In this document: positions 1 to 50,890 of the stretch, one piece after another
How positions within the stretch are numbered: the first letter of the stretch is position 1
Layout: every line of letters begins with the position of its first letter
The notes under the pieces: generated by a model
Database searches by the model: none
What the model was told of the DNA's origin: nothing
The model's input: the letters and a program-made list of their open reading frames with translations, nothing else
Source of the DNA: a virus
DNA length: 50,890 nt
Virus record (IMG/VR): IMGVR_UViG_3300032278_004284
Location: 1 to 50,890 of that record
Reading direction: 5' to 3' (one strand)
Made by a program: the position numbers and the translations under genes

Positions 1-1008
1 ATGGCAAAGAAACGTGAAGCAAGACCGTGGTACCGGCCGTCTCGTAGCTGCTGGTACATCACTCTGGACGGCAAGCAGCACAAGCTTGGTGACTGCTCTG
101 AATCTGAGGCTTGGGTCCGAGCTGACACTCTGAAGAGGCAGCTCAAGCAAGAAGCATCGGCGAAGGCCGTGTCTTCCGATTCCCTCGCCGCCATCATCGA
201 TGCGTTCCTGGAATGGACGGAAAAACACCGTGCCCCGGATACGTACGAGTGGTATCGCTACCGCCTGCAGCGGTTCATCGACCGCTACCCTGATCTGAAT
301 GCACTGGACGTTCGTCCGCACCACGTGCAAACGTGGGTCGATTCGTACGAGCTGTCGAAGACTTCGCGGCGGAACTACCTCCGCAGCGTGAAGCGGTGCA
401 TGGCGTGGGCGGCGAAGCAAGGCTACATCGAGACCAGCCCGCTCCGACATCTGGAGGTTCCGTCTGCGGACCACAAGGAGGTTGTGATTTCTCAGGCTGA
501 GTTCGACGAGTTGCTGACGCATTTCAGGAACCAAGACTTCAAGGATTTGTTGAGGCTGACTTGGGAGACGGGATGCCGTCCGCAGGAATCGTTGCGGGTT
601 GAAGCGAGGCACGTTGACCTCGATAACTCCCGCTGGGTGTTTCCGGTGTCCGAAGGCAAAACCGGACTTCGTATCGTGTATCTGACCGAGGAGGCACTTC
701 TCATCACCAAGCGGTTGATGCTGAAGTACCCGAAGGGCAAGTTGTTTCGAAATCGGAACGGCAAAGCCTGGACGACCGATGCGGTCAACTGCCGCTTCTA
801 TTACGTGCAACAGAAAACCGGAAAGCGTTACTCGCTGTACGCTCTCCGGCATTCCTGGGCGACGCACGCATTGCGGAAGGGATTGGACCCGCTGACGGTG
901 GCGATCCTGATGGGCCACAAAGACCCGTCGATGCTCAGCCGTGTGTACCAGCACCTCTCGCTCAGTCCCGAGCACATGCTCGAACAGGCGAAGAAGGCAG
1001 CCGGTTAG
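1..1008 (+). CDS. int: Tyrosine-family site-specific integrase
   Basis: A 335-residue tyrosine recombinase that would integrate and excise the element. The N-terminal part (about 8-30) looks like an arm-DNA-binding domain. A core-binding SAM-like domain follows (about 60-150). The catalytic domain shows Arg193 (GCRPQE), Lys220, Arg283-His284 (YALRH), His306 (GHKD) and the nucleophile Tyr316 (SRVYQ). The usual box II histidine is Tyr280, a variation seen in some integrases. The window begins exactly at this ATG, so the promoter and any attachment site upstream are not visible. Its stop overlaps the stop of the convergent excisionase-like gene. Confidence 0.95.
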   Translation: MAKKREARPWYRPSRSCWYITLDGKQHKLGDCSESEAWVRADTLKRQLKQEASAKAVSSDSLAAIIDAFLEWTEKHRAPDTYEWYRYRLQRFIDRYPDLNALDVRPHHVQTWVDSYELSKTSRRNYLRSVKRCMAWAAKQGYIETSPLRHLEVPSADHKEVVISQAEFDELLTHFRNQDFKDLLRLTWETGCRPQESLRVEARHVDLDNSRWVFPVSEGKTGLRIVYLTEEALLITKRLMLKYPKGKLFRNRNGKAWTTDAVNCRFYYVQQKTGKRYSLYALRHSWATHALRKGLDPLTVAILMGHKDPSMLSRVYQHLSLSPEHMLEQAKKAAG

Positions 1009-1241
1009 ACATTGATGTGTTTCAGGCGAGGTCGAGGCTTCTTCTTCGGAGGCGCCCCGGCCTGCTTCTCTTGGCGGCACAGTTCGAGGTAGTCGTCGAC
1101 ATCTTCCGGTCTGAACCGCAACGTCCCGCGACCGGTACCAATACGGACCACGGCGATTTTGCCCGAGTCCGCAATCTGATAGACGAGCGACTCGGAGCAA
1201 TTCAACCGCTCAGCCAGTTCTTTCACTGTGAGCAGATTCAT
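1005..1241 (-). CDS. Excisionase-like helix-turn-helix protein
   Basis: A 78-residue protein with a MerR/excisionase-type winged helix. The N-terminus (LTVKELAERLNCSES) is the recognition helix region, followed by RIGTGRGTLRFRPEDVDDYL, typical of HTH_17 proteins used as recombination directionality factors. The tail is rich in Lys and Pro. The ATG has a good ribosome site (GAAGGAG). The gene is tail to tail with the integrase, overlapping by four bases. Position and fold suggest an excisionase or a small repressor; the sequence does not separate the two. Confidence 0.75.
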   Translation of the reverse strand: MNLLTVKELAERLNCSESLVYQIADSGKIAVVRIGTGRGTLRFRPEDVDDYLELCRQEKQAGAPPKKKPRPRLKHINV

Positions 1242-1244
1242 TCA

Positions 1245-1418
1245 TTACTCCTTCGAGGTGGACTCCATAGGTTTGGAATGGTCACGCTTCAAGATTTGCT
1301 GGGCGTGCTCCCAGCACACCACTCCCTGAAACGTCTTGTCTTTGAGCTTGAGTTCCAATGTGTCCTTCTTCCCGCAGATGAAACACGGGCGATCGGTGAC
1401 AGCGACGGTACCTTGCAT
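1245..1418 (-). CDS. Small zinc-ribbon-like protein, 57 aa
   Basis: Reading from an ATG with a GGAG ribosome site gives 57 residues beginning MQGTVAVTDRPCFICGKK. A CxxC pair (residues 12-15) and a later Cys-Trp-Glu-His (CWEH) could bind one zinc ion. The gene is coupled on both sides: its ATG overlaps the TAA of the primase-polymerase gene (TAATG), and its end carries the ribosome site of the excisionase-like gene. Function unknown. Placement suggests co-expression with early genes. Confidence 0.7.
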   Translation of the reverse strand: MQGTVAVTDRPCFICGKKDTLELKLKDKTFQGVVCWEHAQQILKRDHSKPMESTSKE

Positions 1419-2236
1419 TACGAGGCTCCTTTCAGCCGTTGGGCTTCTTCGAGTTTGCGATAGAGATCGCGACGTTCAGACGGAATGCTGATGTCCCACG
1501 GTGGGTCACAGCGGTCGTTCCATTCGAGTAACAGCGGCCACGCAGCATCGATGCTGAGGCCGAATTTCTGGATGAGGCAACTGGCGGCGTAAAGTGCTTT
1601 GTTGTGTCCGCCGGCTCCCTGTACGGCCGGTTCCACACGCTGCAGGTATCCACGGGCACGGTGCACCATGTCTCCTTCGGTGGAGAAGCTGGATCGAGCT
1701 GATTCACGGACGCCGTTCGATTCCTCTTCAATCCAGCTCAGGTCGAACTCGGGCACATCGATGAGTTCCCAATCCGGGTACACCCACTCATAGTGCGTAC
1801 CCGAGGGATGAAGACTCGGCGGGGCCATCGCACACGAAAGCTCGGCGCGGATGTCTCGCATCAGTCCGGCAATCCGGACTCTGGACCGGACGACATCGCC
1901 TTCCTTAAGCCGGTACCAGAAGTGCACGCCATTGGCTGACTTCACCATTGCCGCAGTTCGCGGCATTGTGCGGTACCAGTGTTCCGCCTCTTCACGAGTA
2001 TCGGTGTCAACGGCAACCATGCGGCTGATTTGTCCCATTACGGCTGCGATGTTGTATTGCACTGCTCTCTCAATTCCGAACCATCGGCGGATTTCGCCAA
2101 GTGTCGGCCTACGGTGGAAATAGTTGCTCAGCGGAAAATCTCGCGGAGGCATCTTTTCTCCGTAGACGATCGGAACGCACGAGACACCCTTCTCATGCAG
2201 ACTTAGTGCATCGTGAAAGTTTGGTCCTTTGGTCAT
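1418..2236 (-). CDS. Minimal primase-polymerase (Prim-Pol) domain protein
   Basis: 272 residues matching the bifunctional DNA primase/polymerase N-terminal fold used by phages and plasmids for replication initiation. The acidic metal-binding motif is VAVDTDT (Asp77, Asp79). It is followed by GVHFWYR with His105 and a region with APPSLHPSGTHYEW, all typical of the family. No helicase domain is fused and none was recognised elsewhere in the window, so it is a short form. The start ATG is only seven bases after a TTGGAT -10 box, with TTGCGC 17 bases further up, so the mRNA is probably leaderless. A strong terminator lies just upstream. Confidence 0.8.
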   Translation of the reverse strand: MTKGPNFHDALSLHEKGVSCVPIVYGEKMPPRDFPLSNYFHRRPTLGEIRRWFGIERAVQYNIAAVMGQISRMVAVDTDTREEAEHWYRTMPRTAAMVKSANGVHFWYRLKEGDVVRSRVRIAGLMRDIRAELSCAMAPPSLHPSGTHYEWVYPDWELIDVPEFDLSWIEEESNGVRESARSSFSTEGDMVHRARGYLQRVEPAVQGAGGHNKALYAASCLIQKFGLSIDAAWPLLLEWNDRCDPPWDISIPSERRDLYRKLEEAQRLKGAS

Positions 2237-2243
2237 GGCTCAT

Positions 2244-2272
2244 ATCCAACACCAAAACGGTGATTTGCGCAA
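2244..2272 (-). promoter_or_regulatory. Promoter of the TTGCGC family before the primase-polymerase gene
   Basis: On the minus strand: TTGCGC, 17 bases, TTGGAT, then seven bases to the ATG. The -35 box overlaps the T-run of the upstream terminator. The same -35 box recurs at many other gene starts in this window. Confidence 0.6.
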
Positions 2273-2309
2273 AAATGTCTCCGACAAGCATCAGGGTGCT
2301 TGCCGAAGA
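2271..2309 (-). terminator. Rho-independent terminator
   Basis: On the minus strand a 13-bp stem (TCTTCGGCAAGCA with TGCTTGTCGGAGA, two G-U pairs) closes a six-base loop and is followed by CATTTTT. It ends transcription of the 56-residue gene just before the next promoter. Confidence 0.85.
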
Positions 2310-2317
2310 ATCTCCCC

Positions 2318-2488
2318 TCATGCTCCGAATAACAGCATCTTCCAAAAGGACGGAAGCTGTTCACTCTCCACCTTCCTGATAGCCAGGCCGGGTTGCTCCT
2401 TGATTAACCGATGGGCAATCTGGCGAGCGGCACCGGCAGAGCTGGCTTCTACGTTCAGGCAGTAGTTGAGTCGGACTCTGTAGTTCAT
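2318..2488 (-). CDS. Small protein of unknown function, 56 aa
   Basis: From ATG at 2488 the minus strand encodes 56 residues, beginning MNYRVRLNYCLNVEASSAG and ending KMLLFGA. It is not recognised. The first half reads as a beta strand plus an amphipathic helix. The gene sits between a structured leader and a strong terminator, forming its own short unit. No convincing ribosome site is present; the bases before ATG are cccccaaaagct. Confidence 0.55.
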   Translation of the reverse strand: MNYRVRLNYCLNVEASSAGAARQIAHRLIKEQPGLAIRKVESEQLPSFWKMLLFGA

Positions 2489-2507
2489 AGCTTTTGGGGG
2501 TATATCT

Positions 2508-2625
2508 CCCGGTTAAACGGCACCGGGGTGAGCCGTGCCCCAGGGGGGCAATCAAAGCCTCTGCCTTTCAGCAGAGAACCGTGTCCCTGACCACGGTATT
2601 TCCATAGGAGTGTCGGGGGACCGGG
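2508..2625 (-). ncRNA. Multibranched structured leader (candidate cis-regulatory RNA)
   Basis: On the minus strand an outer helix (CCCGGT with ACCGGG) encloses four hairpins in series: ACCGTG/CACGGT, CTCTGC/GCAGAG, a small GC-rich stem, and GGCAC/GTGCC. It lies between the replication-relaxation gene and the 56-residue gene, ending about 20 bases before its ATG. It could be a leader regulating that gene or a separate small RNA. No known riboswitch class was recognised. Confidence 0.4.
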
Positions 2626-2639
2626 TGTTGGAAAACGAC

Positions 2640-3272
2640 CTACCCGTTGTCCAACAGTTGCCGAGGATCAAGCGTCTTTCCCTCGGCGTCGTGCCAACAC
2701 TCATCTGTGAGCAGAGCAAACAGTGCCCGCTCTCGTATTTGCTTCGCGAACGCCTTCAGGCGTTTGAGGCGTTCCGGGTGATTTGTCACCCAGAGCACGT
2801 AGCCTTCGATGTCCTCATACACCTGCATTCGCTTTTCCAGCGACAGTCTGTCTTTTCGCGTGAGTTCAACTTCCACGTAGATCGTGATGGGATAAACGAT
2901 GACCGCATCCGGGCGAATCTCGTTGCGGACCCATTTCTCCAGTTCGCGGCCTCGCTGATACCAATCGAGAGGCCAGTCCAGGAGGAACTCCGTGGTAAGA
3001 ACTTCGTGTTCAAGGTTGTCCGCCTTCACGCGATGCACGCCGACGACATCAACCGGTCGTCCGGACTTGTTCATTTGGACTTGTCCGAGCGGTTTGATTT
3101 TTCCCCGTTGCCGGAGTTTTTGTGTGCGTCGGCGAGCGCTTTCGTAGCTGCTGAACCCGCACTTTTCTTTGATTTGCGAGATTGTCCCTGCGCCTTTGCC
3201 GAGGAACGAGAGTTGGAGTGCGTCCCGTTGACGCCAATCGACGGTTTGAAGAACAGTTGAGGATTCTGACAT
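2640..3272 (-). CDS. Replication-relaxation family protein (winged helix plus nuclease-like fold)
   Basis: About 210 residues from ATG (MSESSTVLQ). The N-terminal 70 residues form a winged helix (DALQLSFLGKGAGTISQIKE). The C-terminal part has RPDAVIVYP and YVEVELTRKD, followed by WVTNHPERLKRL, the pattern of the Replic_Relax family. Members often sit beside a type IV coupling ATPase in mobile elements, as here. The first 200 bases overlap the 3' end of that ATPase gene in another frame, an unusually long overlap. An in-frame GTG at 3335 is a possible earlier start. Confidence 0.65.
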   Translation of the reverse strand: MSESSTVLQTVDWRQRDALQLSFLGKGAGTISQIKEKCGFSSYESARRRTQKLRQRGKIKPLGQVQMNKSGRPVDVVGVHRVKADNLEHEVLTTEFLLDWPLDWYQRGRELEKWVRNEIRPDAVIVYPITIYVEVELTRKDRLSLEKRMQVYEDIEGYVLWVTNHPERLKRLKAFAKQIRERALFALLTDECWHDAEGKTLDPRQLLDNG

Positions 3273-5071
3273 TCGATGAACTTTCTGATGTCTGAACGCG
3301 GAGGCGGCAGGTGCGTGATTTGGACCGGAACGCACGGAAGGTTGTGGTACTGCAAGAGCACCTGACCGATGCCAAGCCGGCGGAGAATCCGCTGCATCAT
3401 TGCGTACTGTTCCTGCACGGAGTACAGCAGGCCGGCGGCATACAACTCTTCGCGATAACGAGGCTGTTGCACGAACTTCTCGGAGGCACCGGCGGTGACT
3501 CCGTTGGAGACACCGTGTTGCTCCTGCACGCCATTCGCCACTGACCGATTGTCCGTGAGGACAAGGGATTCGCCCTCTGACGTGCCCGTGTTATGCCCAT
3601 GCGATCCACCGCGGGCACGAGAATTTCCTTTCGTCGAGGTATGGGTCTTTGTGCTGGACTTACCCTTCCCTTTGGATTCCGACTCCGAATCGCTCGTCAA
3701 ACTGGAGTAAAGGCCGCCACCTGGATTGAAGACGGCGCCTCGGCCGGAGTTTTCGGTTTCCGATTCAGAATTACTGCTGCCAGCGGAATCAGACGACGAA
3801 TCCGTATCGTTCCATGTGTCCGTAAAAGCCCACCCTCGCGATTTGGTCTTCTGCGTGCCGTCGGCACGCGACTGACCAACCTGATCGGTTTTCGTCAGAC
3901 CTCGGGAGTTGTTGCTTCCGGCTGTCCGGCTGAATGTCCGCTCAACCAGGCGAATCCAATCAAACCCGTCGGGACGGTCCATCGGCCGGTACTGCTGAGT
4001 GAAGTCGAGAATGCCCGTCGCAAAGAGCTTGGAGAAGTGCTCCAGTTCCTGGTCACCTTTCTGATTAAAGCTGATCACGAGATCCGGCATCGTCATGACC
4101 TTGCCCGTGATGTCGACCTGCTTGTTCTTCAGGCTGGTCAAGTCCTGAATGGCCAGAATCAGCCGCAGCTTCCGTTTTCTGGCTCTGGCATAGGCGTCAC
4201 CGATGTCTTCGCCCAGAACTTTGTCGGCTTCGTCAATGACGAGGTAGTACGGACTCTGGACCCGATATGATGCCAGCATCGCCATTCGGATCATCAGTGA
4301 AGCAATGGCGTCAGCCTGTTCGTCCGACAGAATGTCTGTACTCTGTAGATTGGCCAGGATGACAAGTTTTCGCCCAATAGTAGATTTCCAGTCGATGGCC
4401 CTGCGATTCGGGTCGAATAGCTCGCTGATCAACGAAGCCTTGAAGAAGCTCCTGAGAATGTTGCCCGAGCTCTCGGTGTGCTGCTCTTTCTGCGTCAGAG
4501 ACATGAGCATGAGACTTGTAAAGTCTTGCCTGACTCGTGGCGGCAGATTGTGTTTCCGATTTTCGAACATCCGCCTCCATGCACCTTTGGGGCTGGCATC
4601 CAACACGTCTTCCGCACGATGGAGGCCCAGATATCGACCTCTCTTGTCTTTCGCGCCGCAGAGGTAGATTGCATTTTCCAACCATCGAGACCGCCTCATT
4701 TGGTCTTTGAAGTTATCAATGTTCTTGCTTCGGCCGATGGCGCGGGCGATCTCCTCCACCCGTGCAGGCATCTGCTCCGGAGTGATGTGTTGGAAAGGGT
4801 CCAGGCCGAAGGCGATCTCTTCTGGTTTGAAGTAAACCACTCGATCCGTCTTCCCAAGGTCTTGAAGGTACGCCAAGGTATCATCAGCGGTCTTTCCATC
4901 CCTGTCGGGCATAAATAGCCCCTCACCCCATCTCGCGAACTGCAGTGACATCACTTCGAGTAGAGATGACTTTCCATAGCCGGTCGGACCGCAAATCAAT
5001 GTCTGACGCTCATACCCTCCTTCAAGGAGGCTAACCGGCCGGTTTCCACAATTACCGATTACCGTTCTCAT
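3071..5071 (-). CDS. VirD4/TraG-like coupling ATPase
   Basis: About 666 residues from the ATG that has a GGAGG site at proper spacing. An in-frame TTG five codons earlier (5086) is less likely. Walker A is GPTGYGKSS (residues 28-36) and Walker B is YYLVIDEADK (about 275-284). A later region (IQDLTSLKNK, then PDLVISFNQK) matches the motor domain of conjugative coupling proteins and related FtsK/HerA ATPases. The N-terminal membrane segment of classical VirD4 is missing, but a two-helix membrane protein is encoded directly upstream. The middle-to-end region (about 400-510) is Ser/Gly/Asn-rich, and the last 45 residues are Lys/Ser/Ala-rich and overlap the next gene. A DNA-pumping role is inferred; the substrate is unknown. 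Confidence 0.75.
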   Translation of the reverse strand: MRTVIGNCGNRPVSLLEGGYERQTLICGPTGYGKSSLLEVMSLQFARWGEGLFMPDRDGKTADDTLAYLQDLGKTDRVVYFKPEEIAFGLDPFQHITPEQMPARVEEIARAIGRSKNIDNFKDQMRRSRWLENAIYLCGAKDKRGRYLGLHRAEDVLDASPKGAWRRMFENRKHNLPPRVRQDFTSLMLMSLTQKEQHTESSGNILRSFFKASLISELFDPNRRAIDWKSTIGRKLVILANLQSTDILSDEQADAIASLMIRMAMLASYRVQSPYYLVIDEADKVLGEDIGDAYARARKRKLRLILAIQDLTSLKNKQVDITGKVMTMPDLVISFNQKGDQELEHFSKLFATGILDFTQQYRPMDRPDGFDWIRLVERTFSRTAGSNNSRGLTKTDQVGQSRADGTQKTKSRGWAFTDTWNDTDSSSDSAGSSNSESETENSGRGAVFNPGGGLYSSLTSDSESESKGKGKSSTKTHTSTKGNSRARGGSHGHNTGTSEGESLVLTDNRSVANGVQEQHGVSNGVTAGASEKFVQQPRYREELYAAGLLYSVQEQYAMMQRILRRLGIGQVLLQYHNLPCVPVQITHLPPPRSDIRKFIECQNPQLFFKPSIGVNGTHSNSRSSAKAQGQSRKSKKSAGSAATKALADAHKNSGNGEKSNRSDKSK

Positions 5072-5426
5072 TGATTGGTCCTCCAAGAGAAATTTCCAAG
5101 TCTTCGACTGACTGATTGCGAGCTGAAGTTGGTTCGTTAGCGGAGTCTCGGTGATGCGCTGCCTGCGGTTCAGGCCGTGCGTTGTTCAGCAGTGCCTGCT
5201 TGAAATCTTGGAGTTCGCGAATCGCGTCTTCGTGATCAGCAAGCGGTTCAGCCAGGAGTCCGCCAAGCATAAGGATGGCCGAGAGGATTTCCGCCGCGAT
5301 ATGACAGGTGATCCATATTTGTGATCGACCGTCGATAACATCGATGACGACCAAAGCGAACGAACTGCACATCATCAGCATCCCGCAGTAATAGGCTCCG
5401 CGACAAAGAAGCTTCTTCATGTTCAT
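5052..5426 (-). CDS. Small membrane protein upstream of the coupling ATPase
   Basis: 124 residues starting MNMKKLLCRG after a good AAGGAG site. Two predicted membrane helices lie at about 10-28 and 36-57 with a short loop between them. A charged, disordered C-terminal tail of about 65 residues follows. The gene overlaps the ATPase gene by about 20 bases, so the two are translationally coupled. It may supply the membrane anchor that the ATPase lacks. This is inferred from context only. Confidence 0.65.
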   Translation of the reverse strand: MNMKKLLCRGAYYCGMLMMCSSFALVVIDVIDGRSQIWITCHIAAEILSAILMLGGLLAEPLADHEDAIRELQDFKQALLNNARPEPQAAHHRDSANEPTSARNQSVEDLEISLGGPINENGNR

Positions 5427-5875
5427 TGCATCTCTCCTTCTGCGCGTACGTTGAGCGCAAATGGGGTACAGGGGATTTCCGCAGCTGACTTCGCTGCGGG
5501 CCACGAGAGGATTGGCGTTGGCTCCTAATAGCTGACTATTAGTTTTTCTTTGCCAATGCCTATGGTTTTATCTTGTAGGAGATTTGCTCAGACTTTGCAC
5601 ACACCTGGCTCATGGTGGCTCCGTAAGCCATTTTTCTGAAAGCACTTACGTGCAATTTGCAATCTTCGGAAGCCAAAATGTCGCCTTTGGAAACGAGGTG
5701 CAGTGCCTCATGAATCGCCCGCAAACATCGAGCAGACAATGATTTAGAGAGTCTGATGCTCTTTTGAGGGGTCCGCCGAAAGGGCCGTTTCCCCAGGGTT
5801 TGGCCTGCTTGAAGTCCTTCAGGTCGAACTGAGCAGGGAAGCCCAAAAAGCAGACTTCGAATTGTCTATACAAAT
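5427..5875. other. Intergenic region with palindromes, no convincing gene
   Basis: About 450 bases. It holds a perfect palindrome at 5525-5542, a GCACTTACGTGC near-palindrome at 5642-5653 and a TTGTCTATACAA site near 5859-5870. A minus-strand reading frame at 5646-5873 has no ribosome site, a TTG start and no recognisable motif, so it is not called. Promoters for the membrane protein/ATPase operon are expected here. Confidence 0.4.
5525..5548 (+). other. Perfect palindrome followed by a T-run (operator or terminator)
   Basis: CTAATAG-CTGA-CTATTAG, then TTTTT on the plus strand. It is nested inside a wider ATTGGC...GCCAAT repeat. No plus-strand gene precedes it, so an operator for the leftward operon starting at 5426 is as likely as a terminator. 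Confidence 0.4.
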
Positions 5876-5900
5876 GACCCTCTGCGTCGTGCAGAGGGTC
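5876..5900 (-). terminator. Terminator after the 83-aa gene
   Basis: A ten-bp perfect stem (GACCCTCTGC with GCAGAGGGTC) and five-base loop directly follow the stop at 5907. On the minus strand it continues with ATTTGTATAG, a short U-rich tail. Confidence 0.65.
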
Positions 5901-5906
5901 AGTGGC

Positions 5907-6158
5907 TCACTTCTTCGAGCGAACGTTGATGATGTACTGGAATGCTTCGTGCATACCGTGGGCAACAGTCAGCAGATCGGATGGCCTGAAACCTGACGCA
6001 GTCTTCCACTCGTCGCCATCTTTGTAGCGACGTTGAATGGAGACCGAGTGGGTCAGAAAGGTTTGCCCTTTCTTCTCCTGCTCGTTCTCCCAGACCGCAA
6101 TCTCGATTTGCGAACCCTGACCAGCTGGGTACGTAAAGCTCTCTACGGGTCGTGACAT
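5907..6158 (-). CDS. Small protein of unknown function, 83 aa
   Basis: 83 residues from ATG with a GAAGGAGG ribosome site. The sequence (FTYPAGQGSQIEIAVWENEQ, then SIQRRYKDGDEW and a C-terminal helix FQYIINVRSKK) reads as a compact alpha/beta protein with several beta strands. The family was not recognised, though similar small proteins accompany DUF932 genes in phages and plasmids. It follows the DUF932 gene by 18 bases in the same operon and ends at a terminator. Confidence 0.7.
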   Translation of the reverse strand: MSRPVESFTYPAGQGSQIEIAVWENEQEKKGQTFLTHSVSIQRRYKDGDEWKTASGFRPSDLLTVAHGMHEAFQYIINVRSKK

Positions 6159-6176
6159 AGCACACCTCCTTCGGGT

Positions 6177-7199
6177 TTAGACGAGGGCGAGGAGCTTGGC
6201 AGCGCTCTCGTCAGTTTCTGTGCGTTCACCGGCGTTTACCGATTCCCGCGAAATCTGCGTGAGTGCATCCACCACGCTCCAGACCGTGAAAGCCCCTTTT
6301 TGGCCGGCAAGTTCCAGAGCCTTCTTTGCCAGACCGCGAGTGATACCTTGCCGATTGAGCACCTTGAGGCATTCCTCGGCGTCATCACCCAACTTCTCGC
6401 GCATGGCCGTGGATACGACCTTCGCGAATCCGTCCTTACGTGCATCGCGTTTCTCCACCAGTCGTTCGATGATCTCCCGAATTTGCGACAGTCCTTCCGA
6501 GACGCGGGCGGTATGTTTCCGCCGCCACTCGATGACTTCCACCGCATCCCAGACGATGTGGTTCTGGCACACGGCCTGAAACCAAAAGGTCTGGACGCCG
6601 AGAGAGCGTCTTCCGACTTCGGAGTTCCATACGAAGAAACCGGGGGCGAAGGCTTCACCGTTGATTTCCGTCCATCCGTTCGGGTCGATCAGGAACACGA
6701 ACATGTCCTGTTCACCGGCGTAGAGGCCGGTCGCTCCGTTGAATCCTTTCTGCGGTGGTTCGAAGTCCACTGCGAATTCGCGGAGCATGTGAACGAGGTC
6801 AGCGTTCCAGAGTCGCGTATATTGCGTACCGTGGAGGGAGCGGACGGTATCGCCGGTGGTCAGAATCTGGACCGGCTTATTGCCTGAAGGCATTGTCTCG
6901 CGGAACACCTGCGTAGCGGTTTCCGACGACAGACGGTTCACCGTGTCCTTCGCAACTTTTGCCATGCGGCAAAGCTGAGAGAAGGACCAGTCGTTCATCA
7001 AGAACGCACCATCGGTGCCGGCAGCCAACCGAATGGATCTATCGGCCGCCTGCATCCCGATCGTATCGGGCGAATGCCACCGGTCAGTCGAATCTTCGCG
7101 CTGCTGGTGACAATGCTCCCAGAGAGATCGGAGTGTCTCGAACCGTTCGTCAGGGTTGCGTCTGAACAGTTCCTTCGAGGCTCGTGTGAGGTCAGTCAT
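6177..7199 (-). CDS. DUF932 / phage-plasmid-like protein
   Basis: 340 residues from ATG with a GGGAGG site. It matches the DUF932 (phage/plasmid-like protein) pattern: an N-terminal region on activity of early phase, then the signature near WNADLVHMLREF, FVFLIDPNG and GFFVWNSEVGRRSLGVQTFWFQAVCQNHIVWD, and a helical C-terminus. The biochemical role of the family is not established; it is common on plasmids and phages. The gene follows an unusually structured 330-base leader that contains a promoter, a terminator and nested inverted repeats. Confidence 0.75.
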   Translation of the reverse strand: MTDLTRASKELFRRNPDERFETLRSLWEHCHQQREDSTDRWHSPDTIGMQAADRSIRLAAGTDGAFLMNDWSFSQLCRMAKVAKDTVNRLSSETATQVFRETMPSGNKPVQILTTGDTVRSLHGTQYTRLWNADLVHMLREFAVDFEPPQKGFNGATGLYAGEQDMFVFLIDPNGWTEINGEAFAPGFFVWNSEVGRRSLGVQTFWFQAVCQNHIVWDAVEVIEWRRKHTARVSEGLSQIREIIERLVEKRDARKDGFAKVVSTAMREKLGDDAEECLKVLNRQGITRGLAKKALELAGQKGAFTVWSVVDALTQISRESVNAGERTETDESAAKLLALV

Positions 7200-7250
7200 T
7201 TCATCCTCCCGTTTAGAGAACCAGTGATTAAGAAAGAGCCACTGGTCAGG

Positions 7251-7279
7251 AGAATGCCTGAGAACGTCGGGCGGCGCAA
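7251..7279 (-). promoter_or_regulatory. Promoter of the TTGCGC family before the DUF932 gene
   Basis: Minus strand: TTGCGC, 17 bases, CATTCT. It lies downstream of the terminator in the leader. The resulting mRNA would start with a hairpin (ACCAGTG/CACTGGT) before the GGGAGG site and ATG. Confidence 0.5.
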
Positions 7280-7540
7280 TAAGGTTGAGCCGAGGCTCCC
7301 TGTAATAAAAAAGCCCCCTCCGCTCAGGGAGCCATTGGCGTTCGGCTCAACCGATTTGCGTTGTGGGGGCCTGCTGCAAGCCGGGCTTTCACCGGGACAC
7401 CTCTTGCTCTGTGCGTCCGTAACGGATTGCCGGGGGGCCACCGAGCCGACCCCGGTAGAGCCTTTACGACCGGACTCGGTGATAAGATCACACGCGTGGG
7501 TGGCTGACCTCGCGGGGCCACAAACAGCATCGTTATGGTA
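7262..7540 (-). ncRNA. Structured leader with alternative terminator and long inverted repeat
   Basis: A TGC-TACCAT extended -10 element near 7535 on the minus strand would start an RNA with hairpins GTGGC/GCCAC, GTGAT/ATCAC and CCGAG..CCGGT/ACCGG..CTCGG. It then reaches GGCTCCC pairing with GGGGGC followed by TTTTTT, a terminator. The same GGCTCCCTG can instead pair with CAGGGAGCC beyond the T-run, inside an 11-bp outer helix (GGTTGAGCCGA with TCGGCTCAACC). The two folds exclude each other, as in attenuators. No known class was recognised. Confidence 0.45.
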
Positions 7541-8351
7541 GCAGAGTCCACCGGTTCTGCCCGTTCCAAGCAGACCGCCAAATTTCGCGACTGACCACGT
7601 CTGTGTACCGTCGCTCCACATCGGTAATGAGAGCGAACAGGAACAGATTCAGTCCTTCATGCCCGGATTTGGAGAGGACCCGTCGGGCCTCCTGCCGAGC
7701 GCGGGTGAGCTCGTCAGGGCTGTGGACCATGATTGGCACACGGAAGAGATTGATGCCGTCATCTTTCCGGGATTGCATCTGCTTCAACTCTTTGTACGCC
7801 TGAACGTAGCGTGACAGCTTCTTACCCCAGAGGGTGAACTCTGTCTTCGCCGCCTGCACTTCGAAGCAGAATGCCTCGCGTCGTTTGCCCTTCACTGCTT
7901 CAAAGTAGAAATCCGGCCGAACCGGCGAGAAGTCGAACACCTTTCGCTCCCGCGTAATCTTCTCGACCATCCAGCCTTGCTCAAGCGTCTGGCCTGCAAG
8001 TCGGATGAACGTATTGTTGATGGCCTGATTGTGCGGCCCGATCCGCTTTCGGTTGCGCCGCTCAAACGTCGTGCGCAGACCCAGGGACTTCACCTTGTCG
8101 CTGACCTGCTGAATGGTGGTGATCGGCTGAGGCCACGTCATCGAGAAATCACGAATGTCAGTCATGCTCAGACCGAAGTCTACGCACGCTTTGAGCATCG
8201 CATCTCTCTCGTTCCAAGTGACTATTGAAGATTTCGGCTTTACTTGGCGTGCTCGCTCCTTGGCTTCCATATCAGCAATAACCGCTTTCGCTCGCTCCGG
8301 CGAAGCACTGAGTCCATGAGTGCCATTTTCAGTGTGGCTTTCAGTATCCAA
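7533..8351 (-). CDS. Replication-relaxation-like protein
   Basis: 272 residues if started at TTG 8351; an internal ATG gives residue 28 (MEAKERARQ). After an N-terminal helical region with a probable winged helix (about 45-100), the C-terminal half shows RPDFYFEAVKGKRR, CFEVQAAKTEF and a conserved RVPIMVHSPDEL stretch, resembling the nuclease-like part of the Replic_Relax family and the gene at 2640-3272. A TGC-TACGAT extended -10 on the minus strand lies about 25 bases upstream and overlaps the divergent HNH promoter and two operator repeats. Confidence 0.5.
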   Translation of the reverse strand: MDTESHTENGTHGLSASPERAKAVIADMEAKERARQVKPKSSIVTWNERDAMLKACVDFGLSMTDIRDFSMTWPQPITTIQQVSDKVKSLGLRTTFERRNRKRIGPHNQAINNTFIRLAGQTLEQGWMVEKITRERKVFDFSPVRPDFYFEAVKGKRREAFCFEVQAAKTEFTLWGKKLSRYVQAYKELKQMQSRKDDGINLFRVPIMVHSPDELTRARQEARRVLSKSGHEGLNLFLFALITDVERRYTDVVSREIWRSAWNGQNRWTLLP

Positions 8352-8372
8352 GTAAGTGCGGATGTAAGTGCG
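8352..8372. promoter_or_regulatory. Tandem operator between divergent promoters
   Basis: GTAAGTGCG occurs twice (8352-8360 and 8364-8372), 12 bases apart. The repeats lie over the spacer of the plus-strand promoter (TATTAT at 8374-8379) and just downstream of the minus-strand -10 box (TACGAT at 8378-8383). A third GTAAGTGC is at 5642-5649 on the minus strand. Binding would shut both divergent genes. Confidence 0.5.
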
Positions 8373-8385
8373 CTATTATCGTAGC

Positions 8386-8829
8386 ATGCTTAGTCACGAG
8401 GAGTTCTGGAAACTCCACGATTCACCGGCGGCCAGAGCGAAGCGGCAGGAGGCCAAGCCATACTTCAAATACCGCTGTGCCGTGTGCGGATACGACTATC
8501 GCAAAAAGGGCAAGCGGCTCGAAGCTCACCATCTACGCTATTACTGGAACGGGAAGTGTATTCTCGGCAAAGAGGTTATCTGGCGTGACTTCCGCTGCCT
8601 GTGCGAAGAGCACCACTCCAAAGGGAAGCTGACGCTGCATCAGATCCAGATGTGGAGAAGTTCGTACCGCTGGAGGAAACGGACGAAATGGTGTCTGGGG
8701 CTGATACTGGCTGCCATCCGAGCGGTGCTGCGACGGCTACGAGCAGCAGCAGTATCAGCAGTCGGTATGTTCGCGGCATTACTTCGAGTAGTTCTTAAAG
8801 TAGCGGCGAGCTTCTTCCAAGAGAAATGA
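8386..8829 (+). CDS. HNH-type nuclease with hydrophobic C-terminal tail
   Basis: 147 residues from MLSHEEFW. The start is fixed by TATTAT six bases before ATG, so the mRNA is likely leaderless. A zinc-binding HNH core is visible: CAVCGYDY (about 33-40), EAHHLRYYWNGK (about 52-63) and CLCEEHHSKG (about 79-88). The last 45 residues are hydrophobic with many Ala, Leu and Arg (LGLILAAIRAVLRRLRAAAV) and could be one or two membrane or amphipathic helices. It is the only plus-strand gene in this minus-strand region, with divergent regulated promoters, as for cargo or lysogenic genes. Its 3' end overlaps the holin-like gene by about 50 bases. Confidence 0.7.
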   Translation: MLSHEEFWKLHDSPAARAKRQEAKPYFKYRCAVCGYDYRKKGKRLEAHHLRYYWNGKCILGKEVIWRDFRCLCEEHHSKGKLTLHQIQMWRSSYRWRKRTKWCLGLILAAIRAVLRRLRAAAVSAVGMFAALLRVVLKVAASFFQEK

Positions 8830-9018
8830 GGCACCGGCGATAGCGATGTCGCGGGCGAAATTCACCTGGCCGAGATCAATCGCGCCAGCTTCAAGCTGAG
8901 CGAGAATCTCCTGGAGACCGCCAACCGTGAACGCTGCGGCAAAGACAACGAGCGAACCACGCAGACCTTTGAAGATGTCGACCCAGTTGAGTCGGAAAAG
9001 AGGGGATGAGGATTCCAT
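8779..9018 (-). CDS. Holin-like small membrane protein
   Basis: 79 residues from MESSSPLF. One or two hydrophobic segments (SLVVFAAAFTVGGL and FARDIAIAGASFLLEEA) and a charged C-terminus fit a small phage holin or membrane spacer protein. It directly follows the endolysin gene. The ATG lies six bases after TGC-TACCAT, an extended -10 box, which favours a leaderless mRNA and this start over a GTG two codons upstream. The function is inferred from position and membrane character. Confidence 0.55.
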   Translation of the reverse strand: MESSSPLFRLNWVDIFKGLRGSLVVFAAAFTVGGLQEILAQLEAGAIDLGQVNFARDIAIAGASFLLEEARRYFKNYSK

Positions 9019-9033
9019 GAACACATGGTAGCA

Positions 9034-9666
9034 CTACCCGACTTCGGCAATTTGTCGTTCCAACATTCTTACCTGTCTTCGCAACTCTATCTTGCGGCCC
9101 GCTTCCACCGAGTCCCGATGTAGGGCATCCTCTGCGACCTTCATTCTCGCGCGTAGGTCGTTTTTTCTATCTTCGGCGGCTCTTTCTGCGTCAGGACGTT
9201 TTCCGGCTCTCAAATCGCCAATATTGAGGTCAGGGGCGTATGTGAGATGTCCTCGGTCTGCGTCACGGTACGGGCGGTCCATTCCGATGTGTTTGGCGAT
9301 GCGTGCGATAGCGTCGAACAAACGCCTTCCGGCCCATTCGAGCTTCGATTCTATCCAGCTGCTCTTGTCCGGGGTCGTGTGCCCCAATGGAACCACAAAG
9401 AAGGCCACCGGAACGACATCGATGGCGACTCCGTATTGATGCAATGAATCACCGCCACGAACCCAGGTCACCTTCTTTCCCGGTTTCGTTCGGCCCTGTG
9501 CGAACAGTTCGTTCTGCTCTTCATCCGATCGGTATCCGGAAACGATCAAGAAATAAACACCGACAAGCCGGCACAGAGCCATGAGCTGGCGGACCTTGTG
9601 CTGCATCGCAGGGTCCAGTTTTGCTATCTCCGCATCGTTGCGTGATTTGTAGATGTCCCAAATCAC
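9034..9666 (-). CDS. Endolysin, peptidase M15 (L-Ala-D-Glu / D-Ala-D-Ala) type
   Basis: 210 residues. The zinc peptidase signature is complete: SGYRSDEEQNELFAQG (about 44-59), SLHQYGVAIDV with His and Asp ligands (about 75-85), and DRGHLTYA with the last histidine (about 135-142). It would cleave cell-wall peptide links at lysis. The C-terminal 60 residues are a charged coiled coil (AERAAEDRKNDLRARMK) that may bind the wall or oligomerise. No signal peptide is seen, so export depends on the neighbouring holin-like proteins. Confidence 0.85.
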   Translation of the reverse strand: MIWDIYKSRNDAEIAKLDPAMQHKVRQLMALCRLVGVYFLIVSGYRSDEEQNELFAQGRTKPGKKVTWVRGGDSLHQYGVAIDVVPVAFFVVPLGHTTPDKSSWIESKLEWAGRRLFDAIARIAKHIGMDRPYRDADRGHLTYAPDLNIGDLRAGKRPDAERAAEDRKNDLRARMKVAEDALHRDSVEAGRKIELRRQVRMLERQIAEVG

Positions 9667-9923
9667 TGGTGTGGGGGAAAGTGCTTTGGTTTTCTCAAAG
9701 CTCCCGCTATCACGGCACCAATCACGGATGTCAGAATGATTCCGACCAGACTGTACGTGACTGCCTGAACGGGCAAGAATTCCTCGCGGCGAACATAATT
9801 CTTCAAGTCCGAAACGATGAACTCTGTGCGGGCGTCGATTCGGATAAGCAGTTCGCGGTCACTTTGCGCAGTGGAGTCAATCCGGTTCAGGTCGGTAGCC
9901 AGTGATTCAATCGTGTCGGGCAT
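9663..9923 (-). CDS. XhlA-like holin / lysis accessory membrane protein
   Basis: 86 residues. The N-terminal 50 residues are charged and heptad-like (LATDLNRIDSTAQSDRELL). A single membrane helix follows (SLVGIILTSVIGAVIAGAL, about 58-76) with a short basic tail. This is the layout of haemolysin XhlA-type proteins found in phage lysis modules. It overlaps the endolysin gene by four bases and the preceding coiled-coil gene by 17. Confidence 0.6.
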   Translation of the reverse strand: MPDTIESLATDLNRIDSTAQSDRELLIRIDARTEFIVSDLKNYVRREEFLPVQAVTYSLVGIILTSVIGAVIAGALRKPKHFPPHQ

Positions 9924-10527
9924 TGTCTGGAGAAGGAAGGTTTAGTCGTTCACCACGGTGGGCAATAACGCCCCGTGTAAGGTCATACGCATCGCCGCCC
10001 ATTTTTTCGAAGTTCTCCAACAAGCCTGAGCTGATCCCCGACACGGCCTGCAGTGCCTCTCGCTGGGCCTGGCAGTTAAATCGACGTTCCCAGTAATTTT
10101 GCTCTCCGGCTTCGAATGACTTGCGTGTCACTTTCGGCAATTCCTTCAAGGCGTCGAGATATGCCTGCACCTCGATGAAGGCATCCTTGACGAGTCCTTC
10201 CTGCAGCTTGAGCTCCAGCTCGTGTTGCTCAGCATCGAGCAGCAGAAGTTCCCGCTTAGAACTCCAGAAAAAGCACGCCTTTGCCCGTGCTCTTGCTCTC
10301 CGCATTTTGACCTTCGCCCGATCACGATCAATCCGGGCCGTCTTCAGAGCTTCATAGCTTGTTCGCAGCTGAAGTACGGCGAACCGGTACGCTCTCTCCG
10401 GACCGTATTCCTGCAAGAGCATGCGTTTGATCTGAAACTGAGAATTTCCCTTCGGCACGGAATCGAACAACTCCCAGATGTCAGTCTGGTTCTCAATTTG
10501 CTCGATGGAGGTGATTTCGTTCGTCAA
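9907..10527 (-). CDS. Coiled-coil protein of unknown function between tail fibre and lysis genes
   Basis: 206 residues, strongly helical and rich in Arg, Lys, Glu and Ala (for example RIDRDRAKVKMRRARARAK). The C-terminal part (WERRFNCQAQREALQAVSG) is also helical. No family was recognised. The TTG start overlaps the TGA of the receptor-binding gene (TTGA), so translation is coupled. It could be a tail-fibre chaperone or a tail component. Both are guesses from position. Confidence 0.6.
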   Translation of the reverse strand: MTNEITSIEQIENQTDIWELFDSVPKGNSQFQIKRMLLQEYGPERAYRFAVLQLRTSYEALKTARIDRDRAKVKMRRARARAKACFFWSSKRELLLLDAEQHELELKLQEGLVKDAFIEVQAYLDALKELPKVTRKSFEAGEQNYWERRFNCQAQREALQAVSGISSGLLENFEKMGGDAYDLTRGVIAHRGERLNLPSPDNARHD

Positions 10528-12542
10528 GAAGGATTGGAGATGCCGGCGAGACCGTACTTCGCAGTAGGCAGGACAGCCGCCAGTGTAGCACTCGCATCGG
10601 TCGCATAGTCAATGTCATCAATGTCGGTGAAGTCACCGGCATTGTCACCACCAAAGAAATAACCTTTATCGGTCCCACTCACCGAGCCGGTGCGTTGACG
10701 CGCAGTTCCGAGCGTCGCGGCGAGATTCGCTGACGTTTCGCTGGAGAATGTGAACTTCTCGATCTTGTTAACCTTGCTCGCTTCCTCACCACCGGCACAG
10801 TACCCGGCATCCGCACTCTGCACACCGGAGAGGATGTTTGCCCGAGACGCACTCATTGTGGCCCCGAGTGTTGAGATCGTTTCCCCGGAGAATACGAACG
10901 CTTCAATCGAGCTGATCGGACCTTGGCCGCCCATCACATAACCTTTTGTCGATGACGACACGCCACCGGCTCCATAGCGTGAAGTGCCGAGAGTGGTCCC
11001 GACTGTTGAGCTTGTATCGTCGCTGAAGTTGATATCGTCAATCACATTTGAAGCGGACCCGTTGTATCCGCCCAAAACGTAGCCCATCGACGACGACTGC
11101 ACGCTGGCGAGGTTATTGCGACCGGTGCCAAGGGTCGCCGCGAGGTTTGCCTCTGTTTCACTGGAGAAATTGAATTTGCTGACAACGTCTGAGTAGGAGC
11201 CACCACCTGCCCAATATCCGGCTTCTGACGCGCTCACGCCGGCAAGCGTGTTTCGGCCGGTTGCCATTGTTTCCGAGATGTCAGCACAAGATTCATCGGC
11301 AAAGATGAAGCGAGTGATAGTCGTTGATGCCGTGCTGCCTCCTCCGAGGTACCCGGCATAGTAGTATCGGGTCCACGTGCCCACGACAGGACAGGCGATC
11401 CACGTCGTTGAATCGATGGCGACAATACGGAAGCACCCGTACGGCGTGTCGTTCCGCCAACCCTCGCCGGCGGTGGTTTCGTGTGCAATCTCATCGCCTG
11501 ACGCAGCTCGAACGAGCACGTTCTGGGAGGCGTAAATGACGAACTCATAGTTCAGTCCGCCGGAAGCCGCCGGAAGGTCGAAGATCACATCACCGGTGGC
11601 GCCTTTGTTTGTCAGGACCCCGCCTGTGTCAGCGGAGGACACGCTGTAGTTGGCTGTCTTGTGCTGGACGACCTTCGATGCGGAGCTGGGATTGTTCCCG
11701 GACTGGGAGAGCATGCGGAAACGGTCGTTCGTGGCTTCGTAAGCGACCAAGACGAAATCATTCTGACGGATGTCATTGGCCTCAAGAGCCACGCCGTCAT
11801 ATTTCACAACGCTCTTCGCTCCCACACCGTCGATGTTCAGCGTGACGGCTCCGGTGTTGTTGTTCGCGGCAATGAATCCGTAAATAGCCCGGTCGCTGTA
11901 CGAACTGACTGTCGGCGTCATGCTCGCCGTGATGGTGTCGGTACCGGACGCTGAGGCGGAGATGTTGAGCAATCCCTGTCGGGCCAGCGAGAGCAGTTCC
12001 TGTGACTTGATATCAGTAAAGGAGCGGTCGTCTTCAATGTTTGCGTTCGTGATGCTTGTTGCTCCGGCAGGGACATTGACGATGCCGAGGGAGATTGAGT
12101 TGACCGACGGCAGAGCCGGCGCAGATGGCGAACCGGCGGGCGTTCCGGTGACAACTTTCAGATCCAGCACGTTGGAGGAATTACCGTTCGGGTCCGTGTT
12201 GACCAGAATCTCGATGACAACGCGGTCTTTGCGGGGATTGGTCGCGTCGGCCGTTGCGATCGTCAGGTTCTCCGTCCCGTCGATATCAGCGTGGACTTTG
12301 TAGGTCTTCCCGTGCGAGAGGTTCGTATTCGTAATCTCCACCAGTGCCCGGCCCGAGGCCACATCGACGCTCATGTTGGCACCGCTGCCTTTCTCGGATA
12401 CCGCAAAAGCATTGCCCCAGTTGCGGAACACGCCTTCGGTGAAGAGCAGCATTTCAAGCAGCTGAAACTCGTAGTCATTCCAGCCCGGTACCACTGAGGC
12501 ACCGGACGAACTGCCGATGATGCTGACGCGTTGGTTGGCCAT
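10524..12542 (-). CDS. Tail fibre / receptor-binding protein with kelch-like repeats
   Basis: 672 residues. The N-terminal 200 residues fit a baseplate-attached tail protein (GWNDYEFQLLEMLLFTEGVF, then beta-rich repeats). A middle beta domain follows. From about residue 395 there are six units of about 50 residues, each with a GY-x-x-GG core (GYLGGG, GYWAGG, GYVLGG, GYVMGG, GYCAGG, GYFFGG) and an LAATLGTGR-like segment. These look like kelch/beta-propeller blades and probably form the host-recognition tip. The ATG follows a hairpin and ATTTCTTTT with no ribosome site. Confidence 0.8.
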   Translation of the reverse strand: MANQRVSIIGSSSGASVVPGWNDYEFQLLEMLLFTEGVFRNWGNAFAVSEKGSGANMSVDVASGRALVEITNTNLSHGKTYKVHADIDGTENLTIATADATNPRKDRVVIEILVNTDPNGNSSNVLDLKVVTGTPAGSPSAPALPSVNSISLGIVNVPAGATSITNANIEDDRSFTDIKSQELLSLARQGLLNISASASGTDTITASMTPTVSSYSDRAIYGFIAANNNTGAVTLNIDGVGAKSVVKYDGVALEANDIRQNDFVLVAYEATNDRFRMLSQSGNNPSSASKVVQHKTANYSVSSADTGGVLTNKGATGDVIFDLPAASGGLNYEFVIYASQNVLVRAASGDEIAHETTAGEGWRNDTPYGCFRIVAIDSTTWIACPVVGTWTRYYYAGYLGGGSTASTTITRFIFADESCADISETMATGRNTLAGVSASEAGYWAGGGSYSDVVSKFNFSSETEANLAATLGTGRNNLASVQSSSMGYVLGGYNGSASNVIDDINFSDDTSSTVGTTLGTSRYGAGGVSSSTKGYVMGGQGPISSIEAFVFSGETISTLGATMSASRANILSGVQSADAGYCAGGEEASKVNKIEKFTFSSETSANLAATLGTARQRTGSVSGTDKGYFFGGDNAGDFTDIDDIDYATDASATLAAVLPTAKYGLAGISNPS

Positions 12543-12551
12543 AAAAGAAAT

Positions 12552-12613
12552 GCCGCCGCCCGAGGGCGGAGGCGATGCGAGGTCAGTATAGCACGGTTCC
12601 TAGAGGAGCGCTT
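12552..12613 (-). promoter_or_regulatory. Promoter followed by a hairpin, before the tail fibre gene
   Basis: Minus strand: AAGCGC, 17 bases, TATACT (with TGC in front), inside the end of the preceding gene. About 12-30 bases later comes a GC-rich hairpin (CCGCC-CTCG-GGCGG, extended by CC/GG) and then ATTTCTTTT and ATG. The hairpin resembles a weak terminator placed inside the 5' leader. Confidence 0.5.
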
Positions 12614-13751
12614 CCGCATCTCGCAGACGACGTTTGATGTCGTCCGCGAACGATTCATCGAGGTAGGAAGCCGAAATGAAGATACCGGATTCAGAGAGAG
12701 TCAGTAGCAATCGTTCTTTGCCGCTGTCGTCCACTTCGACAACGATTTCCACAATGCGCTTGGTGGCGCTGACGGTTTGGTTCTCGCTCAGAATATCAGC
12801 GGTGATCAGGTCACCGACAACGATGTCTTCCACAGACAATCCCGAGAGTGTCCGCGTGCCCGAAACGGGATCAACCTTCTGCGACTCCAGTTCCGGCTCG
12901 ATACGGAAGTCCGGGGCGGGATTGGCCCGCTGCGTGCCGTAAACGGTTGTCATCGGTGTCAGCGTGCTGATGTTCTGTGCTTCGTTGAAGGTCTTGTGCT
13001 CGATGAGCACGCCATACGTGGCTTGACTGGTGGCGTTGTCGTATTGATAGGAAATACCACCGCCGACGGATGAATGTCCGATGACGCGGTTCACCATAGG
13101 TTCGCCGTCCGCACCAAGCCGGATATCACGGATGCCACTGCCCGGCTCACCGTCACGGCGGAACCGCAGAGTGAGCGTGCCGGATTTGTCGGACCCAAGC
13201 GTCGAGACGAAATCAAACACACCGTTGTCGTTGATTTCAAACTCAGCAGTATGAGCCTTCGCCAGATACTCCCAGGCACGCAGGAGGTCCGTGCGTCCGA
13301 TTGTGAGATTGCGGGTAGTAGTGACGCCGCCGCTTCCCGTCGTGATGCCGGTCGCACCATCGTCATTGTTCGTGTCTGTCAGCAGTCCGAAGGCTTCCGT
13401 TGAACCCTGCCCGGTGAAGCTGGTACTGGCGGCTGTGAACCGCTTCTTGAACAGGTTCAGCATTCCCTGACAAATCACCTCAACGTTTATGCCGATCTGC
13501 TTGTACGCTTCGATGTACCCGAACCAGACCTTCTGATAGGTCCCGGACGAATCTCGGCGCAGCAGTTCGACTCGGCGGTACGGGAGCAGGTTGTCTTCCG
13601 TAGCCTTGGCGTGGAAAGCGTACATTGAGAAGGCCAGCTTACCGGGCGCGCTGATGCGTTTGCTCCACCGTTCGACGCGGAAATCGCCCTCAAACAGCGT
13701 CGTCTTTGGCGTAGTCGTGCCGGTGGTTTCATAAATCGCAAGACGGTACAT
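12600..13751 (-). CDS. Tail hub / distal tail protein (siphovirus Gp37-like)
   Basis: 383 residues from ATG at 13751, which shares its A with the TGA of the upstream gene (TGATG). The N-terminus (RLAIYETTGTTTPKTTLFEG) and central region (VWFGYIEAYKQIG, LLRAWEYLAKAHTAEFEIND) match the ReqiPepy6 Gp37-like and related siphovirus baseplate hub proteins. It would sit at the tail tip, linking Dit-like protein and receptor-binding protein. Gene order (tape measure, Dit-like, hub, fibre) supports this. Confidence 0.7.
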   Translation of the reverse strand: MYRLAIYETTGTTTPKTTLFEGDFRVERWSKRISAPGKLAFSMYAFHAKATEDNLLPYRRVELLRRDSSGTYQKVWFGYIEAYKQIGINVEVICQGMLNLFKKRFTAASTSFTGQGSTEAFGLLTDTNNDDGATGITTGSGGVTTTRNLTIGRTDLLRAWEYLAKAHTAEFEINDNGVFDFVSTLGSDKSGTLTLRFRRDGEPGSGIRDIRLGADGEPMVNRVIGHSSVGGGISYQYDNATSQATYGVLIEHKTFNEAQNISTLTPMTTVYGTQRANPAPDFRIEPELESQKVDPVSGTRTLSGLSVEDIVVGDLITADILSENQTVSATKRIVEIVVEVDDSGKERLLLTLSESGIFISASYLDESFADDIKRRLRDAEALL

Positions 13752-14686
13752 CAGATCCAAGCGGGACGGACATCGATTTGCATCTGGCCGGAGAGGTCAC
13801 CGGGGGAGTCATCAAACAGCGTAAACTCGTTGTCTCCCGGCTCGATGAAAATCCAATCCGAAGCATCGGTCAGCGCACCGCTCACGTCGGTATCCGTACC
13901 GCCCGAGGTTTTGACGATGGTTCGGGCAGAAACATTCACTGTCAGCGTATCGCCGGCACCGAGTGAGACACCGCCGCCTTTACTGAAATCCATGCTCTTG
14001 CCCGTGGTCAGATTGCTCACCACCGGGTCAGTGGTCGGGCCACTGATGGTAATGGTTGGCGGGCTACCGATCGTACCGCCGTTGCTCACCGTCAAAATAC
14101 TGCCCGTTGATTCCTGAATCGTCGGCAGGTCACCGTCCTGAACGGTAGGGAGCGCACCATCTTGAATTGTGAAGGTGGTGGTGAGATACGACTCCGGGCC
14201 GGTCTCCGTTGTCAGGCTCTGGCCGTAAATCACCGGGTCTTTGGCGTAGAGCACGAACTCAAACGACCGCAGTTCCGGCATCGCATCATCGACCAGTCCG
14301 AACTTCGGCGGCTCGAGGACTTTGGCGTAAATCTGCTTCTCCGTCCCGTCTTCGTCGGTAATCAGCACGAGTACGTACCCATCGGAACCGCCGTAGCTCT
14401 GAGAAATCGGCAGAGCAACAGCTTGCTTAAGTGCTTCCTCCATCGTTTTGCGGGCTGCCTGAGTGGACCCGTAGATTGTCCCTTCAAACGGCAGCATGCG
14501 GGCATCGTAGAACGACAGACTGTCTTCTACGCCGTGCTCACTCTGCTTCTCCATGTCGGTCTTCCGAGTGGACAGCGTGGAGAGGATTTCCGGCGTATTC
14601 TTCAGCAGGTAGAAGTTGCTGTCGTAACTCAGGCTCTGATTGAATTGGATGCTGCCGATGGTGATCTGAATCTCGTTAGCGGGCAT
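13751..14686 (-). CDS. Distal tail (Dit-like) protein
   Basis: 311 residues, beta-rich. The N-terminal half (LSYDSNFYLLKN, then FEGTIYGSTQAARKTMEEAL and FEFVLYAKDPVIYGQSLTTE) matches siphovirus tail component/Dit proteins: a ring-forming domain, with ARDPVIY-like wording being typical. The C-terminal half is a Gly/Thr/Ser-rich galectin-like extension. It directly follows the tape measure gene. The start has the sequence CACCCCTT before ATG and no Shine-Dalgarno site. Confidence 0.7.
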   Translation of the reverse strand: MPANEIQITIGSIQFNQSLSYDSNFYLLKNTPEILSTLSTRKTDMEKQSEHGVEDSLSFYDARMLPFEGTIYGSTQAARKTMEEALKQAVALPISQSYGGSDGYVLVLITDEDGTEKQIYAKVLEPPKFGLVDDAMPELRSFEFVLYAKDPVIYGQSLTTETGPESYLTTTFTIQDGALPTVQDGDLPTIQESTGSILTVSNGGTIGSPPTITISGPTTDPVVSNLTTGKSMDFSKGGGVSLGAGDTLTVNVSARTIVKTSGGTDTDVSGALTDASDWIFIEPGDNEFTLFDDSPGDLSGQMQIDVRPAWI

Positions 14687-14699
14687 AAGGGGTGTGGGG

Positions 14700-17564
14700 T
14701 TATTTCCGCGTGTGCCAGCGGATCATGGTCGGGTCCGCTGCGACTCTGGCGGCTTCGCCGTAGAAATTGAACGTCTGGGACTTGCTGTTGTTGTTCGTCA
14801 CCTTGCCCACCGGTCCGCCATTGGCGAACTTAGGCAGACTGGTAAGGCGAGCCGCGGCACTGTGGAGGGCTTCACGGAATCGCAAGACGGCACTCTGTCC
14901 GCCCATTGCTCGTACATCGTTGGCGGTCAAAACATGCTCACCGTTCGAGAGTCGTGCATCGATTGCATCGTCCTTCGGACCACCGGGGCCGATGACCGGA
15001 CCGCCATCAGCAAAGGCAGCACCGCTACCGCCGCCGCGTCGGGCCTTGGCCAGTGCCGCCGCAGCCTGCAACGCAGCACTGCGAATCTGGTTCAGGCGAT
15101 CGACTTCCTGATTCTTGTACGCTTCAGATGCTTGGTTGCGGATCGGAATCTGCACGAGTAGAGCTTCGGTAATCTGCTGTTGAAGCTGTTGCTGCATGGT
15201 GAGTTCCTGCTGCAGTTCAGCCTGTTTGCTCTGCAACTCCGCTGCATGAGCTTCCTGACTGGCAGAGAGCTCTTCTTCATTCGCTTGCAGGAACTCATCG
15301 AGTCTGCCTTCCTGGAATGCCTTTTCCAGCTCGATATTCATTTCCATCTCACGCTTCTTCGCTTCACGTGCCTGCTCAAGCCGGGCGTCTTCGTACTCCT
15401 GCTCGACAATGAGCCGTTCAGCCGCATTGCCCCGTTGCAGGTCGAGTACTCGTTGCAGTTCTTCCTGAATCGCGATGCCGAGCTTGTCGCCTTTGTTGAT
15501 CAGTCCTTCGATTGTTTCGGCTGATCTACGAGCTTCCAGCTCATCACCGCCGGACCCGTCCCGCTGAATGAGCTCGCCACCGATAAATCCGCCGGTGACT
15601 TTTTTTGCCTCGACCAGTGCCTCAGCGAGCTTCCGGGCCTGCTCGCGCAGCCGCTCCTCATCTTCCTTTGCAGCCTCTTCGCTGAACTCGGCCAGATCGA
15701 GCGTCAGGTCACGCACGCGCTCCTTTGAGTTCTCCATCAGCGAGTTGATTTGTCCTTGGATGCGTTCGATTTTTCCGGTGACATCTTCCAGCTCATCGAC
15801 AAGAGCATCCGTCTGACCGTTGAGAGCCTTCATCATTTCTTCGAAGTCCTCTGCTACGCGCACGTCAAATGCTTCTTCTACAGCGCCCTCCAGACGAGTG
15901 AGAATCTGCTCCTCGCGTTCGGTCAGCCCGACGGTGTCGCGTTTCACTTCCAGTTGCAGGGCCATAACTTTCGCACGGTCAGCTTCGAACTCCAGAATCG
16001 CCTTCCGTCGCTTCTTCGCCTCTTCCTCGGCTTTGCGAACTTCCCGAGCGGCACCGCCCCCGCCCGAAGGCAGAACCGGCGCGGGGTCCGTGGCCGTCGA
16101 AGCAGTGGTTGACGATCCGCCGGTACTGACCAGGCTTCCGCCGATGACATCCGAGTAGTACGGCGTCGAATCGCCGCCGAACAGATTCGATGTGAATTTC
16201 GCAGCAAGTCCGCCAGGATTGGTAAACTTCCGCACGGTCGACATCTTCGCCAGCACGCCGCCGATCGTTCGGCCGAGTGACTCTGCCAAGGGAATAGCAG
16301 CTTCCAGTCCGCCAATAATGGCGTCGATGGCGGTATTGGCTTGAGGTTGGAGTTGTTCGGAGAAGGCTTTACCGACGTTTTCGGCGGCTTCACCCATGCT
16401 GCGTAGGCGGCGTCCGGTGGTGTCACCGGCGCGTTCAAACTCCTGCTGCAGTGACGAGACAGATTCACGGGCGTTGGACGCTGCAATTTCAGCGGTCTCC
16501 AAATTGGCTGCGAACCGTTCCAGTCCCTTGTCAGTCGCCAATTTCTGCAGTTCACGAATCAGACGACGGTCACCGATACCGAGAGCTTCGAGTGTGGAAC
16601 CGATGTCTCGGCCGGTTTTCCGCAGGCCCTCCAGGAAGATTGCGAATGCTTCCACAGGCTCTTCGGCGAATGCTTCTTTGAATTTGGGACCCAGTTCGTC
16701 CCCGAGGAACGTGGCAAACTTGTCGGTATCCTTCTGCATCTCGATCAATGCGGTCTGGAATCCGGTGGAGAATGCTTGCGGTTCGGAGCCGACTTCTTCC
16801 ATCGTGGTCGCCAGTGCGAGCAGTGACTCCTTCGAGGCGCCGAACGACTGCGACAGAGACGCGAAATTCTCCACGTTGTCAGCGATATTGGACGATGTAG
16901 CCGCTGCCGTATTCGACAGTTCGTTGATGATGGAGAGCAGCTCTTCGGCGTTGCTGGAGTCTTCGCCGAATAGGTTCAGCAGGCGGGCGGTTTTGTCCGA
17001 TGCTTCACCGGAGCTGAGGGCGTAGTCCTCCATCGCCACCGTGGTCATCGCAATCACACGGGTGAACTCCTGCAAACCCGAGAGTCCGTCCCGATCGAAG
17101 ATACCCAGACGACCACCGCCGGCAGCGATATCCGCCAGTTGTTCTTTGGCGATACCCGTCTGCACCGCGAGGTCTTCGATGAAGCCCTTCAGCCGCTGCA
17201 TCTCTTCGCCGCTGGCGTTGGTCACCTTCCTTACTTGCACCAGCTGCTCTTCAAACGCGACGGCAGCTTTGAACGAATTGACGAAAGCGTCCTTCACAGC
17301 CCTGAGACCACGGCTGATAGCGTCAGCAGCAAGCGTGGCGGCAGTCATACCGACTGTCAGTTCCTTGATAGTTGAGCCGAACAGGCCCGTAGACTTCCCT
17401 GCACTTTTGCCGGCTTTCTCCACATCCTTCATGCCCTTTTCGGTGCGCTGCAGCGACGGGTCCAGCTTGGACAAGGCTTTCTGCAGTTCTTTGGAGCCTG
17501 CCTCGATCTTCGAGAAGTCGATTTCGGCGTCCATCTCCAGTGGTGGAATCTTGTCTCCGGACAT
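14700..17564 (-). CDS. Tail tape measure protein
   Basis: 954 residues, the longest gene in the window, as expected for a protein that sets tail length. The central N-terminal region (LVQVRKVTNASGEEMQRLKG, then GIAKEQLADIAAGGGRLGI) is the TP901-type tape measure core. A long coiled coil with Glu/Ala/Gln-rich repeats covers about 500-830. The C-terminus has Gly/Ala-rich and membrane-active-like segments. Reading starts at ATG after a terminator-like hairpin and CTGTTCCCCTCT, with no ribosome site. Confidence 0.9.
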   Translation of the reverse strand: MSGDKIPPLEMDAEIDFSKIEAGSKELQKALSKLDPSLQRTEKGMKDVEKAGKSAGKSTGLFGSTIKELTVGMTAATLAADAISRGLRAVKDAFVNSFKAAVAFEEQLVQVRKVTNASGEEMQRLKGFIEDLAVQTGIAKEQLADIAAGGGRLGIFDRDGLSGLQEFTRVIAMTTVAMEDYALSSGEASDKTARLLNLFGEDSSNAEELLSIINELSNTAAATSSNIADNVENFASLSQSFGASKESLLALATTMEEVGSEPQAFSTGFQTALIEMQKDTDKFATFLGDELGPKFKEAFAEEPVEAFAIFLEGLRKTGRDIGSTLEALGIGDRRLIRELQKLATDKGLERFAANLETAEIAASNARESVSSLQQEFERAGDTTGRRLRSMGEAAENVGKAFSEQLQPQANTAIDAIIGGLEAAIPLAESLGRTIGGVLAKMSTVRKFTNPGGLAAKFTSNLFGGDSTPYYSDVIGGSLVSTGGSSTTASTATDPAPVLPSGGGGAAREVRKAEEEAKKRRKAILEFEADRAKVMALQLEVKRDTVGLTEREEQILTRLEGAVEEAFDVRVAEDFEEMMKALNGQTDALVDELEDVTGKIERIQGQINSLMENSKERVRDLTLDLAEFSEEAAKEDEERLREQARKLAEALVEAKKVTGGFIGGELIQRDGSGGDELEARRSAETIEGLINKGDKLGIAIQEELQRVLDLQRGNAAERLIVEQEYEDARLEQAREAKKREMEMNIELEKAFQEGRLDEFLQANEEELSASQEAHAAELQSKQAELQQELTMQQQLQQQITEALLVQIPIRNQASEAYKNQEVDRLNQIRSAALQAAAALAKARRGGGSGAAFADGGPVIGPGGPKDDAIDARLSNGEHVLTANDVRAMGGQSAVLRFREALHSAAARLTSLPKFANGGPVGKVTNNNSKSQTFNFYGEAARVAADPTMIRWHTRK

Positions 17565-17576
17565 AGAGGGGAACAG

Positions 17577-17633
17577 AAAAAGCCAGACGCCCGTGGGCGC
17601 TGGCTTTGGATGAAAATCACACTTATTCTACCA
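17577..17633 (-). promoter_or_regulatory. Promoter element and hairpin before the tape measure gene
   Basis: Minus strand: TGG-TAGAAT right after the stop of the tail chaperone gene. A long hairpin (GCCAG..CGCCC-ACG-GGCG..CTGGC) and TTTTT follow, then the C/T-rich leader. The hairpin is a strong intrinsic terminator by appearance, yet it lies between a likely start site and the gene. Confidence 0.5.
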
Positions 17634-17639
17634 CGGCTT

Positions 17640-17846
17640 TTACGACCCTGATGTATGACCCTTTTTGAGACCGGAGAGTCGCTCCTTTGCCTTCTGGAGT
17701 TCGCGCTCCTTCATCGCAGCAATCTCCTCATCCTCTGCGAGAGCTTTCATATCATCTCGCCGGTTTGCTTTCCGGCCTTCGTCCGATTCTTCACGTAGCA
17801 GGTAGGTGTAGGCGTCGAGGTACGTTTCAAACTGCCGATAGGTCAT
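17640..17846 (-). CDS. Tail assembly chaperone, T part (gpGT C-terminus)
   Basis: 68 residues as a separate frame (MTYRQFETYLDAYTYLL), helical and charged. Its frame is -1 relative to the upstream gene, and this -1 frame is open from the slippery site at 17963-17972 to here without a stop. It is therefore most likely made as the C-terminal part of a fused protein of about 217 residues, as for lambda gpGT. The internal ATG may or may not be used independently. Confidence 0.75.
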   Translation of the reverse strand: MTYRQFETYLDAYTYLLREESDEGRKANRRDDMKALAEDEEIAAMKERELQKAKERLSGLKKGHTSGS

Positions 17847-18292
17847 CGCCAGAATTGCATCATGCGACAGAGCGCCTTTGCTGGCCCGCTGAAGAAACGC
17901 GATGTTGCGAACGATCCAGATGCCGTACTGGTGTGTTCCGGGGCCTGCTTGGCCCCAGGCACTTTTTTTGGGTACCGTTGGTGAATGGCCTGATAGAGCG
18001 TGGTGATATCGAGACGACCCTCTTTGCTGTGCGGTACCTGGCTCAAATCACCCCGCAGCGTATCCGGGTCCATGCCTTCCGGGCAATGGCTTACCAGAAA
18101 GTCCGTGACTACCGTGCGCATCTGCTTCATCGGGTCGTCAGTTTTGTCCTGCTCACGATGCATCAACCGGAGTACATCATCCAACGAGGCTTCCGGCAGA
18201 ACGTACTTATACTCGCGACCGTTAATCGAGAACCTCATGGGATACAACATGGGTACGAAGTCGCCGAGGTCCATAATCTTTTGCTCAGGCAC
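17843..18292 (-). CDS. Tail assembly chaperone, G part
   Basis: 149 residues beginning MPEQKIMDLGDF. The GTG start lies six bases after TAGACT, so the mRNA is probably leaderless. The region about 25-100 is helical (LDDVLRLMHREQ) and resembles siphovirus tail chaperones that coat the tape measure during tail assembly. At codons 108-110 (Pro-Lys-Lys) ribosomes can slip to the -1 frame, replacing the last 39 residues with the T extension. Location between tail tube and tape measure is the classical one. Confidence 0.8.
   Translation of the reverse strand: MPEQKIMDLGDFVPMLYPMRFSINGREYKYVLPEASLDDVLRLMHREQDKTDDPMKQMRTVVTDFLVSHCPEGMDPDTLRGDLSQVPHSKEGRLDITTLYQAIHQRYPKKVPGAKQAPEHTSTASGSFATSRFFSGPAKALCRMMQFWR
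17938..17972 (-). promoter_or_regulatory. Programmed -1 ribosomal frameshift signal
   Basis: The RNA reads CCC-AAAAAAA-G, with the heptamers C CCA AAA and A AAA AAA in frame. Four bases after the A-run comes an eight-bp stem (CTGGGGCC with GGCCCCGG) with loop AAGCA. The -1 frame is open across into the T gene. Confidence 0.85.
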
Positions 18293-18298
18293 GCCGTC

Positions 18299-18337
18299 AG
18301 TCTACGCCAACGAAAAACAGCCGCGCAAGGCGACTGT
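18299..18337 (-). promoter_or_regulatory. Terminator overlapping a TTGCGC-family promoter
   Basis: Minus strand: an eight-bp hairpin (ACAGTCGC with GCGGCTGT) plus TTTTTC ends the tail tube gene. The -35 box TTGCGC lies in its loop and 3' arm, 18 bases before TAGACT, which is six bases before the GTG of the G gene. Confidence 0.7.
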
Positions 18338-18363
18338 CTCTCGGCATGATGGACCCGATGTTA

Positions 18364-19155
18364 CTAGCTGGCGTTGATTTCGTCCGTAATGCTCCAGGCA
18401 GTGCCCTTGCGGGTAGCGGCGGTAATCGGCATTTCACCGACCTTGCCTGCTTCTTCGACGTTCACGAACTCCCAGAGCATCTCGCTCTCCACGATGGCAG
18501 ACTCCATGATCACGATACGCTCAGTCGTAGAGCTGTCTTCGCTCGGGGCGGTTAGCTTGATGTATCGAGGCGTGGCGGTCTGACCGGAGCTGCCGCCGGC
18601 AAGATTCAGTGATGCCGCTGGAGTGTAGTCGTAGTTGATCGTCAGGGCTTGGCTCTCTGTGGTCAGCGTTACGGAGTCGTAGATGATGATGCCCCACTTG
18701 CCAGTCGCTGGGTCTTTGACTTTGAAGTAGTCCGTTCCTTCGGTCAGGCTTCCGTCAGAACCGGCGGAGACGGAGTTGATCGTGATTTCAGACAGGTCGT
18801 TGTTCTGATTCTCGATGAAGATCAGATTCTCGTAGTTCCAAGAACCGGATGCCACGGCTTGCGTTGCACCACTGACGGCGGACCCTGCGGTGCTACTCTT
18901 CGTGACCAGACCTTTGAAGAGGTTTTCCAGTTTGTTCACGTCACCCGGTTCCAACCAGGTACCGGACATTACAAGCTGCTGTCGGGCGCGGTCGAGGATA
19001 TCTCCCCGGTTATCTGACGGGATGGTTACACGCTGAGACCGGGTTTCGATCCGCACGTCACGGAATGAACCAAGGTCTACGAGACTGCCGGAGTCGTCAC
19101 CGACTTCAACATTGGCGTATTCGAGGATGAGGGCATTGGCGTCGAGGGCAGCCAT
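18364..19155 (-). CDS. Major tail (tube) protein
   Basis: 263 residues, beta-rich with few charged helices. The N-terminus ALDANALILEYANVEVGDD and the RIETRSQRVTIPSDNRG segment are typical of tail tube subunits, as is the central block of Gly/Ser/Thr-rich strands. It lies directly before the tail chaperones, the usual order. ATG follows CCTCCCTCCTCT, with no ribosome site. Confidence 0.75.
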   Translation of the reverse strand: MAALDANALILEYANVEVGDDSGSLVDLGSFRDVRIETRSQRVTIPSDNRGDILDRARQQLVMSGTWLEPGDVNKLENLFKGLVTKSSTAGSAVSGATQAVASGSWNYENLIFIENQNNDLSEITINSVSAGSDGSLTEGTDYFKVKDPATGKWGIIIYDSVTLTTESQALTINYDYTPAASLNLAGGSSGQTATPRYIKLTAPSEDSSTTERIVIMESAIVESEMLWEFVNVEEAGKVGEMPITAATRKGTAWSITDEINAS

Positions 19156-19178
19156 AGAGGAGGGAGGAAGGGGTTAGA

Positions 19179-19394
19179 TTACGCTGGTTCCCACTTGTCA
19201 GTGGTATTCAGGCGACGGAGAGCTTCTTCGCGGGGGAATTCTCTTTCATAGCCTGCTTTCTTGAACTCGCCTCGCACATAGTCGTTCTTCTTCAGTCGCA
19301 GCTTCAGTTTCTTGGGCTGTTCGGTCTTCTTCTTCGCGGGCTTTGCAGAAGCATCCTTGGTTTCAGCCTGTGATTTGCTGCTGGAGCGACTCAT
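19179..19394 (-). CDS. Small basic protein between connector and tail tube genes
   Basis: 71 residues. The first 35 are Ser/Lys/Ala-rich and probably disordered. The rest (LRLKKNDYVRGEFKKAG, then REEALRRLNTTDKWEPA) is compact. No family recognised. Related short proteins occur near head-tail joining genes of siphoviruses. Its mRNA would carry a promoter-proximal hairpin. Confidence 0.6.
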   Translation of the reverse strand: MSRSSSKSQAETKDASAKPAKKKTEQPKKLKLRLKKNDYVRGEFKKAGYEREFPREEALRRLNTTDKWEPA

Positions 19395-19412
19395 AGTAGG
19401 GAAAACGAAAGA

Positions 19413-19480
19413 AAGCGGCGGCCCGGGGGCAGTCGCTTGCGTTACGGAGACAGAATACTCCTAGAGGGCCGGACGCGCAA
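19413..19480 (-). promoter_or_regulatory. TTGCGC-family promoter followed by a hairpin
   Basis: Minus strand: TTGCGC (19475-19480), 17 bases, TATTCT (19452-19457). A hairpin (AAGCG..TGCCC-CC-GGGC..CGCTT, 19413-19438) follows, then TTTCTTTCGTTTTCCC and the ATG at 19394. Same layout as at 25405-25483. Confidence 0.6.
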
Positions 19481-19895
19481 ATCGGAACCGCATCACGTCC
19501 ACAATCTCATCGAGCGTTGTATCGGGGTCCCTGAGTCTGCCGAGGAAGCTGGCGGACATTTGCACGCCGCCTGACGGGTCCGCGTTGCCTTCTTCGTCGA
19601 ACTTGCCCCAGGTCTTGCGGGTGCCCTTGAACTCGCCGATTAGTGCATCGGAAATCTGCTTCACCAAGTCGGCGCCTTTGTTGGCGTTGCTCTGCAGGCC
19701 GATCACCTCGAACTCGATAATCACGGTTTCCATCACACTACGGGACGGTTCATCGTCTTCGATGTGGTAGATGAGCCAGGGGTAGTCGCCTTCGCTCTGA
19801 TCACTGTCGTAATCGTCTCGCAGGTCTTCTTTGACGTGGATGGCTCGGAAATTATCAGCAGACGGCATCAGGCCGTCCAACACTGTGCCGTACAC
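19461..19895 (-). CDS. Tail terminator-like protein
   Basis: 144 residues (VLDGLMPSADNFRAIHVKED, later VIIEFEVIGLQSNANKGADL and VDVMRFRFARPAL). The alternating strands and helices, length and position between the gp10-like protein and tail tube fit a tail terminator (gpU-like) that caps the tail tube. The match is by position and general fold pattern, not by a strong motif. Confidence 0.55.
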   Translation of the reverse strand: MYGTVLDGLMPSADNFRAIHVKEDLRDDYDSDQSEGDYPWLIYHIEDDEPSRSVMETVIIEFEVIGLQSNANKGADLVKQISDALIGEFKGTRKTWGKFDEEGNADPSGGVQMSASFLGRLRDPDTTLDEIVDVMRFRFARPAL

Positions 19896-19924
19896 AAGCT
19901 CCCGATAGATGGCGTCGTCGATAG

Positions 19925-20563
19925 TTATGGTCGGGATTGTACCATACGTGCGATGTCGCGGCGGAAAGTCCGGCGTCGTCGGTTCCAGACACGGGAGAAC
20001 GGCTTGCGGCCTTTCATGCCCCGGATGCGGATTGCTTCGGAGATGGCAATCAGAATCAGGAACTCGCGGACTTCCGGATCGAGTGGTTCCTGCTTCCGCT
20101 TCCGGCGGAGTCTGCGGAAGATGCCCCGGTCTTTGCGTCGCCAGATAGCACGGGCAGCGGCGTACTTCTTCCCGAGCGGACCGTCGAGAGATGGATTGTT
20201 CGGCAGTTTGCTGATGATGCCTTTGCGTTTGGCCCAGCCTGCGAGCACCGTCACCGGAGGACCGTAGCCGCGGCGCCGCCGTCGGCCGAATTCAATCACG
20301 CTGGCGTATTCTTTGTTGCTGAAGACCGTGACACGAGCTTTCCGCCCACCGATCTGTACGACACGGGTCCGAGAGACGCTACCGGCGAGGTCTCCGGTAT
20401 CGAACGCACCAACACGCAGAATCTCTGCCCGGATGTCGCCTACCGTGTCATCAGCCCAGATAGCCAGGGCGTTGACGATTTGGCGGCGTCGTTTCCGGGC
20501 AACCGCGTCGAACCCGGCTTGTGCGTTGCGGAGACTCCGGCGGTTGAAACGAAACTTCGCCAC
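19925..20563 (-). CDS. HK97 gp10-like neck/tail-completion protein
   Basis: 212 residues, very basic. The segment TGDLAGSVSRTRVVQIGGRK followed by KEYASVIEFGRRR is the signature of HK97 gp10-like proteins. The C-terminal 90 residues are an unusually Arg-rich extension (RAIWRRKDRGIFRRLRRKRK). The GTG start is six bases after TGC-TACAAT, again suggesting a leaderless mRNA. Confidence 0.75.
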   Translation of the reverse strand: MAKFRFNRRSLRNAQAGFDAVARKRRRQIVNALAIWADDTVGDIRAEILRVGAFDTGDLAGSVSRTRVVQIGGRKARVTVFSNKEYASVIEFGRRRRRGYGPPVTVLAGWAKRKGIISKLPNNPSLDGPLGKKYAAARAIWRRKDRGIFRRLRRKRKQEPLDPEVREFLILIAISEAIRIRGMKGRKPFSRVWNRRRRTFRRDIARMVQSRP

Positions 20564-20640
20564 ACCCTTATTGTAGCAGTGTCTGTCGGCTCAATACTCG
20601 GCGTAGGAGGGCCGTTCGGTGTCTTCGGGCTGTCATACCC

Positions 20641-20991
20641 CTACGAACCAGTTATCACGTCACAGAAGGCGACTTTATGGTGCACCCCGAGACTCGTAGG
20701 TGGTGAGTTGATCTCGTATATCTCGTACATCCGGCCTTCAAAGCTGATTCGGTCGTGCAGATTGATGCTGGCGGCTTTTTTGAAGCAGAACCGGACCCGG
20801 ACCCGTGTGGCGTTGGTCGTATTGTTTGTATCCACCGGCATCGGCTCGTTCTTCGTCAGTTTCAGGCAGGGCACGTTACTGGCGGACTTGCTCCAGGATT
20901 CGGTCGCGTTCTTGCCTGTGCGTGTCCGCGTTCGACGATACACGTCACATGTCTGGCCCAATTCATCTATGGCGGTCTCGTAGTGGCTCAC
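20641..20991 (-). CDS. Head closure / head-tail adaptor protein
   Basis: 116 residues. The pattern CDVYRRTRTRTG, VPCLKLTKNE and then DRISFEGRMYEIYEINSP is a small beta barrel typical of phage head-tail joining proteins (SPP1 gp16/HK97 head closure group). It overlaps the connector gene by four bases. Confidence 0.65.
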   Translation of the reverse strand: MSHYETAIDELGQTCDVYRRTRTRTGKNATESWSKSASNVPCLKLTKNEPMPVDTNNTTNATRVRVRFCFKKAASINLHDRISFEGRMYEIYEINSPPTSLGVHHKVAFCDVITGS

Positions 20992-21488
20992 GTAGCGCGG
21001 GGAACTTTGTCAGGATCGGTCACGCCGATCGCTGCGGTGCGGCTGACGAAGTCTTTCAGCTTCACCCTCGCCTGCGGTGCCAGCGTGTTATCGCTGGAGA
21101 CCTCGCCCTTTCGGGACCGAGTTTCTCCGTAGCTTCCATCGCCGCCGATGCGGAACGATTCGATATCGTGCTTCATCGGCAGCAGAGAATTGGTCCGAGT
21201 GTCCCACCAGTTCGAATAGAGCCATTCGACTTGGCGAAGCGTGGCGACAGACACGAGGTACGGGATTTCGGTGTTGCCGTCTTCGTCCAGGTCATAAACG
21301 CGGGGAAATACGCGGTCGATGGTGTTATCCGGGTGGCGTTCCTGCGGACCCACATGCGCATCGATGTCATCCTCGGCGATTCTGATGAGCTTCGCGATGT
21401 CCTCCGGGTTCAAATCACCCAGACCGTCAAGCAGCGTCTGGGCCTTCACCTCGTCAGCGGTGATGTAGGTGGGGTCCGGGATGGTCAT
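20988..21488 (-). CDS. Head-tail connector (gp6-like) protein
   Basis: 166 residues. The N-terminal helices (ITADEVKAQTLLDGLGDLNP, then AKLIRIAEDDIDAHVG) and the later VATLRQVEWLYSNWWDTR match the helical gp6/gp15 head-tail connector family. It sits at the start of the connector block, before head closure, gp10-like and terminator proteins, as usual. Confidence 0.7.
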   Translation of the reverse strand: MTIPDPTYITADEVKAQTLLDGLGDLNPEDIAKLIRIAEDDIDAHVGPQERHPDNTIDRVFPRVYDLDEDGNTEIPYLVSVATLRQVEWLYSNWWDTRTNSLLPMKHDIESFRIGGDGSYGETRSRKGEVSSDNTLAPQARVKLKDFVSRTAAIGVTDPDKVPRAT

Positions 21489-21497
21489 GACAACAGT

Positions 21498-21821
21498 CTA
21501 GCGCTTCCAGACTCTAACCTCCACTACCTTTGAGCCGACGCCTGCTGCGACGTAGAGCGTAGCCTTGTTCAAATGCAGATTTGAGACCCGATAGACAGTA
21601 CCGCTCTTCACTGTGAAATACGCTCCGCTTGGAGCAGAACCATCGACAGCACCTTCCGAGAACGAACAGAGAATGTCCGTGCCATCACGACACTGGATTT
21701 CGATCTGCTTCACGTAGGCATCGTCTGTGTCAGGAACAAGCAGCTGCGAATACTCTGTGTTCGCAGCGTCCACAGCGATTTTGTGATCAATCACGCCGGT
21801 GGCTAGCTCACCTGCAGACAT
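21498..21821 (-). CDS. Small beta-rich virion protein, unknown
   Basis: 107 residues of alternating short strands (KQIEIQCRDGTDILCSFSEG, VYRVSNLHLNKATLYVAAG). No family recognised, but the pattern resembles small phage head decoration or head-fibre domains. It lies between a helix-hairpin-helix-like gene and the connector and overlaps the former by one base. Confidence 0.55.
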   Translation of the reverse strand: MSAGELATGVIDHKIAVDAANTEYSQLLVPDTDDAYVKQIEIQCRDGTDILCSFSEGAVDGSAPSGAYFTVKSGTVYRVSNLHLNKATLYVAAGVGSKVVEVRVWKR

Positions 21822-22231
21822 TAGTTCTCCTGTTCCGCGAAGTATTTAACAGCCTTCTCGTAATTGACACCGAGGGCTTTCTTCACATCTTCACGTTCAA
21901 GAGCGGCTTTCAGCTCAGTCAGAGTCTTTACTTGCGGGTCTAGGGCCGCGAGCTTCTTCTGTGAACCCTCACCGATGCCAGGAACAATCGTTATATCTTC
22001 GGTTGGATCTGCCGGTGGGTCTTGCGTACCAGTGGAAGGAGGGTCTTTGGACTCTTCCTTTTCGGCGTCTGCTTCACGCGGAGCGACATTCTCGACAGAG
22101 CCGTCTTTCTCAAATTTCTCCAGTTCTGCCAGCTGCTGCTCGTCATCGGTGGCGTAATACTGACCGATGCGCATCAGCTGACTACCAGCGGACTGCAGGA
22201 TAAAGGCTTCTTTAATGAGGTAGCGTTTCAT
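21821..22231 (-). CDS. Small protein with helix-hairpin-helix-like C-terminus
   Basis: 136 residues. The N-terminus is a short compact segment (MKRYLIKEAFILQSAGSQLM), followed by an acidic, Pro-rich linker (about 50-80). The C-terminal 55 residues contain VPGIGEGSQKKLAALDPQVK, a helix-hairpin-helix motif that in other proteins binds DNA backbone. In a head gene cluster such a protein may contact packaged DNA. That is inference. Confidence 0.55.
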   Translation of the reverse strand: MKRYLIKEAFILQSAGSQLMRIGQYYATDDEQQLAELEKFEKDGSVENVAPREADAEKEESKDPPSTGTQDPPADPTEDITIVPGIGEGSQKKLAALDPQVKTLTELKAALEREDVKKALGVNYEKAVKYFAEQEN

Positions 22232-22233
22232 GA

Positions 22234-22617
22234 CTAGGCGTGTGGGGGAAGAATTTCGACGGTGAGCGTCACATGAGCTCGACCGCCGGCGGTAACTTTG
22301 GCAGTGGTTAGAGTAATTTGCTCGTCGGCTTCAAAGACGGTTTCAGTCACGCTGGCACTGTCTTCATCGCCCAAGGCAGAGGAAGCAGCGACGGTGATCG
22401 TCGCGACGGTAGTGGCACCGTTCTTCACGGTGATCGTGCCCGAGTTGGACCCGGCGACGGTTTTCGTAACGACGCTTTTGGCTGTACCTACGACACGGAC
22501 CCGATATCCCAGAGCAGGCAGTTTGAATGTACCGACTTCATCGGTTTCAAATGACACCGGCACATGAAGCGGTAGTCGGGAGCCGATGAGAGGGATTGGA
22601 TAGTTTTCGCGTGACAT
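22234..22617 (-). CDS. Beta-rich head protein (possible decoration protein)
   Basis: 127 residues, mostly Val/Thr/Ala strands (TITVKNGATTVATITVAASS, VTLTVEILPPHA). It resembles small phage head decoration or minor structural proteins in composition only. The gene lies between the capsid cluster and the connector genes. ATG is preceded by CTCATTCTGT, with no ribosome site. Confidence 0.5.
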   Translation of the reverse strand: MSRENYPIPLIGSRLPLHVPVSFETDEVGTFKLPALGYRVRVVGTAKSVVTKTVAGSNSGTITVKNGATTVATITVAASSALGDEDSASVTETVFEADEQITLTTAKVTAGGRAHVTLTVEILPPHA

Positions 22618-22629
22618 ACAGAATGAGGG

Positions 22630-23229
22630 TTAGCAACCGACACCGTCCAGATTGCACGGTACGATTGGGAGACGAATGACGGCAGGAGCGTTGCCACTGA
22701 CGGTCTGGCCGGAGCCGCCGCTGAAGGTGGCGTTTACGTAGCGATAGGAACCGGTGTAGTTACGCGGAGCGACCAGAACGTAGTCAGAGAAGCTGGTCCA
22801 CGCTCCAGAGCTGTACGTAGTGTGCCACTTCCCTACCGCACTAAATTGCAGGTTCTTGAAAATGTTCTCACCGGACATTGTCGAACCGGTGGCAGTACCG
22901 ACATCAAGTTCGGTAGTTGGGCTTGGTACCTCGCTTGTCAGCACTCCTGAAAGCAGATCCTTCAGGACCGCTCCGGAAATGCCTTCCGGCAGTGGGTTCA
23001 GGCAGGAATATGTGACTGTACTGGCGGTTTCAGACGTCAGCTGTGCCTCGCAGTAGTATGCAGCCTGAGCACCCTGGAACTTGCCATACACATCGAGCAC
23101 ACCCTGGGCGACTCCGTATCCCAGACCGCCGGCCGACGCGAGACCTAGCAGGCCGACAACCAGCTTACGAGGCATACGTGCATTCTGGAGCTGTACCCAG
23201 CCGCCCGGTGATTTTACAGAGGTTCCCAT
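22630..23229 (-). CDS. Minor head protein with hydrophobic segment, unknown
   Basis: 199 residues. A Gly/Leu/Val-rich hydrophobic stretch (about 23-45, KLVVGLLGLASAGGLGYGV) is followed by a beta-rich domain with two cysteines near the middle and two at the end (PCNLDGVGC). The hydrophobic part could cross a membrane or act during entry. Located directly downstream of the major capsid gene. No family recognised. Confidence 0.5.
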   Translation of the reverse strand: MGTSVKSPGGWVQLQNARMPRKLVVGLLGLASAGGLGYGVAQGVLDVYGKFQGAQAAYYCEAQLTSETASTVTYSCLNPLPEGISGAVLKDLLSGVLTSEVPSPTTELDVGTATGSTMSGENIFKNLQFSAVGKWHTTYSSGAWTSFSDYVLVAPRNYTGSYRYVNATFSGGSGQTVSGNAPAVIRLPIVPCNLDGVGC

Positions 23230-23274
23230 AGTCGAAGAGTAGAAAGGTGAATAGAGAAAGTATCAGAGGGTCGC

Positions 23275-24447
23275 TTAGATATTGACGTTGTGGACGTCGA
23301 TGTGGTTAACGCCGACACCCTTGACCATGATGAAGGCACTACCGTAGATAGCGAATCGCTTTTCCAGAGAGGAGTTGGATGGTTCTTCAACGGGTCCGCG
23401 CAGGATGTCGTCCTTACGCCAGCCCTTGTTGATCATCTCTTCAGTCACGATTTCGATACGATCGTCCGGCATATCTTTGTCAGCTACGAACTCGACTTCC
23501 ACGTTATCGAAGAGGAAGGCTTCGGGGCTTTCAGTACCGATCACCTTGGCCTCGCTGCGAGACAGGCGTACGTGTCCGTCCATCAGCGGACCGAACTTGT
23601 ACTTGTTCGCTGGGCTGATGTAGCACTGACGAGGGTTTCCACCGGCTGCCCACACGGTCTTCAGGGCAGTTTTCATCAGTGTTTCGGGGTCCGTAATTCC
23701 CGATGCGTTCAGACGAAGCGGACTTCGCTCATCACCGCCTTCAGCCAACTGCTGCAGGATACCGGCGGTCATGTACGGCTTTGATTTCGTCTTCTTCTGC
23801 TTTCGGCCGAGGATGCAAGAGGCAGCCAGCTTTCGGAACATACGATCCAACGCCTCGCGGATAATCTGAGGCTCTTGCTCGAATGCCTTACGTGCCTGGA
23901 TGATGTCATCGAATTCACGATCGATCGTCTCAGGGAAACGCTGGCAGTAGTTCGTGTACTTACCGGAGAGTTCGAACATGCTTTCAACGTCTTTCAGGTC
24001 GTTGTTGTTGATGGCTCCACCAATCACTTTGAAGGATGTACCGTCAGCATGCGAAGAAGCAGTCGTACCACCTGCTCCACGCTCGATCACGTCGATCAGA
24101 TTGCTGTCGCGATCAACCGATTTCACGATAACCATCTCGGTGTCATTCACCAGCATGACAGAACCCTTCGTCAGCACCTTCACGGCGGCTTCGTTCATTT
24201 TCAGGCTGGTTGTGGTTGAATCGTCAGTCCAGCCGGTGGAGCCGTCACCGACGGTACCGGAGAGTGCGGTACGCGAACGGTCGAAGATGTCGAACTCGAA
24301 GTTGTCGACAATTGATTCGGGCGGACCGAGACGATCCCAGATAATACCCTCGTCTTTACCGAGGTTGATTTCCGTCGCCATCGTGATGATCCGTGGATCG
24401 AGGATGGTTTTCGGGTCGTCGAGGTGCCAGTGCATTCCGATGTCCAT
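23275..24447 (-). CDS. Major capsid protein (SU10/DUF5309-like)
   Basis: 390 residues. The N-terminal half (VDNFEFDIFDRSRTALSGTV, later VIERGAGGTTASSHADGTSF) and C-terminal half (NPRQCYISPANKYKFGPLMD, VEFVADKDMPDDRIEIV) follow the SU10/DUF5309 HK97-fold capsid pattern. The middle has the helical REALDRMFRKLAASCILG segment. The gene follows a scaffold gene and precedes head proteins, as expected. ATG is preceded by CTCACCACCCACT, no ribosome site. Confidence 0.8.
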   Translation of the reverse strand: MDIGMHWHLDDPKTILDPRIITMATEINLGKDEGIIWDRLGPPESIVDNFEFDIFDRSRTALSGTVGDGSTGWTDDSTTTSLKMNEAAVKVLTKGSVMLVNDTEMVIVKSVDRDSNLIDVIERGAGGTTASSHADGTSFKVIGGAINNNDLKDVESMFELSGKYTNYCQRFPETIDREFDDIIQARKAFEQEPQIIREALDRMFRKLAASCILGRKQKKTKSKPYMTAGILQQLAEGGDERSPLRLNASGITDPETLMKTALKTVWAAGGNPRQCYISPANKYKFGPLMDGHVRLSRSEAKVIGTESPEAFLFDNVEVEFVADKDMPDDRIEIVTEEMINKGWRKDDILRGPVEEPSNSSLEKRFAIYGSAFIMVKGVGVNHIDVHNVNI

Positions 24448-24473
24448 AGTGGGTGGTGAGAAGAGGGATAGAG

Positions 24474-25304
24474 TTAATTGGCGTTAGATTTGTCCCTGTT
24501 CCACAGCGCAGAGAGCTCGTTTGACAGGCGGTATTTCTCGGATTTCTCCTGAGCAGTGATCTCGCCCTTCTGCTGCTTCTGATTCAGTTCATCCAGTCGG
24601 GCCTGCTTCTGATCAACGTCGAGCTGTCCGGTCTTCTTTTCTCCGTTCGGAGTCTTGTTGCCGAACTCGTGGCTCTCTGTCGACTTGCCTGCAAGTTTCA
24701 GGACTTTGGGCAGAAGCGAGAATTTATCGAGAGTATCGCGGCCTTCGAGCATGGCATCTGCGGCCTCGCGCTGCTCTTCGTCCTCAATGGCTTCGAGAGC
24801 ATTCGCAATCTGATCGTTGGCGAACTCTTCGTATTTCTCGACTTTCCCTTGAAGCTCCTCGCGTGAAGCGGTGGCCTCACTGAGTTCTGACTCTTTGGAT
24901 TCCAGCAGCTCTTTGAGCTTGCCTTCTTCCTTGAGCTTCTCTTCAGCAGCTTTTTTGTCCGCATCTTCTCGTTCCTTGAGCTTTCGCTCTGCCTCTTCGC
25001 GTGCTTGCCGTTCGGCATCACGCTGAGACACGAGGTCTTCGATACGAGACTGAGATTTGCTGCCTTTCTTGTCTTTATCACCGGTGTCGTCGCCTCCGTC
25101 GCCGGAGTCGCCTTTGTCACCAGAACCTTTGTCACCTTCGCCGCCCTCGTCTCCGCCTTCGCCACCATCATCATCTCCGCCGTCGCCGGCTTCGTTGAAT
25201 TCGCGATAGAAGCATGTGGAGTTCAGGGGCTGACGAACCTGTGAGAAGAGAGGAAGTCGTCCTGAATCGCTGTGGGAAGGAGCAGTGTGTGGCGTATTCG
25301 CCAT
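24474..25304 (-). CDS. Capsid scaffold protein
   Basis: 276 residues. The N-terminal third is an Asp/Gly/Glu run (about 38-80), followed by a long coiled coil rich in Glu, Lys and Ala (about 90-220), and a basic C-terminal helical end (about 235-276). This is the usual layout of phage scaffolding proteins, whose C-terminus binds capsid. It lies directly before the capsid gene. Confidence 0.75.
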   Translation of the reverse strand: MANTPHTAPSHSDSGRLPLFSQVRQPLNSTCFYREFNEAGDGGDDDGGEGGDEGGEGDKGSGDKGDSGDGGDDTGDKDKKGSKSQSRIEDLVSQRDAERQAREEAERKLKEREDADKKAAEEKLKEEGKLKELLESKESELSEATASREELQGKVEKYEEFANDQIANALEAIEDEEQREAADAMLEGRDTLDKFSLLPKVLKLAGKSTESHEFGNKTPNGEKKTGQLDVDQKQARLDELNQKQQKGEITAQEKSEKYRLSNELSALWNRDKSNAN

Positions 25305-25404
25305 AGGGAGAGGGTGGTAGTAAATACGGGTTCCGCCGGGCCATCCTATTGCGCTCGGATGGGAGAGCGGGCCGGAGTTTGACAGCTTCCGGGAGGCTGA
25401 AAGA

Positions 25405-25483
25405 CAAAAAGCCGGCGCTGCCCGTGGGCAGTCCGGCTGTTTGAATACGTCCCTATCCTACACCCGGCGGACCCGGCGCGCAA
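25405..25483 (-). promoter_or_regulatory. TTGCGC-family promoter followed by a terminator-like hairpin
   Basis: Minus strand: TTGCGC (25478-25483), 17 bases, TAGGAT (25455-25460). Then a strong hairpin (AGCCGG..CTGCCC-ACG-GGCAG..CCGGCT, 25410-25438) with TTTTTG, about 100 bases before the scaffold ATG. Confidence 0.6.
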
Positions 25484-25487
25484 CTTC

Positions 25488-26426
25488 TCAATCTGCGTCG
25501 ATGGTCTCGCGGTAGAATCGCCGGGCCTTTTCGTAGAGGTCAGGCCGTTCGCGTTGCAGCTGATCAAAGCTGACAGCAGAGACTGTGTGTCGGCAATTCG
25601 GGTGTGTACTCGCAGGCGGTAGCGGGTCGCGGAGCAAATCCACAAACTTCTTTTTCTCCCAGTCGTTGCAGATATCGGGTCCGTCGATGTCGGGGCGGAT
25701 GGTCGGGAACAATGCATACCGGCGACCGGTACCCAGCAATTGAGACTTCACGCCGAGGTTATACGCTGTGATGTTCTGCGTGCGGACCAGCATGTTGGAG
25801 TAGGCTTCGAGGCTGAATCGGCGTCCGAATCCGTTCTTTGCCTTCAGCACAGTGAAGCCCTGTTTCTTCAGGTCGCTGACAATCTCACGCTGGGTCCGTC
25901 CGACAGATGCACCCTGAACCAGCCCCTTGAAGACACGCTCTTGGACCCGGCGCCGCTCAAGTGCTGCTCGTTTCGCATTCTTCTGCAGCCCCTGCATTGT
26001 GGTACCGAAATCCAGCCAGGCTTCTTCCACAAACTGCTTGATCGCCTCTTCCGGTACGCCGGAGAACTTCACTTGAAAGCCGGTCTCGCCGAACGATTTC
26101 AGCTCTTCGTACGTTTCCTTTGCTCCAATCTCCATCACTTCGGGCAGAGCATCATCGGCCCAGTTCAGGGCATTGGCCTCCAGTTTCACAATCACCCGCT
26201 CGATGGCCCGCAGTTGAGTCCGTCGGAACCGGCTGAACCGACTGCCCTTCTCGATGCGTTCAATAATGGAGATGAGCTCGGTCTGTGCCTCGCGGAAGAG
26301 CCGCAGGATATCAGCATTCGGGAGCTGCCCACGTTGGAGCTTCTCGGCTACGGTCACAATGTCAGGTGGAACGCCAGACGCACCGTGAAAATCAGCGAGA
26401 ACACCATCAACAGGAACACGCACCAA
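25488..26426 (-). CDS. Minor head protein (Mu F-like head morphogenesis)
   Basis: Up to 312 residues from a TTG; later starts are possible. The C-terminal region has the family signature: NMLVRTQNITAYNLG, then DICNDWEKKKF and PPASTHPNCRHTV (about 260-285). These proteins bind the portal and help head assembly or DNA ejection. The gene follows the portal, the usual order. The first 70 bases overlap a small membrane-protein gene. Confidence 0.75.
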   Translation of the reverse strand: MVRVPVDGVLADFHGASGVPPDIVTVAEKLQRGQLPNADILRLFREAQTELISIIERIEKGSRFSRFRRTQLRAIERVIVKLEANALNWADDALPEVMEIGAKETYEELKSFGETGFQVKFSGVPEEAIKQFVEEAWLDFGTTMQGLQKNAKRAALERRRVQERVFKGLVQGASVGRTQREIVSDLKKQGFTVLKAKNGFGRRFSLEAYSNMLVRTQNITAYNLGVKSQLLGTGRRYALFPTIRPDIDGPDICNDWEKKKFVDLLRDPLPPASTHPNCRHTVSAVSFDQLQRERPDLYEKARRFYRETIDAD

Positions 26427-26557
26427 CCGGCGACGAGTGCCTGCAATACCTCTTTGCGTCGATAATGCAGTAGCGTATCGATGAACCGCTGCGCGTGCTG
26501 CTCATCGAGCGCTTCACGGGACCGATGGGGATTGGGGAACACGCTGGAGAATGGCAT
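26354..26557 (-). CDS. Small single-pass membrane protein between portal and head genes
   Basis: 67 residues. A hydrophilic N-terminal half (REALDEQHAQRFIDTLLHYR) is followed by a clear membrane helix (LQALVAGWCVFLLMVFSLIF). ATG is preceded by TAACCTGCACCCGT. The gene overlaps the next by 73 bases in another frame. The function is unknown. Confidence 0.5.
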   Translation of the reverse strand: MPFSSVFPNPHRSREALDEQHAQRFIDTLLHYRRKEVLQALVAGWCVFLLMVFSLIFTVRLAFHLTL

Positions 26558-26568
26558 ACGGGTGCAGG

Positions 26569-28074
26569 TTACTCTTCGTCATCCGGATTGTCTCCCGGTT
26601 TCAGTGAGTCGTAGGTCTGGCTCTGCATCCGCTCCTTCTCTTCGGCGTCAATCTTCTTCATTTCCTCTTCGAGTTCAGGACCGTCGATGTCCTGGAAGCT
26701 GCGGATAGCGGTCTCACGGGATGCTAGGCCGGCGTCCATCGCGGCAGACCACACATCAACGTCGTACTGCCAGTCTTTGGGTAGACCGAGGTCGAACGTG
26801 ATTTTCAGCGGTAGTTCATTCGCTTTCTCTACCCCTTCGATGGTCAGAGCTCTGCGGATCAGCTTGCGCAGGGCCTCTTCGTATTTCCGCTGGTATCTAG
26901 CCACGCGTTTTAGAAAGCTCATCAGGCGAACTTTCAGAGCTTCAGCCTTCTCCACACCGCCTTTCTCATCTTCCAGCAGGAAGGTATCAGGTGTCTGGGT
27001 CAACTTGGCACACTGGCGGATCAGACGGTCCATATGCTTGAAGGCATCCTCGATGAGCGGGTTGTCGTTAGTGATATATTTTGCTTCGGGATCGCCCTGT
27101 TGGGCCAGAATCACTTCCAAATCGATGTTTTTAACTTCTCCCGTCCTCTGGTCACGAACAATAGCGCTTTCAGGCAGCTGCAGCTTGGCGTTCAAATGCT
27201 TGAGGAACTGGATCGAGACCTGCGTCAGACGGTCGTTGATTTCCTCCAGCAGCGGCATGATGCGCTTGTAGATCGATTGCCCGTAGCGGTCCAGCACGGT
27301 CTTTTTGTCCTGGATGGAGACAATCGGCATCTCGGTCAGCTTGGTGGTTTCGCGGTAGCGCTTCGTCTGTTCGTGCTGCTTGGCATTCTTCGGCAACAAC
27401 TCCGGGAACTTGTCCTTCAGATCCACCGGGTCGCTGATTTTGGCCCCGGCCTTCTCTTCGTACAGAGCGTATTCAATGACGACTTTCTCATTCTCGAAGA
27501 AGTAGTCCTCGATGTAGATGTACTTCGTTTGCTTGCCTTCTTCATCGACGTTGGTCAGATGCACGACGAGGCGAGGGTTGTTGGTCTCAGCCCCCAGAGC
27601 AACCCCGGACCAGTTCGGATACCAGTACGAGTACGGTATCTCCTCGATGATGGCCTGAGTCTTGCTGCCCTGACCGCGGCCGTAGATTTTGAAGTGCGTG
27701 TGCCCGATGCCCTGGAACAGCGTTGACGATTCTTCAAAGCGTTCCTGCAGGTTGTTCCGTTCCAGTATGTCTGCAATTCGCTTGTCTAGCTCTTCCTTGT
27801 CGTCTCGCTCGTCATCCACTTCAACGCTGAAGGGTCCGCCAAACAAGAAATCCGTGCCGGCGTCAGCAATCAGCGGCGCGATGTTCAGCGCCTTCGCCAG
27901 AATCTCCGCCTTCTTCTCGTCGTTGCTGAAGAACTCTTTCAGCCGAAAGACACCCCGATCAGTTCGGCCCTTGTAGTCGTATGGCTCTGAGCTGAGGAGG
28001 CTGAAATAGTCGTCTTCCTTGGCGACACGCTCGATTTCATCCGATGGCGGGAAGTCCTTGACGTTGTAGGGCAC
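26569..28074 (-). CDS. Portal protein (SPP1 gp6/DUF1073-like group)
   Basis: About 501 residues. The ring-forming core is recognisable from ILAKALNIAPLIADAGTDFL through IYGRGQGSKTQAIIEEIPYS, and the C-terminal region carries DRLIRQCAKLTQTPDTFL. The reading frame is open to a GTG at 28137, but the upstream 63 bases contain a promoter element and a hairpin, so the GTG at 28074, after a pyrimidine-rich stretch, is preferred. The portal forms the DNA channel at the capsid vertex. Confidence 0.75.
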   Translation of the reverse strand: MPYNVKDFPPSDEIERVAKEDDYFSLLSSEPYDYKGRTDRGVFRLKEFFSNDEKKAEILAKALNIAPLIADAGTDFLFGGPFSVEVDDERDDKEELDKRIADILERNNLQERFEESSTLFQGIGHTHFKIYGRGQGSKTQAIIEEIPYSYWYPNWSGVALGAETNNPRLVVHLTNVDEEGKQTKYIYIEDYFFENEKVVIEYALYEEKAGAKISDPVDLKDKFPELLPKNAKQHEQTKRYRETTKLTEMPIVSIQDKKTVLDRYGQSIYKRIMPLLEEINDRLTQVSIQFLKHLNAKLQLPESAIVRDQRTGEVKNIDLEVILAQQGDPEAKYITNDNPLIEDAFKHMDRLIRQCAKLTQTPDTFLLEDEKGGVEKAEALKVRLMSFLKRVARYQRKYEEALRKLIRRALTIEGVEKANELPLKITFDLGLPKDWQYDVDVWSAAMDAGLASRETAIRSFQDIDGPELEEEMKKIDAEEKERMQSQTYDSLKPGDNPDDEE

Positions 28075-28097
28075 GAGGCGGATGGGTATAGGAAATT

Positions 28098-28136
28098 CGG
28101 ACGCCCGTGGGCATCCGATGCAGGCAGAGTATATCA
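28098..28136 (-). promoter_or_regulatory. Extended -10 promoter element and hairpin before the portal gene
   Basis: Minus strand: TGA-TATACT overlaps the stop of the terminase gene. An eight-bp hairpin (CGGATGCC-CACG-GGCGTCCG) follows, then AATTTCC. Same promoter-hairpin layout as at the tail fibre, tape measure and scaffold genes. Confidence 0.45.
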
Positions 28137-29732
28137 CATATCTTGAATGCCGAGTTCTTCCTTCGATGCGGTGCGCCTTCCGGCTCGGAGAGCATCGGGT
28201 ATCAGGTACATCGCAATCGCCGTCGCCATCACACAGTCGTCCTTGTAGCCCTCCATCGCTTCGTACTGGCCCTTCTCATTGATGATGAAGCGGAGCGCCT
28301 CAGTCTGCACCTTCTGGGAGTAAACCTTGATTTCTTCCTCTTCGATCAGCTCCGTCAGCTTATCGATGATGAGCGGCTTGGTTTTGGCGGTGGTGTGCCA
28401 GCCCCAGTGCTTCTGTGCTCGCTTGGTCTTCGTTTCTTCGGTCTTGGTCGTGTGGATCAGCCATTGCGGGTACGGGTCCGTGTCCTCGGGCATGCTCACG
28501 TGCTGAACCAGATTGTTGACGACGGTCAGACCGTGCGCGGATGGCAGCGTTTCGATGGCGACGTAGGCCATGTTGTATTCCGTCCCCAGCATGTGCACGA
28601 GGCGATGCAGCTTGGCGTAGGGCCACTTGGCTCGGAACATCGCCACCAGCTGCATCGTGATACAGTCCCAGACCTGAATCACTGAGTAGTCGGTACCGCC
28701 CTCTGATTCGTCGAACTCCTCGCCCAGATTCTCGGTACCATCGCCCGAGGCACTGTCCACCGATACCAGGTACCGGCGGTCTTTGATTGGCTTGACCCAG
28801 TATTTCAGCCGGCCTTCCATCTTCTCTTCGATCGGGGACCGCGTCGGCCAGTCCATGATCTTCTCGCGGTTGAACGGCGACACACCGGAAGTCAGGAAGG
28901 CTTCCTCTGCACAGGACGGATACTCCTGATTGAATTTCTTGCGGTTGGCAGCGATGGAGAGATGCTGGCGCATCCACTTGATATTGCCCAGCGTCATTCC
29001 CGGACGTTCCAGATACTTCCGCTCGTCTGCGGTGAGTGTCTCGGCAAACGCTGCTTCGTCCTCTACCGGCTCGGAGTAGTCCGGGTCGTCTTGGAAACCG
29101 AAGAAGTGTTTCATGAAGCGGCTGTCTTCGTTGTACCACTCCTCGTAGAAGCTGCCGCCCATACCGTCAGCGGTGGACTCGGCGGTGATGATTCCGCTCT
29201 TCGGTACGGCTTGGAATGTGGCGGTCAGTACCTCTTCGGCGTTCTTGATGAATGCCCACTCAGAAACGTGCAGGCGATGCACCGTACGAGAGCGGACCCG
29301 CAGCGCCACGTAAATCGTGGAGTTGATGCCTTCAAAGGTCAGCTCGTTCTTGGTGTCGTATTTGGCCTTCGGCTTCTTCCAAATTCTGCCATCGGCGAGA
29401 CGCACTTCATCGGGGCACGATTCGTACGCCAGTTTGATGATTTGGAACAGGCCGGCGAGGTTCTCGCGGCTGTCGGCCAGAATACAGGTGTTGGTATTCG
29501 GGCTGAACATCGTGGCGTCGAGGTGCCATATCAGGAAGAACGTGGAGACACCTTCCTGACGAGCCTTCAAGACGAGGTGGTAGTTCCAGTACGGGAGAAG
29601 CTTCGCGAGGATGCGCTGAATCGGCCGCAGCTTCATCTGCGTCAGTTTGCCCGCCTCCTTCGTCTTGATTTTGTAGAGGTGCTGAATACGCCAGAGCCAG
29701 TTGCCGATGCGCTTGCGGTCTTCGGGATGCAC
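28134..29732 (-). CDS. terL: Terminase large subunit
   Basis: 532 residues. The ATPase region has a Walker A-like KARQEGVSTFF (56-66) and LHRLHVSEWAFIKNAEEVL with the Walker B acidic residue. The nuclease half shows YLVSVDSASGDG (first metal-binding Asp) with DYSVIQVWD, and the final YKDDCVMATAIAM (last Asp pair). It packages DNA into the head. The TGA overlaps the portal promoter element. Confidence 0.85.
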   Translation of the reverse strand: MHPEDRKRIGNWLWRIQHLYKIKTKEAGKLTQMKLRPIQRILAKLLPYWNYHLVLKARQEGVSTFFLIWHLDATMFSPNTNTCILADSRENLAGLFQIIKLAYESCPDEVRLADGRIWKKPKAKYDTKNELTFEGINSTIYVALRVRSRTVHRLHVSEWAFIKNAEEVLTATFQAVPKSGIITAESTADGMGGSFYEEWYNEDSRFMKHFFGFQDDPDYSEPVEDEAAFAETLTADERKYLERPGMTLGNIKWMRQHLSIAANRKKFNQEYPSCAEEAFLTSGVSPFNREKIMDWPTRSPIEEKMEGRLKYWVKPIKDRRYLVSVDSASGDGTENLGEEFDESEGGTDYSVIQVWDCITMQLVAMFRAKWPYAKLHRLVHMLGTEYNMAYVAIETLPSAHGLTVVNNLVQHVSMPEDTDPYPQWLIHTTKTEETKTKRAQKHWGWHTTAKTKPLIIDKLTELIEEEEIKVYSQKVQTEALRFIINEKGQYEAMEGYKDDCVMATAIAMYLIPDALRAGRRTASKEELGIQDM

Positions 29733-29744
29733 TCCCAGAGTCTA

Positions 29745-30659
29745 CTACAGGTTTGCGAAGCGGCTATCTATCTCTTCGCGTGAGTAGGTATCTTTCTGCA
29801 GTAATCCAACGAGCTGACTGGCTTTCTGATCAACACGACGTTCGAGTTGTTCAAGAGCAGAATCAATCTCCTGCTTCGAGTAGCAGTCCGGTGAACCCAA
29901 GTTTGAGCCGTATTTCCGAATCTTATCGGGACAGTTGTCCGCACAGCCTGGGCATCCAGCGGCTCCTAAGTTGTGGCAGCCGCAACCGCAGCCAACTTGA
30001 TCACAATCGTCCCCTGCTTCTAGATTGCCACAGTTTTTCCCATCGCATGGCTCTTCCGGGTCAAGATCGATACTGTCCAGAGTCATGCTGCCGTCGTCGT
30101 TGTGAACATAATTGACGGTAACAGTCTGACATTTGCACGGTACGACTTCCCCATTGAAGAAGATATGCCCATTCTTCGGCGTGCATTCGCTGCAAGCCTC
30201 ATCGTCTCCTTCGCAGCCGCATGACCTCGCCGGTTCAATCTTGATGTTGCTGACCTCACCGCAGTCTTCGAGGCTGCCTTCATCGTCGCCGACAGATACC
30301 TTGGCCTTCTCAATCTGAATGGCTGGGTCAGGTAACCACTCCACGCCCACCTTCTCGCAGACGGCTTTGAGGAACTCGGCCCGCTTGAGGAGGCGGTTGG
30401 ATTCGGTGTCTGCAAGATATTCGGAATAGCCAATGAGGTGCTGCGAATCGTAGCACGTGACTGGCATGTCAAACCGACTACGAAACATGTATCGTCCGTC
30501 AAACTCTAAAAGCACCAAAAAGCCATCAAGCTCCCTCAGCTTTTCCCGCTCGAAGTCGACGTAGCGTTGCCAGTTCTCGGACCACGTCTCCCAATCCTGC
30601 TTCCATTGGATTTCTCCAGCCTTCGGCCCGGTCTTGCAAATATACGGCTCAGCTCTCAT
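29745..30659 (-). CDS. Cysteine-rich protein of unknown function next to terminase
   Basis: 304 residues from ATG at 30659, which overlaps the TGA of the preceding gene by 11 bases. The N-terminal 100 residues (ETWSENWQRYVDFEREKLRE) are alpha/beta with no known match. Residues about 150-265 contain 16 cysteines in CxC, CxxC and CxxxC groups, ending in CGCGCHNLG and CPGCADNC, likely binding several metal ions. A helical C-terminus (SALEQLERRVDQKASQLVGL) could form a coiled coil. No family recognised. Confidence 0.6.
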   Translation of the reverse strand: MRAEPYICKTGPKAGEIQWKQDWETWSENWQRYVDFEREKLRELDGFLVLLEFDGRYMFRSRFDMPVTCYDSQHLIGYSEYLADTESNRLLKRAEFLKAVCEKVGVEWLPDPAIQIEKAKVSVGDDEGSLEDCGEVSNIKIEPARSCGCEGDDEACSECTPKNGHIFFNGEVVPCKCQTVTVNYVHNDDGSMTLDSIDLDPEEPCDGKNCGNLEAGDDCDQVGCGCGCHNLGAAGCPGCADNCPDKIRKYGSNLGSPDCYSKQEIDSALEQLERRVDQKASQLVGLLQKDTYSREEIDSRFANL

Positions 30660-30936
30660 CACTCGGCGGGGAAAACTGGACCCGTTCGAGCTTGTCCCTG
30701 GCATCGTAGTACGCAATCACCTTGTCGCGGCGTTCTTTCTGCAACTCCTCAAGTCGAGCCAATCGCTGATCCTCCGGCGTCATCGCGAGACCGGCGATTC
30801 GCTGCTCCAGGCTGCGGACAGCTTTGGCACAGGCGTTGACTTCGGCCTGCAATAGCTTCTTGGCTTCGGCACCACTCACCTCTTCGGTAACGACGACAGC
30901 CTTATCTGAAATGCGGGTAACTTTCGGATCAGTCAT
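30649..30936 (-). CDS. Small coiled-coil protein
   Basis: 95 residues. The first 20 are strand-like (VTRISDKAVVVTEEV), followed by a long charged helix (LLQAEVNACAKAVRSLEQRI, then RLARLEELQKERRDKVI). It overlaps the genes on both sides by about ten bases. No family recognised. In this position it could be a packaging or head accessory protein. Confidence 0.6.
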   Translation of the reverse strand: MTDPKVTRISDKAVVVTEEVSGAEAKKLLQAEVNACAKAVRSLEQRIAGLAMTPEDQRLARLEELQKERRDKVIAYYDARDKLERVQFSPPSDES

Positions 30937-31117
30937 TGGTAATCTTGGTAATACATGAACAATTCACGCGACAGTAATTGCCCTCCGGCGTGTGGAAGCC
31001 CTGCCATGCCTGCGTGGCACACTTCTTCTGGGCTTCAGCTTTGGTCTCGGTGACACGGATCGGCTCACCGTCTTTGATATGCAGAGTGCAGCCTCTGGTT
31101 TGGGGTGTGGGGGTCAT
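30929..31117 (-). CDS. Small cysteine-containing protein, unknown
   Basis: 62 residues from ATG (MTPTPQTRGCTLHIKDGEPI), ending YCRVNCSCITKITND. Four cysteines in the second half, plus one near the N-terminus, may bind a metal or form disulphides. It overlaps the genes on both sides by a few bases. Confidence 0.55.
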   Translation of the reverse strand: MTPTPQTRGCTLHIKDGEPIRVTETKAEAQKKCATQAWQGFHTPEGNYCRVNCSCITKITND

Positions 31118-31431
31118 CGGGACTGAAGGCGGCAATTATTCAAAACAACATCAGCACAGCGTTTGCCAGGAAGGACTGTAACACCAGCCTGAGCGGTCCA
31201 TCTGCCTCCCTGACCCATGCTGGTCTTCATCTCTGCGCAAAGCGTACCTGAAGAATATACGCAGCTTTTGCTATTACAGTCCCTCTTTAGGCTGATTTCA
31301 TTCCTTGCCATCTCCTCCGTCTGGCAGTACGTCGTCCATGTTTCCGTGGCAGAATCGACCAGGGTAATAAGCCCAATCGCCATACCGATAAAGAATATGG
31401 TAGCACCAATGATTCCGAGTAATTCATTCAT
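31114..31431 (-). CDS. Membrane-anchored cysteine-rich small protein
   Basis: 105 residues. An N-terminal hydrophobic segment (LLGIIGATIFFIGMAIGLIT, 4-23) is followed by a soluble domain with six cysteines, which outside the cytoplasm would form disulphides. It looks like an exported, membrane-anchored protein. The role is unknown; possibilities include superinfection exclusion. ATG is preceded by an imperfect pyrimidine leader and a long hairpin. Confidence 0.5.
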   Translation of the reverse strand: MNELLGIIGATIFFIGMAIGLITLVDSATETWTTYCQTEEMARNEISLKRDCNSKSCVYSSGTLCAEMKTSMGQGGRWTAQAGVTVLPGKRCADVVLNNCRLQSR

Positions 31432-31458
31432 TCGCTTGGGGAGTAAATCTCACAACAA

Positions 31459-31503
31459 AGGCGGCCGCACGTCCAAGCAGGGAAGCAAGCTGGTGCGGCC
31501 GTT
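31459..31503 (-). terminator. Long inverted repeat before the small membrane-protein operon
   Basis: A nine-bp GC-rich stem (CGGCCGCAC with GTGCGGCCG) encloses 22 bases that can pair further (CCAGC/GCTTGG). On the minus strand it is followed by CCTTTGTTGTG, a weak T-tract. It may terminate the small terminase transcript or form part of the next leader. Confidence 0.45.
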
Positions 31504-31561
31504 GCTGGTGTGATGCTTCCCTGCATACGAGCCAGACCTTAGCGCGGGTCCGGGGACCAAG

Positions 31562-32164
31562 TCAAGAATCTTGCTCGGCCAGCTCGCGGGCCTCTTCGGG
31601 GGATTTGGCTTTGGGCTTCTCCAAATCGTCGTAGCCAGCGGTGGTGATCATGCCACTGTGCTCAACCATCTGCTGCGTGAGCTTCTCCGGGACGTTGCGG
31701 GTCCGCAGGTACGTGCGGAACAGGCGGTCGATGGCTTCGTAGGAGCCCATGTATCGGAGCAGTCGGGTCTCGGCAGCAATACGCTGTTTGTCATTGTGTT
31801 CCCGAGTTTCCATCAGCTTCAGATCCGCTTTGAGTGATTTGAGGAACCGATCGGAGATCAGCTCGAAGGCTTCGCCGAGACGGTCGAAGACGAGCTGCTG
31901 ATTCTCTTCGCGTTTTTTGCGGTAGTCCTCGTATTGCCGCGCAATATCCAGCTCCAGATGCTTTGGGAAATCGTGGCGTTCGGCGTAGTCGGCCCAAGTG
32001 TGTGGCTTGGCAGGCACACGATCTTCGCCGGCTTCTTCGGCGAGACGCATCGCTTCGCGGATGTTTCCGCCCGCCTCCAGATAGAACTGATAGAGCAATG
32101 CCGGCTCGTGTTTTTCGCGAGGCAGCTTCTGAAATGCCGGTGCTTGCTGCTCTTCGCCGTTCAC
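31562..32164 (-). CDS. terS: Terminase small subunit (probable)
   Basis: About 200 residues. An N-terminal HTH-like region (LLYQFYLEAGGNIREAMRLA) suits DNA-end recognition, followed by a long coiled coil (EDYRKKREENQQLVFDRLGE) and a C-terminal segment that may bind the large subunit. The GTG start at 32164 lies six bases after TGG-TAGGCT, so the mRNA is probably leaderless; a TTG two codons up is also possible. Confidence 0.6.
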   Translation of the reverse strand: MNGEEQQAPAFQKLPREKHEPALLYQFYLEAGGNIREAMRLAEEAGEDRVPAKPHTWADYAERHDFPKHLELDIARQYEDYRKKREENQQLVFDRLGEAFELISDRFLKSLKADLKLMETREHNDKQRIAAETRLLRYMGSYEAIDRLFRTYLRTRNVPEKLTQQMVEHSGMITTAGYDDLEKPKAKSPEEARELAEQDS

Positions 32165-32173
32165 AGCCAAAGC

Positions 32174-32425
32174 CTACCACGCCCGGCGACGATTGTCCCG
32201 TTTCATGGTCTCCTCATGTGGTTCAGGCAGGGTCCGGCGCGAGCGGTCAGTCAGACCGACCAGCTGGCACGTCCGGTGTCGCCGGCAGAAGAGGAGCCAC
32301 AAACAAAGCCGCCCGGCGGTGTGCTCCGAGGCTGATAGCTGCTGTTGCAGATTTGAGTGCCAAGGATATCCGGTGGGGAAGCAAAAGAATGAGACATGCT
32401 GCGCGTGGTAGGCGCTACTCATCAT
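32174..32425 (-). CDS. Doubtful small protein, 83 aa
   Basis: Minus-strand frame ending EPHEETMKRDNRRRAW. The second half (RLCLWLLFCRRHRTCQLVGL) has three cysteines and could be a small zinc-binding basic protein. No ribosome site or promoter is visible and composition is odd, so this is a weak call. A plus-strand frame in the same place is even less convincing. Confidence 0.25.
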   Translation of the reverse strand: MMSSAYHAQHVSFFCFPTGYPWHSNLQQQLSASEHTAGRLCLWLLFCRRHRTCQLVGLTDRSRRTLPEPHEETMKRDNRRRAW

Positions 32426-32666
32426 ACGTCAGACTCGGCTTGAAGCTGTCACCGATTTTCTGCAGTGGGCGGAGCTTCGACTTGACCGACGAGTGAATCA
32501 GTTTCTTTTCACCGAACGCCAGAAGCCAGTAGTAATACCGTCCCTGATTCTTCTGTTCGATCAGCCACACGTCGCAACGATACGCACAGCGGAAGTGGAG
32601 ACCGCGAAAATCTGCGTCTGTGGGGAATGCCGGAGCGATACGCTCAAAAGCTAGCTGAACATCCAC
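32415..32666 (-). CDS. Small protein of unknown function, 83 aa
   Basis: 83 residues (LAFERIAPAFPTDADFRGLH, then RYYYWLLAFGEKKLIHSSVK), a compact mixed alpha/beta sequence. The GTG start is eight bases after TGG-TAGACT, which itself overlaps the stop codon of the upstream gene. The family was not recognised. Confidence 0.55.
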   Translation of the reverse strand: MDVQLAFERIAPAFPTDADFRGLHFRCAYRCDVWLIEQKNQGRYYYWLLAFGEKKLIHSSVKSKLRPLQKIGDSFKPSLTYDE

Positions 32667-32672
32667 AGTGGG

Positions 32673-33098
32673 TCAGTCTACCAGCGAGCGAACCGACAAG
32701 CCAATTTGCCACCAGCGTCGTCGGAGAAGCGGCAGACGCTGCCAGGCACGAGGGAAACGGATGGGTCCGGATGTAAGCGTCGACGGAAAGCGGGCGGCGA
32801 TGCGTCCGGCCGCCTTTGCGTCGGCGATGGAGTACCGTCCGGTTTCGATGACGTTGATCAACTGACGGCATTGCTGCTCGGTGAGGTACCTGATGTGGCA
32901 CCGTTCAAGGTCGTGAATCTTCAGTATCCGCATCACGAGGAAGTACGCTTCACGACGGGTCAGTCGTCCGTCCTGCCAGAGCGGATCGAGCACGTCATGG
33001 GTCCGTTTCTTCATGCCTTTCGTGTGGACCTGACGCTGCTTCGGAGTCGGGCCAAACTCCCGGATGTGGGCCAGCAAGTCACGTTCAGCATCGGTCAC
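32673..33098 (-). CDS. Basic protein with zinc-finger-like features, unknown
   Basis: 141 residues. A conserved-looking first half (HTKGMKKRTHDVLDPLWQDG, then TRREAYFLVMRILKIHDLER) is followed by CHIRYLTEQQC and an Arg-rich C-terminus (RLPLLRRRWWQIGLS). Similar proteins occur in phages (zinc-finger-containing DUF3268-like), but the match is from memory of pattern. The GTG start lies seven bases after TGG-TACGAT. Confidence 0.5.
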   Translation of the reverse strand: MTDAERDLLAHIREFGPTPKQRQVHTKGMKKRTHDVLDPLWQDGRLTRREAYFLVMRILKIHDLERCHIRYLTEQQCRQLINVIETGRYSIADAKAAGRIAARFPSTLTSGPIRFPRAWQRLPLLRRRWWQIGLSVRSLVD

Positions 33099-33120
33099 GA
33101 CCGAAATCGTACCACAAAAT

Positions 33121-33147
33121 AAAACCTTGCCGGGGCCCCGAGCAAGG
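33121..33147 (-). terminator. Rho-independent terminator on the minus strand
   Basis: Minus strand: CCTTGC..GGGGCCCC..GCAAGG, a long GC-rich hairpin, followed by TTTTATTTT. It would stop leftward transcription entering from the 34-kb region before the gene at 33098. Confidence 0.7.
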
Positions 33148-33157
33148 AGTACTTTTC

Positions 33158-33256
33158 ATGAGTGACCAGAAAAGCGAGCAGACGATAACACAACTCGCCA
33201 TCGGTGTCACAACAGTTCTTTCCGCAGGTGATTCAGTCGCCAGGTCTTCCCCGTGA
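33158..33256 (+). CDS. Possible 32-aa peptide gene
   Basis: Plus strand: AAGGAG nine bases before ATG, then 32 codons (MSDQKSEQTITQLAIGVTTV). It has a canonical ribosome site on the strand where the following structured RNA is read. It is short, and no promoter is obvious upstream, so it may be chance. Confidence 0.3.
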   Translation: MSDQKSEQTITQLAIGVTTVLSAGDSVARSSP

Positions 33257-33520
33257 GAGGCGGTAACCGGGACTACGCTATACGCTCCCGTATCTTCCTG
33301 CAGGGATTGAAGACCGCTGACGCTGACGTGCCGGGCCGCAACAAAAACGGTCCACAGCGGATGGAAGCGGCGTCTTCGGGTTCGGACCCGGGAAGTGCGA
33401 TATGCCGGAACGGAGCCGGCACGCAGAGTAGCGAGGGCGAGTACCGACCAATCCGAGGTGAGAGAAGCCGCAAACGGACCCGGAAAAACTGCACCTTGGT
33501 GGAGAGGAGGCAGGCTGAAT
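33240..33520 (+). ncRNA. Structured non-coding region, 5' part
   Basis: Dense complementary segments on the plus strand: GGTCTTC with GAAGACC, CGGGA with TCCCG, CCGCTG with CAGCGG enclosing GGGCCG with CGGTCC (G-U pair), CTTCGGGT with ACCC..GAAG around a TCGG loop, and TGCCGG with CCGGCA. No reading frame on either strand looks real. The wobble pair favours the plus strand. Confidence 0.4.
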
Positions 33521-33688
33521 CAATTTGCTGAATCGTCGCTGTGTTACACTCGGTTGGCTCCATCCGGAAGAAATACAGCAGAGCATGTTAAATCCTAATG
33601 CAGTGCAAACCATGCCCGATGTTATATCGGAGTACAGTATCCGGGAATGTTCGCTGTTTGCTGACCAATGTGAAGCAGATTCAACGTC

Positions 33689-33718
33689 TTGCGCAAATCG
33701 TCGCTGTTGTGGTTTACT
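33689..33718 (+). promoter_or_regulatory. TTGCGC-family promoter inside the non-coding region
   Basis: Plus strand: TTGCGC (33689-33694), 18 bases, TTTACT (33713-33718). Transcription would start near 33725, just before the first long stem of the candidate RNA. Part of it (AATCGTCGCTGT) is repeated 160 bases upstream near 33532. Confidence 0.5.
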
Positions 33719-33724
33719 CTGCAT

Positions 33725-34078
33725 GAGTCTTCAGCCCCCGTGCAAACGGGGTAATCGGATTCATCTCCTTGTCTTTACGACAGCACCTCAGCCTTGGGCT
33801 GAGGTTGAGGGCTCCAAGAAGATTCACGCATGTAGCAGTGTGGCTGAATAGGTAAGCAACCGTCCCTGCGGTCAAGTAGGGTGCAAGTCCCTGCCACTGC
33901 TACAGCCGTGAGTGCTCTGTGCTGGTGTGGACAAAATAGGGATGCATGCCAACTGCTGACCTTGCGGAAAAGTCTGAAAGTCGAACCAAGTTCGGCAAAC
34001 GGTACGGGCGTTGGCTCTTAGCCTGTCAGAAGCCGTTAATGCAGCGTCGAAACCTGCCACCAGCCCACAGAGCACTCT
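33725..34078 (+). ncRNA. Candidate large structured RNA with tRNA-like cloverleaf
   Basis: About 350 bases without a credible gene. Helices in order: an outer stem TCTT.AGCCC with GGGCT..AAGA; hairpins CCCCG/CGGGG and CCTCAGCC-TTG-GGCTGAGG; a cloverleaf at 33832-33903 with nine-bp closing stem GTAGCAGTG/CACTGCTAC, a T-arm-like hairpin (GTAGGG-TGCAAGT-CCCTGC) and an ACCG/CGGT arm; and an 18-bp long-range stem (GAGTGCTCTGTG..CTGGTG with CACCAG..CACAGAGCACTC) closing 130 bases that hold CGAAC/GTTCG and AACGG/CCGTT. G-U pairs fit the plus strand. Giant phage RNAs such as GOLLD and ROOL are similar in setting, but identity is not shown. Confidence 0.5.
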
Positions 34079-34085
34079 TCCACGA

Positions 34086-34112
34086 CAAAAATGCTCCCCG
34101 TTGCCGAGGAGC
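34086..34112 (-). terminator. Terminator of the 71-aa gene
   Basis: Minus strand: eight-bp stem GCTCCTCG with CGGGGAGC (one G-U pair) around a GCAA tetraloop, then ATTTTTG. It follows the stop at 34122 and separates this gene from the structured RNA region. Confidence 0.85.
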
Positions 34113-34121
34113 GTGTCCGAG

Positions 34122-34337
34122 TCAGGCGACCTCCCAGTTGAGGATCGCATCACACGTTTGCTTTGCCACGAGCCGGTCGAATTCTCGATGACCGGTAATC
34201 TCTGGCGGGAAGCCTCCACGAGAGAGCCAATACATCAGGTTCTCGGCGTGTTCTTCAATGGCTTCCCACGCTTCGCAGTCGCTCTGCACTTGCTCGAAGG
34301 CTTCGGCGAGCAACTTCCACGTTGCGTTCGGGTCCAT
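34122..34337 (-). CDS. Small acidic protein of unknown function, 71 aa
   Basis: 71 residues from ATG with a good GGAGG site eight bases upstream. Mostly helical (TWKLLAEAFEQVQSDCEAWE, then EHAENLMYWLSRGGFPPEI). No family recognised. It is an independent unit with its own TTGCGC-like promoter at 34379-34407 and a terminator, between the structured RNA and the restriction genes. Confidence 0.7.
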   Translation of the reverse strand: MDPNATWKLLAEAFEQVQSDCEAWEAIEEHAENLMYWLSRGGFPPEITGHREFDRLVAKQTCDAILNWEVA

Positions 34338-34378
34338 GAGGCACCTCCGTCGTCAAAGGAAAAGAATCGGACGGGTTG

Positions 34379-34407
34379 AGAGTGCCTAACCTGTTACCGC
34401 TGCGCAA
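34379..34407 (-). promoter_or_regulatory. TTGCGC-family promoter of the 71-aa gene
   Basis: Minus strand: TTGCGC (34402-34407), 17 bases, CACTCT (34379-34384). The -10 box is poor, but the -35 box and spacing match the family. Confidence 0.4.
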
Positions 34408-34452
34408 CTTGAATTCTTGACGCATGCTAGCCAAAATGGCGGGGACCGGATT

Positions 34453-34500
34453 CATCAGTGGTTGCAGTTGGTAGCCGCGTGCCACTGATGTTTTGTTCTT
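34453..34500 (+). terminator. Terminator before the restriction gene
   Basis: Plus strand: nine-bp perfect stem CATCAGTGG with CCACTGATG and a 20-base loop, followed by TTTTGTTCTT. It would block rightward transcription, including any read-through from the structured RNA, from entering the restriction endonuclease gene. Confidence 0.6.
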
Positions 34501-34636
34501 CGTGAGCCAATGGGCCCAACGGAAGCCGATCCCCGCGGTGCAATTCCGCTGAGCAGAATTACCCGAGGATCGTACCACTGTCCGTTGCAAGTAGTCCAGG
34601 TTCGCTAAACCCAAGCGCAGTGGACGAACTCGGACT

Positions 34637-35749
34637 ATGGAAGGGTTTTCCTTACACCCAAATGTATATTCAACCGGAGCGGCAACCGGGCTTCTTCGAA
34701 TGCTCGAACAGGTCTGGGTTCGTGAACAGACTCCGGGAGATGGGACCATCTACATCATTTCGGGGTTCGCCAACTATAACGGCGGCGTACGATTCTTCGA
34801 GGTGTTCAGGGAGCACGTTGCAAACGGAGGTCGGATTGTCGCTATTCTAGGTGGCAGCACATCGCAACGGCTGTCCAGTAAACAAATCGTGGAGGAATTG
34901 CTGAATTGCGGTGCAGAAGTCCACCTGATCAACCGCAAGCGAATTCTGCACGCCAAGTGCTACGGGGCCGAGAATTCTGACGGCGAGCGACTGGTGGTCA
35001 CATCCGGGAACTTCACTGGACCTGGCATGGGGCAGAATGTCGAGGCTGCAGTCATTCTCGAACGGGAAACAACGTTGGGGATGGGGTTTTCCTGGCAGTC
35101 CATGGTCGATGGCATTCTGTCACAGTCATGGAACATATATACGCCGACGCTTGCCGACATGAATGCTCCGGCGTGGCAGCTTCTTTACGACGAATACGCC
35201 GGAACGGTCAAGCTCGATGAATCAGAAGAATCGACCATGGTCGTGCTTCTTGGCCACGCCGACACCGCGAGAATCCAAGCCCAACCAGGTACAAACGCCG
35301 GCAAAGGAACGCAGTATTTCTGGCTGAGCAAGGACTGTTATGACTTCTTCCCGCCGCTTACAATCCGCAATCAGCGAGGCCAGAAAGCGACGTTTTCCTG
35401 CCTGATTTCGATGTACTACATGGATTTGCAGGTGGTCGATCGCAAATGCCGGGTCACGTTCGAAGCAGAGAACAACTTAGACTTCCGTCTCGGCACTGGA
35501 GCACTTCGCTATTCCGGCGTTGCTAGCAATGGGGACCTCGCTGCCATCACACGTGTATCGGAAACAGAATATGAGCTTAGAATCTTCCGAAGTGGGACCC
35601 CTGAGTTTCAGCTATTGAGGCCCTACGCGATTCATGATATTGGTCATCAGGGAAAACAGTACGGATATCTCTCGAACGATGAATTTACCCATTTCACTGG
35701 AGTTCACGTTCCAGACACAACCACTACAGCAAATTTTGCTGAGAGTTGA
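34637..35749 (+). CDS. Phospholipase D-fold restriction endonuclease (BfiI/NgoFVII-like)
   Basis: 370 residues. The N-terminal half is a PLD-type nuclease domain: GTIYIISGFANYNGGVRFF, then the catalytic ILHAKCYG with His105 and Lys107, and VTSGNFTGPG (121-130) supplying the partner Asn. One HxK motif per chain means two chains form one active site, as in BfiI. The C-terminal 200 residues are beta-rich and probably the DNA recognition domain. Two methyltransferases encoded convergently downstream complete a type IIS-like system. No Shine-Dalgarno site is seen before ATG. Confidence 0.75.
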   Translation: MEGFSLHPNVYSTGAATGLLRMLEQVWVREQTPGDGTIYIISGFANYNGGVRFFEVFREHVANGGRIVAILGGSTSQRLSSKQIVEELLNCGAEVHLINRKRILHAKCYGAENSDGERLVVTSGNFTGPGMGQNVEAAVILERETTLGMGFSWQSMVDGILSQSWNIYTPTLADMNAPAWQLLYDEYAGTVKLDESEESTMVVLLGHADTARIQAQPGTNAGKGTQYFWLSKDCYDFFPPLTIRNQRGQKATFSCLISMYYMDLQVVDRKCRVTFEAENNLDFRLGTGALRYSGVASNGDLAAITRVSETEYELRIFRSGTPEFQLLRPYAIHDIGHQGKQYGYLSNDEFTHFTGVHVPDTTTTANFAES

Positions 35750-35755
35750 TAATCA

Positions 35756-35959
35756 ATGGCTGCAAAGAACAGAAACTCAAACGAAGAACTCGTTTTGAGT
35801 CATAAAGAGGTCGCAGAAATTCTAACTAGCCGAGGGTATCCAACCACTGCGAAAGTCGCTTGGCATCTAGAGAAGAGCGCTTTGAGGAAACTTGCAGAGA
35901 ATAAAGAAATCCGACAATGGGCTGTGGATGCCGGACTACCGGTCATCGACGACGATTAA
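35756..35959 (+). CDS. Small HTH-like protein in the restriction operon
   Basis: 67 residues, helical (ELVLSHKEVAEILTSRGYPT, then LEKSALRKLAENKEIRQWAV). It starts six bases after the endonuclease stop, so it shares the same mRNA, and its stop overlaps the stop of the convergent methyltransferase by four bases. It could be a DNA-binding subunit or control protein. The family is not recognised. Confidence 0.6.
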   Translation: MAAKNRNSNEELVLSHKEVAEILTSRGYPTTAKVAWHLEKSALRKLAENKEIRQWAVDAGLPVIDDD

Positions 35960-37518
35960 CGCTTGAGTACTACCAACTCTTCAGCGGTGATTGAATTGCT
36001 CCGGTGGACGTCGTATCGGTGATATGCATCGAAGGAGAGCATCTCTTCTAGAGTCCATCCTCGACTCTCAGCCACTTCAGCGAGAAGTGTCGGTGTCTGA
36101 ATAGTAATTTCTTTCTTCTGCAGCGTAGTTGTGTTTCGGCCTACGAGAAGGGCATACTTACCGCCCCGCTTAACTTGCGATCGGACGGTTTCGAACATCG
36201 TTGCCATCTCACCAAGGTAGGCATAGACTAATGATGGGACGTTCTTTCGCCGGAAGCCGTGTGAACTATGGTCAGCCAGGTCCAAGAGTTCCACGCAGAA
36301 TCGGTGGGCAGAATCGGGCAGCTCTTTCGTATTCTCGACCAGTTCGGCTTCCATCAAACGACGCTCGGCATCCGTAATCTCTCGATTGCCAATCAGGTCT
36401 TTTTCACGTCGCCGGATTTCGCTGGCTTCCATCAATCCCAGAACAGCGAGGCTCAACCGTTGAGTATCCATGTAAGGCAGTGCAGTTGCATAAGGCGGGC
36501 TTGTAATTGCAGCATCGAATGTTCGCCGACGCCCTTCGCCGAGAATTTTATGAACAGTATCACCGGCTACGCGGCAGTCGGACTCGATGGCAATCTGCTT
36601 GGTATTGTCCGAAGGAGACACGAATTCTCGAGCACGCCTGATAGTTGCAATCTTTGAGCGAATCGACTCTACAAAGAGCTCCAAAGCGGGGTAGGTGTCC
36701 TTCGGCTCTTTTCGTCGGCGTATTCGAAGGTCCTTTGGGTCCTGCAACGAAACGTCGCGGCAAATATCGCTGAGAATCACCTTGTAGATGTTGCGATGTG
36801 ACTCACAGCTGATGGCGTCGATTGCTTCTGTAATTTGTCGAATCTGGACGAGGACTGCTTTGGGAAACCAGCTCTGAAGATACTCAATGTTTGGCAGATA
36901 GCGCTTCCAGTCTCGACCATCGCATGCTTGCCCCTGGATGCGGCCTATAATCTGCTCCGATTCCTGCTGCAAGTCATTTGGATCTGCCTTGAACGCAGCG
37001 ACTTTGGCATTAGCAATCAGAACGCCCAAGGGGTTGATATCGAATCCAACGCAATTCCAGCCAATATGAGCGGACTCCAGGAGCGTCGTACCCGATCCGC
37101 AAAACGGGTCAAGGACCCATGATCCAGGCTTCAAGCCGAAGATGTTTCCAATGGCTCTTACGACCTGCGGATTGAACTTTCCACGGTATTCGTGAAGACC
37201 GTGAGCTGAATATCGGGTGCTTTGCCGTTTTAGTTCCGGAATTGGCTGCTTAACCGGAAACCACATCGAACCATTCGTGCCAGCTGACGCTTCCAGCTTT
37301 GTCTGATCAGGGACGATATTCGCATCTGAAGCCTGAGCGACTTTGAAGTACGTCAATCGAGACAGAGATGATTCATTCTTCCCCTTGAGTGGCACCGTGA
37401 TGAAGTCGTCCTCAGCTTCCGTTACTCGGCCAAAGAACGCAGCAGCTTCCCGCTCTGCGAGCATTCGCTCGTAGGGAAAGTATCGATAGCCGTGCCATAG
37501 CAGTTGTGCGTTGCTCAT
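35956..37518 (-). CDS. DNA methyltransferase 1 of the restriction system (SPPY type)
   Basis: 520 residues. The S-adenosylmethionine motif is LDPFCGSGTTLLE (136-148) and the catalytic motif is TSPPYATALPY (339-349), the form usual in N4-cytosine methyltransferases. EYRGKFNPQVVR (110-121) is a conserved family segment. It begins two bases after the second methyltransferase, so both are made from one mRNA. Two separate enzymes suit an asymmetric recognition site, each modifying one strand. Confidence 0.8.
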   Translation of the reverse strand: MSNAQLLWHGYRYFPYERMLAEREAAAFFGRVTEAEDDFITVPLKGKNESSLSRLTYFKVAQASDANIVPDQTKLEASAGTNGSMWFPVKQPIPELKRQSTRYSAHGLHEYRGKFNPQVVRAIGNIFGLKPGSWVLDPFCGSGTTLLESAHIGWNCVGFDINPLGVLIANAKVAAFKADPNDLQQESEQIIGRIQGQACDGRDWKRYLPNIEYLQSWFPKAVLVQIRQITEAIDAISCESHRNIYKVILSDICRDVSLQDPKDLRIRRRKEPKDTYPALELFVESIRSKIATIRRAREFVSPSDNTKQIAIESDCRVAGDTVHKILGEGRRRTFDAAITSPPYATALPYMDTQRLSLAVLGLMEASEIRRREKDLIGNREITDAERRLMEAELVENTKELPDSAHRFCVELLDLADHSSHGFRRKNVPSLVYAYLGEMATMFETVRSQVKRGGKYALLVGRNTTTLQKKEITIQTPTLLAEVAESRGWTLEEMLSFDAYHRYDVHRSNSITAEELVVLKR

Positions 37519-37520
37519 GT

Positions 37521-38675
37521 TTAACCAAGTCGAAAAACGACAATGCCTTCGCGTGCGATAGTTGCGTGGGACAAGTTGAATGACTTTCGATTCATGGCGA
37601 TGTTCCGGGTAGCCAAACCGACCTTGCGAAAACCATTGTGTTTTGCCGCCCGTTCCAGCAATGCTTCGTTGTCAATTTCACGGCCGTGAATGATGGAGCG
37701 ACCAACGACAAAGCATGCGTATGCTCCGTCTTTCATTACTTTGGCAAGCAAGGAAAAACACTGTTCCATCTGCCTTTCAAAGTCGTCCTCAGTCTGATGA
37801 TTCTTCTTGAAGTAGTGCGGCCTAGCACCAATCTCTGACGTCCTGACAGCAATCGGGTCCATTCCAAGCCAATACATTCTGTACTTGTGATAAAGCCAAT
37901 ACTCGTACGCATTCGGGTACGGTGGTGAGGTGACAACCAACCCAACTTTTTCTCGCACAGATTCTGGAGATACCTGCAGGATATCCTGGTTGATGAGGTT
38001 TACCCTTGGGTCGGAGGCGAAGAGGCTTGCTCCAATTTCAACTAAAGCGGAATCCACCACTGTGGCAGCACGAACAAATTGACTCCACACATCTTCCTGC
38101 GACAGAGACTTTTCAACCGCTGCGTACCGGGTATCGCTGTCTTGATTAGACACCCGTACAATAATGCTCGATAGAGCCACCTTTAGTGCGTCGCTGATAT
38201 CCCTTGACGGGACAGCGTTGATCTCGGTAACCAACGCTGCCAATGCTTCTTGAATCGGCTTTTGAAACCAATGGTCAAGACGGGGGATCTCGGGAATTTC
38301 GAACGTTCCTTCAGTAATCCTAATCTGAGCGGTTTCACACAGATGGCGGGCAACATTGGTGACTGAGGTACTTAGTGGTGTTGTTTTGACTTTCCCAATC
38401 AAGATTGCCAAAGGATGCAAGTCGATTCCAACCGCAGGCAGCCCCGCAGATACAGCTTCAACCAAAGTGGTTCCAGAGCCACAGAACGGGTCCAAGACAG
38501 CAGAGTCATCTCCTGGATGAAACAGGGAGATGAGTCCTCTAGGAATCTGTGGTATGAACCGAGCTGGATACGGATGTATCCGGTGTGGTCCGGTATTGGT
38601 CTTTGCGTCAGCAAAGTCCCAGCAAATGGAACGCAGCTTCTCTTCAACGTTCCTGACTTCGAGCTGACTTGTCAC
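37521..38675 (-). CDS. DNA methyltransferase 2 of the restriction system (SPPY type)
   Basis: 384 residues. Motifs: HPYPARFIPQIPRGL (34-48), VLDPFCGSGTTLVEA (60-74) and TSPPYPNAYEY (249-259), again of N4-cytosine type. It shares the layout of its neighbour but is clearly a different sequence. The start overlaps the stop of the RHH gene by four bases, so the regulator and both methyltransferases form one operon from a TTGACA promoter. Confidence 0.8.
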   Translation of the reverse strand: MTSQLEVRNVEEKLRSICWDFADAKTNTGPHRIHPYPARFIPQIPRGLISLFHPGDDSAVLDPFCGSGTTLVEAVSAGLPAVGIDLHPLAILIGKVKTTPLSTSVTNVARHLCETAQIRITEGTFEIPEIPRLDHWFQKPIQEALAALVTEINAVPSRDISDALKVALSSIIVRVSNQDSDTRYAAVEKSLSQEDVWSQFVRAATVVDSALVEIGASLFASDPRVNLINQDILQVSPESVREKVGLVVTSPPYPNAYEYWLYHKYRMYWLGMDPIAVRTSEIGARPHYFKKNHQTEDDFERQMEQCFSLLAKVMKDGAYACFVVGRSIIHGREIDNEALLERAAKHNGFRKVGLATRNIAMNRKSFNLSHATIAREGIVVFRLG

Positions 38676-38869
38676 TCTGATCCTCGCAATCCTCTGAACA
38701 ACGGAGACTGAGTTTTCAGATATTGGTCTACGGCTTCACGAACCACCCAAGCCACGGAAACTTTCTTCTTCTCGGCGATTCGTTCAAGCTCTGCGTAGTC
38801 CTCTGTCGGAACACTCACTGTTGTTCTGATGGATTTCTTTTGGTCTTTCGAGACCTCGGACTTCGCCAT
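38672..38869 (-). CDS. Ribbon-helix-helix regulator of the restriction-modification operon
   Basis: 65 residues from the ATG (MAKSEVSKDQ) that has a GAGGAG site; an earlier start adds five residues. The core IRTTVSVPTEDYAELERIA and VSVAWVVREAVDQYL is a standard CopG/MetJ-type ribbon-helix-helix. It is first in the methyltransferase operon, and TGCATCA/TGATGCA operator sites lie inside its own promoter, so autorepression is likely. Confidence 0.75.
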   Translation of the reverse strand: MAKSEVSKDQKKSIRTTVSVPTEDYAELERIAEKKKVSVAWVVREAVDQYLKTQSPLFRGLRGSE

Positions 38870-38889
38870 GAGCAATCTCCTCAATAGAT

Positions 38890-38924
38890 TGCATCATTGT
38901 GCATCACCCTGATGCACCTGTCAA
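38890..38924 (-). promoter_or_regulatory. TTGACA promoter with palindromic operator
   Basis: Minus strand: TTGACA (38919-38924), 17 bases, CACAAT (38896-38901). The spacer is filled by a perfect palindrome, GTGCATCA-CCC-TGATGCAC on the plus strand (38899-38917). A third half-site TGCATCA at 38890-38896 is ten bases away. Likely operator of the RHH protein. Confidence 0.7.
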
Positions 38925-38961
38925 CTGCAACCGGGGTCCGGGTCGTGGCAGTCTACTGAGC

Positions 38962-39297
38962 ATGGCCCGTCCAGACATCACCGAAGCCGAAGTTCAGGCG
39001 GCGTGCCTGGAGTTCCTCGCCGCATACCGCATCTTCCATTGGCGACAGAACCAAGGCGCAATCCCGCTACCCGATGGTGGTTACCGCCGCTTCAATGGCA
39101 TGAAGGGGCAATCCGACATCATCGGCATCTGCCCGGACGGTCGGTTTCTCGCAATCGAGGTGAAGCGGCCGGGGAAGAAGCCGACCAAAGAGCAAGACGA
39201 GTTCTTGGAGCACATCGCGAACAACGGAGGTGTGGCTACGTGGGTTTCCTCAGTCGACGAACTGGAAGCCGATCTACGTGAAGCTGGGATTATTTGA
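38962..39297 (+). CDS. VRR-NUC type nuclease
   Basis: 111 residues from ATG (MARPDITEAEVQ). The compact PD-(D/E)XK fold shows QNQGAIPLPDGGYRRF, then KGQSDIIGICPDGRFLAIEV with the catalytic Asp and Glu-x-Lys (EVKRPG), and KPTKEQDEFLEHIANNGG. These stand-alone VRR-NUC proteins are common in phage replication regions and act on branched DNA. It is divergent from the RHH operon. Confidence 0.85.
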   Translation: MARPDITEAEVQAACLEFLAAYRIFHWRQNQGAIPLPDGGYRRFNGMKGQSDIIGICPDGRFLAIEVKRPGKKPTKEQDEFLEHIANNGGVATWVSSVDELEADLREAGII

Positions 39298-39335
39298 CTT
39301 GAAGTAGCGAAGCGTAGACAGAAAGAAAAAAACTC

Positions 39336-39364
39336 TTGCGCTCAGGTATAGGTTCCTCTACGCT
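39336..39364 (+). promoter_or_regulatory. TTGCGC-family promoter giving a leaderless mRNA
   Basis: Plus strand: TTGCGC (39336-39341), 17 bases, TACGCT (39359-39364), six bases, ATG (39371). Confidence 0.6.
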
Positions 39365-39370
39365 TGGAGC

Positions 39371-39598
39371 ATGACAGGCGAATGCAACGCCGGCCCCGAT
39401 CTCACCCTCTCTGTGTTTGCTGCAGAACTCCGCGCGGCAAGAGCGCGGCAACGCATGACACAGGAGGCCGTTGCTCAGGCCGTAAACATCTCTCGTGTGA
39501 GCTACATCCACATTGAGAAAGAGCGTCACTGCCCATCTCTCGCCATCGCCGTCCGCATCGCCAAAGTTCTACACATTTCTCTCGACACCCTGCTATGA
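39371..39598 (+). CDS. Cro/CI-type helix-turn-helix regulator
   Basis: 75 residues. The HTH region is FAAELRAARARQRMTQEAVA, then AVNISRVSYIHIEKERHCPS and AIAVRIAKVLHISLDTLL. No cleavage or oligomerisation domain is present, so it is Cro-sized. Probably leaderless. It heads the rightward operon, and its stop overlaps the next ATG (ATGA). Confidence 0.8.
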   Translation: MTGECNAGPDLTLSVFAAELRAARARQRMTQEAVAQAVNISRVSYIHIEKERHCPSLAIAVRIAKVLHISLDTLL

Positions 39599-39936
39599 GT
39601 TCCACACTCTGCACCACTCCCCGGAAAGTCCTGAAGGACACCATCCGACCGAAGAAGCCACATCGCGTTCGCATCACCGCTTCTTTCGGGCCACAAGAAC
39701 GCCTCGCGGCCGACGGACAGCCGTACTTCGTCTACCGGTATCTGATGCAGGACGAAGACCTGAACGACTTCGTCCATGACGCAACGCAAAAGGAAACTTT
39801 CCGAGGCTATGGTCCCGGCACCGTGCCCTTGGCTCGTGCGGAGGTCGGTGACTGGCTCGAAGTTGAACGCACCATGTACCGAGGCTTCGTCATTCTGAAA
39901 TGGCGTCGCTGCCGTTCATCACGACGGACCCGCTGA
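39595..39936 (+). CDS. Unknown protein, 113 aa, coupled to the HTH regulator
   Basis: 113 residues (RVRITASFGPQERLAADGQP, later GTVPLARAEVGDWLEVERTM and a basic C-terminus RRCRSSRRTR). The middle looks beta-rich, and the tail could bind nucleic acid. Starts at ATGA overlapping the regulator's stop. Family not recognised. Confidence 0.65.
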   Translation: MSSTLCTTPRKVLKDTIRPKKPHRVRITASFGPQERLAADGQPYFVYRYLMQDEDLNDFVHDATQKETFRGYGPGTVPLARAEVGDWLEVERTMYRGFVILKWRRCRSSRRTR

Positions 39937-39969
39937 TACCGTTTTTATTTTTTCTTCTCCCCCCATCCC

Positions 39970-40260
39970 ATGAAGCGTACTATCGCTCTCAAATCACTGG
40001 CCCTCGCTAGTTCCATGTTTCTCTTCCCGCTGGCGTACCTGAATGACTTCTCAGTCATTCGATCGAACGGCACCTATGCCAACGCGATCAGCGTCGCCAA
40101 TCAGGACGAGACAACCGGAGTCACCCGCACCGGAGACCGCAGCACCGCTCACACCATTCAGCGGAAGATTGCTCGGCTCATGAGTCTCTACAACTGCCCG
40201 GCACACAAGCGTGTTGTCATCGGCAATCGCTGGAGCCAGCGCGTTGTGTGCTCTGACTAA
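39970..40260 (+). CDS. Small exported or membrane-associated protein
   Basis: 96 residues. The N-terminus (MKRTIALKSLALASSMFLFP) looks like a signal peptide or membrane anchor. The rest is hydrophilic with two cysteines. ATG follows a pyrimidine tract (CTTCTCCCCCCATCCC) without a ribosome site. Function unknown. Confidence 0.6.
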   Translation: MKRTIALKSLALASSMFLFPLAYLNDFSVIRSNGTYANAISVANQDETTGVTRTGDRSTAHTIQRKIARLMSLYNCPAHKRVVIGNRWSQRVVCSD

Positions 40261-40276
40261 TCAACCAGGAGCATGA

Positions 40277-40302
40277 CCGTCGGACCCTTCGGGGTCCGGT
40301 GG
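40277..40302 (+). other. UUCG-capped hairpin before a small gene
   Basis: CGGACCC-TTCG-GGGTCCG, a stable seven-bp stem. No T-run follows; the next bases are GGTGGTGATTCCCCTTCTACA and a GTG start. It repeats the hairpin-plus-pyrimidine-leader arrangement of other genes. Confidence 0.5.
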
Positions 40303-40318
40303 TGATTCCCCTTCTACA

Positions 40319-40486
40319 GTGAACCAACCGCTAACCCTCTCTTGCTACATCGGCATTCTATTCGGCACCATCGCCGGATTGTGCATGGTCTCGTACCTGG
40401 TTTCGACAGGGCAGCCCATTGCGGTCCAGCAGACTTCATGCGACTTTGTGCCTGTCGAGTGCTCTGCTTTTGAAATCCTTCCTTAA
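40319..40486 (+). CDS. Small membrane protein, 55 aa
   Basis: GTG start after CCCCTTCTACA. 55 residues with one membrane helix (CYIGILFGTIAGLCMVSYLV) and a periplasmic-side tail with two cysteines. It lies between two better supported genes on the same strand. Function unknown. Confidence 0.5.
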   Translation: MNQPLTLSCYIGILFGTIAGLCMVSYLVSTGQPIAVQQTSCDFVPVECSAFEILP

Positions 40487-40494
40487 CCTGCGAG

Positions 40495-40971
40495 ATGCCA
40501 GCCCCATTCACCTCACCAGCCCCCGACATCTGCACCTCGCGTGAGGCTGCACGTCAGCTGAAGGCCGCTGGTTTCCCGCAGGACGCTACGTACTTCTGCC
40601 GAGTTGGTGAGAAGCCCGTTGCCCGCCAGACGCTCGCGTACATGGGCTACTACCGCGCAGACGAGGAAGCCTTGGCGGCTCCAACGACTGACGAGCTACT
40701 CCGCCTTCTGCCTACCTACGTCTACGTCAAACTCAGCAGCATGGGACCCAATCCCTTTTACATTGCCGACATCTTCCCTGATCATGCCCGTGTTTCAGAT
40801 GAGGCATTTCGCATCGCCAAAAAGGAGCGTACAAAAGAGTACGACATCGCTGCCGACGCACTCGCACCGTGGTATTGCCACTTGGCTGAAGCCGGATTGC
40901 TGACAGAGCGACCATCGATTGAGTACAAGGCTGATCCTGACCGTTTGATTTCCGCTCTTTCCCGTGACTAA
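40495..40971 (+). CDS. Phage protein of unknown function, 158 aa
   Basis: 158 residues. The pattern TSREAARQLKAAGFPQDATY followed by EALAAPTTDELLRLLPTYVY is shared by hypothetical proteins in several phage groups. The second half (YCHLAEAGLL) is helical. No enzymatic motif is seen. The stop overlaps the GTG of the next gene. Confidence 0.7.
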   Translation: MPAPFTSPAPDICTSREAARQLKAAGFPQDATYFCRVGEKPVARQTLAYMGYYRADEEALAAPTTDELLRLLPTYVYVKLSSMGPNPFYIADIFPDHARVSDEAFRIAKKERTKEYDIAADALAPWYCHLAEAGLLTERPSIEYKADPDRLISALSRD

Positions 40972-41203
40972 GCCACAGACACCATCGGCAGAGGAAACCC
41001 TCAAAAAAATTCAGTACTTCCTCAAGTACCCTTCCTCGATGAAGCTAGTCGGTGACTTCCCAGAAATCGCTAGTTTCTGCAGACGGCTTTGGAAAGAGAA
41101 TCGACAGCTAAAGGAAGAGAACGACAGGTTAAAAGCATGGCTTGCTGATGCAAGCGCCGAAATTAGGCAAGTAGAACAAGATTACCTTGACTCTCTCCGA
41201 TGA
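40964..41203 (+). CDS. Small coiled-coil protein, 79 aa
   Basis: GTG start overlapping the previous stop. 79 residues, with a leucine-rich coiled coil in the second half (ENRQLKEENDRLKAWLADAS). It probably dimerises. The stop overlaps the next ATG (CGATGA), so four small genes here are chained by overlaps. Confidence 0.6.
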   Translation: MTKPQTPSAEETLKKIQYFLKYPSSMKLVGDFPEIASFCRRLWKENRQLKEENDRLKAWLADASAEIRQVEQDYLDSLR

Positions 41204-41283
41204 ATAACCATCACATCGTCCTCTGGCCCATCTACCTCGCCGTCTTCCTGTTCTCGGTTGACCTCTTCCGTTCTGTTGTATGA
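41200..41283 (+). CDS. Tiny membrane protein, 27 aa
   Basis: 27 residues (MNNHHIVLWPIYLAVFLFSV), almost entirely a membrane helix. Both ends overlap neighbouring genes by four bases (ATGA), the arrangement of translational coupling, which makes chance less likely. Confidence 0.5.
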   Translation: MNNHHIVLWPIYLAVFLFSVDLFRSVV

Positions 41284-41468
41284 GCAAGTGCGTCTGCTGC
41301 CAGAAGTGCGAGGCGAAGTACGATGACGGCCTTTGTTTCGATTGCGAGTATCCACCAGGGTCCGCATTGCGTGAAATGTACTACTTGTATCTGGAGTTCC
41401 AGAAGCTCAAGAATGAACTCCGCAGCTGCATTCCTCGATGGATTCTGAAGCTGTTCCGCATTGACTAG
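41280..41468 (+). CDS. Small zinc-ribbon protein, 62 aa
   Basis: 62 residues with CVCCQKC at the start and CFDCEYPP at about 18-25, a likely zinc-binding pair of knuckles, then a helical tail (LYLEFQKLKNELRSCIPRWI). It starts at ATGA overlapping the tiny membrane gene. Function unknown. Confidence 0.6.
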   Translation: MSKCVCCQKCEAKYDDGLCFDCEYPPGSALREMYYLYLEFQKLKNELRSCIPRWILKLFRID

Positions 41469-41482
41469 GTAACCGAATCAGC

Positions 41483-41511
41483 TTGCGCGTGACTCAGTTT
41501 TCAGGTAAAAT
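41483..41511 (+). promoter_or_regulatory. TTGCGC-family promoter
   Basis: Plus strand: TTGCGC (41483-41488), 17 bases, TAAAAT (41506-41511). About 40 bases of leader ending in CCAATTCCCCATATCCC precede the next ATG at 41554. Confidence 0.6.
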
Positions 41512-41553
41512 ATACTTGTCATCACGACACAAATATCCAATTCCCCATATCCC

Positions 41554-41625
41554 ATGTTCTACCCCGACCAAGTGCGTCTGCACACTTCTGACGGTCAGCT
41601 GCTCACCTTCGTCATCCAATGGTAG
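41554..41625 (+). CDS. Tiny protein, 23 aa
   Basis: MFYPDQVRLHTSDGQLLTFV and three more residues. It is the first frame after a promoter and a pyrimidine-rich leader, and its end overlaps the next small gene (ATGGTAG). Short, so uncertain. Confidence 0.35.
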   Translation: MFYPDQVRLHTSDGQLLTFVIQW

Positions 41626-41714
41626 TCGCTGCCATCATCACCGGCCTGCTCGGACTTTTGCTTGTTGCCGGCATCGTCCGAGACCTTATCCGAGGCGACA
41701 GCGTCTTGCTATAA
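41619..41714 (+). CDS. Tiny membrane protein, 31 aa
   Basis: 31 residues with a single membrane helix (VVAAIITGLLGLLLVAGIV) and a short charged end. The start overlaps the stop of the 23-residue frame. An inverted repeat AACATG...CATGTT follows at 41714-41732. Confidence 0.4.
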   Translation: MVVAAIITGLLGLLLVAGIVRDLIRGDSVLL

Positions 41715-41757
41715 ACATGGAAAGTACATGTTAAAGACGCATTAACTCTTTACACGT

Positions 41758-42522
41758 ATGGAAACACTCACACTCACCCAAAATCACCGGCCCCTCTACG
41801 CGGTTCAGCCAAACAAGTCCCACCCTCGCACTTCTGTTCGCCGCGTTCTTTACTCCCGTTTCTGTCGCTGGCTCGACAACGCAACCCCCAAGGCAATGAA
41901 AAAGGCGGTTTTGCGTACCAGTTGTGTGGTGCTGTTTTGCCTGCTCTGGGCGGCACCGAACTTCATGGCCGGCGTGCTGCTCGATGTCCTGCAGTGGAAC
42001 GAGTACCGCATCCCCACCGGCATCGCAGTCTTCCTGATCGGTTGGAACTCCAAGACCATCGTCCGCCGGGTCCGTCGCCGGAAGCGTACCGGGAACGCTC
42101 ACACCTACGAAGGCATCCCGGTCGACGAGCTTGCGTCGTATCTCAGCGAGCACGGATTCAAGCGTGACCACGCCATGCGGACGCTCGGCATCGCCAAGGA
42201 CAAGTACGAGAAGATGGCAGGCGTGTTCGATGACACTCAGGTCTGCACCCGCGATGCAAACAATGGTCGCATCCTCAACCCGCACCTCTCCAGAGAAGAC
42301 CTGATCCGCCAATTGCGTAACGGCTTCCCGTTGGTGTTCGATGACCGTAGCAATGAGTGGGTCCGAAAGACGAGTGCCTACGCGGGCTACCTCCGTGACG
42401 AAGCCATTCGAGAGAAGAAGCAACGAGAGAAGACCGAACGATTGGAGCGGAGAGCTGCGAAAGCCAAGCGAGAAATTGCCCAGGCAGAAGGGTTTCATAG
42501 AAGGTCGCTCGCGGTGGCGTAG
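41758..42522 (+). CDS. Membrane protein with cytoplasmic DNA-binding-like domain
   Basis: 254 residues. Two probable membrane helices (about 52-77 and 84-102). A basic linker (RRVRRRKRTG) and a soluble domain (DELASYLSEHGFKRDHAMRT, then DLIRQLRNGF) follow, which reads as a winged-helix-like or phage replication-type helical fold, ending in a charged coiled coil. No family recognised. Its end lies 17 bases before an iteron-like array. Confidence 0.65.
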   Translation: METLTLTQNHRPLYAVQPNKSHPRTSVRRVLYSRFCRWLDNATPKAMKKAVLRTSCVVLFCLLWAAPNFMAGVLLDVLQWNEYRIPTGIAVFLIGWNSKTIVRRVRRRKRTGNAHTYEGIPVDELASYLSEHGFKRDHAMRTLGIAKDKYEKMAGVFDDTQVCTRDANNGRILNPHLSREDLIRQLRNGFPLVFDDRSNEWVRKTSAYAGYLRDEAIREKKQREKTERLERRAAKAKREIAQAEGFHRRSLAVA

Positions 42523-42538
42523 TGGCCTCCAGCGGGCC

Positions 42539-42591
42539 TACAACTGCCATACAACCGGGTTACAACCCAATCTACAACCGACCAGACAACC
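42539..42591. repeat. Five TACAACC repeats at helical spacing (iteron-like)
   Basis: TACAACT, TACAACC, TACAACC, TACAACC and GACAACC start at 42539, 42550, 42561, 42573 and 42585, that is 11, 11, 12 and 12 bases apart. The array lies just before a terminator and a promoter. It could be a replication origin or an operator. Confidence 0.65.
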
Positions 42592-42598
42592 CAACCGA

Positions 42599-42640
42599 AA
42601 CGCCTCTCGACCAATGAGGGGCGTTTTGTGATATGCTGGT
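42599..42640 (+). terminator. Terminator immediately followed by an extended -10 promoter
   Basis: AACGCC..GAGGGGCGTT hairpin with TTTTG closes the upstream operon. Directly after it TGA-TATGCT forms an extended -10 element for the gene at 42663. Confidence 0.7.
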
Positions 42641-42662
42641 TTGGCTTTCTTCCCCCAACTCT

Positions 42663-42986
42663 ATGCGTGTAACGTACAAGGCTCTTCAGGACCTCCCTAA
42701 CCATGGCCAGGACGGCGTCTTTCATGGTGCCATTCTTGCGAACTTCGACGACATCCCGGAGACCGTCGAAGGTCAGCCCGACTGTGTTGCTGTCGCAGTC
42801 ATCGTCCCCAACCCGGCCGAGCTGATCGTCTACGCCGGTACCGCTGTCATCAATGCAGACGACCCGGAAGAATTCAAGAAGCTGCTCCGCCTGCGTCCCG
42901 CCGGTCGGCGTGACATCCAGGTCGACATCGCAGCTCCACCGGAGTCCGCTGATTACAAGTGGCCTCACATCCAAGTTCCTCAGTAG
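42663..42986 (+). CDS. Phage protein of unknown function, 107 aa
   Basis: 107 residues from MRVTYKALQD, after CTTTCTTCCCCCAACTCT. An alternating strand-helix pattern (VAVAVIVPNPAELIVYAGTA) suggests a compact alpha/beta fold. It stands alone between promoter and terminator next to the iteron-like repeats. Family not recognised. Confidence 0.6.
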   Translation: MRVTYKALQDLPNHGQDGVFHGAILANFDDIPETVEGQPDCVAVAVIVPNPAELIVYAGTAVINADDPEEFKKLLRLRPAGRRDIQVDIAAPPESADYKWPHIQVPQ

Positions 42987-43006
42987 GAACCAGTCTGCCA
43001 GTGATG

Positions 43007-43031
43007 AGCCCTGCCTTTGGCGGGGCTTTTT
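43007..43031 (+). terminator. Rho-independent terminator
   Basis: AGCCCTGCC-TTT-GGCGGGGCT with one G-U pair, followed by TTTTC. Confidence 0.9.
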
Positions 43032-43081
43032 CGTAACACAGGCACGGCAGCGAGCCAACCCCTTGAGGCTCAGCTGCCGAG

Positions 43082-43109
43082 TTGCGCTTTTGGATTCCTG
43101 AGCTACAAT
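43082..43109 (+). promoter_or_regulatory. TTGCGC-family promoter giving a leaderless mRNA
   Basis: TTGCGC (43082-43087), 16 bases containing TGGATTCC, TACAAT (43104-43109), six bases, ATG at 43116. Nearly the same sequence recurs at 43284-43311. Confidence 0.7.
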
Positions 43110-43115
43110 GTTGGC

Positions 43116-43283
43116 ATGCTCACACTCCAGGAATACGCCGACCGGGAAGGCATCTCTTACTCTGCTGCGTGCGAACGCCGAAAGTCCGGCAAAATCAAAA
43201 CCGTCGAGAAACAGGAACTCCTCAGCGTTACCAAGTCAATAAAGCGAATCTACGTCATTGAGGATGGTGTCAAGTTGGAGTAG
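43116..43283 (+). CDS. Excisionase/MerR-like small HTH protein, 55 aa
   Basis: 55 residues (LTLQEYADREGISYSAACER, then RKSGKIKTVEKQELLSVT). The N-terminus matches the HTH of excisionase-like and MerR-type small regulators. The start is fixed by TACAAT six bases upstream. It could regulate the operon or be a second directionality factor. Confidence 0.6.
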   Translation: MLTLQEYADREGISYSAACERRKSGKIKTVEKQELLSVTKSIKRIYVIEDGVKLE

Positions 43284-43311
43284 TTGCGCCTCTGGATTCC
43301 AAGAGTACAAT
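43284..43311 (+). promoter_or_regulatory. TTGCGC-family promoter (second copy)
   Basis: TTGCGC (43284-43289), 16 bases with TGGATTCC, TACAAT (43306-43311). It overlaps the stop of the upstream gene, and its leader ends in CTTTCACCCCTTTCAC before ATG at 43343. Confidence 0.7.
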
Positions 43312-43342
43312 ACGGTCACTTACTTCCTTTCACCCCTTTCAC

Positions 43343-43723
43343 ATGGAGAACACTACTGCATCATCGGCAGAATTAAGAGAACGTCTCGACCGTACTGACT
43401 CAACACAAGAGGCGGCGGAAATCATCGCAGAGCTTGAAACGAGAGGGGCAACCCCTGCACCGTGGACTGTCACCAAGACCTCTCATCAATATCTTATTGG
43501 CGCTGATGACTACTTCGTTGACGGCATTCCGCACAAAATTGCAGCAACCCCTGGCTTGAATGGTGATGCTGAAGCTAACGCCCGTCTCATTTCCGCTGCC
43601 CCTGAATTGCTGGAAGCCTGCCAGTATGCTCTTGGCTTCGTGCGATCATGGGAAAAGCAGAACGGCCCAACGGATGTCGTACGATCCGCACTTGAAACGG
43701 CCATTGCTAAAGCCACAAAATAA
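43343..43723 (+). CDS. Phage protein of unknown function with TPAPW-x-V and APELL motifs
   Basis: 126 residues. The central ATPAPWTV and C-terminal EANARLISAAPELLEACQYA belong to a widespread family of small hypothetical phage proteins. The gene at 47975-48277 on the opposite strand encodes a shorter relative (TPGPWQ and KANARLMAAAPDLLRACYLA). The role is unknown. Confidence 0.75.
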   Translation: MENTTASSAELRERLDRTDSTQEAAEIIAELETRGATPAPWTVTKTSHQYLIGADDYFVDGIPHKIAATPGLNGDAEANARLISAAPELLEACQYALGFVRSWEKQNGPTDVVRSALETAIAKATK

Positions 43724-43776
43724 GCTCCAGCCCCTCGGTTTCTACGGAAGCCTTGGGGGTGCAGCTAGCCACCCAC

Positions 43777-43811
43777 GGGGACGGATAGCTGTGAAAGGAT
43801 ATCGCGTCCCC
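43777..43811 (+). other. Hairpin in the leader of the 36-aa gene
   Basis: GGGGACG...CGTCCCC with inner GATA/TATC, followed by ACCCAATTGTTCCTTCCCACCGC and ATG. Another hairpin plus pyrimidine leader. Confidence 0.45.
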
Positions 43812-43834
43812 ACCCAATTGTTCCTTCCCACCGC

Positions 43835-43945
43835 ATGACATATCCAACTCTGTACTACCTGTGCTTCCTGCACTTCGTCAGTGGTATCGCTCTCGGCATG
43901 TTGCTGGAGCAACGCTACCGACGGAAGAGGGAAGTTCGAGAGTAG
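43835..43945 (+). CDS. Tiny membrane protein, 36 aa
   Basis: 36 residues: a membrane helix (YYLCFLHFVSGIALGMLLEQ) and a very basic tail (RYRRKREVRE), giving a positive-inside topology. ATG follows a pyrimidine leader and hairpin, which supports expression. Function unknown. Confidence 0.5.
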   Translation: MTYPTLYYLCFLHFVSGIALGMLLEQRYRRKREVRE

Positions 43946-44117
43946 CTGTGCCCGCCCGGTCTCCGGGTTGGCCAGCTGGCCTCGTCAATCAGTGCAGGGA
44001 GCCGACGGTGAAATTATTCCGCCAGAGGTGTGTCTGACAGGCAGAGGGGGTTCAACTTTTCCTCCTTTACTCACTCAGCAGGCTCCCACCCTTTCTATCA
44101 ATCTACCCGCTCCCCGT

Positions 44118-44285
44118 ATGCCAAATCGCAAGAAGCGACGGCTGACGCCCCGGCAGGTTCGGTCCATCCGCAATCAGTACGCCAAGGGCAAAAGGTCTCA
44201 GTGGGCACTAGCCGATCAGTATGGCGTTTCCCGCTCGCTGATCTACGACATCGTCCATGGCAGAGTGTATGCCGATGTTAAGTAG
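44118..44285 (+). CDS. Small HTH protein, 55 aa
   Basis: 55 residues (MPNRKKRRLTPRQVRSIRNQ, then WALADQYGVSRSLIYDIVHG). The second half is a resolvase/Hin-type helix-turn-helix as found in phage early regulators. ATG follows CTACCCGCTCCCCGT. The preceding 170 bases contain GC-rich palindromes (CCCGG-TCT-CCGGG, GGCCAGCTGGCC). Confidence 0.65.
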   Translation: MPNRKKRRLTPRQVRSIRNQYAKGKRSQWALADQYGVSRSLIYDIVHGRVYADVK

Positions 44286-44292
44286 ACCGGCC

Positions 44293-44340
44293 GTAGTCCA
44301 GCTTGGGGCGGTACCCGACGCCGCTCCGCTGGTGGACTAC
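44293..44340 (+). other. Long hairpin in the leader of the ssDNA-binding gene
   Basis: GTAGTCCAGC pairs with GCTGG..GGACTAC, and the inner GGGGCGG with CCGCTCC. It ends about 30 bases before ATG at 44372, with CACCACTCCTATTCAATCCCCC in between. Confidence 0.5.
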
Positions 44341-44371
44341 CACCACTCCTATTCAATCCCCCTTAACGATC

Positions 44372-45304
44372 ATGGCTGAAACAGCAGATCATCCAGCAGA
44401 AACTGAGAGCAAGGCTCTCGCCGCCGTGTCTCCGCAGGCACGTGACATTCTCGCCCGTGCCCAGCAGGCACAGGCAATCCCACAAAGCACCGGCATGTAC
44501 TTTCCGAAACTCAAGGTTGCCCCGAAAGATGATAAAGACAACAACATCTTGTCCGGTGAGTTTTACACCGAGAAGCGGGTACCGAAAGAAGGCAGCGACA
44601 ATGAGTTCATCAATAAGCGACAGAGCATCGGCAGACAGCCGCCAGTCGTCATCTTGGATCAGCGGTACTGGTACAAGTACTATGTGAAGGCCAGTGGCAT
44701 GGTTGCTCAGACGAACGAATTCCGCAGTTTCGACGAGATGATCTATCTGAAGAGCATGCAGGACAACAGGTATGTCTTGGAAACTGCTCTGCCCTACCCG
44801 CAGTTCAAGGAGTACAAGGAGGCTCATTACTACGACAGCGTCGAAAAGAAAAGCAAGCTGTCGTTCCGTGTCATCTTCTACGTTCTGTACGATGGTGAGA
44901 TTTACCGCATGGATACGAATAAGTCATCACTCGTCGGCATTCCTGAAGGTCAGAAAGATGTCGACTTCAAGAATCCGCAGCCGCTTTCTTTCAAGCACTA
45001 CCAGAAGAACCTGATGTCGTCTGAGTATCTGGTGTACTTCACTACCAAGTGCAAGCTCGCGAGCAAGGAGGTGCTCGGAGATGTCCCTTGGCACTATGTT
45101 CAATTTGAAGCCATCGAGCGACTCGAAGGCGAAGAGTTGAATGAGGCCGCGAACGCCTGGCAGAAACAGGAGGACCTTCTGACCATGCAGTTTGAAGCTC
45201 AGTTCCGTCAGCTCATCGATGCGTCAGACGGAGTGATCGAGGCTGACACTGTTGATGTCAGTTTCGATGACGGTGATGGTGACGACGACATAGACGTTTT
45301 CTAA
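44372..45304 (+). CDS. Probable single-stranded DNA-binding protein
   Basis: 310 residues. A helical N-terminus (ALAAVSPQARDILARAQQAQ) leads to a central beta-rich domain (VVILDQRYWYKYYVKASG, KLSFRVIFYVLYDGEIYRMD) with many aromatic residues, and an acidic tail ending DDGDGDDDIDVF, much like the DDDIPF tip that SSB proteins use to recruit partners. Phage SSBs are often this diverged. The neighbours are nucleases. The call is by pattern, not by a named family. Confidence 0.6.
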   Translation: MAETADHPAETESKALAAVSPQARDILARAQQAQAIPQSTGMYFPKLKVAPKDDKDNNILSGEFYTEKRVPKEGSDNEFINKRQSIGRQPPVVILDQRYWYKYYVKASGMVAQTNEFRSFDEMIYLKSMQDNRYVLETALPYPQFKEYKEAHYYDSVEKKSKLSFRVIFYVLYDGEIYRMDTNKSSLVGIPEGQKDVDFKNPQPLSFKHYQKNLMSSEYLVYFTTKCKLASKEVLGDVPWHYVQFEAIERLEGEELNEAANAWQKQEDLLTMQFEAQFRQLIDASDGVIEADTVDVSFDDGDGDDDIDVF

Positions 45305-45347
45305 TCAGTCCGGGGGTCGGTTTCCGGCCCCCTTACTCTCTTCTCCC

Positions 45348-45890
45348 ATGCCTCACGATCCTCTTCAATGCCCCGGCTGCAACGGTACCGGCAGGCTCGT
45401 TCCAAAGAGCCACAATGTGGGCCGCTACAGCGTTGCCACGACCAAACTGCTCAACGTGATTGCAGAGTACTGTGTGCATCTCGGCCTGAAGAATCAGGTG
45501 CGAGGTGATACGCTGGAGCTATCGGTACGACGGTACCAGAACTCCTTCCATATGTCGGAAGAGTTGCACAAGTGTCTTGTCTGGTGCAAAGACAAGGGCC
45601 ACCGCATTGTCACCACGGCACGGATAAACAACTGGTTCTCAGCGGCCCACAAACGCGCTCAGCAGGCGAGAAGGGAGCACCGGGCTCCCCAACAGCCCCG
45701 GAGTGCTCCCGACGCCGTACAGGGCAACACTGACGTTCGTAGAGATTTGGAGATGGAGCAGCGTGAGAAAGTGCAGAAAGACACGCGTCTGCAAGACTTC
45801 CTGCAGCAGACCGCTACCAGCAAATCCATGCCTGACGTTTCAGAGGCAGAAGTCCGCGATGCGGAGCGAAATCCTACCCTCTTCGCCTAA
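45348..45890 (+). CDS. Protein with N-terminal zinc finger, unknown
   Basis: 180 residues. CPGCNGTG (8-15) is half of a zinc finger; no clear second pair of cysteines lies close, only CLVWC at about 76-80. The middle is helical (TKLLNVIAEYCVHLGLKNQV) and the C-terminal 70 residues are charged and Gln-rich. It lies between SSB-like and HNH genes, so a DNA-related role is likely. The stop overlaps the next ATG. Confidence 0.6.
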   Translation: MPHDPLQCPGCNGTGRLVPKSHNVGRYSVATTKLLNVIAEYCVHLGLKNQVRGDTLELSVRRYQNSFHMSEELHKCLVWCKDKGHRIVTTARINNWFSAAHKRAQQARREHRAPQQPRSAPDAVQGNTDVRRDLEMEQREKVQKDTRLQDFLQQTATSKSMPDVSEAEVRDAERNPTLFA

Positions 45891-46255
45891 TGCCAGCTGA
45901 TGCCGCCAAGTTTCGGGACAATGACCTCATCGCCGTTTGGGGCGAGCAGCCTCGGGACCCGATCACCCAGGAATGGCACGGCCTCGATAAAGCTCACATC
46001 CTCGGTCGGGGATACCGCGAAGGCAACCGCGACCGTAAAGCATTCAGTTCCGTCTACAATTTCTATCCGCTGCCTCGCCGCATCCACTCCGGTGGTTATC
46101 GTGACCATCCTCACTTCACCGCTTTGCTATTGGAGATTGCCTACGAGAAGGTGCAGGAGGCGATCATGTACGGTCGGTACGAACCTACCGACGCTGACGT
46201 AGCGTTTCTGGAATTACGGAACGAGTGGTTTCTGAAACACTTCCCGCCGGCCTGA
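45890..46255 (+). CDS. HNH-type nuclease (recombination nuclease-like)
   Basis: 121 residues. The motif LDKAHILGRGYREGNRDRK, then SSVYNFYPLPRRIHSGG supplies His, Asn and His in HNH order, similar to phage NinG/Ref-like and other small HNH proteins, but without the cysteine knuckles. The start overlaps the upstream stop (TAATG), and its stop overlaps the next ATG (TGATG). A role in recombination or packaging is inferred. Confidence 0.65.
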   Translation: MPADAAKFRDNDLIAVWGEQPRDPITQEWHGLDKAHILGRGYREGNRDRKAFSSVYNFYPLPRRIHSGGYRDHPHFTALLLEIAYEKVQEAIMYGRYEPTDADVAFLELRNEWFLKHFPPA

Positions 46256-46839
46256 TGAGCGACGTTCAGAAAATTGCCGGCATTATCCGCGAGTTCGGCG
46301 ACCGTGAAGTCTGCTACGAACCAGAGGAATTGGCAGAGGCCATCGCCGACGCTCTTCGCCCCTCGTTCTCTGAGATTGTGAAGAAGAACAATGACCTCGG
46401 CCGCCGCTGCAATCTCGGTCACTTCCACGGCATCTACAAACGCACGTGGAGAGGGGAGTATCCGCTCGTCCTTCGTCTGTACGCTCGGTATGGCTCGATG
46501 ACCACGGCTCAGCTCGGCAAGCTGATCCAGTCGATGGATATCGCTCTCAGCACGAAGTCCGTCATGCTGAAGGCTCCGTCTGAGCTGGTCGACTTCGAGC
46601 TCTTGGAGTTGTGTGGGAAGAAAGGCCAACACCGTCTCTACCGGCTCAGTGACTTCGGGAAGGATGTGCTGATCTACAGACAGAAATGTCCGCAGTGGGT
46701 CCGACAGCCAACGCCGGGATTGACCGAACAGCAGCAGTGTGGACCACGCAGCTTCCTGTACGAGCTGAAGGACGACTTCCCGCACTCGAACAAAGCCGCT
46801 CACGTCGAGCAATCTATTCCTTCCCCCGTTTCTGTATGA
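46255..46839 (+). CDS. Winged-helix-like protein, 194 aa
   Basis: 194 residues from ATG (MSDVQKIAGIIREF). The region LVLRLYARYGSMTTAQLGKL followed by STKSVMLKAPSELVDFELLE reads as a winged helix that might act as a replication or transcription regulator. Coupled to the HNH gene upstream and to the tiny membrane gene downstream. Confidence 0.6.
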   Translation: MSDVQKIAGIIREFGDREVCYEPEELAEAIADALRPSFSEIVKKNNDLGRRCNLGHFHGIYKRTWRGEYPLVLRLYARYGSMTTAQLGKLIQSMDIALSTKSVMLKAPSELVDFELLELCGKKGQHRLYRLSDFGKDVLIYRQKCPQWVRQPTPGLTEQQQCGPRSFLYELKDDFPHSNKAAHVEQSIPSPVSV

Positions 46840-46928
46840 CCTGTCCACATGGCTTTTTCTGGATATCGATTTCAGTTCCCATGATAGTTTTGCTGTTTGC
46901 CGCAGCGGACTGGCTACGTAAGCAGTAG
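46836..46928 (+). CDS. Tiny membrane protein, 30 aa
   Basis: MTCPHGFFWISISVPMIVLL and ten more residues, one membrane helix and a basic end. Start overlaps the preceding stop (ATGA). One of five such tiny membrane proteins in the rightward region. Confidence 0.45.
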   Translation: MTCPHGFFWISISVPMIVLLFAAADWLRKQ

Positions 46929-46929
46929 C

Positions 46930-46958
46930 TCGCGCCCCTCCTGATTCTGCGCTATCGT
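46930..46958 (+). promoter_or_regulatory. Promoter resembling the TTGCGC family
   Basis: TCGCGC (46930-46935), 17 bases, TATCGT (46953-46958). It lies about 45 bases before the nuclease gene at 47004, which has its own ribosome site. Confidence 0.4.
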
Positions 46959-47003
46959 CACCTCAGCGGTTCATTCACATAACCCCAACAAGAGAGGTGA
47001 CTC

Positions 47004-47804
47004 ATGGACATCCCCAAAGGAGGCTACAAGGTCTCCGACGAACTGTACCGTTACAAGGTCAGAGGCGACCGGTGGTATCTTCACGTACCATCGGGCACCT
47101 GGCTTCGCAACGTCACCCGGATTACTGGCAAGTATCCGGCGGACGAAGGGCTCATGCGGTGGATTTGCAGCCACGGTAGCTACGACAACTACCAGAACGC
47201 ATTGCAGCAGGCAGCCTTTCGGGGCACTGCTATCCATCGCGGCGTCGAGCAACTTCACAAAGGTCGAACTCTGGTTCAATCAGAGTACAAGCACGACGAG
47301 TGGAAAGCGCTGCTGTCGTATCAGCGGTTCATGCGGGATCACAAGCCGGAGATTATCGCGGTCGAAGAGGTCGTTTACAGCCTCAAACGCCGTCTGGCCG
47401 GCACGTTGGATCTGCGGGTCCGTCTCGATGGTCACACCGTGCTCGACATCAAGTCATCGAAGTCCGGCATCTTCCGGACCCAGATGCTCCAAGTGAACGA
47501 GTACGGTTATCTGTTCAACAGCAACGCCAACGGTCATGTGGTTGAGAAGGCCGGCGTGCTCCGCCTCGGGACCCGTCATCGTTGCGGCTTCGAGTTGAAG
47601 GTCTGGGATTTGTGCGAAGACATGCACAGAACCTTTGTCGCTCTTCACCGTGTCGACTTCGATATGGATTCCTCGATGGAGCCCACATTCCCAAAACCGC
47701 AGCCGGAGCAAATCTGTCTTGAGCAGTCCGAAAGGGCCGACGAGAAGCCCAACGGGAAACCCCACAACAACGGGCACACCAATCGTGTTGTTGTCTGGGA
47801 GTGA
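47004..47804 (+). CDS. PD-(D/E)XK nuclease, RecB/Cas4-like
   Basis: 266 residues from ATG with an AGAGGTG site. The catalytic fold is visible: FRGTAIHRGVEQLH (His in motif I), EEVVYSLKRRLAGTLDLRV (acidic Asp), VLDIKSSK (Asp-x-Lys), and QVNEYGYLF (Gln-x-x-x-Tyr). This is the layout of phage RecB-family exonucleases that process DNA ends. The C-terminal 50 residues are Pro/Gln/Glu-rich and probably disordered. It works plausibly with the SSB-like protein. Confidence 0.8.
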   Translation: MDIPKGGYKVSDELYRYKVRGDRWYLHVPSGTWLRNVTRITGKYPADEGLMRWICSHGSYDNYQNALQQAAFRGTAIHRGVEQLHKGRTLVQSEYKHDEWKALLSYQRFMRDHKPEIIAVEEVVYSLKRRLAGTLDLRVRLDGHTVLDIKSSKSGIFRTQMLQVNEYGYLFNSNANGHVVEKAGVLRLGTRHRCGFELKVWDLCEDMHRTFVALHRVDFDMDSSMEPTFPKPQPEQICLEQSERADEKPNGKPHNNGHTNRVVVWE

Positions 47805-47812
47805 GCCGCTAC

Positions 47813-47845
47813 GGCCTCTGCGTTCACACGCAGGGGCCTGTTTGA
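47813..47845 (+). terminator. Terminator of the rightward operon
   Basis: Ten-bp stem GGCCTCTGCG with CGCAGGGGCC (one G-U), loop TTCACA, then TGTTTG. Confidence 0.65.
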
Positions 47846-47936
47846 CGTTGGCAAGGCACCGGAGCCGGAGCGGACGGCGGCAGACGTTTGCGTAGGCGCG
47901 AGGTGCCGCTGCTGCGTCGCTCCGCAGCTGGAGCAT

Positions 47937-47970
47937 GAAAAAAGCCCCGATCCGCTATGGGACCGGGGCG
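47937..47970 (-). terminator. Terminator of the leftward 47975-48277 gene
   Basis: Minus strand: GCCCCGGTCC..GGATCGGGGC followed by TTTTTT, immediately after the stop at 47975. Confidence 0.85.
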
Positions 47971-47974
47971 AGAG

Positions 47975-48277
47975 CTAAAGGCAGATAGCTTTGTTGATGG
48001 CCTGCTTGAGAGTACGTAGGGCTTCGGTTTCTACGTCTTCGGGAGTTTTGGTATCAAGCAAATCCAACGCTAGGTAGCAGGCTCTAAGCAAGTCAGGAGC
48101 CGCAGCCATGAGCCTTGCGTTCGCTTTTGTTGTGACGGAGCAATCTTCTCCGAAAGTCACGCTAGCCAGCGGGTTGCCAAAGTCATTTTGAACAACCATA
48201 CCGTTGCAGCGGATTTCCGTATCAGTCTGAATGGAAAATGGACCATCGGTCTGCCAAGGTCCAGGAGTGTGAAGTGA
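47975..48277 (-). CDS. Phage protein of unknown function, relative of the 43343 gene
   Basis: 100 residues from ATG (MSLHTPGPWQTDG) after CTTTCTCCTTTTTCTC. The C-terminal KANARLMAAAPDLLRACYLA and the LHTPGPW start define a widespread small phage protein family, of which 43343-43723 encodes another member. An upstream in-frame start (13 residues earlier) is less likely. Function unknown. Confidence 0.7.
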   Translation of the reverse strand, partial: SLHTPGPWQTDGPFSIQTDTEIRCNGMVVQNDFGNPLASVTFGEDCSVTTKANARLMAAAPDLLRACYLALDLLDTKTPEDVETEALRTLKQAINKAICL

Positions 48278-48300
48278 CATGAGAAAAAGGAGAAAGGTGT

Positions 48301-48333
48301 AAAAATCGGGCGACACCCCGAAGGATGCCGCCC
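48301..48333 (-). terminator. UUCG-capped terminator
   Basis: Minus strand: GGGCGGCATCC-TTCG-GGGTGTCGCCC (11 bp, two G-U pairs) then ATTTTTA. It ends the 93-residue gene and precedes the leader of the next gene. Confidence 0.85.
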
Positions 48334-48340
48334 AGCGGTC

Positions 48341-48622
48341 TTATCGTTCGACAAGCACCATTGCAATTTCGACTTTGTCTTTGTCTTTTTGGCAGGCGAG
48401 TACTGCCTCAGCCGTTTTCCGGTCAGGCATTGTGAACGGACAAGGGCACTGTTTTGATTCTGTATCGATCAGCATGAACCGGGTGTCGTACGTGCAGTCG
48501 AATGTCTGCTGCATTTCTTTAACGCAGTCTTTCCACTGATCTTCGAAGTACCGGTAATCCAGAACTTCGAAATATCCGTGCAGCTCATTGATTGCGACGT
48601 TTTCGAGGAACAAATCAAACAT
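48341..48622 (-). CDS. Unknown protein, 93 aa, coupled to the methyltransferase
   Basis: 93 residues from MFDLFLENVAINEL. The ATG overlaps the last codons of the methyltransferase gene (AATGTTTGA). A cysteine cluster (KQCPCPF) and charged C-terminus are present. The first half (GYFEVLDYRYFEDQWKD) is mixed alpha/beta. No family recognised. Confidence 0.6.
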   Translation of the reverse strand: MFDLFLENVAINELHGYFEVLDYRYFEDQWKDCVKEMQQTFDCTYDTRFMLIDTESKQCPCPFTMPDRKTAEAVLACQKDKDKVEIAMVLVER

Positions 48623-49313
48623 TGGTCGTGGGGGAAGTGGATACAATCGGCTTCTGCACCACCAAGCAGGTGTCATGCAGGCCAGGAATGAACGAAGAGC
48701 GGTAACTCTTTTTCGATGATGTGTTGCCGTGCTGCAGGCGGATGATCTCGGTGCACTTTTGCCGCAGACCGGCGTCGAAACACAGCCGTTTGGTGTAGTA
48801 CGTCAGTGGCACGTAGCCGGCTTCTCGGTCGGTGTAATCACCCATCAAGACGGCGAGGTGACCGCCGGGAGTCAGGGCTTCTTTGCAATTCCAGATGACT
48901 TTCCAGTAGCGGGCGAGAAAATCGATACACGTCGGAGCGGTCGACAGGTCCCGTGGATCATCGCTGTAGACCTTCATTCGCCAGTACGGCGGGTGAATCC
49001 ACACGAAGTCGTATTTGCCGACAATCTTCATGTGCTCCGAATTGGCACAATCGAAGCCGAAACGGATGTCTCCGGAGAAATGCTCGATTCCGAGTTCCCG
49101 GCAAACGTCCCGACAAGTACCGGACCCGGTCATGGGGTCCAAAACGCGCTTTGGTAGGAAATACTGCAACAGGTCACGGATGAGGTATCCGCCACAATTG
49201 CCGGGATACTTGTGACTGCCGTATTCACCGCGACGGGTGGATGCGTGGATGCTGGTGAGATGTGGAACAGGTGAGCCGTTCCGGGGAGGAGTGGGGAGAG
49301 TGATTTGATTCAT
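48615..49313 (-). CDS. DNA methyltransferase (third in the window)
   Basis: 232 residues. The S-adenosylmethionine motif is RVLDPMTGSGTCRDV (55-69) and the catalytic motif HPPYW, then PGGHLAVLMGDY. It resembles small phage orphan methyltransferases that modify phage or host DNA, and is unrelated in detail to the two SPPY enzymes. No partner nuclease is adjacent. ATG lies after a terminator-like hairpin and the pyrimidine-rich CATTTCTCTTCCAATTTTC. Confidence 0.8.
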   Translation of the reverse strand: MNQITLPTPPRNGSPVPHLTSIHASTRRGEYGSHKYPGNCGGYLIRDLLQYFLPKRVLDPMTGSGTCRDVCRELGIEHFSGDIRFGFDCANSEHMKIVGKYDFVWIHPPYWRMKVYSDDPRDLSTAPTCIDFLARYWKVIWNCKEALTPGGHLAVLMGDYTDREAGYVPLTYYTKRLCFDAGLRQKCTEIIRLQHGNTSSKKSYRSSFIPGLHDTCLVVQKPIVSTSPTTNV

Positions 49314-49338
49314 GATGAAGAAAATTGGAAGAGAAATG

Positions 49339-49364
49339 AAAAAGCCCCGACCGGAACCGGGGCT
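49339..49364 (-). terminator. Terminator before the methyltransferase gene
   Basis: Minus strand: AGCCCCG-GTTCCGGT-CGGGGCT followed by TTTTTC, ending the small zinc-ribbon gene. Confidence 0.85.
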
Positions 49365-49377
49365 TGATTCTTGGGTT

Positions 49378-49512
49378 TCACCCTATTTGTGTTATTCGGA
49401 GGCAGGATTCGCAATGGAAGTGATGCTTGTCGACTCCGCAACGGCAGGAGAAATCGGGCATGTAGAACACGTCGTCGGAAGAGTCGACGCATTCGCACCA
49501 CTCACTGCTCAT
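49378..49512 (-). CDS. Small zinc-ribbon protein, 44 aa
   Basis: MSSEWCECVDSSDDVFYMPD, then CRCGVDKHHFHCESC. Cysteines and histidines in pairs suggest one zinc ion. The start overlaps the stop of the upstream cysteine-rich gene, and a terminator follows 14 bases after the stop. Function unknown. Confidence 0.55.
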   Translation of the reverse strand: MSSEWCECVDSSDDVFYMPDFSCRCGVDKHHFHCESCLRITQIG

Positions 49513-49684
49513 TCGAGATCGGTTCATGGCAACAACGGGAAGGAAGCAAATTGGCGTGCAAGGCGTGGCACATCTGCAGACAGCAAGTACACACGTCGTA
49601 GCCGTTGATGTCGGTGACGAGAGAACCGCAGCAGTCGCTGATCGGCTCAGGTTTGACGAGATTGAGAATCTGTGAGAAGCTCAT
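49502..49684 (-). CDS. Small cysteine-rich protein, 60 aa
   Basis: 60 residues from MSFSQILNLVKPEPISDCCG. It then has DVCTCCLQMC and RCCHEP. Ten cysteine or histidine ligands could bind one or two zinc ions. ATG follows CCTCTTTCCAAATTTCCGTGTT. Longer in-frame starts exist up to 49819 but lie beyond a terminator-like hairpin, so the short form is preferred. Confidence 0.55.
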   Translation of the reverse strand: MSFSQILNLVKPEPISDCCGSLVTDINGYDVCTCCLQMCHALHANLLPSRCCHEPISNEQ

Positions 49685-50081
49685 AACACGGAAATTTGGA
49701 AAGAGGTAAAGCGGTTTACGAGAGAGCCGTTTTGCCAATGGAGGAGCACGAGCCATGTGGACGAGGTGAAGGAAACAAAACACCCGGAAGCGTTGCTCGC
49801 GGGCGTCCAGTCCGAACATCTGAAGTCAAGGAGGAGTCCCAACGGGAAGCTCCTTGACGTCAGATGCACAATGGGAAGAACGCGAGAGCTTAAAAGGGCC
49901 GACGGTATGCCCGGACCCTGCGAGAACGGTGATTTCCCCGGCGGTAGTCAGGGGAAGAGTCTGTCACAAGAGTTGTCACAGATAGGCTGGAATGAGCCGG
50001 GAAAACTGCTAGAATCTGGAATTACTGGAAACGCCGAGAGCGTTCCCTGTGATGACGCAAACACACCCCAGAACAACGTTT
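49685..50081. other. Intergenic region before the tRNA, hairpins only
   Basis: About 400 bases without a convincing gene. On the minus strand ACGCCCG with CGGGTGT and TTTTG (about 49781-49808) looks like a terminator. A long near-perfect stem at about 49825-49868 (TCAAGGAG with CTCCTTGA, inner TCCC/GGGA) has no T-run. TGC-TAGAAT at about 50006-50014 may be the -10 of the tRNA promoter. Confidence 0.4.
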
Positions 50082-50155
<74 letters not shown>

Positions 50156-50200
50156 TTTGCTTTAAGTCCTGCCGAACGCTGCAGTTAGAGCAGATTGCAC

Positions 50201-50890
50201 TTACGCGTAGCGGTAGCCGCTGTGGCGGATGTAGTTGATGAATTCAGCAGGCGTGAACTCGTCGAGAATCTTTCAGCAGTAACTCCACAGGCTCTCCATG
50301 GTGCGTCGGCCACTGCGTCGCAGCAGAGCTTTCAGTTTCGCAAACGCCTGCTCGATCGGATTGAGATCCGGCGAGTAAGGCGGCAGGAACAGCATCTCCG
50401 CTCCCACCTTTTCAATCGCCTCTCTGGCTTCGGCTCGTTTGTGACTGGAGAGATTGTCCAGAACGACGATGTCGCCAGGGCGTAAGGCGGGGGCGAGTTG
50501 CTGTTCGACATAAGCCACGAACAGGTCGCCGTTGATCGCTCCATCGATCACCGTGGGAGCCACCCAGCCCTCCGCTCTCAAGCCAGCCACAAACGTCGTC
50601 GTTTTCCAGTGGCCGTGCGGAACTTTCGCGATCAGACGGGTGCCCCGCAGCGATCGACCTCGCAGACGGGTCATGTTTGTCTTGGCCCATGTTTCGTCGA
50701 GAAACACCAGACGATTCAGGTTGAGTGTCGACTGTGACGACCGCCACAGTACGCGTTTCTGCCGAACGTCGGGGCGATCCTGCTCGGCGGCGACTAACGT
50801 CTTTTTTTTCGCGTCAGCTTGAGAGCCTTCAGGGCTCGGCAAAGCGTGGAGAGATGCAGGCCGGTCTGTAGTTTGTCCTCCAACTCCTCC
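50201..50890 (-). mobile_element. IS630-family transposase, decayed and cut by the window edge
   Basis: Minus strand, extending past the window. The DDE domain is present: LDETW, VLDNLSSH and PPYSPDLNPIEQAF. Two frames (up to LKALKLTRKK, then the DDE part) join by a -1 shift at an A8G run (about 50800-50807), as in several IS630 members that use frameshifting. The protein stops early at an in-frame TGA (50273); 24 codons later the sequence still matches a normal IS630 end (FINYIRHSGYRYA), so the copy carries a nonsense mutation. The element begins within about 45 bases of the tRNA. Confidence 0.85.

Follow-up and report, generated by a model that had tools for sequence, protein, structure and literature searches.

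Prophage setting and limits of the element

The window, which is the whole 50,890-nt stretch of viral DNA analysed here, carries prophage genes and leftward morphogenesis genes (Table 1). The nearest relatives of its terminase are found in a Schlesneria metagenome-assembled genome (MAG; 60%) and in a virus contig (56%). Its right end holds a tRNA-Arg with up to 99% identity to tRNA-Arg of genomes in the order of the Schlesneria MAG, and the host is therefore most likely a planctomycete. The tRNA-Arg (50081-50156) lies at the end opposite the integrase; together with the DDE_3 (IS630-like) transposase gene that comes after it (50273-50842), it likely marks the right prophage edge. Directly left of the tRNA-Arg, a 16-bp imperfect hairpin (49817-49866) lies within a strongly folding stretch (49681-50081; 240-nt tile z -4.7) that is perhaps an attachment site or a further RNA. 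Both strands also fold strongly at 47761-48000 (240-nt tile z -4.3 and -3.8), which we read as an inverted repeat or terminator region. On the minus strand, 3071-5086 encodes a P-loop ATPase-like protein of 671 aa, an unusual cargo for a phage, whose AAA matches are weak and lie under the curated cut-off.

Table 1. Features of the locus and of the surrounding prophage, in window positions
Feature	Position	Strand or direction	Basis or remark
Tyrosine integrase, SPP1-type portal, SU10-type capsid protein, tail protein	within the 50,890-nt window		prophage genes
Terminase	28-29.7 kb	leftward	morphogenesis genes
DUF3268-like gene	start 33098	leftward	last leftward gene before the gap
Possible extended -10 (TGGTTTACT)	33708-33724	+	sequence and position; weak; would start a transcript near 33725
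5' domain	33725-33825	+	z -5.40; 0/200 shuffles as stable
tRNA-like cloverleaf	33831-33904	+	Rfam tRNA model 29.3 bits; z -2.96
Long-range helix, 5' strand	33910-33927	+	pair probability 0.82-0.99
Interior of 3' domain	33928-34057	+	inner hairpin 33980-33986/33990-33996 best supported (p 0.87), rest ambiguous
Long-range helix, 3' strand including 2-nt bulge	34058-34077	+	shuffle test, domain fold
Intrinsic terminator, 3' of 71-aa gene	34093-34112	-	
71-aa gene	34122-34337	-	codon score +0.22, good coding signal

About 1,020 bases separate the start of the DUF3268-like gene from the 71-aa leftward gene. The preliminary description had placed a large structured non-coding RNA in this gap, with no credible gene in it, and the coding test bears out the latter point: the open reading frames that overlap 33725-34080 have codon log-odds of -0.07 to -0.15, and all those of the 33.25-34.4 kb stretch lie between -0.25 and +0.03, most of them clearly negative, against +0.03 to +0.34 for phage genes and +0.22 for the 71-aa gene. 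Beyond the gap, a rightward gene at 34637 encodes a BfiI-like restriction enzyme that is metal-independent and has a PLD domain and a BfiI DNA-binding domain; with two N4/N6 methyltransferase genes it spans 34637-38675. The BfiI-like protein has two homologues (60-64% identity), on Roseibium and Methylobacterium plasmids, and the codon score is below that of other phage genes; the three genes are thus probably a recently acquired restriction-modification cassette.

The first part of the gap (33110-33724, about 600 bases) is without gene or unusual structure and is purine-rich at 33300-33500. A start of the element at 33725, as first proposed, is reasonable and the left boundary is sound, because the preceding 615 bases have no significant fold (z -1.06, not above background). 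The structured part thus covers about 356 nt (33725-34080, plus strand) below an unstructured 615 nt, too short for the "giant" RNA that had been suggested. The phage-type promoter thought to start it was not confirmed: a consensus scan recognises no plus-strand sigma-70 promoter or terminator here, and the sole promoter-like feature is a TG-n-TTTACT string resembling an extended -10, at about 33710-33718. Three plus-strand copies of a 12-mer, AATCGTCGCTGT, lie upstream at 33531, 33646 and 33696, one of them with two changes; they could be an operator.

Fold, strand bias and the long helix

The plus strand of 33725-34078 has a minimum free energy (MFE) of -148 kcal/mol (z -4.84), which none of 100 shuffles matched, and the minus strand one of -132.7 (z -2.32). 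G-U pairs favour the plus strand, as claimed earlier, with 14 of 122 pairs on the plus strand vs 6 of 116 on the minus; the energies of mirrored structures are left out of this comparison, as non-standard pairs are not reliably scored. Each part of the element folds well by itself: the z-score of the 5' domain was obtained over 33725-33826, that of the cloverleaf is given in Table 1, and 33910-34077 has a z of -3.51. In the 5' domain, an 8-bp closing helix (33725-33732/33818-33825) encloses three or four hairpins, the strongest of which are 33736-33741/33746-33751 and 33785-33793/33797-33805. In the fold of the whole RNA, 33818-33822 can pair alternatively with 34076-34080.

The 3' domain is closed by the 18-bp helix that had been described, consisting of 12 and 6 bp around a 2-nt bulge. 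No helix in the window is longer (within 250 nt), and none of 100 dinucleotide-shuffled windows reached 18 bp, the largest helix among them being 16 bp. Fold energy alone is not unique to the locus, because other 240-nt tiles in the window have folding z of -3 to -4.9. The case is carried by the 18-bp helix and the match to the tRNA model, described below, rather than by fold energy.

The strand and the setting bear on whether the stretch acts in cis, either as DNA or in the nascent transcript, as a structured leader, an attenuator, or a replication or packaging site at a divergent junction. It does sit between leftward morphogenesis genes (DUF3268, terminase) and the rightward BfiI-like gene, with the three AATCGTCGCTGT-like 12-mers directly upstream. 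However, the better-folding plus strand runs opposite to the late operon, a minus-strand terminator (34112-34093) lies between the 71-aa gene and the RNA, and no gene directly follows on the plus strand until 34637. The locus has neither a GC-skew nor an AT-rich origin signature, and the 12-mer shows no enrichment, with 9 occurrences in the window when up to 2 mismatches are allowed vs 5.2 expected. We regard a cis-acting element as improbable. A late leader on the minus strand was also considered and was rejected because of the strand and the order of the terminator.

The tRNA-like cloverleaf

The cloverleaf first noticed from the letters alone holds up, except that its acceptor stem has 10 bp (33831-33840/33895-33904) and not nine. 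The T-arm has 6 bp, as described, with a 7-nt loop (UGCAAGU), and the 3-bp D-arm is capped by a loop containing GG. The six-base anticodon-like loop is obtained with a 4-bp arm; a 5-bp arm with a 4-nt loop is an alternative. This arm (ACCGUCCCUGCGGU) is shortened to 14 nt vs 17 in tRNA, about 3 nt short, and the variable loop is short as well. The MFE of the segment is no more than 0.5 kcal/mol below the energy of the cloverleaf.

Applied to the segment alone, the Rfam tRNA model (RF00005) matches 33834-33902 at 29.3 bits (gathering score 29), with an E-value of about 1e-5 by our own arithmetic once the search space of 83 bases and 4227 models is replaced by the whole window and this single model. 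The cloverleaf is missed by a fast whole-window Rfam scan and by ARAGORN at default settings. Relaxed ARAGORN was dropped as evidence, since it gives 45 matches in the window vs about 41 per shuffle; it did supply a control, in which none of 19 other relaxed-ARAGORN cloverleaves in the window matched the tRNA model and the test segment again scored 29.3. Because of the model match and its absence from these 19 chance cloverleaves, the cloverleaf is a genuine homologue or mimic of tRNA, and its likeness to tRNA is stronger than originally claimed.

Chance could still explain the locus, as non-coding sequence in which inverted repeats and a cloverleaf have arisen by accident. In favour of this, the sequence is an orphan and z-scores of this size recur in other 240-nt tiles, but three lines are each improbable on this account: the 18-bp helix (0/100), the fold of the 5' domain (0/200) and the controlled tRNA match. 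We consider chance improbable, slightly more so than a cis-acting element.

With an ordinary tRNA (RF00005) the cloverleaf shares the canonical order of its parts, the GG of the D-loop and the 7-nt T-loop, and it differs in the short anticodon arm, the 10-bp acceptor, a G at position 55 and the lack of CCA. Because of these differences and the 6-bp T-arm, decoding by the cloverleaf as drawn is impossible, in agreement with the earlier view that it is no working tRNA. The functional tRNA-Arg of the same window scores 64 bits.

Phages often carry and lose tRNAs. The main rival to a functional RNA is that the cloverleaf is what remains of a phage-borne tRNA gene: an ordinary tRNA that has lost three anticodon-loop bases and lies in a non-functional stretch, its flanking hairpins being incidental or derived from the old tRNA transcript. 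A tRNA model match in canonical order but well under the score of tRNA-Arg suits such a relic, as do a D-arm like that of the window's tRNA-Arg and the non-coding, unstructured character of the 600 bases upstream; the three extra outer acceptor pairs could arise by chance in an estimated few per cent of cases. Decay, however, is not what the cloverleaf displays: its arms are fully paired and its acceptor exceeds 7 bp. Nor does a relic readily account for two flanking domains that are independently more stable than shuffles, or for an 18-bp helix not expected by chance. We hold a relic to be somewhat unlikely, and both a cis-acting element and chance to be less likely than a relic.

What the cloverleaf has kept and lost is informative in this respect. 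All of its stems are intact, with an acceptor longer than that of tRNA, and the 7-nt anticodon loop, U55 and CCA are gone. Intact stems without the decoding parts are the pattern expected if shape, and not decoding, is kept.

Relatives, proposed role and known RNAs

Searches for relatives of the RNA were made at several levels. No relative was found by blastn against phages and against plasmids (E<=1), which also places the RNA on neither of the two plasmids with BfiI-like homologues. In IMG/VR, no relative was returned by an exact 20-mer scan, by a gapped D-arm/T-loop pattern that does recover the window, or by 12 back-translated patterns of 24 bases each, which sample all three domains and 2 of which lie across a joint introduced by the composite query. 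The BfiI-like and DUF3268 proteins, used as IMG/VR anchors, led to no neighbour locus. A covariance model (R1) found no relative in 398 class, 392 phylum and 170 order genomes (overlapping draws from Planctomycetota), although distant relatives could escape a model built from one sequence and genome scans that were strictly filtered. Neither did blastn on the 170 order genomes; the lone genome match (G711) covers 32 nt of the D-arm/anticodon part at E 0.27 and is read as chance. At 13 loci of terminase relatives (L004-L016), R1 gave nothing above chance, and an unfiltered search of one of them, the Schlesneria MAG prophage (L005), gave chance-level scores only. The databases searched may omit near relatives of the window. 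Since no relative was found, the support for the structure comes from folding thermodynamics, from the match to the tRNA model and from the bias between strands.

The Schlesneria MAG prophage has a homologue of the 71-aa gene (48.5% identity; L005 4682-4870), which is followed by a methyltransferase gene in place of the structured RNA. Because the 71-aa gene occurs there without the RNA, the latter appears to behave as accessory cargo. The neighbouring genes in the window point to no protein partner.

The stretch is non-coding, unusually structured, plus-strand-biased and tRNA-like. The explanation to which we give about half of our belief is that it encodes an accessory (moron-like) structured RNA of a planctomycete prophage, about 356 nt long and read from the plus strand, which would act in trans through a tRNA mimic that binds a host factor reading tRNA shape. 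The RNA would consist of three domains: a multi-hairpin 5' domain, the cloverleaf and a 3' domain closed by the 18-bp helix. The long helices may stabilise the RNA, and the elbow of the tRNA mimic, formed by the GG of the D-loop against the T-loop, could dock on a host factor that recognises the shape of tRNA and not its anticodon or CCA. Candidate factors, which might be sequestered or recruited, include RNase P, enzymes that modify tRNA and nucleases that bind it. We infer that the RNA is transcribed and has the ends given above, and that it has a binding partner and acts in trans. Its function is hypothetical because no known RNA family matched and no relative was found. A bolder and unlikely extension is a new class of phage RNA, in which an anticodon-less tRNA-shaped domain on a multi-domain scaffold would titrate or redirect a host tRNA-handling enzyme, either one of processing or modification or a defence nuclease directed at tRNA. 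This would take place in planctomycetes, in the lysogenic state or during infection.

To our knowledge, few large structured phage RNAs are known. A compact phage RNA whose non-decoding tRNA mimic has statistical support, and which comes from a poorly studied phylum, would make the binding partners of such RNAs tractable to test. Until a relative or a transcript turns up, the RNA is a single well-supported candidate.

Fold, coding test and tRNA model uphold the preliminary description of a prophage element that is structured, plus-strand and non-coding and contains a cloverleaf that is no working tRNA, but its GOLLD/ROOL label is not supported by comparison with Rfam. In scans against all 4227 Rfam models, none of the GOLLD, ROOL, HEARO and group II models, which had been named, matches at E<=10 over 33100-34700 or 33725-34080. 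The longer stretch gave a single chance-level match, to a human lncRNA model (E 0.91), and the shorter one none at E<=10; its outer pieces gave only weak chance matches. YrlA (RF02553, a bacterial Y RNA) also combines a long helix with a tRNA mimic that plays no part in translation. In the YrlA model, however, the T-arm-like part (31-47) precedes the D-arm-like part (63-81), an order shown by its weak matches to the real tRNA-Arg, whereas the order here is canonical. The model does not match the RNA locus; its only matches, sub-threshold, are both at the ordinary tRNA-Arg. The RNA is a member of none of the compared families (GOLLD, ROOL, HEARO, YrlA).

GOLLD and ROOL form homo-oligomeric RNA nanocages. 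They are elaborate non-coding RNAs of prophages, of unknown function and often near tRNAs; some GOLLD RNAs hold a tRNA in a linker, and many members exceed 800 nt (PMC12286853). The RNA described here would likewise be an elaborate non-coding RNA inside a prophage (integrase, terminase, portal, capsid), but its structured part is only about 356 nt, and the only ordinary tRNA lies 16 kb away. The nearest concept, by analogy, would be tRNA-Other of Bacillus cereus, a pseudo-tRNA within a larger regulatory RNA; its Trp anticodon is retained, its transcripts have been mapped and it has phenotypes in the host (PMC3399842). Each is a tRNA-like element that does not serve translation and is embedded in a longer non-coding stretch, in or next to a mobile element; the likeness is a descriptive one, and the RNA here differs in its truncated anticodon arm and 10-bp acceptor. 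By such analogies, it possibly works like GOLLD/ROOL or like tRNA-Other.
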